From Talaromyces rugulosus (lineage: Eukaryota > Ascomycota > Eurotiomycetes > Eurotiales > Trichocomaceae): a stretch of DNA of 64,000 nucleotides. The notes below the pieces were generated by a model, which saw nothing but the letters and a program-made list of their open reading frames with translations, ran no database searches and was not told the origin of the DNA. Below, piece by piece: positions 1-64,000 of this stretch. The stretch is from NCBI RefSeq assembly GCF_013368755.1, contig NC_049565.1, forward strand, positions 2,542,001-2,606,000, in the 5' to 3' direction. Every line of letters starts with the position of its first letter. Position 1 is the stretch's first letter. The translations under genes were made by a program, and so were the position numbers.

Positions 1-274
1 CGCTGGACGCATGTACGTCAATCTCACTGGTGGCGCGGCCGAGATGCCTGCCCATCACGGCGGAGGACACCAACAACCACACCAACAGCCGCAACAACCT
101 CACTATGGAGGTGGTGGGTACCAGCAACCGTCGGGATATCCCGGACAACAACAGTACAGCCAGGGCCAACAGCAACAGCAACAAGGTGGCCAAGAAGACG
201 AGGTGCAGAAGCTTGTCGAAAAGGTGCTTCCCAAGGTACTTCGCAAGCTTGGAGATTGCTGTATTGTCATGTAG
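1..274 (+). CDS. C-terminal end of a Gly/Gln-rich protein with a CaaX box (partial)
   Basis: The reading frame is open from the window edge (from base 2) to the TAG at 272-274, so only the 3' end of the gene is present. The visible part is low complexity: His-Gln-Pro repeats, a GGGGYQQP stretch and a run of glutamines, followed by a short charged helix-like segment (EVQKLVEKVLPKVLRKLGD). The protein ends CCIVM. The last four residues, CIVM, fit a CaaX prenylation signal, and the preceding Cys could be palmitoylated, as in small GTPases and Ykt6-type proteins. Membrane attachment is therefore likely, but the catalytic or binding part lies outside the window and I cannot name the family. An internal Met at base 11 is not necessarily a start. 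Confidence 0.6.
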   Translation, partial: AGRMYVNLTGGAAEMPAHHGGGHQQPHQQPQQPHYGGGGYQQPSGYPGQQQYSQGQQQQQQGGQEDEVQKLVEKVLPKVLRKLGDCCIVM

Positions 275-573
275 GTTGTTTGTTGCTGCTTGCTTTCTTT
301 GTCATGTTCTTTATGAATGGATTCATCGAGTTTTTTTTTTGTTTTAATCCCAAGACAATCTTTTGTCCTCGGCAAAAAGGATGTTGCATATACCCATACC
401 CATTTATCCGATGTGGACATGGCTTTGTTTTCAAAGAATCTTTCATCTCATTATCGAGTTGATATCCAACATACAATAGACCTTGTTCAATATTCTTCAA
501 CAATGAACATGATTAAGTATAAATATTGGCAACAGACCTCTTCCTTAAGGTCATGTGCACACACACGAATTGA

Positions 574-629
574 TCACTGAATCCAAGTCACTGAGTCCAA
601 ATCACTGAATCCAAATCACTGAATCCAAA
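574..629 (+). repeat. Four tandem 14-bp repeats abutting a start codon
   Basis: The unit tcactgaatccaaa occurs four times head to tail (574-587, 588-601, 602-615, 616-629). The first copy ends in g and the second has one internal a-to-g change; the last two are identical. The final copy stops one base before or directly at the ATG at 630, so the repeats form the 5' leader of the small gene downstream. Confidence 0.9.
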
Positions 630-1112
630 ATGCCCCAAACCATATCCCCAACAAATACCGCCCCCCTCGCCAAAAATGCCAATCACCACGCCGACGTAAG
701 CATCACAACCCTAATCCTCGAAATTCAGAGCCTGTGCCATGCGCGAGACCACAGCACCCTTTCTTCCTCTCCTTCGTCTTCACCAGACACAAACACCTTA
801 CAGGCCCTAATTAGAAAAAAGTTGGACAGGCTGCAGCACCATATTCTCAAACGCGAAATGCGAAAGCTCGATGAGCAGTTGGACTATGACCCGCTGTCTG
901 AAACCCAACTGCAGCAGCAGCACAACATAGAAACCGATGACGATGATGGGGCTTTGCTGCCGGTGCCACTGAAAATCGGGTCGAGGAGGGTACGAGCCAA
1001 GGATGTTCAAAACATTTTGAATGTGAATAATAACGTCGAAGATGCAAATACGGATCCCTTGGTGAGGTTAGAGAAGAAGGTGCTGGAAGTGCAAATCTAT
1101 ACTAGCAACTGA
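630..1112 (+). CDS. Small hypothetical protein, 160 aa
   Basis: This is a single uninterrupted frame. I do not recognise the family. The N-terminal ~50 residues are Ser/Thr/Pro-rich and look disordered. Residues ~58-85 (QALIRKKLDRLQHHILKREM onward) are strongly charged and could form an amphipathic helix or coiled coil. They are followed by a Gln run, an acidic DDDD patch and a second basic/acidic helix near the C-terminus. No signal peptide or membrane span is visible. It sits convergent to the GGPP synthase gene with a ~200 bp AT-rich spacer. Reasonable length, an Asn/Gln composition unlike the shadow frames and the repeat-bearing leader support it as a gene, but expression is unproven. Confidence 0.5.
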   Translation: MPQTISPTNTAPLAKNANHHADVSITTLILEIQSLCHARDHSTLSSSPSSSPDTNTLQALIRKKLDRLQHHILKREMRKLDEQLDYDPLSETQLQQQHNIETDDDDGALLPVPLKIGSRRVRAKDVQNILNVNNNVEDANTDPLVRLEKKVLEVQIYTSN

Positions 1113-1309
1113 AAAAAAAAGTTCCGAACATGAGATAATCATAATATACTGTCATTCCAATCGTCAATTTATATCGATCATTTTAATCATAATCCTAGGC
1201 TAAAATAAAAGGGAATGCGAGATGCAATGCCATAAGGGTATAGTTCCACTAGCCATGCCATAAACCGTAATGCATACACAATACAAGGTGAAGAGAACAG
1301 TAGGGCTTA

Positions 1310-2562
1310 CTACTGCGGGTCCTTCAACGTAAGTTCAACAATTTTTTCCACAATAGCCCGGACTAATTGCCCGTTTTTGTTTTCTTCAGCGTCGCCATCG
1401 ATTTCATCAATTATACTGTAAGCCTTGTCCCGAAGCAGGGCGACGACCTTGCGGGTATAAGAAAAGCTGCCGGTGCTTTCCATGTATTTGACGGCGTATA
1501 GTTTGACCTCGTCGTCCTTTGTTCTTTGTTTCAGTATATTGACCAACTGCACATTGGACGGGTTGGCGCGGATGCTGTGGATTATAGGGAATGAAAATTT
1601 GCCCTCTGTTAGGTCCTCGCAGAGTCCCTTGTTCTTGCTATACGTGGTGTCCGACAAGTTGAGGTAATCGTCGCAGACCTGGAATATCAGCCCCAAGACG
1701 TTGACCAATGGTACATAATTCCTGATTGGCACATGTTAACCAGTGTGTAGTGTGATTACTGGAAGATGCCTACCTGTGAGTATCGCTCTCGGCCTGCATT
1801 AGCTTGACTGCTAATCGGAACAGACCCCCGGTCTTATTGTCCACCATCTCTAAGTACTCATCTTCTGTTGGGCAGGTCAAGGTATCGCGCCAGAATAGGT
1901 CCAGCCCTTGGCCACGGTGCAAATTCAGAAGCTCTTCGGTGTAGATATCGATGGCGGCGGGGTTATTCAATTTTTGCAGTTCTTGCAGTGCTAGAAAATA
2001 GACATAGTTGGCCGAGTTGATCGTCTGGGCTGTGCCGAATATGCTGTGGGCTACAGGCACGCCTCTTCGCAGGACCGATGAGTCTTCGACGTCGTCGACT
2101 CTAGGGGCTGGGTCAGAATAGAAACAAGTTTAAGGAAAGAAGAGGAGGGAGTCACAGTAGTGAAGCAGTATGCAACATAGTCACTACTTTGGTAATGATA
2201 GCCAAACTCGCTTCAGGCACGTTGAGCAAAGCGTTAAATGCGGTGATCATTTGTTTCCGGATATCCTTGCCCGGTTGCTGAGTGAGATAATCGTACGGGC
2301 CCATAAGAATATGATCCTTCTCCTGCGACCACAGGCTGTCCTTGGCCATGGTCCAGTCAAAACTCGATCGATTCCGGCCGTGCTTGCTCGTAGTGCTCAG
2401 CTGTTTTTTTTTCAAAGACGACATCCATTCTGACTCGGAAAGGGATCCCAGGTTCGGCTGTTTTATCGCGCTGCCGCCGCTCACGACCCCGGTCGAGCTT
2501 GTCCGTGGTGGGATAGCGGTTGGAGACTGCAGTGGCTGGCTTGGGAGGTGTTCTGAAGTCAT
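1310..2562 (-). CDS. Geranylgeranyl diphosphate synthase (trans-polyprenyl synthase)
   Basis: The enzyme condenses farnesyl diphosphate with isopentenyl diphosphate to make C20 geranylgeranyl diphosphate for protein prenylation and terpenoids. There are three exons: 2562-2156, 2100-1774 and 1721-1310, giving 381 aa. Splicing across 2155-2101 restores ASLLVDDVED, the first Asp-rich motif (DDxxD). Exon 3 carries the second Asp-rich motif in QVCDDYLN. Both bind the Mg2+-diphosphate, and the [12 protein letters not shown] context and overall length fit fungal GGPP synthases of the Bts1/Ggs1 type. The N-terminal ~60 residues are Ser/Thr-rich and variable. The second intron (1773-1722) is 52 bp. 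The neighbours are housekeeping genes rather than terpene cyclases, so I infer the primary-metabolism copy. Confidence 0.93.
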
Positions 2563-3392
2563 TATAATGAAGGTATGAAGCTGGTATCAAAATAGTATTG
2601 AATTCTTTGGCGGGGCAGAAAAACGCGCACGAGGGAGCCCCACCGCTTTTTTGTATAATCGTATAGACGATGCAGTTACTAGTGCTGGCTGGATACGACT
2701 GGAGATAGATATTCAATAAGAAAACGGGAGAGCAGCAGCAGCAGTTAAATGAAGACGAAGTATGCTGCAGCCTTGCAGGCGGGGAGAAAGAGCAAGACGA
2801 CGCGCATGTGATGGTGGAGCGCGGCAGGCTGATGTCATTGGCCCGGCGTCCGATTTGCCTTCAACACTCAACATGACTATGGAGTATTATCATCATTATA
2901 ATAGCCGGTAATACAGTAACGGTATATTCTACTGTATATGAATGACATGGATCGTCATCTGATCTGCTCTCATGTAGGGAATACCACCTGGTGACGTCTA
3001 TAGATCATCTGCTACAGCCTTGCGTGACTGTGGAGTAGACCGGGATCTAGACTGAATTACAATCGTCTTGCTGGCTCCTCCGTATTAAAATAGTAGCTAA
3101 CTAGTTCATATTACTAGTACTAGCAAATAAGAATATGAAAAGATGCAAGTCATGAGCTGGTGTGGAGACGGCGGGCGGTGGCAGAACCGTTCACCCAGCA
3201 ACGCGGCTTTGTTTACCCTTGATAGTAACTCTGCGATACACTACTTACAACTAGTCCTCTTTTCAGCTCAGCCCTGTTCTCGGTCTGAGCTCCAGACTGC
3301 TAATTAATTGTTTGTTAATTATCTGTGTCTATCCTTTTTTCTTTTCCTGTCTTTTACGATTACGACTACGACGACGACTACCTGAAATAACC
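2563..3392. promoter_or_regulatory. Divergent promoter region between GGPP synthase and the Cdc14-type gene
   Basis: About 830 bp with no supportable coding frame. It contains CAG-type short repeats near 2740, AT-rich stretches at 2880-3130 and pyrimidine-rich DNA near 3330-3380 just upstream of the + strand ATG, a common feature of fungal core promoters. No specific operator was recognised. Confidence 0.5.
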
Positions 3393-4338
3393 ATGGAGGC
3401 CTTGCTGGCGCACTCCTTTGACTACCTCTCCTCGTACGAGCCCAACAAGATTCGCAAGGGCCTGCGTCAGGTTGAAGGCTTGCTGGCGCAAATATGTCTT
3501 TCGCGGGCCAAGCAATCGCCAGCTGAGAAAAGAAGATCAATGATTCCCTTGGGTCAGGAACAGCCAGCACCAAAAGAACTGGGCGAGCTCGCAGACGACC
3601 CTGCCTTCAGAGAGTTTTTCAAACTGCAGGAAGGTTTTCAGTGGAATGGTACGTCAAGATATTCTTGCAATTGCTTTAGTATGGATCGATCTAATTTTAA
3701 CCCCCTGTCTAGTTTCTCTGCGACTGGTCTGCTGTCTCGAACATCTGCTTGGACGGGGAAGCAACGGCACAAACGATCTTCTCATCATATCCACACTCGA
3801 CTTGATCCAGGGAGTGCTCCTCCTGCACCCGCCATCACGGTCCCTGTTTGCGCGAGAAATCTACATGAACATTCTTCTCGACCTGTTGGACCCGGTGAAC
3901 TGCCCGGCCATCCAGTCATCCACCCTCCTCACTCTGGTGACTGCGCTCCTCGACCAGCCCGCCAACACGCGCACATTTGAGCTGTTGGATGGGCTTTTGA
4001 CGGTGACCTCGCTCTTCAAGATGCGATCGACGTCGCGAGAAGTCAAGCTCAAGCTCGTCGAGTTTCTCTACTTTTACCTCATGCCGGAAACACCAAATAT
4101 GCCTATTGTCGCGGCTAGCGCGCCAAACACCGCAGTAACCGGAGGATTGCATCGCAGTCCTAGCAAGCTGTCCGGAGCCTTTGCGCGCAGCGTCAACTCG
4201 GCTAGCGAGACTCGTGCGGAGCGCGACACACGCAGCACGGAAGAGAAGCAAAAGCTGCTCGGTCGATATCTGAGCAACGTCGAGGATTTGGTTGAAGACC
4301 TAAAAGAAACCGCTCCATTTGGGAGCACGGTATACTAG
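3393..4338 (+). CDS. Cdc14-type septation initiation network protein
   Basis: Two exons, 3393-3648 and 3713-4338, joined across a 64-bp intron (donor gtacgt, acceptor ctctag), give 293 aa. The sequence resembles the fungal family named for S. pombe Cdc14, the non-catalytic partner of the Sid1 kinase in the septation initiation network. It is not the phosphatase of the same name. Features seen are an N-terminal helical segment (EALLAHSFDYLSSYEPNKIRKGLRQ), an armadillo-like helical middle (LLIISTLDLIQGVLLLHPPS and IQSSTLLTLVTALLDQP) and a region KLVEFLYFYLMPE before a Ser-rich insertion. The C-terminal helix EEKQKLLGRYLSNVEDLVEDL is typical of the family. The ATG sits in a ccATGg context. I infer a role in septum formation at the spindle pole body. 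Confidence 0.85.
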
Positions 4339-4788
4339 ACCCGCCACGATATTAATACGTCAACGAACATGCAAGTTCATACAAGTTCATGCCATTTCAA
4401 TGCCTGGACGATTGTTGACGCTATATTTTGAGATTTCCTAGCGTTTTTCTTTTTTCCCACCTTCAGATTGACTCTCTTTTCCTTAGCGATACCTTTCACT
4501 TTTGCTCTGCCTGCCCTACGGTTTATGTTACGATTCTTGTTTGTTTAGTCACGATCGACGGTTAGTCGATATGTATCATATTTAGTAGTAACGATTGAAT
4601 GCAATGACTGTATAATGCGAAGCTCTCTAATTAAAGTTTTCTCAAAAAAAAACGTTTTCGTAGTATAGTAGGATTAATAATACTACATGAATTGTTCTCC
4701 GTCCAATGCACCAAACCCCTATACACATGCTGATGCTAACATGACAAAACCCTTGACTCTCTTTCCTTTATTACTCTCCCAACTTGAT
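4339..4788. other. Convergent 3' region
   Basis: About 450 bp between two convergent genes, AT-rich with pyrimidine tracts at 4440-4500 and an A9 run at 4645. It probably holds both 3' untranslated regions. No gene seen. Confidence 0.5.
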
Positions 4789-5791
4789 TCAACTCGGCAT
4801 CTCGTACCGCTGGGACTCGTGGTCAGCAGGCTTTTCGTATCTCTGATCTCCCGGGTTTGCGGACTTTTCGAGAGCATTCGCAGCCGGGGGCTTGTAATAG
4901 CTTTGTTGCTGCTGTTGCTGCTGATACTCGCTGAGCTCTTGCGGCGACGGGGCTGGCACGTAATCCGTCCTGCCCGCGTTTCCCGACTTGCGTCTCCGCA
5001 AGAAAAACAACCCAAGAGTAAGAATCGCGAGAACGCCCAGGACCACGCCCACACTGATTCCGGCCTTTGCGCCGCTTGACAGCCCTGACGATGATGACGG
5101 TGACAGCGACGAATATGAAGTTGCGGATGGCGTCGAGGTTGGCGCGGAAGTGGCGGTGGTGTGTTGGGTCGACGTGCTGCTGCTGCTGCTGGCCGAGGTT
5201 GTGGCATCCGGAGCAAAGACCTGTGCGATGGTGATAGGAGACTTGTCGCAGCAGTCAGTGCTGTTGCCACAGCACCAGGTGTTCGAGGTTGCCGTCCCAT
5301 CGCATGGAATCACCAACACCACATCGCTTGAGCTTCCTACCCCTGGATTCTTGAAGCACGTCAGCAAAACACTCAAATCTACATGACTCGCTAATCATTT
5401 CAGGATGAGAGAGAGAGAGAGAGAGAGAGAAGAGAAAAGGACGCACCGTCTCCTGCGTGCAGATATTCAAGCAATCATCCTGCCAGTTCGTCGACGTGCA
5501 TTGATCACGGAAATATGCTATGTTTTCGACCGTTGCGCCGCTGTCATCGGTCGTCTCCCACTCGTTCGAGCACAGTCCGTTCTTCAAGCACTTGTCTTGA
5601 GTGTTTCCGTTTCCATTGTCTCTGCTGTTACCAGACGGGTTGTTGCGGTTTGTGCCACAGCACATACTGGCGCCGGTGTACTGGTTGCATGGCTGGTATT
5701 CGAGGCTGGCTTCGCTGTATCCGGATGGATAGTAGCATACGGCGGCTGCCAGAGGCACTGCTGCTAGGAAGAGGAGATTGAGACTGCGCAT
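4789..5791 (-). CDS. Cys-rich secreted-stalk single-pass membrane protein
   Basis: Exon 1 runs 5791-5447 and exon 2 most likely 5349-4789, with a donor gtgcgt at 5446 and a frame-compatible but weak aag acceptor at 5350. The exact junction is uncertain. The protein has a clear signal peptide (MRSLNLLFLAAVPLAAAVC) and a Cys-rich ectodomain of about 140 residues with a WCCGNSTDCC motif. A Ser/Thr stalk of ~45 residues follows, then one transmembrane helix (AGISVGVVLGVLAILTLGLF) with an RRRK stop-transfer sequence and a cytoplasmic tail with Q7 and repeats of QRYEKP/QRYEMP. This architecture is widespread in filamentous ascomycetes, often as wall sensor-like or unknown proteins; no catalytic function is visible. 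The intron holds a (GA)n microsatellite at 5405-5430. Confidence 0.75.
5405..5432. repeat. (GA)n microsatellite inside an intron
   Basis: An uninterrupted run of alternating g and a lies within the predicted intron of the Cys-rich membrane protein gene. It reads as (TC)n on the coding strand, consistent with an extended polypyrimidine tract upstream of the acceptor. Confidence 0.8.
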
Positions 5792-6754
5792 AGTGAATGG
5801 GAGGAGGGGGACTCTAGCGATCTTTTTTTTTTTTTTTCAGTCACCGTCTGCTGGACAAGGTCATAACCTATTGACGCCGGTTACGGAGTACAAATGTACA
5901 AAACAAAATACAGAGCGTGAAGAGGAAAAGGCCGGTTCAAGACCGACTGCCACGACGAAGCCAGTAGGTAAGCCTTGACTGGCTCTGGGTCCTGGGTTTT
6001 CCTCCAAGCTTTCTTTTCCTAGTGTGTGTTCAGCCCCCTCAGGGGAGGGTAAATTATTACTACTGCGGATACACTATGGATCCTATCAGGTGTCAGCCGC
6101 AGTCAGGGCTATACACATATATTTGGTGGTCCTGGAACTACACTATAGGGCTGTCGGCGACATATCTATTGAGTAGTAGTACGTACTGTACTCCGTACAG
6201 AGCACCCTGTACTCTGTCGCATGTATTACGTCTCCTTTGGGCTGAAATCTTGCCAACTTGCATGTGCATTCTATCTCCGAAAGAAAATTGATCGTCCTGC
6301 TACTTTCCCCATGTACAACCTGTGAACCCACCGACCCAGTCTTTTTCTTGTTGTTGTTGGCTGATGACTTTGACGCCTCCAATTAAATACGTGCCGTGGA
6401 GTCTTGCGCTCGCAACTATCGCGCAACCAACACTAAAAGTCTCTTCAGCTGAGTTTCTAAGTTCTGAGCCTTGAGAGTTGACAACTTGAGACGTTAATTG
6501 ATATTAAACAAGGCTCATCATATTACATGAACTAAGCCGAGACGGTAAGGTTAAGCCCTAAAAAAACACAGCTTGTCCAATCACACTATTAATGCGGACC
6601 GCCTTGTTCGGAATAGCCTTGTATTTGACTTATTTCAGTAGTAGTAGTCGAAGTAACTTCCTACGAGACTAGGAACCATGTGATAACCCAATCATAGGCA
6701 CATTACATATAATTTTCGTCCCATCACTTTTCCCCTGCTCTATTAAACACACAC
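5792..6754. promoter_or_regulatory. Intergenic region, promoter of the Cys-rich membrane protein
   Basis: About 960 bp with no supportable gene. A T15 run at 5823-5837 (poly-A on the gene strand) lies just upstream of the membrane protein start. The rest is mixed sequence with short frames only and probably includes the 3' end of the glutamyl-tRNA synthetase transcript. Confidence 0.45.
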
Positions 6755-9045
6755 CTACTTTCCACCAGAGGGGATCTCGAAAAATACCATTGGCGACGAG
6801 TCACGGCCCTGATAAGACACGTCTAGTCGGTAGTATGCCTTCCGCTCAAACTGTATCACAGCGTCTTGTTTTAGGCCCACAACGTTACAATCCGCAAAGG
6901 CATGGGTTATAAACTGTGTTACTGGCGTGAGGCACTCCTCGAGCACGTCCGAAGGCTCTAGCTTGTCTTTAGTAATGAGATGATCAAAGGCCATCAATTC
7001 CACCGGGATCATATTTTCTTCCACAGCTGCTAGCCAGGTTATCTTCTTGGTCTTCTTGAAGTCACGCGAGCCGAGGTCTAATTCTAGGACCAGATGTTTC
7101 ACGACGATATTACTCTTGTCATTGCTGCCTGAAGCAGCTGTGTCGGCGGCGTCAGTATCACTCTGGGTCGTAGAGATATCGCGTACGATAGCGTTACCCC
7201 AGTTCATCAGCGTGACCATCTCCCCGATTTCAAAACTCTGCGCATCGGCCTGCTCGATGATAACAGTCTTGCCCGTTGGGATCTTCCTAGTACCTAGGCC
7301 CGGGTTCTTAACATACTTTGGCACGTCAAGAACCGCAGCATCGGGAGGCGAACCGTCGTTGTTTCGGTCGATCACATCACAATACACAGAGTGGCCCGCC
7401 GCGATAGCAACATGCCGGGGGGCCACCGCATCAATGTACTTTTTGTTACCGGCCCAGAAAGTACCCCACTCCAAATTCAGGATGTTACGACTGGGGCTTT
7501 GCTTCAAAATGAACTCGCGGAGGACGGGCACGGCGACACCACGGCGGATGATGCCTCTGATAGTCGGCATTCGCGGGTCACCCCAGTCCCAGACCTTGCC
7601 TTCATTCACGATACGCGCCAGTTTCCGCTTAGAGAGAACAGTGCGGACAAAGTTCAGTCGACTGAAATCCCAGATAGGCACTGGGCGCAGACCGAGAGCG
7701 TTCTGGATCCACTCGTACTGGGCGTTGCGGTCGCGGTACTCGTTAGTTCGTAGGGCTAGAGTGATGCCTTCGATGGAGTCCAGGACAGGCGCACAAAAGT
7801 CATATGTCGGATACACCTTCCAGCTAGTACCTGTGCGATGGTGCTTGGCGAGGTTACCGCGGTAGATGACGGGATCACGTAGGGTGCCGTTAGGGCTATC
7901 GTATGCAATGCGAGCACGGAGACACCATCTTTGACCCTCGGTGGACCCGGTTTTCATCTCGCGGAAACGCTCCAGTGTCTCTTCAATGCCCATGTCTCGG
8001 TGATTAGAGGGAAGGCGGTTCTTCCTGTTGTCATCGCCTTTGCCTAACTCTGAGTCGTCGGCAAATGCCTTGCCGTCCTTGATCAACTGGATGGCCAAGT
8101 CATGCATCTGCTCGAAGTAGTCACTAGAATAGCTCGTCTTGTCAGGAACGATGCCTATCAAGGCCAAATCCTCGGCAATCGAACTTTGAAAATCCATGGA
8201 TTCCTTGGATGGGTTAGTGTCATCAAATCGGCAGATGAGAACACCGCCAGGTTTCTGGTGGGCAAAATAAACATTAAGAAGCGCTGCTTTGGCGTGCCCG
8301 ATATGAAGATAGCCGGAAGGCTCAGGAGGAAACCTAGTGACCATAAGACCATCAACTCTCGGTAAGGCTACCACATCGAAGCTGGAACCAGCAGCAGAGC
8401 GAGCGGCCTTCTCTCGAGCGCGTTCTATAATTTCGGCAGAGGTGAGCTCCTCAATCGCCTCCGTGATCCACGGATTCGAGGCTTCGATAAAGCTATACCA
8501 CTGTAAAACATTGCAGCAGACCGTCTTGACGAGGGATAGGGCAATAGGGTTGCCTCTAATGGTTGCCCACACAGCAACGTCGGCGACGGATATCTTGTAA
8601 CTTCCTGAAATGTATGTACGCAAGGTAAGGTGGGACTCTAGCTCTCGCAGTGACTGATTAAGTCTCAGAGCATTTCTTAGAGCAAAATCGTGGCTACGTC
8701 GTACCCATTCTTCGACCTGGCCGGGAGATAATAATTAGAACGACAAGGCGATAGCTAGTTAGAGAGATAAGCACTTACCAAGGCACTCCGTAGGGACGGT
8801 CCCTTCGATTTAGATACCACCAAGTGCTCGATAATATCTCTATCACTCCACACTTTCCCTTCACCGTCAGGGGAAGTAAGTTCGACGGATTTCCCGTTAC
8901 CAAGGTGGGCGGCTCGACGGTACGTCTTGGATAGTGGCAGCCAGCTCGAGGGAAGCTTTCCATTTCGTTCCAGGTGACTCACGACCAGCAAGCTGGGCAG
9001 AACAAGAGCCAACTCGGCCTTGGTAGCAGCTGTGAGATTAGCCAT
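6755..9045 (-). CDS. GUS1: Cytosolic glutamyl-tRNA synthetase
   Basis: The enzyme charges tRNA-Glu with glutamate. Two exons, 9045-8779 and 8716-6755, are separated by a 62-bp intron (gtaagt..ccag) and give 742 aa. The N-terminal ~180 residues are the GST-like appended domain that in yeast binds the Arc1 cofactor (ISVADVAVWATIRGN segment). The class I catalytic core follows, with the ATP-binding HIGH motif in PSGYLHIGHAKAALLN. RWCLRARI and DPVIYR are diagnostic of the Glu/Gln-tRNA synthetase branch, and the KMSKS-equivalent is VLSKRKLA. The anticodon-binding beta-barrels make up the C-terminal half. Length and domain order fit eukaryotic cytosolic GluRS rather than the mitochondrial form. Confidence 0.95.
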
Positions 9046-9677
9046 CTTCTTGCAGTTGAAACATTTGAATGCTTCGGTTTCGAGAGTTGGAGTGAAAAGG
9101 GAAACACCGCCTTGTCAATATGCACGTCAGCGTCTATACATGTAGGCTAGGCCGTAAAAAGTGGATGGCTTCAAGATCTCGATCTCAACACACAACCCAG
9201 CACTTGAGATCTTCATGACCGGCTTATTACATGTACTCTTTAATTATATTTTTATATTACTACTACACCGTTACTTCCAGGTCGTTTTGGCATGCTCTAT
9301 TCTAGAGCTCAGACTTCTACTTAGTTCAATATAATTCATGCTGTCTTGTTATATATTTATAATAGTAGTAGTACTACCAGTTGACTAATTAGTATATTTC
9401 GTTTCTGTGCCTTAACGGCATTTGAAATAATAAAGGTATTTACAGCATATATATCCATTAATATCAAGTGGTTGAGGGAACATTGAAGTCACGGGGTCGT
9501 CAGACGGTGCGACAGAGGAAGGAACACTTTTCCTCCAGGAGCTTCAATGTTTCCCAATGTCAACATTGACCTAGGGCAACTTCACAGAGATATCTATTGA
9601 CGGGGAAGCTTCTTGTATTCGCTGAACCAGATCTTCTCATTATATCTACATAGTGATGGAAAGCTGACTACTTCTGA
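9046..9677. promoter_or_regulatory. Intergenic region upstream of glutamyl-tRNA synthetase
   Basis: About 630 bp, AT-rich in 9230-9470 with repeated tagtagta-like triplets. No gene seen. The 9046-9200 part should hold the GluRS promoter, and the distal end the 3' region of the rhodanese gene. Confidence 0.45.
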
Positions 9678-11261
9678 TCACACTGCTCGCTGGTCTCGCA
9701 CAACGTGAAAACAAGCGACCCCGTCGTTCGCCAGTTGCGCTACAAGCCCATACTCCCAGTCGAGATATCCTTGCATATCCTTGCGGGCGTTGCTTGTCCC
9801 CTCGTACGGCCTTTTATACACATCGATCGGCTGAGAAAGCCAACGTGACTCAGTCTCGAGTGCATGGCCAGCTACTACCCAAGCCGCTGTCCCTCCCGTC
9901 AAATACAAGACTTCTCGCGAGACTGATTTTCGTGCATCCTCGACATTCATGGCGGCAACACTACCATCAGGTGAGGTCAACACGATTGCACCGTCACCGG
10001 GAATAAGCCTCAAATCTCGCGCAAGTTCGGGTCCAGAAGCAAACCATGCACCGGGAATGTGACCCTTGCGATACGACGGGCTTCGGGCGAGATCAACTAC
10101 TGTGGCTCCTGTGAGAGCTTGAAGGCCGTCAATCGTAACAGCAGCAGATGTTGAAGAATGCCATGAAACGGTTTTAGGCAGTTGAAGGTCATCCAGCACT
10201 GGAGACCGCTCCTCGAAGACATACACCTCCCATCCGAGTTGTAAGAGCCAGCTGGCTGTCATGCGTGCTCGCACACCGTCTGTATCATATAACACAATGC
10301 GAGCCCCTCGAACACCGACCCATTCGTCGGTGGCTTGTACTAATTGACCACCAGGAGCATTGGAGAAGCCCGCCGGGTGACCAACCGCATACTCCTCCGG
10401 GTCTCTCACGTCTAGCAAGTATAGAGTTCGGTTTTCCGAGTCCTCAGAAAATTGACGGAGCTGATCACTATCAATACAAGAGACACCAACATGGTCGGCC
10501 CAAGATTCGGCGTATTGCCGAGCCTTTTGCGATGCTTCAGCTGAAGGGTGTGGAACTCGCTGTGTCTTTTTGGCCTCCAGCTCTAAACCTTCCAATGTCC
10601 AGCCGATAGTTCCATTTCGGAGTGCAGCTACTTTATTTGGGATCCTGGAATTAATCAAAGACTGTGTCCCAACAATGCTTCGTGTTCGACCGGCACAATT
10701 GACGATGACTGTAGTCTTTGGAGAGGGTACGGCCTCAAGAACGCGATACAACAGTTCGCCTCCCGGGCAGCTGCGGCCACGGGGTATGCTCATTGTATTA
10801 TACTCCTCGAAACGCCTGGCATCCAAAACAACCACATCACTGTCACTACTATCAAGAAGATCCTTGACGTCCCGCGCAGCCAAGGATGGAGTGTGATTGA
10901 TAGATTCGACGAGCTCGCCAAATGCCTTGGACGGCACATTGACATCGCGATAAACTTCGCCAATACGGGCATATCCAGAAAGCCCGCCTTCCAGGATAGC
11001 AACATCCCGATATCCCAGGGCTAATATCCGGGCCACGGCGCGATCAGTATAACCCTCGCCATCGTCGTAGACAACAATTGGGGCTGACAATCGAGGAACC
11101 AGCGGAGGCAATTTCTTCTCAATCTCCGATACAGGCACACTTAATGCGAATAGAGGATGGGACTCGGCATATGGGCCTTCTTCGCGGACGTCGAGGAGGG
11201 CAATTTCATGGCGATTTACCCAATGCTGGCGCAACTTCCATGCGGCTATAGATTTGGCCAT
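9678..11261 (-). CDS. Four-module rhodanese-like sulfurtransferase
   Basis: An intronless 527-residue protein made of four consecutive rhodanese folds (roughly residues 1-110, 120-235, 255-355 and 370-455) plus a C-terminal tail. Each module shows the LLDVRxxEEY..GHxPG-type framework. Only module 2 keeps an active-loop Cys (VIVNCAGRTRS); the equivalent loops in the other modules read YDDGEGYTD, YDTDGVRAR and TSPDGSVAA, so one persulfide site is expected. The tail (PYEGTSNARKDMQGYLDWE and onward) matches my memory of ~530-residue proteobacterial multi-rhodanese proteins often linked to cysteine or mercaptopropionate dioxygenase genes. The lack of introns beside intron-rich neighbours agrees with a bacterial origin, which remains an inference. 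It is divergent from the Zn2Cys6 regulator. Confidence 0.88.
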   Translation of the reverse strand: MAKSIAAWKLRQHWVNRHEIALLDVREEGPYAESHPLFALSVPVSEIEKKLPPLVPRLSAPIVVYDDGEGYTDRAVARILALGYRDVAILEGGLSGYARIGEVYRDVNVPSKAFGELVESINHTPSLAARDVKDLLDSSDSDVVVLDARRFEEYNTMSIPRGRSCPGGELLYRVLEAVPSPKTTVIVNCAGRTRSIVGTQSLINSRIPNKVAALRNGTIGWTLEGLELEAKKTQRVPHPSAEASQKARQYAESWADHVGVSCIDSDQLRQFSEDSENRTLYLLDVRDPEEYAVGHPAGFSNAPGGQLVQATDEWVGVRGARIVLYDTDGVRARMTASWLLQLGWEVYVFEERSPVLDDLQLPKTVSWHSSTSAAVTIDGLQALTGATVVDLARSPSYRKGHIPGAWFASGPELARDLRLIPGDGAIVLTSPDGSVAAMNVEDARKSVSREVLYLTGGTAAWVVAGHALETESRWLSQPIDVYKRPYEGTSNARKDMQGYLDWEYGLVAQLANDGVACFHVVRDQRAV

Positions 11262-11714
11262 TTTCGCTCAGAAAAATTGTCTAAAAGAGAAAGGAAACAC
11301 CCCGGATATAATAATATTTGAGGCAAGTAGAGCTATACAGTCTGCTCGGATGTTTTTTATCTAGTGGGGAAACTGACTCGCAAAACGATTTCGGACTACG
11401 CAGTATTTCTTACTATATCCAGACGACCTGGGTCCATCGGGCTTAAAACATGGCGGCGTACGTGAATTGAACTTCAAAATATGAATTCTGTACCTGCATA
11501 AGACATTGTTGCAGACCGATACACTGGTTTTGTACTCACGCAGGATGGAATCTTTTGCCCAAGAGGCAGATCCCACTAGCTGGACGACCCCGCTCAAAGC
11601 TCGCCATTTCAGCGCAGGATGACCACATACCAACCAAACAGTATCCACATCAACTTCGCAGAGGAGCCTTTCTTGCTAGACAATCCGAATGGCACTTTAA
11701 ATTAATAAACTAGC
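11262..11714. promoter_or_regulatory. Divergent promoter between rhodanese and Zn2Cys6 regulator
   Basis: About 450 bp shared upstream region of two divergent genes. No supportable coding frame; no confident CGG-triplet binding site was picked out by eye. Confidence 0.45.
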
Positions 11715-12868
11715 ATGAATTCCACTCGACAAGAGCGAAAGTCTTGCGAAGCCTGCAGTAAGCCTCTACCTCCCAGATGTGGACCGGACGAAGCTGACGA
11801 TAGACGATAACAGGGCAACGGAAGCTCAGATGCTCAGGCGAAAAGAGCGGTTGCTCCCGCTGCCGGGGCTTGTCGTTGGCTTGTAGATTCAAAGACAAAG
11901 GGAATCCTGGAAGGCCGAAAAAGCGTCTACGACAAGAGTATCAAGACCGGGATTTGCCGAACAGAGAGGAGCGAACTGGATCTTTAGCATCTGTCGCCCC
12001 TCAAACGGCTTTGGGCTCTCAGGAGGCCATCAATGTGTTAATGGGGCCCTCATTGCCATGCGAGCTGCCTGGAAACTGCGGATTCGATTCCTTTGACTGG
12101 GAGACGCTTGGAAGCGGCGATATTCGTTCCTTTCCCGTGGAGTTATGGCCGGCACCGCATCAGAACGGATTGAGTAATCCCGAGATAGCTCCAATACCCT
12201 TGGATGCAAACCTCTCTCCCGTGTCACTATCACAGTATTGTAAATGCGACGAGGAGGTTTCCACTACCATCCGGAACCTGGGCCGTGCAGACATGTCGCA
12301 CTCTATCATCCAGATGCTTCGCACCGGAATATCTCTCACAGAGAGGCTACTGACTTGTCCCATCTGCTACGATGTGTCCAAACCACCTCGAGTGACGGTT
12401 CAAAATGTTCTTCTTATCGGCCATCTCATGTCTGAAATAACATCCGGCTACCAAAAGTATCTACGCTGGTTGAAGACCCACTGTACTGAACTCGATATCA
12501 GAAACGAGAGGGAACCCATCTATCTTGATTCTGGGTATGGGATGCCCTCAGAACTGCTAAATTTACAAATCAGCGGCGACAAGTTCAGAGACCTTGTCCT
12601 GCACGGCCTGCTCCAGACCGATGCCGAACGGCTTTTGGCGCTGGGCGAAAAGTTTGCGCAACGGCAACGCAATCGCCATATAGTTGGCCACGAAGCTTGC
12701 TCCGGTGATTCTGAAGGGCGCTGTCTGAAAAAGGAGAGCAATGGAGCTGATCACGATCCGCTTGATCTCTGTCCACAGAATCCTTTGGCGCCTAAGTTGT
12801 GGCCTTGTTTCCGTATCGTTGATGAGGTTCGAGGGATGATCAAAGAAGTTGTAGATGCTGTTGTATGA
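11715..12868 (+). CDS. Zn2Cys6 transcription factor, AflR-like
   Basis: The ATG and the first half of the zinc cluster lie in a tiny exon, 11715-11757, joined across a 56-bp intron (gtaagc..aacag) to 11814-12868. The product is 365 aa. Splicing rebuilds a perfect binuclear cluster with spacing C-x2-C-x6-C-x6-C-x2-C-x6-C: SCEACRQRKLRC then SGEKSGCSRCRGLSLAC. It is followed by the basic linker GRPKKR. Cluster and linker resemble AflR-type regulators of secondary-metabolite clusters. The remaining ~290 residues include a CPICYD segment and a helical region (VQNVLLIGHLMSEITSGYQ) like the AflR C-terminal region. It is flanked by the rhodanese, TPR, MFS and oxygenase genes, which it may regulate; that is inference. 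Confidence 0.85.
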
Positions 12869-12975
12869 TTATAATACCCGTGAATTTTTTTTTTTGCTTA
12901 GCATTGAAACATGCCTATTACTACATATCGTGTCTCTGTACATGTAATTTATTACTTTTTAAAACAACCACAAAC

Positions 12976-14721
12976 CTAGCCGTGACATTTGGATCCCACA
13001 CTGTGACAACTTGAACCATTCATTTTGGACTTTCCGGATAAAGGTTGAACGTCCCCAAGCCTACAAAAGCATGAAGATGTAATTTTCACATCTGCCTCCG
13101 CCAGAGCAAGCGAAAGCTGTTTCTTGATAATATTTTCCTCGGCATGACGACCCAAAAGCTCTAAGCACTCGTGATAGCCATGTAGCGCCCAAACATTATT
13201 TGGATGTTGATGTGAACGGTTGGGCGTCGGGAACAGCCCTAAATCTTCAGCATATGCTTGAGCAGCTTGTTCAACACGCCCTTGCTCGAGTGAGAGCGCA
13301 GCATATGCATGTCGTGCTGGAAGCATCCAGCCCCAAGGTTCTGCAAAAGGCAGCGCGTCTTCCAGAGCAATTGCGTCGCGTAATCTGCGGAATGAAGTTT
13401 CGTAATCGCCCCGTCTATACTCAATCTCGCCATCCAGCATGGCAGACGCTACTTTGAGAATATCAGTGATTTTATTAGGGAAGTCGAGTCGCGTGGGAGG
13501 GACAAGTCTGGAAGCGGCTTTGAAAAGCTCTCGCTCGTTGTCGGCTTCCTGTAGCTGTGACGTGGCTGCGTATGCGATGCTTTTGCCATAGTGTCGCATT
13601 ACATTGGTGACACAGTATAGCTCCTTATCTTCAAGTGGATCGAGCTTCTTGAGTTCTTCCCACATGCCGAAGCGAATCAGCACATGGACTCGGACGGCCT
13701 TGAAAAATTCCATCCAGTTTGCCAGTGCAGGCGTCTCGACACGAAGAATTTCTTCCGTAATAGTCGCCTCCATCCGGTCTGTTGCCGACAATGCTGCCTT
13801 TGATTTCCCGCCCAGCATCGCGGCGTATATGAGAGAGTGGTAGTCGTGGAGGCGATAGTAGCTGTAAAAAGTCAGACCGCCGTTCTGCTGGAAATACTTG
13901 TCGTCGGCGACAGTCGCCTTGAAATTGTATTCCACTGCGCGCCGGTAATCACCAACGAGGACATCGATATGGGCAGGCATGTGGAAGGTATGTCCGGTAT
14001 CAGGAAATATCTCGCGGATCATGTCTGCTGCGGGGAGAGCAGCCTCGGGGGTTAACGACATTTCCATCAGATGGATATACATGTGTGCAGGACCTGGATG
14101 CTGTTCAACCCCGGGGGTTTTCAAAGCCCGTTCAAGCAGGTCTTTTACTTCAAATACTGGGGAAGATGCGATGGGGAGCCCCGTAGAGGCGTCATATAAC
14201 TTCCGTGGAGCACAATTCATCAATGCATCTGCTAGGAGCGTGATGAGGTCAAAATCATCTTCGCGGCCGAGATTCGTATACACCTCTCTCATCGATTCGG
14301 CGTATTCCTTGCTACACCCAAGAAGGTCTTTATTCGGATCGTCGTCGGGATACCGTTTCGCGAGAGCCTTAATGATTGCCAGCTCCCAATCTGAAGCGTT
14401 TTGGGCTCGCTTGAGAGCTTCTTGAGAAAATATATGGCACTGTTTGATTGCATTGACCCGATCCCTTTCGTCGAACAATGCCCATGTCTTGTTGTAGTTC
14501 GAGCCAGAGCAGAATGATACCCCCCAGTAGGCCATTGCGCAGTCCTCATCGTGCGCGATTGCCTGCTTGTAGCAGGTAATTGCTTCATCGTGGTTGAAGC
14601 AATACGTCCACGTAAGGGCCCGGTTGAACCATATCTGAGCTTCTGCTGAATTGGTACTGACTTTGCGACCAAATGTCCCTAGATCGAAGTAGGGCTCGCT
14701 AGAAGCTCTTCTTGGGTTCAT
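12976..14721 (-). CDS. TPR-repeat protein, bacterial-like, 581 aa
   Basis: An intronless frame. The N-terminus (FNRALTWTYCFNHDEAITCYKQAI and DEDCAMAYWGVSF) is a pair of tetratricopeptide-like helices typical of ~550-residue TPR proteins found in many bacteria and some fungi. Further helical repeats fill the chain, with conserved-looking segments GHTFHMPAHIDVLVGDY and PGPAHMYIHLMEM rich in His. Whether these His residues bind a metal or ligand is unknown. There is no signal peptide. The C-terminal ~50 residues are Cys/Ser-rich and look like a divergent extension. No enzymatic role is established for the family as far as I know. It lies convergent to the Zn2Cys6 regulator with only ~100 bp between stops. 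Confidence 0.8.
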   Translation of the reverse strand: MNPRRASSEPYFDLGTFGRKVSTNSAEAQIWFNRALTWTYCFNHDEAITCYKQAIAHDEDCAMAYWGVSFCSGSNYNKTWALFDERDRVNAIKQCHIFSQEALKRAQNASDWELAIIKALAKRYPDDDPNKDLLGCSKEYAESMREVYTNLGREDDFDLITLLADALMNCAPRKLYDASTGLPIASSPVFEVKDLLERALKTPGVEQHPGPAHMYIHLMEMSLTPEAALPAADMIREIFPDTGHTFHMPAHIDVLVGDYRRAVEYNFKATVADDKYFQQNGGLTFYSYYRLHDYHSLIYAAMLGGKSKAALSATDRMEATITEEILRVETPALANWMEFFKAVRVHVLIRFGMWEELKKLDPLEDKELYCVTNVMRHYGKSIAYAATSQLQEADNERELFKAASRLVPPTRLDFPNKITDILKVASAMLDGEIEYRRGDYETSFRRLRDAIALEDALPFAEPWGWMLPARHAYAALSLEQGRVEQAAQAYAEDLGLFPTPNRSHQHPNNVWALHGYHECLELLGRHAEENIIKKQLSLALAEADVKITSSCFCRLGDVQPLSGKSKMNGSSCHSVGSKCHG

Positions 14722-15176
14722 TGTTCTCCAAGCTGTCGCTATATCAGCCGGGGTACCAATTGTGCTGTGTAGGAAACTTTTCTGCTACCAATGACATGGA
14801 GAAATATTTTTTAATTCATTATTTAATCAGACATCATTGTCCACACTGAGCTTAGTTTGCACGTGGAGGAGGAATTTCGAAGCTAAAAGGGCCCCACGAG
14901 TTGTGAGGGGTATCTATGGAGCCGGAGGTTTTTCGGATATTTTTTTTTTGTTAGGGCATGGCTGCGGAGTATTTGGAGACCACCAAGCAGCATCGCCATC
15001 AATTCATAATCAATTCATAGTTCGATAATTAATAATGTCTCAATTTATAAAAGTTTATCAATGTCGTGATTTATCGAAGTTTTCATATCATAGGTCTTAT
15101 TTATAAATGTTTCATAAAGGTGGGTATGATTGGGTTTTTGGCTATGATCTAACTTGTATACTATTCTAGGCTTGTT
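14722..15176. other. Intergenic region upstream of the TPR gene
   Basis: About 455 bp. A short tandem-like AT-rich section at 15000-15120 repeats variants of ttcatag/tttata. No gene seen. Confidence 0.4.
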
Positions 15177-17277
15177 TTAAGCTTTCTTCAAATCATTGTC
15201 CACAACATCTTCCAAGATCGTCTCTCCTCTCCTCTCCGCCGCGAGTTTGGCAAGCTTTAGTCGTCTCGTGTCACGCTCCGTGTCCCAAGTCACCCACCAC
15301 GCCACCAGCGTCAAGATCATGCACAGGCCTACTAGGCCCATAGCAACGGAAAAGGGCACGATGTAGCGTGGTGAATATTTGCTTTTGAACATTTGTGGAC
15401 CGATGGCACCCCCGATCTGTCCGTAGCTATTGACGAAGCCGATAGAGAAGGCGGAGCCCGTGGCTCGCGAGGTGGTTTGTACTCTCCATGGCCTTGTTAT
15501 CACAATAGTTAGCCATATATCAATTGATATGTTAGATGCCAGTTTATGGTATAAAGAACGTACCACATGACAGGGTACCATCCTGCAGTAAAGGCATTTC
15601 CGATCAGCGTTACGGCATATACTCCACCTACGCTCGGATAGGCAACAAAAAGACCGTAACAGATCATGATGATGACTAGGAAAGTGAGTGGATATAGCGG
15701 CCGAGGTATCCGGCTGCGGTCTGCCATGATACCTGTAATGGCAATGAACAGGAGACCGCAGGCCGTGATAGGGAGATTGAGCAATTGAGCTTGAGCAATG
15801 CTCCTGAAAAAAAAAAAAAAAAAAAGTCAGTCATGCTCATGGACTCGAAAAAGTAGTATTCAAAACTTACGTATAACCGAGGTCAGCAATGACGGTTGAC
15901 TGGTAAAAAGTGACGCCGTTGGTTCCAACAGTAAAAGTAGCCCAAATTAACGTGAACAGCCACAGCCTCACGTCTTTCAGGGACTGAACTACTTCACGGA
16001 GGTTAAAGTTTTGCTCGCTAGCACGAGGAGCATTGGATGGTAGTCGCGCTTGGATAAACTTCTTCTCTCTCTCGGTCAACCATTTCGCTGTCTCGGGGAC
16101 TGAATTGCATATTAGCAGCTAGTACGTATGTAAAAGTCTCTGCAGGGATAGGTCGTACAGTCTGGGAGCAGGAACCAGATGGCAGCACCGAAAATCACAG
16201 TTGCAATGCCTTCCGTGAGAAATAACCTGGAATAAGTTTAGTGTGGAAATAAGAAGAGTGGGTTAAAAAGTGTGCTACCATTGCCATCCGGAAAGCCCTC
16301 CTGCGCCAGATACAGTGTCAAATGCATAAGCAAGAAGGCCACTGAAGATACCCGAGACGTTTCCGCAGATATCTGTAAATAATGAGTCAGTAAGAGATAA
16401 TTTGAGAATAAATCGAACGTAACCCACAAAAGTAGAGCAGCCGTAAAGACATTTCGTCTGGGCGATACCAGTAAGTCATCTGGAGAATGACACCGGGAAA
16501 CTGTCCAGCCTCGGCCTATACTGGTGTAAGTATTGAGTTCACATATAGATGTTTTTTTTTTTAAATCATGCCACATATTGACAAAACAAAAAATCAAAAT
16601 CAACAAACGTACCAGGCCTAGTAAGAATCGCGTTGTATATAAACCGCCTTTATTCTTCACGGCAGCATTGCACATAAGAGCGATACCCCAGCTGATCATA
16701 ATTCTCGACTGCCATTTTGAAGGAGAAAATCTCTTGAGTAGTAAATTCGAGGGTGCTTCTAAAACAATGTATGGGACCTGACATGCATGATTAGCGAGAT
16801 GTCCAGGTCAAGTTCTCTGTCGATATCTTACATAGTAAAGGACAGTCACGAGGTTGTACTCGTCCGATGTGATTCCGAGCTGTGTCATTATGTTCTGATT
16901 TGTTCCCTCATTCATTATTCGAGCATTGGATGCCTGCAAAGCTATTAACCCCCAACACTTGACTGACTTAGAATTATACTCACATTGTTGCTGTCCAGAT
17001 TCTTGAACATAAAAATGAGTGAGCAAAGCGTCATCAACCGCCAGTCAATCTTGCGTAGCAGCTTCTTCTCCTCTTCTGCCGTGAGCAGTGTCCTCCCACT
17101 CATCAATTCCGGATCGTAGCCATCAATGCTTTCCTGAGTCAATGAGGCTTCTGTGAGAGCCTGGCCGCGTCTGGCAAAATGGAGTAGCTCGTGGCTGCCA
17201 TCGCTCTCACTGGTGGAGACAATATCAGTAGCCGTGCTACTACCCACGACCTTGGCCTCGTTTTCTTTGCCTGCCAT
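15177..17277 (-). CDS. MFS transporter, Dal5/allantoate permease-like
   Basis: A multi-exon gene with about eight coding exons. The first three were placed exactly: 17277-16984, 16933-16832 and 16777-16613, each ending at gt(g/a)agN or gtacgt donors; later exons continue to the TAA at 15177. The translated exons give twelve hydrophobic segments typical of the anion:cation symporter branch of the major facilitator superfamily. The N-terminal cytosolic tail is acidic and ends in KKLLRKIDWRLM, a hallmark of this branch. Exon 4 begins AEAGQFPGV and later TM segments include SFSIGFVNSYGQIGGAIGP. Substrates in the family include allantoate, nicotinate and other carboxylates; none can be assigned here. 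An in-frame ATG 36 bp upstream (17313) is an alternative start. One intron has a long poly-T on the gene strand (15806-15824). Confidence 0.85.
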
Positions 17278-18103
17278 GGTTGTGGTGTTGTCGGTCCGAC
17301 AAGACGATGTCAAGAATCTTGCTGTTGACAGGTCTGGTTGAATGCAAACAGCTGCAACTAGGTTTTAATAGTCCAGAAAAGCATGACAGGAGCTTGTCCC
17401 AAGCTAATATTAAGCCCTAGGCTAGCATGACACTTTGTATCATAATCCACAAGTATTGCGACTACTAATTAAGCTTAGACCATACTGCGCAATCAATATA
17501 TACATAGAATTACCTTTTTTTGATCGTCGCATTATTATTACATGGGGACTACATTTTATGGAATTTTAACCTAGAGATCCATCTGAACCATGCCGCCGGT
17601 TATATTTTTTGCGTATAATTTTCTCGCAGTGGAAATTCAATTAAGTCGTCGTGTGGTCAATAGATAAAAATATGACCTTGATTTTGGTTATTTTCTAGCT
17701 ACTTTCAATATCATATAGCAATCTCTAAAGAGTTCAACGTTGAAAGTTGAAGATTACACGCGTTCTGGTCACGCAAACGGAGGATATTATGGTGAGATCT
17801 AGGGCAAAGCGGGGATCCACATGGCCTCGCGCCAACGGCCATATTAACCTTTGTCGGGAATAGAACAGAGCCATTAGAAATAAAACAAAAAAAATAAAAA
17901 AGCCCGATTGGAATGCAGTCGAGAATAAGATCGTCTGTCAATGGTGAATCTACAGATGTCGATATTTCAAATGCTATTTCAAATGTTTGATACACCCTCC
18001 TGAATCTCCCAGTAACACCGCAATCCGATCTCCACAGTTGCTGTCTTGTTGATGATCGTGATTAATTATATTGATTTTGTATATTTTATTTTGATACTTC
18101 GCC
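17278..18103. promoter_or_regulatory. Divergent promoter between MFS transporter and dioxygenase
   Basis: About 825 bp shared by two divergent genes that may be co-regulated. It is AT-rich at 17400-17720. No coding frame is supported. Confidence 0.45.
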
Positions 18104-19423
18104 ATGGCAGCTTTGGCTCAACCTCCGGCCGCAGTCCCGTCAGGCTCTGATATCCCGACCTACTACCAAGTCCCAGAGACGTCTTATGATTGTTCGTCCA
18201 GACGCCGAGATTTGAGACTTCATGGCTAATGTTTGATTTGCTGGTAGTGGACTGGGCGGACCTCGCCACCTTGGATTTATCTCAGTTTGACCATCCCGGC
18301 GGTAAGGAGCAGTTGGCCAAACAACTTTTCGACGCCATCCAAAAAATAGGTGAGTAGTACATGATTCTACCCCTATCTTACATTTATGCTTGCAATACTT
18401 ATCTTCATCTAGGCTTCTTTTATATCATCAACTTCGGCCTCTCGCAGGAAGAAGTTGACCGTCAATTCTCTATTGGAAAGGAGATTTTCAAGCTCCCACT
18501 CGAGGAGAAACTCAAGTATCGTGCCGAGCTTGAGAAAGGTGGCTACAATGGCTACAAGCCAATGGGTCTCCGGGTAAGTCGAAATCTATGTGTTGTTGAA
18601 AAAAAGAGAAGGGCAAAAAAAAAAAAAAAAAAAAAAAACACATCTCTAACCCTTATATCAGGAAATAAGTCCAGGAGTGTTTGACAAGACGGAAATCTAC
18701 AACATTCCAAAATTCATTCCCGCCCTTGAACGTGATCAACCGGAAATTGTGAATCAGAATCGTCCTGTTATCGAGGGCTTTGCACGTCATATTCATAACG
18801 AAATCGTGGGCAAACTTCTCACACTCTTCGCCATCATCCTTGAGCTGCCCGAGGACTACTTCCTCAAAGTACACCGCTACGAGGAGAAGAGTGACTGTCA
18901 CTTGCGGTACATGAAGTACCACCGCCGCTCTGACGAAGAGAACGAGAAAGCCGGGGGCGTCTGGTCCAAGGGCCATACCGACTTTGGCAGCTTAACGTTG
19001 CTGTTCCGCCAGCCTGTTGCCGCACTGCAGGTTCGCACCCCGGAGGGCGAGTGGAAGTGGGTGAAGCCGTATCCAGGCAGCATCACGGTGAATCTTGCTG
19101 ATTCACTTCATTTCCTCACCAATGGCTTTCTCAAGAGCAGTATACACCGTGTCGTGGCGCCCCCATCAGATCAGAGAGACATTGACCGCCTCGGTGTTTT
19201 GTACTTTGTCCGGCCAGAAGATAACCTCGAGCTGCGGCCGGTGGCGAGCGAAGTACTGCATCGCTTGGGATATGATAAGACAACTGATAACAGTGCTGTT
19301 GGCATCACTGCTGGTGAATGGGTGAAGGCTCGAGTGGCCAAGGGAGTCGACAAAGGTGTGGCACGGAGTGAAATTGGAGACCAGCCTATTATCGGTGGTG
19401 TGGTAGCCAAGTATTACGACTAA
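18104..19423 (+). CDS. 2-oxoglutarate/Fe(II)-dependent oxygenase (IPNS-like)
   Basis: Four exons, 18104-18191, 18248-18349, 18413-18573 and 18662-19423, give 370 aa. The N-terminal DIOX_N region reads DWADLATLDLSQF and IGFFYIINFGLSQEEVDRQF. The C-terminal double-stranded beta-helix carries the iron facial triad: HTDFGSLTLLF (His and Asp) and, about 55 residues on, SSIHRV (distal His). An Arg follows in the expected 2OG-binding region. This is the isopenicillin-N-synthase/flavanone-hydroxylase-like superfamily, common in secondary metabolism and in catabolism of small acids; the substrate cannot be deduced. The third intron contains an A24 homopolymer (18616-18638). It is divergent from the MFS gene, which suggests a transport-plus-oxidation unit. 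Confidence 0.9.
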
Positions 19424-19462
19424 TATACTTTCTATACAAACCATTACATTCCTGATCCCAAT

Positions 19463-19581
19463 ACATACGACCATAGGGTGTGGAAAACAGGGCTTCCCGT
19501 CCGCTCAGCCGTACTTAAGCCACACGCCGGCTGGTTAGTAGTTGGGTGGGTGACCACCAGCGAATCCCTGCTGTTGTATGT
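19463..19581 (+). rRNA. 5S ribosomal RNA
   Basis: A 119-nt gene starting acatacgaccatag and ending ctgttgtatgt, whose ends pair as the closing helix I. Internal hallmarks are ggcttcccgtccgctc, ttagtagttgggtgggtgac and caccagcgaatccctg, which include the pol III internal control region of fungal 5S genes. A T-rich stretch with T7 directly downstream serves as the pol III terminator. Dispersed single 5S genes outside the rDNA array are normal for filamentous ascomycetes. Confidence 0.96.
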
Positions 19582-20326
19582 AAATTTTCTTTTTTTGTTT
19601 TCTTATTTTTTAACTTCTTGCTTCGTTTGCCTGAATTCTGGGGGAGCCTCCGTGAATTCGGGTCGGGATAGTTGCCATTCTGCGGTGGTAGTGAATGACC
19701 AATGATGGACGAACCTGTCACAATTGTGATCACTAGCATCAACATAAAAGCTTTGGCGTTAGAATCCTGAAGTCGAGAGAGCTCGATATTGGCCGACTTT
19801 CTGTGAAATGAGAAGGTTTTACCTGAGGACCTGTCACCAACCAGCATTCGTCAAAAAATCAAGGTTGGCGTTGACAGTAAGCGAAGAAGAAACCTTATGA
19901 ACCGATGTATTAAAAGGAGCCTAATCGCCGAATATTATTCTATATTTGGAAAAGATAAAGGATTTGTTGTTTTTCATCATCATTTACTTCTCATGTATTA
20001 CATCGAATTGCATTGCTCTTTTTGTTAATGTCGTAAGGACAAAGCGCGTGATTAAACATTTACAGGATATAATATCGCAATAGCTCTAAGGCATGTTTTG
20101 TATGCATAATCTACTTGACATAACTGCATTGTATTTGGGAATAGATACCGATGTGCAGCCAACTACTCGTGATGCTTGATATTAAGTATGAATTAACGCC
20201 TAGTTATCATAGAAGTATTATCTACGAATAATTCGTTGAAGTAAATTCAAGTGAAAGTAGACAGATGTTTCTTATCAAATTAATGATTATAAAATGTTCC
20301 AAATTTTTAAATGAGACCAATAAGAA
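19582..20326. other. Intergenic region after 5S rRNA
   Basis: About 745 bp, increasingly AT-rich from 19900. Apart from the pol III T-tract at its start I see no gene. Confidence 0.4.
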
Positions 20327-23300
20327 TCATGGATCCACTTCATGACTACCTGCCCTTCTCCTGGCTCCCAAACTAAGCAGCACCTCAACCATCTCAGCAT
20401 CCTCACCCCTTTCTGCTTCTTCCAAGGGAGTGCCGTAGTTCTCTGAAAATGAGTTTAGATCTGCACCTGCCCCTAGAAGAAACTCCACGGCTTCAATGTG
20501 GCCATTACCAGCCGCAACCTGAAGGGCGCAATCAATATTTGTGGCTCCATATTTCAGAAGAAGTTTTATATCTTCCACTTCACCGGTCATCCAGGCTGCT
20601 TCAAGTAAAGAAGTCTCAAAATCATTTGCTCCGCGCTCTAGCAAGAGCCTGACGACTTCGGTGTTACCGTAACGCACCGCAGCCTGCAAAGCGCTACCGT
20701 ACTCACCAGTGCCAGGCAAGTTCACATCCGTTCCATTATCAAGGAGCCGTCGAACAATCTCCAAGTTTCCTCCTACTGCAGCAGCATAAAATGCATTTCC
20801 ATACTCACCACCTCCAAGATTGAGGTCAGCACCGGCTTGTAGGAGGTATGTAACTAACTCTTCTCGCTGGCATGCTATGGCAGCGAAAAGTGGTCTTCCA
20901 TAATACCCGCCTTCAATGTTGACGTCCGCCTTAGCTTCAACTAATTGCTTTACCACATTTACGTGGTTTAACTCGATTGCAATCTCAAAGGTGTTTCCGC
21001 CCTCTTTAAATTGAAGATTAGGATCTGCTCCTTGCCCAAGAAGCAGTGCTATAGTATCCCCTTGATCTCTAAATGCTGCAATCCAGAGCAGTGTTTGTGA
21101 TTTAGCATCTGGGGTATTCACTGTGGTTGCCAAATCATGTGGTGACCTGCTTAGTAAATTGGATAGCAGAAAGTTCAGCCCAAAATAGGTAGCTAGATGT
21201 ATGCCTGACCAGTTTCTGGTTTCCGTTTCTACACTCCATTTGACTGAGCTGTGCATAGCTTGAACGGAACTGGCGATAAGTGATGTGTTATCAAAAAATT
21301 TTTGTGCAAACTGTTCGATTTGTCGTTGAACTCCCCGTGCATGCTCTCCCCAGTAGAGAGCTGCGTAATCAAGGAAGACATATCTGTTTGATCTCGCAAC
21401 AAACGCGTCTTTATTCACACAAAGGCCGGTGGTAAAGGGAGTAAAGCTGAGATATGTCAAGCAGCACTTTGATATCTCTAAATGCGCGCAATCTATCCAC
21501 ATTGCTTGTAAATATTCGAAAAACTTTTGGGTGGTGAAGTGCACTATCTGCACAGTATTGTTGTATCGATTGAGGGTAACTAGCCCTGCACAAAGAGTCA
21601 AAAGCTCTTCAATGCATGGAAAACAATTCTCTTGTAAATCCATCTGATTGAGTTTTACTGAGAGAGCATGTTGAAGTTCCACAGTAGTCAATGCTCGTTT
21701 TGCATGAACAACCCATGAAATAATTCTGTGCGCCCAGTCACGGTCATCTTCGTTTTGGGAATCAATTCTCTCCATGGTCATTAAATATGCTCGAGATAGC
21801 GCATCTGAGCCGTCTTGGAGTTCCTTTAAGGTTTTAATAACATCCAATTCTGTTCTTTTGTGTTCTAACAGGTTAAGGTGAAGTGTAGCTGGCAAGAACC
21901 TAAGAGTCAGAAATCAGTCAGAGCTCAAACTTGTGACACAGTTGTAAAACTTACATGCCATCTGTTACAAGCATAATGTGGTCTTTGATTTTTTCCTGCA
22001 ATCCATGATTTCGCTTCACAAATGACGGAAAGCATGTAAGACACTCATTTATGTAAAGTTCTATGTCGCCAGGATCCGCACGAATTTCTAATCGAATACA
22101 CCTTTCGAACCCATAATCCGAAAGCCCAGTTGGACGGCATGTGATTAGTAAACTAATATCAGCTTCCCTTTGTAAGCGTTGAAGAGAATTTACCAACTTG
22201 CTCTGAACCTTTTCTGAGCACTCGTCAAGACCATCTAAAACGAAAAACACCCTTCCGAAGTGAGAGCTAAGTTCGATAATTGCATCCTCAACTTCTTTAA
22301 CAGAGGGTGTAGATTTGGTAATATTGAATTCTGCGTAAATTCTCTCTAGAAGCGGAGGAATACGTTCAAAACTCTCCGCTATCTGTCTGAGAAAGGATGA
22401 CAGAATTCCCTTTACTGTCTGTTGTAACCGTCGATTGTGCTCGCAATATACAAAGACGCATGCGATGTCACCGGACTTCTGGGCTTCTTTTAATACTTTT
22501 ATGACCATTGACGCCATAACGGTCTTTCCGGAGCCAGGAATTCCCTGGCAAAGGAGAGTTCCTACTTCACTTTCCAGCCACGTTCTGAATTCGAGAGACA
22601 TAATAAACCAGCTCCCCGTTCCTGGTTGCTGCTTTTCAATGGCAATAGAATGGCTTGCGTAATCTTCAACAGACGATAACCAATCAAGGATTTTTTGACG
22701 TTTTGACGTGTCAGCTTCTAGCAATAGGTATTAGACATATTACTCGGGAGAAATCCATGCAATTCAACGCACCAATCAGTAAATGATGGAGATTTTGATC
22801 CAGTCTGGAAATGTCTTCCTGTACTTCACAAGTACAATGAGTGCTCCGTAAATTGTGTCCTTCTAATTTTATAGTTTACTACTCACAGTTCTTCGTAATA
22901 TCCATCGCTCTTTCGCTTGAGCTCAGTTTTTGAGGAGTTATATCAAGGAGAAGTTCTTTGGCATATGCAGCAGAGGTTGCCGCAGCATAACCTTGCCAGA
23001 TGTCGTTTTTGTGGGCGTCCGAATAGTCGGAGATTCCTCTGATAACAAGACATGGAAAATCATCCATAAGGCCAGCAGCTTCCATTTCAAAGCACAAGAT
23101 GTCGTTGTCTTTTTTCAGTCGTTCTCTTGTAGCGCCATGTTTGATAACGCAATCCGCAGAGCCAATCAAGCCATAATAAACAACCGGATCAAGAGAGTTT
23201 CGTAATTTGCGATTCACAACTCGTTTTACATCACATTTAGAACAGTCTCCATTGAAGCTCTCGCAATCGTATGTCGCGTAAAAGAGAATATCGTTGGCGG

Positions 23301-23999
23301 CACCAGGGTATTGGAACTTTTCCCGCAATTTTGGTTTATCTTCAAGCATTTTGGACACAAATTTGTTAATGGCGTTATCACGTTCCAAATGTGACGACTG
23401 AAGGTCGGAGACTGCATTCCTGAGAATACGTGGTGGTTTGTTCAATGATCCAGTCCGCACAAATTTACCATTATTATTTATTTTTCCACGGTCATATTGA
23501 ATAACACCTCCTGTGAATCTGTTAAAATTTAATCGAAAGTCGAATTCGGTCTTTCAAGGAAACAAAAACCAATCAAGGAGAACTGACCATGGGTACTTTC
23601 CGCGTGGCTAACTACAACATCACCAAGACGGATATCTTGTTTAGAACTTGGTACGCCGCCCCCGATGCCAACCATCAAACAGAAACGAATAGAACAAAAG
23701 CTTCGGAGCATATCCTTTGCTGCTGTTGATGCAGAAGCCCTCCCGGTCGCTCCGCACGTGATAACCACATTGTGGTTACCTATTCTTCCCAGAGTATAAG
23801 AGTTCGTGTCGTTATTATTTTGTGGAATCCTGGGATGGATAGCATCGAGCATTCCTTTGGCTGCTGTTAGTTCGATTGGAAGAGCACATATCCATCCTAC
23901 TGTATAGTTATCCTGTGTCAAAAGTTCCTCCGTGAGTCGAGTCCGCTTTGTTATTCGCTGATCTGCAATATCAGACTCGTATTCTCTTTTGTTGTTCAT
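20327..23999 (-). CDS. NLR protein: PNP-like, NACHT, ankyrin repeats
   Basis: Five exons, 23999-23588, 23510-22887, 22823-22773, 22717-21955 and 21899-20327, join in frame to 1140 aa. The N-terminal ~345 residues form a phosphorylase/nucleosidase-like (PNP_UDP) domain: YTVGWICALPIELTAAKGML, MVGIGGGVPS, then LCFEMEAAGLMDDFPCLVIRGISDYSD. After a short linker comes the NACHT NTPase with P-loop GIPGSGKTV (~residue 420) and Walker B VFFVLDGLDEC. A helical winged region follows, and about eight ankyrin repeats (GNLEIVRRLLDNGTDVNLPG-like) make the C-terminal third. Fungal NLRs of this layout are linked to heterokaryon incompatibility and innate-type recognition. The exon 3 acceptor is an aag, so that 17-residue linker is the least certain part. 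No disruptions are seen. Confidence 0.9.
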
Positions 24000-24799
24000 T
24001 TTCAGAATTAATTCAACAGAATGAAAATATAAATGCGATATTGGCGGGCTCTTTAGCGCGTCGAAGTGGCCCTGTCAACGAGATACTAAAAGGATAGGAA
24101 TTTTTGTGACGCGGCGGTCAATAGCATTTTAAGGCATGAGGGATCTTAGTAATGGCCAATATCACATGACATTAATTTAATTGTGGCTGAGTATGCATAA
24201 AGATGGACTGCGCAATAATTAATGAGCTCTGCTGCCTACATTAGCGGCCCACGTCGCAAGCCAACCAGAAAGATGAACTATCGTTGGGGGCCTGTTGAAG
24301 AATTCAAAACGGCAGTACGTACATATTTCAATCATAGAGAGTACAAACGTACTTATCGCTGTTGCATATTTTTATTTTTTATTTTCTGCTTGAGTGTTAA
24401 AAAGAATCTTTTGTTGCCTTAAGCCTGGGTGTTCTGCGTTATTAAGGTAAGGATGCCCAGTTCGAGCCATATTAAATGAGAGCGCTTATTGAGTCAGATG
24501 ATATCTTGAATTAGAGCATGGACTTAATCCGAGACTTGGTTTTAGTGAACTTTGACAAAGTAAATGTAGAAAAATCTAAATACAGATTTACAGGGTGCGC
24601 CTGTTACAAGACCAAAACAATATTTAATAACGGTAAAATTCCAGGACTAGTCGGCATTTTTATCCATCCCAAAATCCTTTCTTGACAGAATAATGCATCT
24701 GTGGTTCTATGTGGTTTGAACGGCATCTGAAACCCCACGGTTCTGCGGTGCGGTGCAGTTCAAAAGTCCCAGAACCTCAGAACCGCACCATTCCGAGGC
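24000..24799. other. Intergenic region upstream of the ankyrin NLR
   Basis: About 800 bp, AT-rich, holding the NLR promoter at its left end and the 3' region of a small secreted protein gene at its right. Near 24700-24790 short direct echoes of ggttctg/cagaacc occur. No gene seen. Confidence 0.4.
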
Positions 24800-25174
24800 C
24801 TAGCTATCATTGTCGCCCAAGGTATCCTTAACGCAACGAGCGGTATTGAAAGGAGATCCCAACTCAGACGCATGATCCGCGAGATTGTAGCATTGCTTAG
24901 ACTTAAAATAGTCCCCATCGTAAGCCCATGTGTCATACAGAAAGTTATCAACACAATCCGTTGACTCGTAGAATCCAATTCGATACAACTTGGAACCCCA
25001 TCCATTCTCTCTATAAGAACGGAACGGAGGGAGGTTTTCTTTGGTATCGATGTTCGCAAGGTAGACATTGTACTGATCGCCCGTGCAGTCAGGGCCAGTA
25101 AAAGTTGAGACCCCGAGTGAAAGGGCACCTTGAATCAAGGCGGCAGAGGTAAGAAGGATTGTAGAGTAATGCAT
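24800..25174 (-). CDS. Small secreted Cys-containing protein, paralog A
   Basis: A 124-residue single-exon protein with a signal peptide (MHYSTILLTSAALIQGALSLG). The mature part has an N-terminal TGPDCTGDQYN motif, a central SYRENGWGSKLYRIGFY segment, FLYDTWAYDGDYF and four Cys (DCTG, STDC, KQCY, ARCV) that could form two disulfides. I do not know a named family; length, secretion and Cys content are those of candidate effectors or other apoplastic proteins, and a beta/gamma-crystallin-like fold is only a guess. A clear paralog lies ~1 kb away on the other strand (26205-26564). No frameshift or stop inside. Confidence 0.75.
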   Translation of the reverse strand: MHYSTILLTSAALIQGALSLGVSTFTGPDCTGDQYNVYLANIDTKENLPPFRSYRENGWGSKLYRIGFYESTDCVDNFLYDTWAYDGDYFKSKQCYNLADHASELGSPFNTARCVKDTLGDNDS

Positions 25175-26204
25175 TGTGGGAAGTATAAGGTTCTGATTGG
25201 AAGGACAATATAGTTATGTAAATATGAAGAATGACTGTAGTAATGTAAAGTATGTCTTGAATGAGGATATAGAAGCCATTTTATATGTGATTATAGGATA
25301 TATAGTTAATGATACAGCTTATATAATACGATACCTGGCCGCCAATCCGCTATTGCATGTCGTTTGTTTTTATTATGGGCTTGGGCTGTAAGCGTATTCC
25401 TCCTCGCCACGGGTGGCTGTATACTTTCCACCCCATCCCGCAATACACTTGACACTGACCACGCTCAGAGTTGGTCTAATGCCTTGCCCATGGACAAATT
25501 ACCATGTAGTACACAACAGTGAGACACACATAGCATTAATAAAACGCAATACATTTGATACGTAATACGCTTTATTATGTTGTGTGGGGAGTATACTAAC
25601 GTATTTTATAAGTGGGTCACATAAGCAAGCGGGTCAGCCCTAAGGTCAGCTCACCCCAGCTGAACCTCTCATCTGCTCCGTAGCTATATACCAACAATAG
25701 ATAAAGTTTGAAGACCTACCTGACAACTAGCGTATTGAAATTAGTCCTTAGAGATGAACCATGGATGGAACTAGCCTCCCGGTGGAGCCAGATACACCAG
25801 CCTATAGACCAATCAGACGCGCCATTCTAAGATACACTGAATAATTTCAAATTGGGAATAAAAGATAGAAATCCCGTAACAGGGCTAGTAGGTAGAAATT
25901 TGAAATCAATGGCGTTGGTGGCTGTATACATCAACTGAGTAGGTACTTGATGGGGGTGAATGTGAAATACGACATGCAGAGTAATACGCAATCGTTGATA
26001 GCATTGGTAATACGCAGTACGCTCTAGTCATCGTATTACGTAGGGAACAGACACTATATTTCCTATAAACTTGTATATGAGCTAGAAGTGTCACTCGCTG
26101 TACATATAAAGACCAATTCCTACATCTCAACCTGGAGCATCTCTCAATTCACCAAATTCAAACATTTCGCCATTCCGTTTATATCAATTGTTTCAACCTT
26201 GAAA
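25175..26204. promoter_or_regulatory. Shared upstream region of two secreted-protein paralogs
   Basis: About 1.03 kb between divergent paralogs. It is rich in tac-g-containing words such as gtaatacg, found at ~25562, 25982, 26007 and 26033 (in varying orientation). No coding frame is supported. Confidence 0.5.
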
Positions 26205-26564
26205 ATGCATTATTCCAAGATCCTTGTCACCTCTGCCTTTATCCAAGGTGGCCTTTCAACCGGAATTTTGACCTACACTGGTCCTGATTGCACAGGCCAA
26301 GTACAAGAATACACCATCTTGTCTGGTTGCTTAGGCGCGGTGCCTCGATTCCAGTCTTACAGGGAAAATGGATGGGGTCCTCACGAAGAGCGAATTGCGT
26401 TTTATAGTAAGACTGGTTGCGATGAAGCGGGATTCCTGTATGATACATGGGCCTATGATGGAGATTATTTCCATTCACACCAATGCTACAATCTCGACGG
26501 TCATTCGCCGAATGGGGAGCAGTTCGCCGTCAGTATCTCGCTCGAGTCTGAGATTGTGATTTAA
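26205..26564 (+). CDS. Small secreted Cys-containing protein, paralog B
   Basis: A 119-residue single-exon protein beginning MHYSKILVTSAFIQGG, a signal peptide nearly the same as in paralog A. Shared blocks are TYTGPDCTGQ, SYRENGWGPHEERIAFY, FLYDTWAYDGDYF and HQCYNLDGH. The last ~15 residues diverge: paralog A ends with a Cys-bearing ARCV segment, whereas this one ends in SISLESEIVI without Cys, and an extra Cys appears earlier (LSGC). The altered C-terminus may reflect an indel. The start was chosen because it aligns with paralog A's start. Function unknown. Confidence 0.72.
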   Translation: MHYSKILVTSAFIQGGLSTGILTYTGPDCTGQVQEYTILSGCLGAVPRFQSYRENGWGPHEERIAFYSKTGCDEAGFLYDTWAYDGDYFHSHQCYNLDGHSPNGEQFAVSISLESEIVI

Positions 26565-27163
26565 AGGTATGTTAGAGTTTGTTAGCCCACTATAACGGGA
26601 ACAAGTAATTAACGGGGAATAGAGCTGGCACGACACGGTTCGGTTTCTCGTAATATATGACGGGGCGACCCTAGGAGATGGAAGGAGGAAAAGGGAAGCG
26701 GATATTTGCCCAGCTCTGGGAAAATATCCCGGATATCATGCCTATCTTGGTTGTTTTGTTAGGGCTCAGAGTCCCTATTCGCTCATTTGTATCTAGCTGG
26801 CATTTCTAGTCTAGTCATACCCTTACAAGACACACAGCTACCACCAACATTATTATTTCTCACAAATCTTATATTATGTAAGAGTACCTTTTTTAAAAAT
26901 TGTAATTTGTATATTTTGCATAGTTTTATTATCTATGTTAGTAGAGATATTTTGTGAAGGGATTCCGGTTGGTGTCTAGGATGACTACGTATGTAAATGA
27001 TTTTTATGGAACCTACTAGGTGTCGACTAGAAGGTGACTTGGTACTGTGAGACATCATAACATATAAGGCATTAGTAGATTATATTGTTATATAAACTAA
27101 ACTGCTTAAGGACTTCTTTAATCCTGGGCTGGTTCTTATCAATGTATGAATATATTGAATTCA
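26565..27163. other. Intergenic region with a dispersed repeat copy
   Basis: About 600 bp of AT-rich DNA. It includes a 48-bp sequence (26811-26858) repeated at 32581-32628, described separately. No gene seen. Confidence 0.45.
26811..26858 (+). repeat. Dispersed 48-bp repeat, copy 1
   Basis: The core atacccttacaagaca and flanks align without gaps to 32581-32628: 39 of 48 positions are identical and all nine differences are transitions (c/t or a/g). The two copies lie in the same orientation on either side of the receptor/UstYa/peptide/P450 group. Confidence 0.75.
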
Positions 27164-28594
27164 TCAGCTCTGTTCTAAACCGCGATTTTTCATCGGCAAC
27201 GGATGATTTTTGTTATCCACCAACTTTGATTCCTCATCAAGGGGGCGACTAGTAGACCTCAAGACTTCGGTATCATCCTGAGTTGTTCTCTGCGACCGAC
27301 CGCCTCTACCGGACGGAGTCATTGAATCGAGGCTGATGGTACTTCGGACACTGCGAATGATAGTGGCCAACGAGATATTGTCAAATAAACCGCGGAAAAG
27401 AGGGAGGTTAGAGGCGATATTGGCTAGACCGGCTTCAATCATACACCAGTACAGGATTGTGCCCACAGTCACTAATTAAATATGTTAAAAGGGAGGGGCA
27501 CACATAGAAAGAATACCGGGGACGTACAATTAGGGTCCACGTTGGCCCTGTACCCACCACCGGATATTTGGAATGAGATGATAATCTTGATGATAGACGC
27601 AATAACGGAACTAGGCGGAGTCAGAAAAATCGCCTAAGTGCGTTTTTTTGTGATTACATACATGGAGCCGATTAGGAGAATTCCTGTAACTGCCAACTTT
27701 TTTGGCCATCTCATGTGCATGGCCCAAATCTAGTTCTCAGTTAGCTAGTGCTCTGACGTAAAACTTCTTAGTGATAATACATACAATTGGCATCGGCATC
27801 AACCAAATCAAAGCATTTGTCACCGCATCACTCACAACAAAGGCATTTTCCATATCTAAGCTCCGACCACAGTATACGGCCTTGACAGTTGGGCTGCCCC
27901 ATTGTGCCGAGACATGGGTGCCGCAGGATAAAGTAACCACGACAACAAATGTGATTGTCCATGCGGCACTAATGGCTATGGCAGCGATGGTAACAAAATC
28001 GAAAGGTGACCCATATAGAACGACGACGAAAAGGCGGCGATAAAGGAATATGATGCTTAATTTGAGAAAACCGGCGGCAAGAATCAAAAGAATAATGACG
28101 GCGAATTGCACCTGCTCATGTAGGACGGATCAGTTTTTGACCGTTGACATGAAAATAGGCATGTCCATACCGTTCCCTTCAGCTTTGTAATTGCGCTGAC
28201 TGTATTCATTTGCTCCTCGGAGGTCAGACTAGACTGAGATGGCGTGGGGTAGCCAATGGCCTTTCCATGGACACCTATCACCTGTCAGTTAGCTGTGAAG
28301 GAAGTAGTGAAAGTGAGGATTTTTCTTTTAATTACCGATAACCAACGCGATCCCCATACCGATCGTAAAAACCTACAGATATTAGCAGGCGGACAAACGC
28401 AAGGCTACTAATGCACATACCAGGGAGGGAACCGTAAGCCAGTCATCGATGCCGATGCCTTCGCGTTGGTTGCGCCTTTGTTGCCATCGCAGCGCTAAGA
28501 AGACAGTTCCCAGCACTGGTAGAACAATCGCGGCGGCATACACATCATCAGCGGTAGCATACGGGACACTGAGCTCGCTGGTTTGGGTGGCCAT
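27164..28594 (-). CDS. PTH11-like seven-helix integral membrane protein
   Basis: A multi-exon gene (about six exons) from ATG 28594 (MATQTSELSV) to the stop at 27164. The translated exons give seven hydrophobic helices: AAAIVLPVLGTVFLALRW, a helix containing VFTIGMGIALVI, VQFAVIILLILAAGFLKLSI, a helix after FDFVTIAAIAISAAW, VVSDAVTNALIWLMPMPI, a helix around LAVTGILLIGSMAVIASI and a last one around GTILYWCMIEAGLANIA. The sequence GIDDWL and the pattern of the last helices match the fungal rhodopsin/SAT4 (PTH11-related) membrane family. The C-terminal ~70 residues are a polar cytoplasmic tail. Such proteins are putative sensors and often sit in secondary-metabolite loci. An upstream in-frame Met (28720) exists but the chosen start fits the topology better. 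Intron positions were judged by eye. Confidence 0.78.
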
Positions 28595-28931
28595 AGTGGT
28601 TGCTATGAAAAGCAATACTATAGAGATGATGGCAAGGTGAGACCCCCGATGTTGTAGTTGTATTATAATTGTACTGCTTGTAACGCCGGTATGGGAGCAC
28701 AGACAAATGTTTGTGGCCAATTACGTTTAGATTTAAACTCTGACCAATTACCTACAAATATGTACCAAGTTCAGCCATGCCAATAATAACCTGCGCATGG
28801 ATTATGCTCGGGTAGTATTTGTATTCGGGCCAGCGTCAAGACATTATCGAATCTCCTTTAACAGGAGTAGATCTCTTGCACGATTCACGTCTAAATTCCT
28901 GGGAAATATTGTCGGCCTTGTCACCATCGTG
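28595..28931. promoter_or_regulatory. Divergent upstream region, receptor and UstYa remnant
   Basis: About 340 bp between the PTH11-like gene and the start of the UstYa-like pseudogene on the + strand. No independent gene. Confidence 0.4.
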
Positions 28932-29799
28932 ATGATCGAACTAGAGGAAAACAAATCGCTCTTGCCGGAGACGAAAGATGTGGTCGAGAAAGGAGCCAGG
29001 CGGCCGTGGTATAGGATCGTTGCATAGCACTGGTTAGCGGCGATCTGCATCTTGACTTTGTCCCTGTTGCTTAACGTGTTTCTTATAACATGTTCGTCGC
29101 TCGCGAGATCGGAGTACAGCGCGTTTGGTATGGCCCTTATCCCTGACCTTCGGAGTAAATGTCTGATGCGACAAAGCTAGGCTCACCCCCGAATTGTCTG
29201 TCCCATGGGTATCCAAGTCACCATACTTTGGCGAAGGCACTGACGAAGAGATTGACCGTGCTTGGGATGCGATCAGTATCGACAGTGGCTCTATCTCCCT
29301 AAGCCCTGCATATACTGATGAAATGGGGTTACCGCGGGCTCAAGAATTTCCGCTGGATCGTTCCAAAGGAATTTATTTACTGAATGGGTACCATAGCATG
29401 CATTGCTTAGTATGAAAAATTGGTTTTTCTCACCAATAATTACCCCCCATTGACGGGAATGGACAGAAAACTATTCGAGCCTACACCCGTCAAGTCGACC
29501 AGGGCCTTCCAACAGACCAACCTGCGCACCATATGCTCCATTGTCTAGACGCATTGAGACAAGATGTCGAATGCTATGTAGACGATACGCCGAGGTATAC
29601 GGGCTTTCAGGGCCAGGGGAGATCGGGCACTGGCTAAGTGCGCCAATGTCGGGATTGGAGTCGTTTAGAGGTATGGGCATAGCAACATACGGCGTGCTGG
29701 CATTATATTCTAGAACTGGAGAAGGACGGGAAATCCAATCTTGAGGAATTCAAGTTTTGCTCTCAAGACGTAAATAACATAACAGAAGCAACGTCGTAG
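28932..29799 (+). pseudogene. UstYa-like (DUF3328) oxidase pseudogene
   Basis: UstYa-family proteins are single-pass membrane oxidases that cyclise fungal RiPP and some nonribosomal peptides. From ATG 28932 the frame reads a polar N-terminus ending RRPWYRIVA, then TAG (29025-29027), then HWLAAICILTLSLLLNVFL, the expected TM helix. An intron with an atypical gtttgg donor probably joins to LTPELSVPWVSKSPYFG and DEEIDRAWDAI. The two family HxxHC motifs are present as YHSMHCL and HHMLHCLD, separated by a good intron (gtatga..acag, ending at 29470). Near the end the frame meets TAA (29635-29637) and TAG (29680-29682) around VRQCRDWSRLEVWA and QHTACW, the usual family C-terminus. Each stop is one C-to-T change from CAG or CAA. 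Motifs otherwise survive, so inactivation looks recent. Confidence 0.82.
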
Positions 29800-30106
29800 A
29801 TGTCTTTTTTCTTCCCCCCGGGTTCATTTGGTATTACGATTCAGTGTCGGACAATATTCATTGCGACAATATCATAGATATGTACAGTTGAATCAAACAG
29901 ATGGTCAAAAAAACATAATTTGTGGTGACAGAAATCAATGACAAATTAAATCAAATAGGCGTTGCTATACTGAAAGAATTTGGATTTGAGAGCAGAACAT
30001 GAAAATAGAATGCGAAAACCGCAATTAATTGCGTCCTGTCCAGAATACTCTCTCACTTCTCATGTGGTCTTCTGCCACCAAATATCCTTCTAGATGACAC
30101 TAGGAT
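29800..30106. other. Intergenic region between UstYa remnant and peptide gene
   Basis: About 300 bp of AT-rich DNA between two convergent genes, presumably 3' ends. No gene seen. Confidence 0.4.
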
Positions 30107-30344
30107 CTAGTTTTTGAACCATCTAACAGGGGGCGGCGGTCCCTCCTCGGGATCTTCACGTTTAAACCAGACATCTGGTGATGGAGGGCCACCCTCGTTT
30201 TCTCCTATCATCCATCGTCTCGTTATTTTCATCTTCATATATAATTCAAGGGGATTTTATTTTTGACGTACTACGAATCGCATGGGCTTGTACACCGATG
30301 GAGACCAGGGTGGCAAGTAGCAGGGAAATGAGCTGGACGCGCAT
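30107..30344 (-). CDS. Secreted Kex2-type repeat peptide precursor, 56 aa (candidate RiPP precursor)
   Basis: Exon 1 (30344-30272) encodes 24 residues forming a textbook signal peptide, MRVQLISLLLATLVSIGVQA then HAIR. A 67-bp intron (donor gtacgt at 30271, acceptor gatag at 30205) leads to exon 2 (30204-30107). The mature part holds two related units, ENEGGPPSPDVWFKR and EDPEEGPPPPVRWFKN. The first is preceded by Arg-Arg and ends in Lys-Arg, both Kex2-type dibasic sites; both units share acidic starts, a Gly-Pro-rich middle and Trp-Phe-Lys. Fungal RiPP precursors of the dikaritin type and some pheromone precursors have this layout. Neighbours are a UstYa-like pseudogene (convergent) and a P450 (divergent, 540 bp shared promoter). 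An ordinary small secreted peptide is the alternative. The intron and reading frame are inferred; transcript evidence is lacking. Confidence 0.62.
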
Positions 30345-30883
30345 TTCGGATGGATGGGTTCGGATAATCGCTATAGGATCGTGTGTCACTCGAGATCTCA
30401 GTGTGTTTGCAAACGAGTCGTTTTCAATTAACCCTATAAAAATAACGAGTTGTCGTGTCTGTCCATACTATCAATTGATGGATGAGGCGTATCTCTTCGT
30501 TGATATTAGTAGATCGCGAAGCTGAACGGCGACTGGCGCCAGCCTCAGCCCTCGGGGCTAATTATACAGGGATAATCATGCTTGTGTAACGCATGCCCTA
30601 CGAAATACGGGCTGTGACACCAATAGCATCGCAAAAATACTGCAGTCGCACAAGGAGCTGAGAAATATAGGCCGAGACGCCAATCGCATCGTAAAGATAA
30701 AGTTAGGGCTGGAGTGGGGACGTCGATCCCGTTGTCGTATACGATCAACGCTATATTTAACTAGGCAAGTATGCAAAACATGCAAACACGCCTATAGGTG
30801 GTAAAGCTGCCCCATGATCGGTTTGTCCTGCCTAACTGTATCCTGATCACAAAAGGACAACACTGTTGGGAAAGACAGTAGAC
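30345..30883. promoter_or_regulatory. Divergent promoter between peptide precursor and P450
   Basis: About 540 bp shared upstream region. It includes an imperfect 38-bp direct repeat (30602-30639 and 30662-30699, 30 of 38 identical, 60-bp period). A TATA-like tatattta lies at ~30750 on the P450 side. Confidence 0.5.
30602..30699 (+). repeat. Imperfect 38-bp direct repeat, 60-bp period
   Basis: Copies 30602-30639 and 30662-30699 both follow gaaata..gg.cy.gagac.ccaat.gcatcg.aaa.ata; eight positions differ, six of them transitions. They sit in the middle of the divergent promoter of the peptide and P450 genes, where they could be duplicated regulator sites or RIP-altered repeat copies. Confidence 0.65.
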
Positions 30884-32533
30884 ATGGCGGACTTCTCATG
30901 GGCCACCTCCATCCTTGTCGCCGTCATCACTCTTGTGCTCAGCAGAAAGCTGTTGTCGTTCGTCAGCTTCAGCGCCCGCTCTCGACGCAATGGCTGCAAG
31001 GCGCCTGCGCGGTATCCACACAAGGACCCGATCCTCGGACTGGATTATTTCATGACTCAAATGAAAGAGCGTAAAGAGGGCAACTCGCTGGCAGGCCAAC
31101 GCGACCGTTTTGCGCGTTTGGGCCACACGTACGAGGTGAATTCGTGGGGTACTCGCACCATTCAGACAATGGATCCGCAGAATATCCACGAAGTGCTAGT
31201 TACCTCCTTTGACAAGTTTGGCGTGCAGGAAATGCGGCTCTCAGTCGGGATGCCCTTTCTTGGACCGGGAGTCTTTTCGACAGATGGGCGGTATTGGGCC
31301 ATCTCGCGTAAGATGATCAAACCGGCCTTCTCTGTCAACCCATTTATTTCCGATTTCGAAGCCTTCGACGTGCATGTGGACCGCATGCTGAAACGGCTGC
31401 CGAGGGATGGGTCAACGATTGAACTGCAGAGCTTGTTGAAGTTTATGGTATGCCAACCCTATCCAATGAAATAGAACCAGCCGTAGTACTTAACGGATGT
31501 AGTATTTAGATCACTCGACGGCCATGATCTTTGGAAAGTCGACAGACATTCTTCTGCAAAAGACCCTTGATGAGTCTTCTAGTGAACTGCTAGAAACGTA
31601 CTCAGCGGCAGTATCACGACTTGGTCTGCGTATTCTTCTCGGTCGTCTGTGGATTTTCAATGCCTGGGACAAGGCATACGAAGCCCTTGCACGGCGGATA
31701 CATGCTGTAATTGACAAATATATTGACGAAGCAATTGAACGACGACGGCGGCGGCGAGAAAATCCTTTGGGCCAGCCTGATCCATACCAGCGTAGTATAG
31801 TCGATTCACTTCTCGCAATATCCGGTATCCGTGAAGAAGTTCGCGACCAACTTGTGAATATTTTCCTACCTGCTCGTGATGCGGCAGCTGTTGGGCTGAG
31901 TGCCTGTTTATTCCATTTAGCGCGGCATCCTGATGTGTGGAATAAATTGAGGGCCGAGGTACTCTCTATCCAGGGACCTCTGACTCGCCAGGCTCTTCTG
32001 TCTTTGCCATATATGCAGGCTGTCTTAAACGAGAGTAAGTTTGGCCTTACTGCACCGCTTTTTTTTCTTTCTTTAGGTGTTAACTCCGATTAGGTCTCCG
32101 GCTCAATTCCCCTGCCGCTGGAAACCGACGACGGTGTACCCAAGACTGTGTCCTCCCTACAGGCGGCGGCCGCGACGGCAAATCCCCCGTTTTCGTATCC
32201 AAGGGTGACGGCATCGAAGTAGTCATGGGCGCGATGCACTATGATCAAGAAATCTGGGGTCCTGACGCCGACAAATTCCGCCCAGAGCGATGGTTAGAAG
32301 GAAGCGCCGAGGAACTGAGTTCATTCTACATGCCATTTTCAATCGGCAAGCGCATTTGTCCTGGTAAAGATCTTACGCTGGCTGAAAATGCCTATGTGAT
32401 TGCCCGGTTGATGCGACAATTCAAAAGTCTGGAGAATCATGATCCAGTGATGGAGTTTGTGGAACTGAGTAAATTGACCACGGAGAGTCGAAATGGGGTT
32501 TTGGTTGGTTTAATACTGGAAGATGCTTCATGA
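30884..32533 (+). CDS. Cytochrome P450, CYP52-like, with atypical I-helix
   Basis: Three exons, 30884-31447, 31503-32034 and 32094-32533, give 511 aa. An N-terminal membrane anchor (SWATSILVAVITLVLSRKLL) is followed by a Pro/basic linker. Conserved P450 features are a WxxxR-like helix C (YWAISRKMIKPAF), ExxR in NESLRL (rebuilt across the second intron), FRPERW and the heme loop FSIGKRICPG with its Cys ligand. The sequence recalls the CYP52/alkane-hydroxylase-like clan (SACLFHLARHPDVW after the I-helix). The I-helix oxygen-activation motif, usually AGRDTT, reads PARDAA: both Thr are Ala and the Gly is Ala. This may impair or redirect the chemistry. The gene shares a divergent promoter with the peptide precursor. 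A membrane-bound ER oxidase acting on a pathway product is the inferred role. Confidence 0.87.
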
Positions 32534-32580
32534 GAGCTAGTGCCATAGACCTTGAAGTGCGCTTCACTTTAATAATAAAT

Positions 32581-32628
32581 CTAACCATACCCTTACAAGA
32601 CATACGGCTACCGCTAGCATTGTTGTTT
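32581..32628 (+). repeat. Dispersed 48-bp repeat, copy 2
   Basis: Ungapped partner of 26811-26858, differing only by nine transitions. It lies just after the P450 stop codon. Confidence 0.75.
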
Positions 32629-33317
32629 TTGAATACTTACAGAAATGGCAATTTTGGACATTGAAAAGTTTTCCTTTTTCATTTTTTTCGTTTTTCTTTT
32701 TGGTATTGGGAGGTTAAAAAAACCAAATATTAGTAATACACTAGTCTAAAAATCGCTTTCTGGTAAAACGCTAAGATGGTCTTTTAAACATTTTAACTAT
32801 TGTGGTGGAAAAGGATGACAACGCTGTTGGATAATAACATTGGACTAACACTGACCGAACAGCCGAAGGCTTTCTGGTTAGTAGCTAACATGCCGAGAAA
32901 CGCCTGTCGTTGTGGGCAAGTGAGGTGCAGCGTAGTGTGCCAGGTTCAACAGGAAGTATGCAAAAGATATAGAGAATTAAATGTCGAATGTCCTTCCCAA
33001 AACATAAACTTCAACATATTCTATTGCATTGAATTTTCAATTGAGTAACTATCTAAACTTAGTACGCACAAATCTGGGAAGCTTCCGCCCATGCTGCATC
33101 TGGAACCGTCTGGGAACGTCCTTCCAACTCCAATGAAGTGATTCTCGAACCGCATTACTAATGTTGTAAACAAATAAGGTTGTTGATCCCTAACAGGCCA
33201 CGCCGTCGATAATACATGTGACTTAGCCTCTCACCACTTTTCTCCTTTCAGAGGCTCACTGGTTCTCACTTAGAGATGCTCATAGGTTAGGTTATAACCT
33301 GAAAACTTATTGACTAC

Positions 33318-33334
33318 TTAGGGTAAGTAGGGCA
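33318..33334 (+). repeat. 17-bp dispersed word, copy 1
   Basis: The sequence ttagggtaagtagggca is identical to 52052-52068. Such an exact match 18.7 kb away is unlikely by chance and may mark ends of related mobile-element remnants. Confidence 0.5.
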
Positions 33335-33698
33335 GCCTAAGTTAAGGGATCACGGCCTCACAAATAAGTATATAAAGCTAATAATTAAAGTATTAAGACT
33401 TCAGATAAAAGAAGTATAAAAATGAAAGAGAGTAGACAAAAATAGTTTAAAGTAAAGAAGCACTAAATTTTAGATAATATTAGATTTTAATTACGGTAAG
33501 AGTACTACATGTAGTTTACAACACTGGTTTTTGGGGAATGGGGATACTGTTTAGCAATGTCGCGGCAATGTTGACAGGCTTGGTAACGGCCATACAACCG
33601 GATTTAATTAGAAAGCGGTATTACTAAAGTTACATTATTGATACGTTGCCAATTTATTAACTGTATCGGTGTTTTTATAGAATCAAATACGGCATAGG

Positions 33699-35053
33699 TT
33701 GCCGATTGTCCCCTCTTCCAAAAAAAGATACCCCTTTCCTCAACTCATAGATAGACTTTTACCCCTAGCTGGCCTTGAGAGTGCGGGGTGTGAATTTAAA
33801 TATGAGCCGGGAGTACCTGTATTTGCAGCTATCCCCTTACCATCACCATCTATCCTTTCCAAAGTCAACGCTGCGGAAGTAATGACGGTTCATTCTTCAG
33901 AGAATCGGGCTCCAAAAAACATTCACGAAGCGAGGCAGTCAGAAACACCAGTGAAATTGGAATTTTTGAACGGCGCTTCTCTTATACTATGCAAGTAGAC
34001 CAAACTTACACCTTCGTGCTAGAATCGTGGGCCGCGACGCCCGAAGCACTAGCCAAATCAATTGGAGGTCTAGCGATCCAAGGCTCCGGTGTCGGCTTCT
34101 TTGAACATGTGGACATAGAGGCACGGATCGCATCTGCAGCAAACTCAGCTGCCAACGCAGATGTAGTCATCGTATTCACTGGGACAACTGCAGAGTTTGA
34201 ATCCGAAGGCTACGACCGAGACACACTAGACCTTACACGCGAACAATACCAACTTGTCGCAGCAGTCAGCGCGGCAAAGCCAAAACGCGGTACCGTGGTG
34301 ATCAACTATTCGGGTGCGCCGGTGAACATGATTCCCTTCGTGGCTCATGACAGTGGCACTGAAGCAATTCTTCAAGCATGGTTTCCGGGTCAAGAATATG
34401 GCCGTTCCATCGCGTCGCTGCTCACGGGTGAGATCAACCCCTGTGGCCACCTCCCTATGTCCTGGCCAAAGCGGATTGAAGATAATCCTTCATACGGAAA
34501 TTTCCCCGCCGTTGATGATGTTATCCGCTACGAAGAGGGAACATTTGTTGGATATCGACATTACGACCTCCCCAACGCCCCAGAGCCTTTATTCCCTTTT
34601 GGCTTCGGTCTATCCTATACGAACTTCGAAGTTCGTAGTACTAGCATTGCTGCACCGGAGATCTTAAGCGATGTGGACGGTAAAATCACCGTTTCTGGCC
34701 TCGTAGCCAACACGGGCGCTTGCGCTGGAAAGGTGGTTCTACAGTTCTACGTACAGTCTCCAACACCAGTCGGCTTTGTATTACCGTCTGTTGGCAACAG
34801 ACTGTCAGAATCGAACTCGGCCCGTCCGATCAAGGAACTCAAAGCGTTTGAGAAAGTTCTGTTGCAACCTGGCGAGAGTAGAAATGTCTCTGTTGAGCTT
34901 GATCGCTATGCTGTTAGTTTCTATAATGAAACGGGCACTTGTTGGCAAGTACTAAGGGGCACGTATAAATTGCTCGTTGGATTTTCTGCAGCGGAGATTG
35001 TCGGTGAGGTGGAATTCAGGGTTGAAGATGACTTTACATGGAATGGGATTTAG
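33699..35053 (+). pseudogene. GH3 beta-glucosidase fragment, catalytic barrel missing
   Basis: Only the C-terminal half of a glycoside hydrolase family 3 enzyme is present. The frame 33989-35053 includes the alpha/beta sandwich (ADVVIVFTGTTAEFESEGYD, then AWFPGQEYGRSIASLLTGE and GHLPMSWPKR) and the fibronectin-III-like tail (PEPLFPFGFGLSYTNFEV). An upstream frame, 33699-33998, appears to continue the same protein (PVKLEFLNGAS) but is offset by a frameshift near 33990. The N-terminal TIM barrel with the catalytic nucleophile Asp is absent: upstream DNA is AT-rich and non-coding. I therefore read this as a truncated relic. A short functional derivative cannot be excluded since the 354-codon frame is intact. 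Confidence 0.78.
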
Positions 35054-35208
35054 TGGAATGGACTTAGAGGGATAGAGGCTGAAATATAAATAAGACAAGA
35101 GGTACATAATCGAATAACGTATGAATTCCTTGCTGTCTGTGTATATATCTACACATACATATACTTGTGAATGTCACATTTTCTTCCGTGATCTTGCCTC
35201 GACGAAGA

Positions 35209-35787
35209 TCAATTGCTGTTCAAAGCGGCTACAAATTCTGAGAAGTCCTGAAACAATGAGACCGTTAATTACACCCGTTAAAACGTCGAAAGTGAAGTCT
35301 CAATGTACTTACCGACCAGGCATTAAACAGTTTCAATCGGGGATGCTCAGAGCTAGCATTGTCAATAACAAGCCTGGCAGCCCAATCGGTTTCAAGTGTT
35401 TGCCCGTTATACAAATACCGCTCTACGCTGCCAATTAGCAGCAAGTCATCTGCTTTGTCATTGCATGTATAGACTTTATCGACCCGGTGACGACGGCCTT
35501 TGATAGAAGCCATCTGGTCTTTGTGCGTTGCTGCTATTTCTATTATAGAAAATTAATATGAGCGTATTTCCAATGCTATTAATAAAGATAAAAAGAGCAG
35601 ACATACCCGCCCCACCATTAATGGACCGTTTGTTGACAATAATTTGTCCATCAGAAGTAAAAACTTCATAGCCAAGTCGCTGGCCAGCCTCTTCAGATTT
35701 GGTATCACCAATATCCATGAACTTGGCGATGAGATCTTTAACTGGCTGAGGAACCGGAGTAGACGGCCATTCCGTTTTAGTAGACAT
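35209..35787 (-). CDS. SnoaL-like / NTF2-fold protein
   Basis: Three exons, 35787-35607, 35539-35313 and 35247-35209, give 148 aa; the last exon is only 13 codons (DFSEFVAALNSN and stop). The protein shows an NTF2/SnoaL-like alpha+beta pattern: an N-terminal helix (PVKDLIAKFMDIGDTKSEEA), YEVFTSDGQIIV, a helix with THKDQMASIKG and strands VYTCNDKADDLLLIGSVERY, ETDWAARLVID and HPRLKLFNAW. Proteins of this kind in fungal secondary-metabolite loci act as polyketide cyclases or small-molecule isomerases, but many have unknown roles. All splice sites are canonical (gtatgt, gtaagt; tag, cag). The neighbours are relics, giving no pathway context. Confidence 0.78.
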
Positions 35788-36169
35788 ATCTTGAGATATA
35801 AGACGTTGAATGAATTTTAGATTCCTGTATCGATCAATTTATTTGTGGGATTGTGAGAAGAGAACTAGTGCATATGTGGGTGTCAACATACAGCATACTG
35901 GGCATGGCAACTATATATACTAGACTTCTTCTGTATTCCTCAACGAAGAGAATATGTAATTCAAAATAAATGCCACGTGGTTATAGATCTTACATTGAAT
36001 TAATGGGGGGTTTGTAAGCTAGCACTCGTCGCTTGGAGTGTAAGGCCGAGATTACTAATTCCGACAGTGACATCAGTATACCCCCTTTTGGAAAGCAGGC
36101 ACTAGTAACACCGCCGTACTATTATTATACACTCATATAAACCTATCCGTAGCTAAAACTGCTCGTACT
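35788..36169. other. Intergenic region upstream of the SnoaL-like gene
   Basis: About 380 bp with the promoter of the SnoaL-like gene and the edge of the transposase relic. No gene. Confidence 0.4.
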
Positions 36170-36990
36170 AGATTGGGCATTACCTCACATCAATGTCGAA
36201 GAATGCGCTCAGCAATATGTAGCCTGTCAGGTCTCCTTTTCAGCTTCAATTAGCCTCATCAATGCCCTGAGACTCTCAATAGGATTGAGATCAGGAGAAT
36301 AAGTTCACCAAACCATAATCTCAAACCCCCACCTCAAATAGATCACGTATAGTATAAACAGTATGTACTGGAGTATTATTGTGTACTAATATACCTTCAG
36401 GTTGAACTAATTCTAGTAAAAATGCTTGATATAGATCATGAATCACTCTTGCCGTAACCCCTCCATGGGATAATTCAAGATCTCTATTCAATGGTACTAA
36501 GCCAGAATGAATATTGTATTTAAATTCAGCACGTTTGCCTCGCTCAACTGAGCATTCGTCAGTGAATTTGTCTTGATAACAATCTTTGGAAGTATAGTGG
36601 GCATACGTTTCTTCCCAATAACGTCCTTTTTCAGTATTTTGTGCTCAAATTTCTGGTCAATCTCGCTGTTTCTATTCGTTTTATGATCTTAAATACGCCG
36701 TTCAAGGAACATAAAGGGTTGGCCACTTCGTATAAAGACCATCTCGCATGCCACCTGGGAGCTTGGGAAGATATAAACGTACATTGGAATCCGAGCTTTG
36801 CGCATCTAGCTTCTTGTTAAAACTCCAATTCGAGGTTTGAAGGAAGACTTAATAAATCCCGCGTTATAAAACTACCCATGCGTACTATGACTTCGGCAGG
36901 TCTCTCCTTTACAACGTTTCATATCAAGAAGACATGGAATCTTGCGCGACCGAATTTGTCGCACGCTTTTTCGTTTCTTAGGTGCGGACA
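36170..36990 (-). mobile_element. Degenerate Tc1/mariner-type DDE transposase
   Basis: Read on the minus strand, the segment gives pieces of an IS630/Tc1-mariner transposase in order: an N-terminal part near 36850-36990 with several stops, then TDECSVERGKRAEF with the first catalytic Asp, VPLNRDLELSHGGVTARV, GILVHNNTPVHTVYTIRDL and SPDLNPIESLRALM. The second catalytic position is Asn in VHNNTPVH where families have DNAPxH, and several in-frame stops occur. The changes fit G-to-A / C-to-T decay as produced by RIP. Terminal inverted repeats were not located, so the limits are approximate. Confidence 0.75.
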
Positions 36991-37327
36991 AAAGAAGTCC
37001 ATGTCCTCCATGCACATTGTAATTTGAGGCCGTGGCTGTCAATATGAACGTGACCGTTCGTCTACTAGTAGTTCCTGAGTAGTGTCTGAGAAGTACGGCA
37101 GTGTAAAGGGTGGAGAAGGCAGATGGGGAGTAGAAGCAAGGCTGAAATACGGATGGAAGATCTGACGGAGAGAAACATCAGGTTAGTAAAGTGCGGGCAG
37201 TGGTCAAAGGCTTATTTAAAAATAAAGTCAGATTGTCAACATAAAAAGTTATGCTTGTGGCCTAAATAGCTCTTCCAGGTAGAAGTTTGGGCGGAGATCG
37301 TTTCTGTTAAATAAAGAAAATATCTCT
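36991..37327. other. Intergenic region
   Basis: About 340 bp, likely the 3' flank of the DJ-1 gene and the transposon edge. No gene seen. Confidence 0.35.
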
Positions 37328-38209
37328 CTACGCCATGGGGACCACATCCGCGTAGTCGACATCTCTATCCGGCCAAGCCCCTTCTATGAGTACATCATTG
37401 ACCACAATGTTCTCCTCGCCCCAGGTGTCTTTGGCAAAGGCCGCAAGCATATCAAACCCATTCAAAAGTGTCCCTGTCGTCCAGATCTTCTCATCACGCA
37501 CCCATCGCTTTTGTACCCACTTCGTCCCGGGTGCCATCTGCTGCATCATAGGAATGAGACGCGAGGGCGCCGTCGCGGTCTTACCCTCAAGAAGCCCAGC
37601 ATAGAGAGCAGGCTCGAACCCGCCACATATACAGAGAAATGCGGTGCATTCAGCATGGCACTTGCGAAGGAATTCTTTCTCGATATCGCTTGCCTGATAC
37701 CCAACTTGGTTGGCACCGAGGACGACAATGTCCAATGGTGGGCAAGTTGCAAAAGAGTCCTGTGTTGAAAGTTTTGTTAAAATCTCTCTCTCTTTTTTTT
37801 CGATTTTTTTTGTTGGCTTGGCGACTCCAGAGGTGATGTTCTATTAAGCGAAGATGTAATACGAAAATTGGACGTACCGTGGGAGAGACATGGAGGTTGC
37901 CAGTGAGATGGGCAAGACTTTGGCCATTCTCTGTCACCCAGTGAAATTGAATATCCAGAGCCTTAGCCTTTACATCGTCAGAAACCAGGAGGGGAGGTAA
38001 ATTCTTCAGGAAGTTGTAGCTAATGGTGGAAAAGAAGCCCACTGGCGCAAGGTCGAGGAGCTCAGTCACACTAATACCGGAAACATTCAGATCCTGATGA
38101 TATATAACTCGGAAAATGGGAAGCATCGAAAAGAAACGTACGAGTTCAAGAGAATAACGCCGACGTGGATACTGCGGCCAGGGTTGCTAAGGTCGATTGA
38201 AGAAGACAT
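37328..38209 (-). CDS. DJ-1/PfpI family protein
   Basis: Three exons, 38209-38138, 38093-37878 and 37759-37328, give 239 aa. The N-terminal strand IHVGVILLNSY and ELLDLAPVGFFSTI follow the ThiJ/PfpI pattern. The nucleophile elbow reads AFLCICGGFEPALYAGLLEG, with a Cys in the expected place followed by Gly-Gly. A later segment, KRWVRDEKIWTTGTLLNGFDMLAAF, matches the conserved C-terminal block of the family. Members include glyoxalase-III-like, chaperone/deglycase and isonitrile hydratase-like proteins; the exact reaction is not predictable. The first donor (gtttct) is weak, but it is the only one keeping frame with the strong atcag acceptor. Confidence 0.82.
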
Positions 38210-38984
38210 CTTGTGCTTGTATACAACTATATGAGAAAATTGTGGTTCAGGAGAGCCATGGGAGGGCCGTTGATCTCTTTATATGCACCGTTCGGGGAGA
38301 CGGCCACTCTAGACATAAAACTATAACTAGATGGATGCTCGCAAATTATTGGTGATCGAGAGGATTCGTTGTATGCGGCTAAAACTTCCTCCCGGAAAGC
38401 GGGATCGCCTCGCCCTGCCTTCCGCTTTGAATCGCAACAACTGCATACACATGTAGTTAAGAAGCGCTGGTAGTTGCCTAGGCTCATTAATAATAATGTG
38501 AATTTGTCTTTTGTCTCTGCACGCTACATTTACTCTACCCCACTGCGAAGGAATCCTTCTCGCTCTTTCAATGGAAGGTGGCCGCCGAATTATCTTTGCT
38601 TCGACGAGCTCTACAAGACACCGACAAGATCAGGCACCAGCATTACATACAGGCATCCATAAGTGACACAACTAGTTTTGTTCTCCTGTGTAGTAAGTAT
38701 GTTTCTGTCAACTAGATCTGCCATGGGGGATACCCGTCCAGCTTCACAAAAGGCCAACGTGACGAATAAGTACATGTAGCGCCCGGTAATGTAGGAAAGC
38801 TCTGGTCATCAGAGTGTTCAATCATGGCCACGTTATCTAGCTCATAATACTAACTCTTGATAAGTGCACCGTATAAAAATCCAACAACAACATCTGAGTT
38901 CCATTCCAAGCCCGAGAGATAAACTGCCCGGAAGTTGCAGACCGTAGGGTTAGGTTATCGAGTTGGTTAACTAGGGCTTATGTA
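38210..38984. other. Intergenic region
   Basis: About 775 bp holding the DJ-1 gene promoter. Short frames only; no gene supported. Confidence 0.4.
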
Positions 38985-39356
38985 TTAATCTTCATATATA
39001 GCAGCATATTCAGCTACAAGTACTAGATAATTGCGGTGTGCATTGTCGTAACCATTAATTTTGGATACCATGTTTGAGGCAGAAAGATAATCATGCAGAT
39101 CTTGCAAGGTCCCGTGAGAGAGATCAGGGTCTGTGAAGTAGCCAGACCAGAAAGAAGATAAGATGATCATATCTGGATATGCTGCTTTGATGGCGTTTGA
39201 CAAGATTGAAAAACGATAATCTTTATGTTCACATATGTCAGAAAAGAGAGAGAAACGACTTAGATAAGAGACACAACTAGACGCAGGAACCCGAGGTGGC
39301 GAGATTGATATCTTGACGGATTTCCCCAACGATCTTACAACGTTGCGATTGATCAC
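38985..39356 (-). pseudogene. GH51 alpha-L-arabinofuranosidase fragment
   Basis: A 123-codon frame resembles an internal part of family 51 arabinofuranosidases: YRFSILSNAIKAAYPDMIILSS, DPDLSHGTLQDLHDYLSA, then a YDNAHRNYLVLVAEYA block. The last corresponds to the strand with the catalytic nucleophile Glu, where the family normally reads VGEYA; here Gly is Ala. The rest of the ~600-residue enzyme is not found in the flanks, so this is a gene relic. Confidence 0.65.
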
Positions 39357-39760
39357 ATGAGCAGTTTTTGAACTAGCTTATCCCTCATCGATAGATGAAA
39401 AATATCATGAAAATCGGCCATGCCATGAGGAACAGCGACTCCATTCCCAGATATTTGGCAGGGTGAATTTACCACAGATGACGAGCACCGGATACACGGA
39501 GAGTCAATAGGAGGAATATACAATGCCATTGATGCTCTCCTATAAGATGTGGGTTAGCTTTGTGACGAGGGGAGATTAGGCAGGGCGGCGCCAAGTGATT
39601 CATGGAGAATATAAGGTAGTGGGCAGTGCATATTGAAGTGGGTTTAAGAAGCAAACAAGTGTGTGTGTATGTATTCTGCTATGCAAATGCCGACACCTTT
39701 GAACCAAACCCAGCTTGCACACCCAAAACAATATCGGGTTTTGCTCATGGTTACAACTAT
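39357..39760. other. Intergenic region
   Basis: About 400 bp between the GH51 relic and the flavin oxidase stop codon. No gene supported. Confidence 0.35.
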
Positions 39761-41317
39761 CTATTGTATTATGCTAGATTCCTCGGATTCTTTCAACAAA
39801 TCTACGCATTTGTTGAATACATTTTGAGGATCATATATCCTCTTGATCCTGACAAGCCTCTCGTAGTTGACTCCATACAAACGCTTCGGGCTCTCACCAA
39901 GACCTATTGAAAATTAGCACATAGCGTTCATACTAGTATGAAAGAGGAGGTAGGGCTCACCGTCGTAGTTGATATACTCACCCACTCCGGTCTTCGTAGT
40001 GTCATCAACGCCGTCAACTTCTTTTCGACGCTCAAAATCATTGTGGATTTTATCATGCATTTTGCGACACCATTCTTCACAAGCAGGAGCGCTCTCATCT
40101 TTCGTATATGCCGCATAGATGACAACATTGCCAAACGTGCCCCGATTTGGAAATGCCGTTTCGTTCTGTGAGTGAAGCAATGTCCCATAAGTTGGGTGAA
40201 TTTCATAAGCGATCAAACTTTCAGAAGCATCAGGAACGTTCTTGATAAACGTCAAATAGTCTTCGTAAAGACTTTCAACGAAGTCTGCATCAATTGGTTC
40301 CATTATTCCCCCACCTGTCCCCTTCCCAAAGCCAGGTGGTATATCATCACCGCCTCCTGTCGTTTGGGAGAAGGGCATCATCTTCGTGCTATCTTTAATG
40401 GGGCCAAGTTTGAGCAGTGGAGCAAAGAATCCCTTAGCCTCGTCCTCTGTTCCATTGTAGAATACCTCGACCACAACGAGAGGTTCAGTTGAGCCCGGCA
40501 GCTGGCCCTGTATCATGACCATGGAACTTTCGCCCTTCGAGACATTGAGAACGTGATTTGCGAATTCCACAAGCGCTCCAAGAGCAGCTGGTGAAAATGT
40601 GAGTTCGCCGCTCCAAACTGGGCCTTGGACAAATCCTTGGAAGACAATAGATGTAGCAATTCCAAAGCATGGCCCAGCACCTCTAATCGCCCAATATAGA
40701 TCTGGATTCTCAGATCTAGATGCTATAACAACACTACCGTCTGCTAGAACTATTTCCGCCCGGACGATATTGTCAACTGCAAGGCCATGCGCCCCCGTCA
40801 ACCACCCATAGCCTCCCATCAATGCAAAACCACCAATACCAACATTGCTACAGAGTCCACCTACAAGTGCAAGCCCATACTTTTCAACGGCCATGTAAAC
40901 ATCTTGCAAAACTGCACCTCCTTGTACCGTGATGTGGTTTGTGTTGGTATCAACAGATATAGCTTGCATTTTGGATAGATCAATGCACACTCCTCCATTC
41001 GTAGATGACGCCCCAATGCGTGAATGACCTGCTCCACAGACTGCTACGTCAAGAGAATTGGCTCCTGTAAACTCAACCAGGGAGGCAACATCTTTTGTGG
41101 ATGTTGCATAGACCACAACGCCCTATCAAATCTTAGCTCTATAATAAATCTGTGTCATAATAGAATTGGCAAAAGGAACAGGTACCGCAGGCTTCTGGGT
41201 GTTTTTTATGTTACGCTCTATGCTTTTTGCATAGTCCGGTGAATCTGGCGTCACGATATGTAGTTCCGGAAACGCCGCCTTCAGCTTCTGAACGAGTGAT
41301 TTGCTAATTGCAGACAT
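39761..41317 (-). CDS. FAD-linked oxidase, berberine bridge enzyme (BBE) family
   Basis: Three exons, 41317-41186, 41122-39961 and 39903-39761, give 478 aa. The p-cresol-methylhydroxylase-type FAD domain shows VAVCGAGHSRIGASST, whose His is the usual 8-alpha FAD attachment site, and GGLCSNVGIGGFALMGGYGW, whose Cys lies where bicovalent members attach the flavin C6. Then come DNIVRAEIVLADGS and NPDLYWAIRGAGPCFGIATS. The last exon supplies the BBE tail, with RLYGVNYERLVRIKRIYDPQN, essential for the family fold. No signal peptide is seen, so it may be cytosolic or peroxisomal rather than secreted. Such enzymes oxidise alcohols, sugars or carbon skeletons in secondary metabolism. It is divergent from a Zn2Cys6 regulator across an unusual repeat-bearing region. 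Confidence 0.9.
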
Positions 41318-41900
41318 CTATGCTGAATCAACAAACGAAATAGTAACTAATATGAATACGATAATTTAAACGCTATGTCGTACGTCAGACATTAACCGCA
41401 TTATATGGCAGTATATATACCATGCAATGATCTCATGCGAACCTGGTGAGTCACGAGCACTAGGAGTGGCTACGGCGATCTGGCATCTACTCCTGTCGAT
41501 CGGGCCTAGATCTTCGTTCAGAAGCTGACCATGGAGGTAGGACGGAGAAGTAGAGGGTCGAGTCGACCTTAGATTCGAGGATAGAAGGCTATAGGTAATA
41601 GAAAAGTGACAGCAGGTTCGAACTTCGTATAAGTTTGCCTTTTGCGGTGCATTCTTGGCGACTGGGCTGCGGATATGGTATCAAGTAATTTCTAGGACTT
41701 AATTAGTTTTTAAAAAAGCCCCCAACATCGAGATTTATGTACCTTAATAGTTTTTAATATTTAATTTTAAATATAATAAAATATTTATTTATTCTATGTC
41801 GTAAATTTTATACGGATTAATATAGAGATTGAGAAGTTATATTAAAAAAAAGTTTGCGTTGAGCTGACATTTGCATTGAGCTGGTGCGCGCACCCGAAGC

Positions 41901-42066
41901 GGGACCTGGCTATCAAACTTTAGGATCTTGACACTTGCTTAACAATATCACGGAGACGGTGCAAATTGGTAAAATCTATGAGCATGAGATACTAGTTACA
42001 TGGCAATCGGATCGGTTTATATAGGCGTTTTCTCAGTGGTTTGATCCAATCGCATAATTCCAAATA
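41901..42066 (+). repeat. Divergent direct duplication, copy 1
   Basis: Shares gacctg, ggatcttg.cacttgcttaa, ggtgcaaatt, aaatct..gagcatg and catggcaat.ggatcgg, then ggtttatatagg and tttgatccaatcgcata, in the same order with 42582-42777. Copy 2 has extra bases in the middle. Many differences are transitions. Confidence 0.8.
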
Positions 42067-42319
42067 CTAATTCCAAATAATTACCCGAGCTATCTGGGTT
42101 TCGTACACTAAAAATTGGCCTTGTCTATCATCCAATAAATGTAAGTTAATAACATGTGAGCCTCCTGAGCCCGACAGGGGAGCATATAGTTGTCAGCGAC
42201 TATACACGGACCAAGTGTTGGAACCAGATTATTATTCCACCGGCCATCCCACCAAGAGGTCTGTGGATTGCGGATTTTAAATAATACTTGTAAAATCATT
42301 TCAGTAATATTTTAATTTC

Positions 42320-42418
42320 CTATATAATTTATATAGTAAGTAAGAATACATAAATAATTTTTTGCTTTTTTATTAAAAAATTATTTATGTATTCTTACTT
42401 ACTATATAAATTATATAG
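42320..42418. repeat. Perfect 44-bp inverted repeat (hairpin)
   Basis: The left arm 42320-42363 begins ctatataatttatatag and is exactly complementary to the right arm 42375-42418, with an 11-base loop. Pairing partly continues outward (ttaatttc left, gaaaattgaaatt right). It could be a MITE-like or palindromic element; no flanking target duplication was identified. Confidence 0.9.
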
Positions 42419-42581
42419 AAAATTGAAATTATACAAAAATTATTTATGCAGTATTTTAGTTTATTATATAAATTTATATTATACATTGAAATATTCCTGA
42501 AATTTTCAATGAAATATTGTAAACTATTAACGCACAGGTCAGCTGTCGCAACCGGAATAAAGTTCCAGCGGGGCCGATTCT

Positions 42582-42777
42582 GACCTGTCGAGCTTCGGGA
42601 TCTTGGCACTTGCTTAATAATATGGCGGAACCGGTGCAAATTAGGGGTAAAAATATGTGTCAAATTGGTCAAATCTACGAGCATGGGATTCTAATTCACA
42701 TGGCAATTGGATCGGTTTATATAGGTGTTTCCTCGGTAGTTTGATCCAATCGCATAAATCCATATAATTCCAAATAT
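42582..42777 (+). repeat. Divergent direct duplication, copy 2
   Basis: Partner of 41901-42066. It contains all the shared words in the same order plus an insertion around ggggtaaaaatatgtgtc. The two copies flank the 44-bp hairpin. Confidence 0.8.
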
Positions 42778-42994
42778 TTCAGGGGGATCAGCGGTTTGCA
42801 CTTCCAAGCAGGATAAGCTGCCTAGTGACGAATTAGGACCGATTTGTTAGTAAGCACCCTGAAGGTTGAGACTACCAAACTACCTCGTGGGACAGGGCAG
42901 GCGGTGTAAACCCGGGTCTGTGTAGAGAGTATCTTTGATATCACTGATACACTCAATAATTGCGGCCACCGAGCCACTATCAGTGCCTAACAAT

Positions 42995-44733
42995 ATGCCT
43001 AATGTTGGCCGGCCCAGCCGCGATTGTCACAGCTGTCGAAAACGACGTTGCAAGGTAGTTTAAATTAATTTCCGGGCCACTTTCTTTTTGCTGACGTTTG
43101 TAAGTAGTGCGATCTGCTACGTCCGGAATGCACGCAGTGCCAACGCAAAGGACAACCTTGTCCAGGATATCGAGATGAAGCAGAAACGCAGTTTCGGCTG
43201 GAAACCAGCTCTTCGTATGAATCAAAAATGAGGAAAGATTCTCGAAGGGGATCGAACCAATTTGGCAATCCCCAATGTTCATTTCCCGAGAGCTCTTTAG
43301 TGTCCCGGTCGTTTCGTGGGCGAATCACCCAGGGCAATAATTCTCTCGAAAGCACGCCTGACATCCCAGTAATTCCTGTTAACTACTCAGACATATCATA
43401 CGTTAAAAGACCGAGGAGCCACGCTGCATTCAAAACTCCCTCGATCCTCACCACCCCATTCAGGATTCCTGGTGCCAGCAGTAAAGAGCATGAAGCACAA
43501 CACTATTATTGTATCTACATGACGACTGAATTGGCCAAATATCCATCAAATCCCTTCTGGACCCATACTGTGCTTCAATGGAGTGCTGAGGAGCAAACTA
43601 TACGGCAATCTCTGGTTGCTGTCTGCTCTAGTCACCGATCTTTCGGTTTATTATCAGCAAAGGAGGCGGCTATTGCTAGAGACTCCTCCGAAACAATAAG
43701 AGAATATAACAAGGCTCTTCGATTGCTGAGGCAATACATTTCCTCTACAGCACCCTGCAATATGCGAATGACAGTCCTCATGTCATGTATCCTCCTCTAC
43801 TGTGTAGCATGCGCAATAGAGAAGTACTCTGACGCGAGTGCCCATTTACGCGCAGGTCTGAATATCTTGAAGAATTGTATGGCAGGACAACATCGACAGA
43901 AATCCTCCAATGGAAAGAATCTTATGGATAGATTTGAAGGGATGGTTGAGGTCTTCTCTCTGATGCATGCCCAAGCCGCAATGTTCGACGATAGTTTGCC
44001 CCCATTCATGCCCTTGACTGAATTTTCCGTTAGTCAAAGCAAAGCTGAAGATGGCCCATGGTATCCAAATACCTTCAAAACAGTTATCGAGGCCCAGATA
44101 GCACTTGAGACGATGCAGGGTCGGCTATTCCAACGTCTGATATCAACCGACCTTGGCAAGTCTGCTGCTTTTAACTTGGAAGAAACTGAGCTTGGAAGGC
44201 AAATCTCATCTTGGCCATTACGCTTCAGTACGATCATTAACGAAGCGTTCAATATACGAGCCCCAACACCCATGTTCGTCAAAGGGCACATCGTGCTCCT
44301 GGCTTCTCAACAATGGATGCTGTCTCTTTTGGTTAAAGGAAACTTTCCGGGAAACGCGATCAACATTAAAACCGCTGTCGACGATGTATTTTCTTCCCTC
44401 AAATCAAACTTCGTCTGTGATATTCCCAGTGATCGGCTGAGCTCGGATCAACCCAAATTTTTATTCAGACCAGGCGCAGTTTCCCACCTATATCTCCGAC
44501 TGGCACAACCTCGTGACTGGGCTTTACAACGCAAAATTCTGTCAGCCTTGCAAACGGTAGCGCAGCAGGACCTCGGTACTTTTAATGAGAATATGGTGTT
44601 TATTGAGACTTTTCATCTTTTGATGGAAATTTCAAAAGAGGAGAACCATGAAAGCGACCCAATTGAAGAAATAGATACAAGTGCCGCAAGTGGAAAACTA
44701 CATAGACTCCTTAAACTGTTAGGTCTCCTTTAA
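42995..44733 (+). CDS. Zn2Cys6 fungal transcription factor
   Basis: Exon 1 (42995-43054) encodes 20 residues ending CHSCRKRRCK. A 53-bp intron (gtagtt..gtag) leads to exon 2 (43108-44733), for 561 aa in total. The joined cluster CHSCRKRRCKCDLLRPECTQC, ending in the Cys of QRKGQPC, has classical C-x2-C-x6-C-x6-C-x2-C-x6-C spacing. The ~430-residue C-terminal part has the helical pattern of the fungal-specific regulatory domain found in UPC2/LEU3-like factors (SILTTPFRIPGASSKEHEAQ, then a long helical region with YYCIYMTTELAKYP and HTVLQWSAEEQTIRQSLVA). It is divergent from the BBE oxidase and is the obvious candidate regulator of it. No disruption is visible. Confidence 0.88.
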
Positions 44734-45175
44734 TATGATATTGCATTAATTCCGTCATGTACTATCACAATATGAAATGTAGTGTACGGGGATCCTTTAC
44801 AATGTGATCGCACATGTATATTCTGGATATCAACAACGGAAGGAAGGTACCAGCATGTATGTAATCATTTTGCTACAATATACAAGTCCATTGGAAATCT
44901 CTTCACCTTGACCGGAAATTTCAATGTTAACAACACATGTAGTTGTTTTGGACATATAATCAACCAGTAAATTGTATCAGTATCATACTGCAGGAAACAC
45001 TCTTCTTTCCTTTTTTTTTTTTTTTTTTTGAAAGAAGGGGTAGATGTGGCAGTTTACGAAACCCATATGGGTGGAAGGTATGTTGCAACGAATATCATAC
45101 CCTCGCCCGTAATAACAGCAGTCACACATGTTGCAAGAGATCATATCTAGTATCTTGGTCTAGATATTAAACCAT
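44734..45175. other. Intergenic region
   Basis: About 440 bp with a T19 homopolymer at 45011-45029. No gene seen. Confidence 0.4.
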
Positions 45176-45990
45176 TTCTGGCATAAATCAGGTATCATTA
45201 AGCAGGGTGCGGTGGCTTTTTCGAGTATCCAAGAGCAGGCTGTTGCTAAAGTCCTCCAGCGGGAAGCGTCTGAAAAAGGTATGCCGATAGCATTTGTTGA
45301 TAAAGACTATCAATTGCCGGTCACAACAGAATTCCAACTAAAAAACTGTTCACTTGCTGTTGCAGTAGCTCGTAGTTGGCTAGACAGAAAGGGAGCTGGT
45401 GAATTGGCCGACAACAGTATATTAGAACGCGTTAAGCTTTTCCATTGGCCGGGACGATATCAGATCATTTACCGTGACAAATATCAATGGTTTTTGGATG
45501 GGGCTCGTAATGACTCGAGTTTACCCTACGCTTTTCAATGGGTTGCTACAGCATGTAGAACTCAAAGGTAAAGTACTATACTACTAACAGCGATGGAAAG
45601 CTTGCTGGTTTTTATGTGGCAGTCCAAATGCAACAAGAATTCTCATATTAGTCATTTATCCAAGCGTGACCGTATCAAACCTCTACAAGTACTCCAAAGA
45701 GCTTCTAATTCAGTGGATAGTCGGGTTAAACATGTAATCTTCACTATATACAAAGAAAGATTTGAGAAACGACTATCTTGTTTCGTTACAAAGCTCTTTT
45801 GAAGAAGTATATCCCAATTCCGGGAACATTGTATCTTGGTGGCTGGATATCCAAGAGATAAAGAAACGCAAAGTCGAAACAGCCTTCAACAAAATAATTA
45901 TACCTATCTGCGAGAGGTAGTGTCTTAGGTTTCCATTGGCGTTACCCGATTTTCTCCGTACCAATGAACACGGGATAAGCCAACAGCTAC
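45176..45990 (+). pseudogene. Folylpolyglutamate synthase C-terminal relic
   Basis: The + strand reads WHKSGIIKQGAVAFSSIQEQ, followed by KGMPIAFVDKDYQLP, FQLKNCSLAVAVARSW, LFHWPGRYQIIYRD and KYQWFLDGARND. WHKxGI(F/I)K and WFLDGAHN are family signatures of Mur-ligase-type folylpolyglutamate synthases. Here the DGAH is DGAR, a likely loss of a ligand-binding His. The frame closes at 45571 and the rest (HVIFTIYKERFEK near 45740) lies in another frame. The N-terminal ATP-binding half is absent upstream. This is therefore a degraded extra copy rather than the essential gene. Confidence 0.7.
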
Positions 45991-46749
45991 ACAAAAGTGT
46001 CCAAGTTGATCGGTCACATCTGGCTCTGGAAGTGAATCGTATATTTCAGCCAGTTCCATCAGATTCATTTCTGCTATCAGAGGATTCTTCGTACAAATAT
46101 ATGGTTCAGAACCATGGTGGCTGCTTCAAGACCGACCAACGAACTAGCACTGCGATGATGACGATAGACTACCTGAAATGGGTGCTCGGTATCTTAAACA
46201 CCTACAAAAGTTTAAGCGTTTCCTAGGAGAGGAAGAAGTACTGATAGTAATTCAAAACAAGAAGCTCTCCAAACTAGTTGCGTGATCTGAGACTCCAGGA
46301 GTTATGTGGTTCCATATGCTAAGCTCATCTGGGTGCAACGGCACCACACATTTCCATTTACAGAACTACGAAAGTGCACAGGAACAGATTGGGAAAATTG
46401 TGAGCGCGAACTTGATAGGAACAGAGAAATTTTTGTAGAACGAACAGTGCATCAAGTTGGAACAGTATGACAAATCCAACGAGGATAGAGGTTGCTAAAG
46501 CATCTGTGGATAATGGGGAGATGACAAAGGAAGAATTCATTACCTTCGCGTCTTGACTTTCATAACCTTTGAATACGTATGAGAGATTGGTTAACCGGCT
46601 CCTTCCGGATCCGACATACAGCTCATGTGGCGATACAGGTAATATTATTAACTTAATTTACAAGATACATAGACAGTCTTGCCACATCTAGTATTCACTA
46701 CAGTATTTTGGAGCGAGCAAAAGCTATGGCATATCTTAACAATTGACAC
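45991..46749. other. Probable degraded coding DNA, unidentified
   Basis: About 760 bp between the folylpolyglutamate synthase relic and the WD40 NLR. A + frame to 46226 has protein-like composition (LHKSVQVDRSHLALEVNR) but I cannot assign it. No complete gene. Confidence 0.35.
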
Positions 46750-49700
46750 CTATAAATGAAACTTTAGGAAAGAAACCCTCCCAGAACTATGTCCAAGAAT
46801 TAGTGTCCCATCATTTCCAATTACTACATATGAATCGGTTGGTCGATAACCGGAAGGAAGCCATAGTAACCTTTTACCCCGAAGTGTTACCCAGTGATCT
46901 TTTTGTATAAATAGACCAACTTTAGTTCCAGATAATAAGTTGAACCAGGTGCCATTATTATACGAAGTCTGAATGTTGATGGTTCCCAAATTGGTGTTCA
47001 GATAACAGCTGTCTTCAGTAAAATTGAGATCAGTAACCCCACCATCAAGGGTTAGACTCTGGTGCAGAGTTCCCGTGGAAATATTCCAGAGCTTGGCTTC
47101 ATTATCATAAGATCCTGATGCTAGCAGCTTGCCATCTGGTGACAATGCCACAGAAAAAACACCTTCTAAATGGTCTTTTAGAGTATTTTTCAGGGCTCCT
47201 GTAGCCACATCCCAGATCATGATTGTGTTATCAAAAGAGCCTGATGCCAGCAGTCGGTTATCTAAAGAGAAAGCCACAGAAAGTACCCCATCTAAATGGC
47301 CTTCAAAAGTCATCTGCAGAGCTCCTGTAACAACCTGCCAGATCCTAACAGTTCCATCTTGGCTGCCTGAGGCTAGCAACTTGCCATCCGAGGAGAATGT
47401 CACAGAATACACTTCTTCTAAATGTCCTTCAAGAGTGTTTTCCAGAGTTCCTGTAGCAGTGTCCCAGAGCTTTATTGTATTATCATCAGAACATGATGCT
47501 AGTAGCCGGGTATCTGGTGAAAATATTACAGACTCAATGATAGATAAATGCCCTTTAAGAGTCTTTTGTAAGACTCCTGTAGTATAATCCCAGATTTTTA
47601 TTGTTCTATCATTAGAACCTGATGCGAATAACTGGCCATTTGGCGACACTGCTATACATTGCACAGGACCTAAGTGATTTTCAGAAGCCTGTTGCAAAAC
47701 TGATATAGAAGTATCCCAAAGCCTGACTGTATTGCCAGCAGAACCTGATGCTAGCAGCTGGCGATTTGGTGAGAATTTTATGGAAGTGACTCCACCAAAA
47801 TTGGCTTCAGAAAGTTGTTGATAATCTTCCGTAACAGTATTCCAAAGGTGAATGTTCGACGAAGAGTTGCCGAACGCCAGTAGCAGTCCATCCGACGAGA
47901 ATGTCACAGACCCAACCGTGGCTGCACATTTAAAAGTCTTCTTTAGAGATCCTGTGACAGTATCCCAAAGCGTAAAAGTGTTATCTCTGGAGCCTGCTGC
48001 TAGCAGCTGGCCATCTGGTGAGAATTCCACGGTAAAAACTGAATCTGAGTGACCGTTAAGAGCATAATGTAGAGTTCCTGAGATAGTATCCCAGAGTTGG
48101 AGTATCCCATTTGTGCAACCTAACGCTAGCAGCCGGCCATCGATGGAAAATGCCATAGACAAAGGATACACGTCAGGTAGGTAGCCAAGAGTCAGTGGAT
48201 ATCTTGTGGTAGTGTCCCAAAGTTCAATTATACCGCCAGTATAGCCAGATGCTAGCAAGCGATTATCTGGTAGAAATAATACAGACATAATTCGTTTTAT
48301 TAGGGATTCAAAAGTGTGTTGCAGAGCTCCCGTAGTATCCCAAATTTTGATTGTGCTATCATTAGAGCCTGACGCTAGCAGCAGACCATCTGGTGAGAAT
48401 ACTACAGAGTTGACTTTATCTGAATGGCCTTCGAGAGTCTGTTGTAGAGTTCCTGTGGTATTCCAAATTTTGATTGTGCTATCATCAGAGCCTGAAGCTA
48501 GCAGCAGACCATCTGGTGAGAATGCTACAGAGCCGACTCTATCTGAATGGCCCTCAAGAGTTTGTAATTCTGCGCTCCAGGATTCGTCTACCTTTGGTAG
48601 CCCGCGTACCCAATCGGGTCGATCCTTGATGAATTTCTGCCTAACTATCGAGTTTTCTGGAGCGAACATGAGTGCCGAAGAGTATAGTTGAAGTGGTGAA
48701 CTATCGACTATTTGTAGATTTCGAAGAATGAACCGTTTCGCATCATGTAGAAATTGTGGTATTTTAGATTTTATATCCTTTTATACGTATTAGTGATTTA
48801 TTAATATTATTATTGGCCCGAACTTACTTGTGTAATTGAGTGTAAAATATCTATTGCTGCGACGACTTCAGAAATAATATTCAAAATACTCATTGCTTCC
48901 ACCCAATGAAGAAAATGGGTTTCAAGAAATTGAAAAGCATCATTTAATTCATGGACTGGATTCTTGCTTTGAGTCAAATGATATGCCCAATAACGACATG
49001 AGTACTCCAATTCGAATGGGAGATACTGATTAATAGAATGATCATCTATTTCAGTACGTTGTGTACCCTCTTCTAGTACGAAACAGATATTCCTTTTTAA
49101 ATAGCGGTCCATGATCTTCAGACATTGCATGAAGAGCTTATGGTGTATTTCTTTCTCGTCTATCCAAAATGGCGTCTTCTCACGAGTTTTTGAGTCTAGA
49201 AGAAAATCTCGAAACGAGAGATGAAAGAGCTTCACTGGCGTAGTGTCGTCATTTGGCACGCTAAGGACTGAGTGAAGTGGACCAAGTCGGATTATAACTA
49301 AGTCCTTTGAGATGCCAGTAAGCTCCGAAAGTGGGCTTATTGGAAGTGGGGAGTATAGCAAGATAATAGTACCAACTATTTCTCGAAATTGGGCGACCAG
49401 CTGCTGTTTCTTTGCATCGATTTGGTTCGTGAGAAGTCGATTTAACACAGGCAGGTAAGTTCCGCCTAACCAAGATTCTTCGTGTTGATGTGTAAGAATC
49501 TCAGAGAGACTGTCAATCGGGTCCCAATTAAGATCTCCTAGTATACGACATATCGTAGCGGCAGAGATGAATAATGGAACTGACATTGTAATCAGAGTCT
49601 GTATGTGAATCTCTCCAGGCCAGCCAGGAGGAAGGAATCGGCTCTCTCTGATTTCTGACAGCCTGTGCTTCAGATATAAGCCTATGTCATGCTGTATGAC

Positions 49701-51571
49701 CGGCTTAGGAATTTCGTGAAGGATCAGATCTTGACGATTATTATCTGCTAGTCTCTGAAAACCTAGACGAACTGGCGTTTCAGGTCTGCTTGTTAAAAAG
49801 AATCGGAGCCGTGTAGAGGAGTTTAGCACCTGTGCTCGTGCCAGGAGTCGAAGAATGACACGAATATCATCTTCTCGCTTGCACTCGTCTAGTGCGTCAA
49901 TAACTATTATAATAGTAGATGGCTGATGATCGGCCGATTTAATGTCCGATAGTGGTTGAAGAATCAATTTATCAAATTGTTCCGTTAAAGATTGCGTTGC
50001 AATAATTGGATTACCCTCAAGTACCTTCTTGACACCGGGTATCAGTTGAGGAATTTTGATCACTAATTGTCTAATGATTGTCGGAAAAAATTTCCTTGCG
50101 TCACCTCGATCACCCTCGCCCCTCTTGAAGAAGAAGCTTGCGCCAAGTAACGCTTTATTTTGCAGAGACCTAGCCACTGTACGTGATATTGTCGATTTTC
50201 CCGTCCCTGCCATCCCCTTTAACCAGAAAATACCTTTGCCCTGCAAGTCGTCAACCCATTCAGAAATATACTGGAGAAGTTCAACCCGTGTTCCAGGAAG
50301 GCATTCTTCTTCATGCTGGTTGTCAAAAGAGCCGAAAGAAGCCCCCTCAGCAATTGGTAGTTTCGTCAAGTCAATTTTCAGGTCTATGGAATCAACTGCG
50401 CCTTGAATAATACTTTTTCATGGTTAATTTTTGGATTAACTAGCGAATTTGTTGATCCAACCTGCCTTTGATTTTGTTGAATTGTCATCATTGATTTATC
50501 GAGCAGGTATTGCATACTACTCGTCTGTTCGACGTCTTGATGGTCTACCTTGCTGATAATAGCTTTGCAGTAGGCTGCTGCAACAGCCGCCGCATAGTGA
50601 TGCCACCCATCCTGTTTGTGGGTATCTGCGTAGTCGCATATCCCTCGAATAACGAGGCAAGGGATTTCATCCATAATGCCGGCTGCTTCCATTTCATAGC
50701 AGATTGCATCTTTGTGACCTCGGCGTAGCCGTTCGCGATCCAATGGGTTCTTTATAACACCACTCCCGGAGAGAATAAGACCTCGATGGACCACAGGGTA
50801 CCTGTTATCGCGAGATTGACGATAAACAACTTTCTTTTCCCTAGAAGTCTCGCAACTACTGCAATCACCGCTCTCCTTGACGTGATGGAAATCCTGTTCG
50901 AACAGAACATCGGCTGTGTTTGGTCGTGAAAACCCGGATTTCTTTTCGATAATTTTCAGGATTCTTTTTAAAGGACTCCGTTTCATTGTTTCATCTTCCA
51001 CCAGTGATCCATCTGCACTGATCAAAATTGGTGGAGGCTTATCAAGAGATCCTTTAAGAACGAATGTATTTTTCTCATATTTCCCAAAGTCATATTGGAT
51101 GACGCCGGGATGATTTTCTTGGGGAATACTAATAGCGACATCGCCTAGTCGAATATCATGTTCTGGAAGGTTGGGTATACCGGCTCCAATGCCAACTATC
51201 AACGCAAATCGGATATTGGGAAACTGCTGGCTGACGGTTGAAGCACATTGGGCGGCCTTCACAGTTCCCATTTGATGAGGCCGAGCTATCACAATATTGT
51301 GATTTCTGATACGACCAAAAGAATATATGTATCTCTGTGGCCCTAAGGCTTTTGAACGGCATGAGAATTCCTCGTCTAGACTATACTTTACCGCCACACT
51401 CTCATAGGGTAGCGCACAGAATATCGCTATCGTGATATGTTCGGAAGGTATCTCCTTAAGTGCGTCGTAATCGAACTCGTCCTCGTCGGTGGTTGTCTGA
51501 ACAGCAGATGAAGGCTGTCTTAACGGCATAGTTATCAGCTCGCGTGATGTTTTCCCTTTATGATCCGCCAT
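46750..51571 (-). CDS. NLR protein: PNP-like, NACHT, WD40 repeats
   Basis: Three exons, 51571-50518, 50401-48828 and 48777-46750, join in frame to 1551 aa. Exon 1 encodes a PNP_UDP-like domain (IAIFCALPYESVAVKYSL, IVGIGAGIPN, ICYEMEAAGIMDEIPCLVIRG). Exon 2 carries the NACHT NTPase: P-loop GMAGTGKST near residue 410 and Walker B TIIIVIDALDEC. Exon 3 has about twelve clear WD40 repeats plus two degenerate ones, consistent with two seven-bladed propellers. The 116-bp first intron (gtatgc..caag) is inferred because the PNP and NACHT frames differ; a frameshift is the alternative. Repeats 1 and 2 are almost identical, typical of fast-evolving fungal NWD proteins of the het-E/nwd family. The likely role is non-self or xenobiotic recognition triggering cell death. 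Confidence 0.87.
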
Positions 51572-52221
51572 TATTAACTTGCGTCTCGCTGGTTCCAGAG
51601 TAGAACGTCAAAATATGAAATACTGATTTTTTTGAGGCGTGAAATCATTATGAAGAGCGGGAAAAGGACAGAAGTAGAATTTTGCCGCTAATTCTGCAGT
51701 CCTGTTTGCTAGTTTGATAGATTACCCCGCTCTGGATTACGCCAATTTGACACTATCGCAAGCAAGGCAAGAGAACTTTTGCATCTAAGATCAATATGTT
51801 ATAAAACATTCCGATCCTAGACGACTCGGGTACCAAAAGAATCCACGACTAAAGAGTTTCCTGGTTGGGAAGGCGGATAGCAAGTCAATTTTTTATTAGA
51901 CTAAAAAACCATTAGAAGGGTTTTGACAAACAAAGGTACATGGCAGTTACCAGGAATATCTCTTTTTTGGTACAGTGGGAAAACATGTCATCAGTTTTCT
52001 TAGTCTCTTGTCCAGTGTGTCCAGTACACCCTAAGGTCAAGCAAACCGAGTTTAGGGTAAGTAGGGCAAACATGGGCCAAATAGACGTTTTGTTTCTGTT
52101 TCGTTTTAGTTCATGACCCATACTGACTTCGCACTGGTCGTCAGTCGGTAATATCTCCAATTTAGACTTTCGTGCAATCTCGTTCTTCAGACACGGGATT
52201 TCGCCGTTCTATAAATCGACG
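51572..52221. other. Intergenic region upstream of the WD40 NLR
   Basis: About 650 bp, with the NLR promoter at its left end. The 17-bp word at 52052-52068 is shared with 33318. No gene. Confidence 0.4.
52052..52068 (+). repeat. 17-bp dispersed word, copy 2
   Basis: ttagggtaagtagggca, identical to 33318-33334; flanking DNA also looks repeat-like (gtccagtgtgtccagtacacc). Confidence 0.5.
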
Positions 52222-52884
52222 TCAGGCGGACCCTAGTAGAATCACCATAAAAACAACACCTTTACTACTTACTTTGTTCCACACGACACCTTTTTCCAAG
52301 TCAATGTCCGATCCCTCGACCACCTCTCCATTCTGGAGACGAACGTTTTTGGTCGGAATGACCTGGTCAGGCGGGAATCCCGCACGGTACGCCTTGGCCC
52401 GCTTCACATATTCTTTCTATAGGATCTTGTAGCAGCGCCACGATAGCTTGTCTAGCTCTACAATTCGTTCCGCACTTGTTAGTGGCCACTTGGATTCGAA
52501 ATTCTAGGGATATGTGGACATAATCTCCGGAAACAACGCGGCCTCGGGTGCCAAGGTTTCTATCTAGCATAACACTAGTATAAAATGGAAGATTGGTAGA
52601 AATCCCTAACCGTTGTGCTGTACAGTAGAATCCCCTGAGACAAATGATTGCACGTCATTATCTCCGTCTTCCTCCGTAGTGTCATTACATTTATTGCTGA
52701 TATCACTGATTCCACCGTCTGTGGTGTTTTCACCATTGATGGTTGTGAATAGCAGGTTCAAAGCCAAAGTTCTGATACATGCAGCCATAATTGACGCTAC
52801 ACCAATGAAGGAGTTCGTCGACCTTGGTCTTTCGAAGTTGTACAAATTAGCTAAAGCTGTGACCAATTGTTGAGCACTGCGCAC
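52222..52884 (-). pseudogene. Degraded gene of unknown function
   Basis: On the minus strand one frame gives coherent protein-like text broken by two TAG codons: the segments are NFESKWPLTSAERIVELDKL, SWRCYKIL, then after TAG, KEYVKRAKAYRAGFPPDQVI and PTKNVRLQNGEVVEGSDIDL. It ends at a gtaagt donor near 52275. Upstream (52884-52606) another frame reads ALANLYNFERPRSTNSF and an acidic tail. Both TAGs could come from CAG by a C-to-T change. I do not recognise the family. Confidence 0.45.
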
Positions 52885-54033
52885 AATGGCGTTTATCTGT
52901 GAGTGGCGACATGATGCACGGGCTAGGTCTTCATTTTCTATGTTTAGTTTATGTCAGTGTGTATGTCACTTATATTCCTTTACTTGAAAGGCCCACCTAT
53001 AGTCCGATCGGACGCGGTTGATGCAGTCATTGCGCAAAATTCTTCTGTAAGAAATGCCATTTTTAGTGTAGATAGGCTGTGTTTACCTCGCAACTGTTCT
53101 CATAAGGACGTAAGCCCACGAACCTTGCTCGGTGCATCACTCGACTCAAAGATCCCACCAGAGCTTTTTATTGAAATATTCGTATAGGGCATATGTTCGT
53201 TTTTTTTTCTTCCCCCCCCCCTTCGAATCTTTTTTATCATAATCGATATTGACCTCTGCATTAAGACTAAAGGTTCCTTGTGCAATCAATCTATAGCGAA
53301 GTTGGTATGGGTTTCTTCATGTTGGCGGTTCGGGATATTTACGATCAAGAAACCAATGTCCTCAAAATAAGTCAGCCGTAAATGTAACCTGTCTGGCCAC
53401 GATACCTCTCGAATTGAATCTTGTGTGTATAAAATTCAAGTAGACAATTGGTGTGGGTTTCGCTTATATGTAATAAATTCGCTTCCTTTGTTCCCACGTG
53501 ACTGGTTACTGGCCTGAGGCAGATATGTGAACATTTTGTAGCTTTTTTTAATAAAAGAACTTTTGTCGTTAGCATAGATTTAGCCTGCCGTTTGTCAGCC
53601 GAGAGCCTCTTTCTGGATCTCCATTATGCTAAAATATTAGAGCGTAGCATTGAGGTCAAATTGTCTAGCTCAAGATATTACCATCTAGTCTTAACTAGAT
53701 ATAGGTGCCAATATTGGTGATGACCGAGAGCGAAGTCCAAGTCAAGCACATGAAGAAAGGTATTGATAGAAAGGAAACCGCGTCAGTGAACTACGACTAC
53801 TACTATTTTTTTTTAGATAGACTATAATGTCCATCTAAAAGCCACATGGGTGGTTTTTCATCTTTCCTATGTCACGTGTAACTGCCCACAAAGCCTGGTT
53901 ACATGCATGGTCCCGTATGAAAATCGCGCAAGGCTGAGCGTGATAGAAACCCCTTCGCTCGAGTCCTAAAATATTAGAAAAAAAGCGAAAACAAAACAAA
54001 AAGAGTGATGATATATTGAAGTGGCACGAGATC
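52885..54033. other. Gene-poor region
   Basis: About 1.15 kb with no supportable gene. There are C9 and T9 tracts at 53200-53222 and AT-rich DNA at 53560-53830. The right end should hold the promoter of the ubiquitin-like-domain gene. Confidence 0.4.
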
Positions 54034-55482
54034 ATGCCTGCTGGGTTCAGTTTCTCCGTTGGCGACTTTTTCGCCGTCCTCAAGCTTGTCGACACCGTGA
54101 TCGATGCCCTTCGCGAAAGCCCCCACTCGAGCTCATGGTTCCACGCTTTGATCAATGAGTTGTACGCGCTGGAGACAGCGCTTCTCCGAGTTAAGCGCTT
54201 ACTTTCGGACATTGATGGAGTTGAAAAAGCTGCGTTGCAACAAGTCACATCGCAGTGCCAGCGGACAATTGGCGGGTTCTACGAGAATGTAGTGCGAAAG
54301 AACCAGCCTCATCTGCAACAAGGCTGTTCGAATTCGCGGCTCAAGGATGCGTGGGCGGCGGTAAAGTGGACCGTATTCAGGAAAGAGGGATTTGGAGGCA
54401 TTTCGTGCGGAGATCAGGGGACATACGAGCAGTATTGAGATCTTATTGCTGACGATGCAAATGGAAGCTACGACAACAAGTTCACGCAAGCAGGACTTAC
54501 AGAACAAAAGAATCGCCGGCAGGATGCAGGACTTCTCGTTTCAAGTCATGAGTATGCTAAATACTATTACTAGTGGCATTGCGCAGAGTGTTCAGCAAGG
54601 GAAGCAATTGATTGAAACAAGCGCACAAATAACCCATACCAACCTCCGAATATTCTAGGCCGTACATGACCTTCATTCATCCATTATCAGGATTCCAAGC
54701 CAGGTTCAGCGCCAACAACCTATATACCTAATTGACCCGTTTAATATGGAGACACCGTTCCATCTCGAATTTGTGAGATCGTCAGAGGCGCTTCTAGCCG
54801 TACTTAAAGTCAATCTCAAAAAGTCCGGCTGCGGTCCAGCTATTATTGACCGGGGCCAGTTTGTGATTGAGGAGCTGGGAACACAAAGCTCAATTGACCT
54901 CGCAGGTCCATGGGAGACCTGCTTTTATCCCGGACAAAGAGTTGCTATGAGCATGATATTCAAGCAGCAACATCAAACAAAATCTAGCAACTCTTCGTGT
55001 CCGAGATGTGGCAAAGATCATGAGGAGTCCACCAGCATGCAGATCACATGGTGAGTTCAAAACTAGTATTGATCTGGTGTCCTTACTGTGCTAATCTGTA
55101 TAGCACTACTTGCGGTACCGTTTTCCGTCGTATTCAGGAGCTAATCGAAAACACACAAACCGCGAGCCCTTCTAGTAGAGGGGTAGATACCAGAGACACT
55201 CCTGAAAATCCGGTTATTGGGCTATCCAGTACACCGAGAAAGAGGAAAAGAGGCGAAGAAGACGAAGACGATGATTTATTAACAAACCTCAAAAAGTTCC
55301 GCCGAATACAGCTTATTAGTCGATGTTTCAAAAATCAAGAAGATCTCCTACAGCATGTGGTCAACGAGCATCCAACCATCCCGAACAGGATTCCATGCGG
55401 CTGGGACCCCCATGAGAGTTTTGGGGTGAACGCAGATACCGCACCCGTTAGTAGCTATCTAGTTACTCGGGCCAGTCCCTGA
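54034..55482 (+). pseudogene. STAND-type N-terminal and ubiquitin-like-domain gene, disrupted
   Basis: ATG 54034 opens FSFSVGDFFAVLKLVDTVID, the start of a fungal helical N-terminal domain often found in front of STAND or ubiquitin-like-domain proteins, and continues to WTVFRKE. A single extra G near 54390 shifts the frame; the protein goes on as LEAFRAEIRGHTSSIEILLL. A TAG at 54656-54658 then interrupts TNLRIF and AVHDLHSS where a Gln codon would fit. The downstream part has the ubiquitin-like-domain region (TPFHLEFVRSSEALLAVLKV), an SCPRCGKDHEE Cys pair and a gtgagt intron (55051 to about 55103). It ends with a basic tail containing RKRKRGEEDEDDD. Two independent lesions suggest a dead gene, though an allele or an assembly error cannot be ruled out for the frameshift. 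Confidence 0.68.
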
Positions 55483-57267
<1,785 letters not shown>

Positions 57268-57526
57268 GCTGGGCTTTTCTTTTATATCAATAAGTTGCGC
57301 GTATGTAGATATAGTATTATGGAAAATCGCTGTTGATGTCAAATGGCTACATTTTGGTAATAGATATCAAGTAATAATTAGGAGCATTCGTATTATTAAT
57401 TATACAGATAAAAAACGAGAATTCGGACAGATTCCACCTGCTCTCAACGCCTGTTATCCTACGAAGAACAGGTTCAAACAATTTCACAACACCAACATTC
57501 CATCCCAACAACCCAATATCACAAAA

Positions 57527-60407
57527 TCAACGCACAGTAAGCTCCGCCATAATCCCCTGGTCTTCCTTGGTCTCCACAGCCTGGAAAGCGCGGCCCGTCC
57601 TTTCCAAGCCCTTCTCGGCGCGAACATAGGCTTCCTCACTTCGATCCGTAAGAATGGCAAGATCTTCGTCAGAAAGAATAGACTTTGGATCGTCACTGCT
57701 GATATGGAATTGCTCAAACTCATCCTCGCCAAGGGCCTTGCGTAGCTCTTCGACTTCGTTGTGAATGGTAGTGCCGTTATTGTTATCAAGAAGACTTTTG
57801 AACTTTCCCTTTTGAATCACGAGACGCTCTAATCTGCGTTTCGAGTCTGCTTTCTCTAGCAGTGTCTGTTCCACGGTTCCTTTTGTAGCAAGACGGTAGA
57901 CTATGACTGGTCGGGTTTGGCCGATACGATGGGCGCGGTCTTGTGCTTGCAGGTCTTGTTGAGGATTCCAATCCGAGTCGTACAGAATAACCGTGTCAGC
58001 AGCTGTCAGATTGATTCCCTGGCCCCCAGCGCGGGTGCTGAGCAAGAAGATTTTGTAATTTTTGTTCGTGTTGAAGGCCTTGATCTGATCTCGGCGGTCA
58101 ACTTGGCTGACGCCACCGTCGATACGGCAGCAATTCCACTTGCGGAGCGTGGCCCAGTCTTGTATCAGGTCGAGCTGTGTCTTGAACTGAGAGAATATCA
58201 AAAGCTTGTGACCCTTGCGCATCAGACACGGGACCAAGCGGTCGAGAAGCAGCATCTTGCCGGATGCCGTTACAAGCGTCTCATCCACGGTCGAGGAATC
58301 CTCGCCCCATGGCCAATAAAAGTTATGCGGAGAATTGCAGGCTAGTCGAGCTTGCATGACCGGGTTCTGAAGTTTCTTATTGCTGATTTCCTTCTTTGCT
58401 AGTTTAATCGTCTTGGCCCGCTCCATCTCTTCCTGCTCGGTTTCGCCGGGGCTTTCTTCATTCTCTTCTTGGTCCTCAATGCCATCTTCCAATCGTCGGA
58501 GCTGAGCATTGAATTCTCGATCGCCAATTTCTCTATAGCTCTGACGCCCCTTTCGGGTGCGACCACTGATACTGCCTGGAGTAGATGAGCGATTCGTCCG
58601 TGTACTTTTAGCCGGAGTGCTGTCTCCACTGTCTTCTGCCTTTCTCTTCACGCTGGCCGAACGAGATGGCCGTCCACTCTTAGCTTCGATGCGTTCAATT
58701 GCCTTGTTCTCCAAGTATTGGCGCCCAGTGCCACTTAATATCTCTCGATAAAGATCCTTCTGTTCCGCCGTAAGTGGTGCGTAAAGAATGTACTCTCGCT
58801 TTTTGGGAAGATCGGTCTCGACGTCGGTCTTGATACGCCGCAAAAGAAACGGTTTGAGGATGGAGTGCATAGTAGTCACAAGATTTCGCTTGCGCTTTTC
58901 AACAACGTCCCTTTGGCCATTTCGATCGAGAACGGACGAAAAATCGAACCAGCCCTCGAAGCTTTCCAAATCGTTGAAAATCTCAGGCAGCAGGAAATGC
59001 AAGAGAGACCACAGCTCGGAAATGTTGTTTTGCAATGGTGTTCCAGTAATGAGCAGACGGTTGGCAGAATTGTAGGAAAGAAGCTCTTTGATCAATTTGC
59101 AGTTCATGTTTTTCAGTCGGTGACCCTCGTCCTGGTATATGTCAGAGCAAGTTCCTCTATGTAATTGGTACCACTTACCACGACAATGTATCTCCATTGA
59201 AACTGAGACAGGAAAGCGCGGTCGTTCATGCAAATCTCGTACGAAGTGCAAATAACAGGAAAGTCCATAGACTTCTGATCTTTTAGCTTCATCTGCTGCC
59301 GAAGCTCAGCTCGGTCATCCTTAGAGCCGTGATATAAGATCGTGTTGATTTCGGGTGTCCATCTCTGAAACTCATCCACCCAATTGCTAACCGTACTTAA
59401 AGGTGCTGCAATTAAGAAAGGGCCAGAGATGTTGTTCTCTTTGAAAAACGCGATTAATGATATTGCCTGGACGGTCTTGCCGAGTCCCATTTCGTCCGCA
59501 AGGATACCACACAGCCCATTCATCCACAGTGACTTCATCCATTCTAGGCCTTCTAATTGGTACTCTCTCATCTTTCCACCCGAGACAAGACTAGGTTGTT
59601 CGGTTGCAACCAGGCCCTCTTGCTCACCGATCGCAGTGGGTTTTGCCTCAAACTCGTCTGCCGCCTGGGCCAGCGCCTCTTGAACTGTAGGATTATCCCC
59701 TTTCATCTCTACATCTGCTTTTTGGAAGTAGCTTGAGATGTTGTTACTCTGAACACCCTTCTTGGCTGCACCCTTTTTCGCAGCGGATTTCTTCGGTTCA
59801 GGTTTGCCACCTTTTCCTGCGGCTGCAGGTTCGGGTTTTATTTCTTCATTGCCCTTGAAGCGAGTGCTGCGACGGCCGTGTGCAGGAGTTGATGTTTCCT
59901 TGGTTGGTTCTGCGTGTCGTTTTGCGGCTTTTCTCCTAGCTGCGTCTTGTTGCTGTTTCTGTTGTTCTTTCATCTTATCGGCCATGATAGCGACGAAAAC
60001 CTAGACAATTAGTATATGCACACACACATACATATATGTATCTAGATAGAACCTACTGAGCTTGTCTGGAGCAGTTTTGTCAATGCCCTGGCTTTCATAT
60101 CCATTCCCTCGGTATCATCTTCGTCTTCCTCCTTCTCCTCCTGTTGCTGTACTTCGCTTTCGAGCTCCATGTTTGTACCATCTTCCTTTTCAGTCTCCAT
60201 TTTCACCTCGTCAGCGACCGCACCCGACTCGTCCACGGATGATGGCGGGGACGACGATTCCTCGTGCACTGAAGTAGCCGTAGTAGAGGTGGTGGTAGTG
60301 GCAGCAGGGGTGCTCGTGCCCGACGAATGATCCACTTCAGACGTCGTCTTTTTTCCCGGACTGTTGGTCCATTTGTTGGCGATGAAGTTGAAGATGCGAG
60401 AGCCCAT
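57527..60407 (-). CDS. IRC5: SNF2-family chromatin remodeller, Irc5/LSH type
   Basis: Three exons, 60407-60057, 60000-59179 and 59131-57527, give 925 aa. The N-terminal ~220 residues are acidic/basic low complexity. The helicase core has motif I LADEMGLGKTVQAISL, motif Ia AAPLSTVSNWVDEF, DEGH box motif II DEGHRLKN (rebuilt over the second intron), motif III LITGTPLQNN, and C-terminal motifs V/VI STRAGGQGINL and QAQDRAHRIGQ. The insertion between lobes (KAIERIEAKSG onward, Ser/Thr-rich) and the overall order resemble S. cerevisiae Irc5 and animal HELLS/LSH, which act in heterochromatin, recombination and cohesin loading. The assignment within the SNF2 family is by resemblance. It is convergent with END3. 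Confidence 0.9.
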
Positions 60408-61156
60408 TCTTTCTATTCAATTCGCAAGTAGGAGGGTCAACACATAGATCAAGTCAACTCGAGGCGAAATGCAAGACAGTCATTAAAAAAACAAAGATTG
60501 AATAATCAAGTAAGGAAAGACCCAAGTTGACCCGATTGTGTCCATCAACTGTCGTCTGGAGTAACTCGACCGTCGCCAAACACGGCAGGGGCGGTAAAAA
60601 CGCGATCGGACGGCGCGTGGTCACGTGCGCAATTAAGTGGTTTTTGTCGTCTCCTCGACGATCTTATTCGGGGCCGGAAATGATTCTACGCCTTGATGTA
60701 CGGAGTTCTTCGTATGTGGTGAGTTCTAGCATTATTGACGATGATGATGATGATGATGATCGAATAATGATTCCTTCAAAGTGTGCGCTTTATTTAGTGA
60801 CATCATGCATCACATTCAATGTTGATTGGACATAATTATAGAAACAGCACGAAACAAACCTTGTTTCAACGTGCCTAAACAAAGAATGAAATTCAACTTC
60901 TCCAAGATCTTCTTCGACATTCATATTATTTTCGATACAGGAATATTTACAAGACTAAATCAAAACACCAAGAAAGAACCCAAACTCCTTTGCTCAACCG
61001 TCAGTCTATCAACCATGCCAATGGAGAACAAGAATGAACAAAACCCCAAAGAAAACACATCGATGCTTTTTCTAACATTACATCCACCGATAAAACCACA
61101 GAATGCATATAAGTATCCAAACATAACAGCTCATTAACTCGTACACGTCGTTCACT
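60408..61156. other. Intergenic region upstream of the SNF2 gene
   Basis: About 750 bp containing the SNF2 promoter (left) and the 3' flank of the poly-Asp protein gene (right). A (GAT)n microsatellite occurs at 60738-60760. No gene. Confidence 0.45.
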
Positions 61157-62975
61157 TCATTTCTTCGTATAGTCATTGCCTGTCCTACTTCTTCTTGGCA
61201 GGCTTTTCAGCACGTGGCCGGAGATTGTACCCGCCGGTGCTAGAGTGAGTCGACCGAGAACGTTTATTTGAAGGCGACTCAACTCCCAAGTCACTGGATT
61301 CCCTCTTCCGATGCTGCGAGCGATGCCGACGGTTTTCGGGTAACGTGAGATTGGTGGCCCTGGCGTCTCGCTCTTTCCCCCGCCTTCAGTGACCTCGATT
61401 TCTTCCTCTACAGGAACCGGAGATCGTTGTGGAGCAGGGGTTATATAGCTTTGCCCTCCTGGCAGAGCAACTTGGTGGCGTTGGGGGGTCTGCACTGCTG
61501 GCTCCGCGACGACATCCCCGGCCGCCCATGTACCGGCTTCTTTCAAAAGTTCACCCCACGGGTTTTCCTGGCTCGGGGTCTCGTCCGATTTATCGGGCTC
61601 TTGGGGGTAAGCCTCTGAGTTGGTAAAGGTTAGCATTGCTTCATGTAGTCGTCTCTCGTCCTCCATATCAACATATGTGCGTAGATCGTTCCATACCGAC
61701 ATCTGTGCAGAAGACGAAGCTTCAACAGGAAGTTGCATCATGGGGGTCCTCATCGCCGGCGCTGTGGAAAATTCAGCCAAGCCCACATTCCAACCAGGTT
61801 GCCCACCAATTACCTGACCTTCCCTATCCATCCGTCGTATTGTGGCTTGTTGTTCTTGTGTACCCAGAACCTCATAACCAGGAGGCATGCCCTGAGCTGG
61901 CCACTGTTGCTGAATGGTCGCACTGTCCGACCGAGAAACGAGTCTGGGGACAAGAGGCAAGTCAGAGGCCGATTCAGATGAGAAAGAAGCAGGCATGTAC
62001 GGTGGCATGTTTCCGCTCGTATTCCGTGCCTCCCCCTTGCCCCATGATGCTGCCGTCGAACTCTCGGGGTCTTCGTTGTATTCTTGCTGCGCGCTATTTC
62101 GGGGCAGCTGCGAGAGAAGCCTAGGGTCGATAGTCGTGGACGTGCCAGGCTGGAAATCTGGTGTGATCGTCCCATCGGTTAGCTCGTTCAGTGTGTCTGG
62201 CTGCATTTGTCCGGGTTCTTTCCAGGCGAACGTATTCAATTCCTCAAAATCGTTAGATATCGTGGGAGTCGCGACATAGTCATTATCCCAGTCGCCAGCA
62301 TCTGAAAGCGGCAAACCCCGCTTCGCGAGAAATTTTCTAGCCAGTCGAAGATCACCGAGCTCGCACAGAAGATACTTCATCTTGGAGTTGTTTTTTATAA
62401 CCTTGTGGCAGCGAGCCCACGACTTTCGCGACATGATCATCTGCTCTGGGATCGAATACTTTTGCAACTGCGAGTAGTCCAGACCCAGGATAGCGCGCAT
62501 CTGCGTGGCTCGCATTTCTTCTAGGATTTTGTTCTCGTATTCGATATCTTGATCTCGTTTGTTAAGATTCCGTTGCAACTCGACGACTTCTTTGTTACTG
62601 AGACTTAGCACTTTCTGGATTTTTCCCATATGCCAGCGGAGAAGCATATTATCCGCGATTTCAATCTGCAGGCCGAGAGCTAGGTCGCACCATGTTGGGT
62701 CCTCCTTTAAACAAAAAAAAAAAAATAAGAATCAGCCATGTTTCTATATCACTCAAAACGACCACTCACCTCAGGCCGCGGCTCCGGAACAATCGTTTCT
62801 CCATCATCAGTGTCACTTACAGACAGGTCTGAAATGCTCGTTTGACTCATAACCAACATATTCGCCGCATACTGGGGGTTCTGGGGCCCGTTGCTTGCTA
62901 CGAAATTATCAAAATCTCGAAGAGACACACAAGAATAGTCCTCCCCATATTCCGTTCTTGGAACTGTATACACAC

Positions 62976-63027
<52 letters not shown>

Positions 63028-63345
63028 TTCGTCATCTTTGTCTTCCTCTTCTCTCCCCTTGTTCACCGCGCTGCGGCTGCAGTTTTGTTTACCGGGCGGT
63101 CGTGGATGGTCCAAAGTGGGAAACGCGGCCGGTGGAAGATTTGGATTGAATTCGACGTAATTAATTGGCGCAGTACGCCTCCGCGAGTATCGCAATTCTC
63201 GCGGTTCTTGTGGTTCTCGTGATACTCGTTGTTCCCTGGCAGTGCTTCCCTCCATTTCATCCTCGTACCTCCTTGGAGCTTTGATCACTGATCTGAGCCT
63301 CATGGTTAAAACGTGTTCGAAGGTGTTGATTGCGTAGTTTTCCAA
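61157..63345 (-). CDS. Nuclear-type protein with poly-Asp tract, unknown function
   Basis: Exon 1 (63345-62770) and exon 2 (62704-61157), joined across a gtgagt..aaag intron, give about 707 aa. I do not recognise the family. Exon 1 is Arg/Glu-rich, then has a run of about 18 Asp encoded by an ATC/GAT microsatellite (62977-63025). Exon 2 starts with a helical block (WCDLALGLQIEIADNML, LSLSNKEVVELQRNLNKRDQ, RAILGLDYSQLQKYSIPEQM) that looks like the conserved part. A long Pro/Ser/Gln-rich disordered region follows. Near 61385 the frame appears to shift: the alternative frame encodes a lysine/arginine-rich tail ending YNLRPRAEKPAKKK at a TAG at 61187-61185, a more natural end than the annotated one. 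A nuclear scaffold or regulatory role is a guess. Confidence 0.65.
62977..63025. repeat. (ATC)n microsatellite coding for poly-Asp
   Basis: About 16 consecutive atc triplets on the + strand (gat on the coding strand) form most of the Asp run in the overlying gene. Length polymorphism is expected between strains. Confidence 0.9.
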
Positions 63346-64000
63346 AAGTTGTAGGTCTCGCGTTGAGAAAAAAAAGTATGAAAAAAGTTATATCGTAAGA
63401 GTAAGCAGAAAAACTTTTGTTGCTGTTGTTTTGTTGTTATTGTTGACATGAAAACACATCAGGCGAAGATACCTGTCTACTTATATCCAAAGACGCAGAC
63501 ATAAAAATGATGTGAAATTGGATATGGTTAATGACATTGAGAGTAATAAACAAACACATGAGGCTGAAACAAACAAGATGAAAAAATGCGGACAATCGGG
63601 TTGTTGAGGACAAAAGACAAAGAGGAGTGAAAAAAATAATTTGAGGGCTTGTCTCTTTGATGACCGCCCATATCAAAGGATCCTTGTTTGCACACACACA
63701 CAGTTGTGAGAGCTCTGGCAAACAGTGAAGGTACTGACTATACAGATTCTAAGACAAGTAAACAGCAAACATTGAAACTGAGTGATTATTTTTATTATTA
63801 TTATTGTTGTTGTTTCAAAAAATATAGGCTAATAAAAAAAAACGCGGATTCTTCAATTGTAGTATGCGCTTCAAAATGTACACAAGGGTATTACCCACCT
63901 CTTAACGCCTGGCTGGTGCGATCTATTGATCTCCCAAGTAGCAAAAGAACTCTCGTCAAACAACAAAACAACCCAAACGAGCCTTCTATGAAATATCCAT
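63346..64000. promoter_or_regulatory. Upstream region of the poly-Asp protein gene
   Basis: About 655 bp to the window edge. It contains ttgttgtt-type low-complexity DNA at 63417-63445 and TTATTA repeats at 63790-63810. No gene supported. Confidence 0.4.

What the first reader, a model, noticed from the sequence alone, without database searches (positions are those of the whole stretch)
27164..32533. Candidate undescribed RiPP-like (dikaritin-type) locus: secreted repeat peptide, UstYa relic, P450 and receptor
A hidden two-exon gene (30107-30344, minus) encodes a 56-residue precursor: signal peptide, then two related units ending in Trp-Phe-Lys, separated by a Kex2-type Lys-Arg. It lies next to a UstYa/DUF3328 gene remnant with both HxxHC motifs and shares a 540-bp divergent promoter with a P450; a PTH11-like receptor adjoins. 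Established knowledge: ustiloxin, phomopsin and asperipin pathways combine Kex2-processed repeat precursors with UstYa-type oxidases. The unit sequences seen here (ENEGGPPSPDVWFKR and EDPEEGPPPPVRWFKN) are not a known core to me. That these genes form one pathway is inference.
Basis: partly seen in the sequence, partly recalled or inferred. Interest (0 to 1): 0.88.

Follow-up and report, generated by a model that had tools for sequence, protein, structure and literature searches.

The report
Two-unit secreted peptide gene, decayed oxidase
A fungal chromosome carries a tiny, easily missed gene for a secreted peptide precursor made of two related pieces, beside an intact P450 enzyme gene and a damaged copy of an oxidase gene of the kind that makes cyclic fungal peptides, so it looks like a cyclic-peptide pathway that has lost or is losing its key enzyme.

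Summary
Minus strand 30107-30344 encodes a two-exon, 56-residue precursor: signal peptide, Arg-Arg site completed by splicing, ENEGGPPSPDVWF, Lys-Arg, EDPEEGPPPPVRWFKN. Its repeat score tops the window (45; next 37) and 0 of 22,419 random pairs reached 40. A gene finder recovered it and found nothing at its threshold in 20 random 64-kb sequences. The units differ at nearly all synonymous but few nonsynonymous sites. The same genome has three more Kex2-repeat precursors beside UstYa genes, one also two-unit. The UstYa neighbour keeps both HxxHC motifs, but stops interrupt its matching frame. The P450 gives an open 511-residue model with an unusual I-helix. So the dikaritin reading is partly supported: right kind of precursor, class-defining enzyme damaged, pathway unproven. 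Relatives could not be searched. A further lead: 6 of 25 UstYa loci have a 7TM receptor gene within 6 kb (expected 0.99), and this receptor's paralogues are enriched among them; but against P450 genes as controls the excess is not significant (p 0.08).

The parts
30107..30344 (-). two-exon precursor gene (exon 1 30272-30344 signal peptide; intron 30205-30271; exon 2 30107-30204 with both units)
   Evidence: repeat score 45, gene finder, pS 0.96 against pN 0.28 between unit cores
30164..30202 (-). unit 1, ENEGGPPSPDVWF, followed by KR (30158-30163) and preceded by RR completed across the splice junction
   Evidence: translation; coordinates by arithmetic from it
30110..30157 (-). unit 2, EDPEEGPPPPVRWFKN, C-terminal, no dibasic site after it
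   Evidence: translation; coordinates by arithmetic from it
28917..29796 (+). UstYa/DUF3328 relic, convergent with the precursor; HSMHC 29392-29406, HMLHC 29530-29544; stops at 29635 and 29680 in the matching frame, another at 29025 in a putative N-terminal stretch, and a frame change near 29110-29180 that may be an intron or a shift; both outer limits are judged by eye
   Evidence: E 6.3e-19 over 29215-29688, the tool reading through stops; two pieces 28.0 and 26.6 bits, cut-off 25; the two N-terminal pieces no match
30345..30883 (.). 539-bp stretch between the divergent start codons of precursor and P450
   Evidence: promoter function is inference
30884..32533 (+). cytochrome P450, exons 30884-31447, 31503-32034, 32094-32533, 511 aa; ESLR and FSIGKRICPG present, I-helix reads PARDAAA
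   Evidence: (PF00067: second and third pieces 52.9 and 81.2 bits, first piece 21.7, just under the cut-off of 22.8)
27164..28594 (-). multi-exon 7TM receptor of the Fung_rhodopsin (PF20684; PTH11-like by recall) family; exon structure not fully resolved
   Evidence: 130-aa exon, 40 bits, cut-off 27; last exon 11.6 bits, under cut-off

Best explanation
The locus is a small peptide gene cluster of the Kex2-repeat/UstYa (dikaritin-like) kind in which the oxidase has decayed while the precursor and P450 reading frames stay open. Shown from sequence: a secreted two-exon precursor model with two conserved units bounded by dibasic sites, an interrupted UstYa whose copper-motif residues are still readable, an open divergent P450, an adjoining 7TM receptor. 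Inferred: the precursor enters the ER, the signal peptide is removed after VQA, Kex2 cuts after RR and KR, a Kex1-type carboxypeptidase trims KR, giving ENEGGPPSPDVWF and EDPEEGPPPPVRWFKN. The acidic, proline-rich lead of each unit would be the recognition part and the aromatic WF end the core. When UstYa worked it would have oxidised or cross-linked the aromatic side chains; the product now is most likely a linear or P450-modified secreted peptide, or the pathway is in early decay.
For: Precursor reality. The layout (signal-peptide exon, short intron, repeat exon) is the same as in the heptameric YFIG precursor and, by eye, in a two-unit ALYAYI precursor whose second unit is also C-terminal without a dibasic site; both lie beside UstYa genes in this genome. 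UstYa identity. One kexin-type P-domain hit in the genome. Print: DUF3328 genes are commonest at the very next position to Kex2-repeat genes, and W with P occurs in one DUF3328-linked type (PMC7329392 section 7); HxxHC(x)nHxxHC forms a binuclear copper centre (PMC12435403 passages).
Against: Stops interrupt the UstYa matching frame, so no full-length oxidase is encoded here; a truncated product with both motifs, or another UstYa acting in trans, is untested. The units hold no Tyr, which 65.6% of repeats of DUF3328-linked precursors do, and W is not commoner in DUF3328-linked precursors (20.5%) than in unlinked ones (24.5%). No homologous precursor elsewhere in the own genome, no access to relatives. 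Splicing, co-regulation and peptide are unproven. The P450 is not closest to the P450 lying beside a UstYa pair on C1. The unit alignment used for pS/pN was chosen for protein similarity, which lowers pN somewhat.
Confidence: 0.6

Rival explanations
1. The precursor makes a linear peptide hormone or signal, never modified by UstYa; the relic is an unrelated leftover, and the adjoining receptor or another one perceives the peptide.
For: Units are intact although the oxidase is interrupted; no Tyr, and W content does not distinguish DUF3328-linked precursors; Umemura hypothesises that linear Kex2 peptides came first (PMC7329392 abstract); a PF20684 gene adjoins.
Against: In print UstYa genes accumulate next to such precursors, and three other precursors in this genome lie beside UstYa genes; no receptor-peptide link tested.
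Confidence: 0.2
2. The whole locus is dying: the precursor still has an open frame only because it is short, and nothing is produced.
For: Stops in UstYa; altered P450 I-helix.
Against: P450 open over 511 codons with heme and ExxR motifs; signal peptide, splice signals and all dibasic sites intact; units under protein-level constraint since their duplication, which however says nothing about recent decay.
Confidence: 0.15
3. The precursor is not a gene; the repeat is chance.
For: Short; no homologue found in the own genome; no RNA data.
Against: 0 of 22,419 random pairs reach 40 against 45 observed; 0 hits at 30 or more in 20 x 64 kb for the full gene model; synonymous-heavy divergence.
Confidence: 0.05

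Closest known systems
Dikaritins / ust-RiPS (ustiloxin, phomopsin, asperipin-2a, epichloecyclin precursors with UstYa/DUF3328 oxidases)
   Same: Signal peptide, dibasic-bounded repeated units, immediate DUF3328 neighbour with two HxxHC motifs
   Different: Only two units, no Tyr, UstYa interrupted, no tyrosinase, methyltransferase, peptidase or transporter among the 44 window ORF pieces scanned
Kex2-processed repeat proteins (KEPs) of Umemura 2020 (PMC7329392) and Le Marquer 2019 (PMC6339444)
   Same: Secreted, units between dibasic sites
   Different: Two units, below the three required by both surveys, so this gene type would be skipped
Two-unit ALYAYI precursor beside UstYa genes in the same genome (G000 C6, L056)
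   Same: Two-exon layout (by eye), two units split by a dibasic site, last unit C-terminal
   Different: Unrelated core; its best UstYa neighbour has an open frame without stops in the match
Ascomycete alpha-pheromone precursors
   Same: Secreted, Kex2-type sites, variable unit number
   Different: No resemblance to pheromone sequences known to me (recall); the pheromone gene of this genome was not identified

Membership tests
Dikaritin (UstYa RiPP) pathway | Precursor with signal peptide and repeated dibasic-bounded units | tested here: met
   (two units only; signal peptide by a simple rule, not SignalP)
Dikaritin (UstYa RiPP) pathway | Intact DUF3328 protein with two HxxHC motifs next to the precursor (class-defining enzyme) | tested here: not met
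   Sequence and both motifs present, but stops lie inside the PF11807-matching frame. A truncated product carrying both motifs is not excluded.
Dikaritin (UstYa RiPP) pathway | Tyrosinase, methyltransferase, peptidase or transporter in the cluster (not needed in later definitions, PMC12048977 passages) | tested here: inconclusive
   None among 44 window ORF pieces scanned; small exons and some ORFs not scanned
Dikaritin (UstYa RiPP) pathway | Side-chain-linked cyclic product | not testable with these tools
   needs LC-MS
KEP as defined in PMC7329392 | At least 3 tandem repeats of at least 8 residues between Kex2 sites | tested here: not met
   two units; criterion read
KEP as defined in PMC7329392 | Signal peptide | tested here: met
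   own simple rule; SignalP not available
Cytochrome P450 | PF00067, ExxR and heme-Cys motif | tested here: met
   (two of three pieces over cut-off, the first at 21.7 against 22.8)
Fung_rhodopsin (PF20684) receptor | Pfam match above cut-off | tested here: met
   40 bits against 27; complete exon structure not resolved

The most novel reading that the evidence does not exclude
A subfamily of fungal 7TM (PF20684) receptors travels with UstYa-type genes, so that such loci encode both a modified peptide (or other UstYa product) and its own receptor: a self-sensing peptide system. The present locus would be one such module whose oxidase has been lost while peptide and receptor remain.
Probability: 0.15. 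Interest if true: 0.8.

Novelty: new variant of a known kind. Interest (0 to 1): 0.5.

Why it matters
Two published surveys required three or more repeats in annotated proteins, so two-unit, two-exon precursors are invisible to them; this genome holds at least two beside UstYa sequences. That bears on the stated puzzle of UstYa clusters without a visible precursor (PMC12048977 passages). A locus with an intact precursor and a damaged oxidase is a natural case for asking whether such peptides can revert to linear use. The receptor link, if it holds in other genomes, would give candidate receptors for fungal modified peptides.

Tried and rejected
Own-genome searches found no second copy of the precursor. 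PDB search of the precursor and of the UstYa piece 29167-29412: no match. The idea that the P450 belongs to a UstYa-linked P450 clade was rejected: the P450 beside the UstYa pair on C1 is not its nearest relative (summed bits 286 for L045, 270 for L046, 261 for L050/L059). The idea that receptor-linked UstYa loci all carry a Kex2-repeat precursor was rejected: in the 12 loci scanned (L032, L058, L059, L061-L069) only one place scored 34 or more, 34 and 37 on its two strands, at chance level; the finder saw none in them or in L070-L073 either. Two UstYa-like pieces near receptors, in L064 and L069, gave no Pfam hit and were left out of the stricter test. Receptor enrichment is weak against P450 genes as controls (6 of 25 against 9 of 86, p 0.08; 5 of 24 against 9 of 86 without this locus, p 0.16); the 6-kb cut was chosen after seeing the list (at 10 kb 6 observed, 1.60 expected, p 0.006; at 3 kb 4 observed, 0.56 expected, p 0.0015). 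Organism: size and contig number made me think of Talaromyces (recall); an ITS-start pattern gave no use, PMC7151134 (abstract only) did not match, and the name stays open. Literature: no link of PF20684/PTH11 receptors with UstYa was seen in the listings, which show 20 of 978, 15 of 61 and 10 of 35 papers; listings only. A first P450 join was one base off and was corrected.
Full report
Observation. The minus-strand gene 30107-30344 is there as described: exon 1 with a signal peptide, a 67-bp GT..TAG intron, exon 2 with two units. The spliced product has RR before unit 1 (the second Arg codon is completed by splicing), KR between the units, and no dibasic site after unit 2.

Is it a gene? Three tests say yes. 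(1) Stop-free six-frame stretches of the window were scanned for similar peptides on both sides of KR or RR: 679 pairs, this one 45, the next 37; 40 order-2 Markov copies gave 22,419 pairs, none at 40 or above, highest 38. (2) A finder asking for signal peptide, optional short intron and similar dibasic-bounded pieces returned, in the window and loci L001-L073 (overlapping stretches of G000), only this gene and a heptameric YFIG precursor at 30 or more; 20 random 64-kb sequences gave none at 30 or more, highest 23. The finder missed two other evident precursors (L005, L056), so its sensitivity is limited. (3) Between the 12-codon unit cores 8.2 of 8.5 synonymous sites but 7.8 of 27.5 nonsynonymous sites differ (pS 0.96, pN 0.28), as expected for old duplicates held by protein-level selection; the alignment was picked for protein similarity, which biases pN down. 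There is no RNA evidence.

Benchmark in the same genome. The window lies at G000:C5:2542001-2606000 of a 35.76-Mb, six-contig genome. PF11807 (UstYa) gives 43 exon matches, 25 loci when merged within 10 kb. The stretches of about 1.5 kb on each side of the 30 matches given as loci contained three clear Kex2-repeat precursors besides this one: YFIG x7, ACAAVGGGSAAAACKR-type, and ALYAYI. The ALYAYI gene also has just two units, the second C-terminal, and by eye an intron between signal peptide and units. So the layout of the present gene has a counterpart beside a UstYa gene with an open frame.

Neighbours. On the plus strand, convergent with the precursor, lies a UstYa relic: pieces 29167-29412 and 29440-29634 each pass the PF11807 cut-off narrowly (28.0 and 26.6 bits, cut-off 25), and both HxxHC motifs are present. 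Stops at 29635 and 29680 lie inside the matching frame. A further stop at 29025 lies in a stretch that I take for the N-terminal membrane part, but that stretch has no Pfam match, and an intron there is not excluded; a frame change near 29110-29180 may be an intron or a shift. A truncated product with both motifs therefore cannot be ruled out. It is the only PF11807 match in the window. Its nearest own-genome relative, 42% identical, lies in the C5 UstYa cluster near the ACAAVGGGS precursor. The divergent P450 (30884-32533) makes an open 511-residue model with ESLR and FSIGKRICPG and an I-helix PARDAAA lacking the usual Thr; its first exon alone scores just under the Pfam cut-off (21.7 against 22.8), the other two pieces well over it. 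The 539-bp gap between the two start codons may be a shared promoter (inference). The receptor exon 27737-28129 passes the PF20684 cut-off. Among 44 window ORF pieces scanned with Pfam no tyrosinase, methyltransferase, peptidase or transporter appeared; small exons and some ORFs were not scanned.

Mechanism. Inference from these parts: ER entry, signal-peptide removal after VQA, Kex2 cleavage after RR and KR, carboxypeptidase trimming, release of ENEGGPPSPDVWF and EDPEEGPPPPVRWFKN. The genome has one match to the proprotein-convertase P-domain. DUF3328 enzymes form a binuclear copper centre at HxxHC(x)nHxxHC (PMC12435403 passages) and are needed for cyclisation in known pathways (PMC7329392). 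With the local copy damaged, the present product is probably linear or P450-modified, unless another UstYa acts in trans.

Comparison with what is known. Two surveys define Kex2-repeat proteins with at least three repeats (PMC7329392 section 13, PMC6339444 passages), so this gene would be skipped. In one survey 1758 of 7878 such genes (22%) have a DUF3328 gene among the 15 closest genes, most often the very next one; 65.6% of the repeats of those contain Tyr, which the present units do not, and Trp is no commoner with DUF3328 than without it (20.5% against 24.5%). A lichen study reports UstYa clusters without visible repeats and suggests, as one possibility, single-core precursors (PMC12048977 passages). 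I file the locus as a variant close to dikaritins, not as a member, because the class-defining enzyme is not encoded intact.

Receptor lead. 6 of 25 UstYa loci have a PF20684 gene within 6 kb; random placement and local shifts both give 0.99 on average, with no random or shifted set reaching 6 in 2,000 and 1,000 trials; at 10 kb it is 6 against 1.60 (p 0.006). With P450 genes more than 20 kb from UstYa as controls the contrast is weak (9 of 86; p 0.08, or 0.16 without this locus), so part of the excess may be a general feature of such gene neighbourhoods. Of the nine own-genome paralogues found with this receptor's main exon at E 0.001, three are UstYa-linked by the PF11807 search, against 2 of the other 96 receptors (p 0.004), or four counting one weak UstYa match (p 0.0004). 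The distance cut was set after seeing the data, family lists are lower bounds, and this is a single genome, so I treat it as a lead. No repeat precursor was found at the other receptor-linked loci examined.

Limits. Papers were seen as listings, abstracts, or the named sections and passages only.

Noticed in passing
window 24803-25213 (-) and 26205-26561 (+): Pair of divergently arranged small proteins with signal-peptide-like starts, 59% identical over 103 aligned positions; one has a sub-threshold MiAMP1 (antimicrobial) match, 17.2 bits against cut-off 26.
   Followed up: partly
window 20330-24074 (-) and 46753-51607 (-): Two NLR-like genes: PNP_UDP (one of the two hits sub-threshold), NACHT and either ankyrin or WD40 repeats, on either side of the locus.
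   Followed up: no
L018/L057 (G000 C1 about 2,037-2,038 kb): Heptameric Kex2-repeat precursor with YFIG units in two exons, beside a UstYa match.
   Followed up: partly
L056 1285-1613 (G000 C6 about 105 kb): Two-unit precursor with ALYAYI cores, two exons by eye, beside a UstYa gene with an open frame.
   Followed up: partly
L005 (G000 C5 about 3,950 kb): Precursor with alternating ACAAVGGGSAAAACKR and other dibasic-bounded units beside a UstYa cluster.
   Followed up: no
L058/L059 (G000 C1 3,593-3,600 kb): Same order and orientation as here: receptor (-), UstYa (+), then a second UstYa (-), P450 (+); no repeat precursor detected.
   Followed up: partly
window 31503-32034, P450 exon 2: I-helix reads PARDAAA where the two related P450s in which the scan caught this helix (of 11 related loci) read LAGRDTTA and FIGHDTIA: the usual Thr is missing.
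   Followed up: partly
window 33806-35050 (+): GH3 C-terminal and Fn3-like domains without a GH3 N-terminal match in the same open frame.
   Followed up: no
window 15180-15830 and 16241-16807 (-): Pieces that look by eye like a multi-exon membrane transporter, but neither has a Pfam match.
   Followed up: partly
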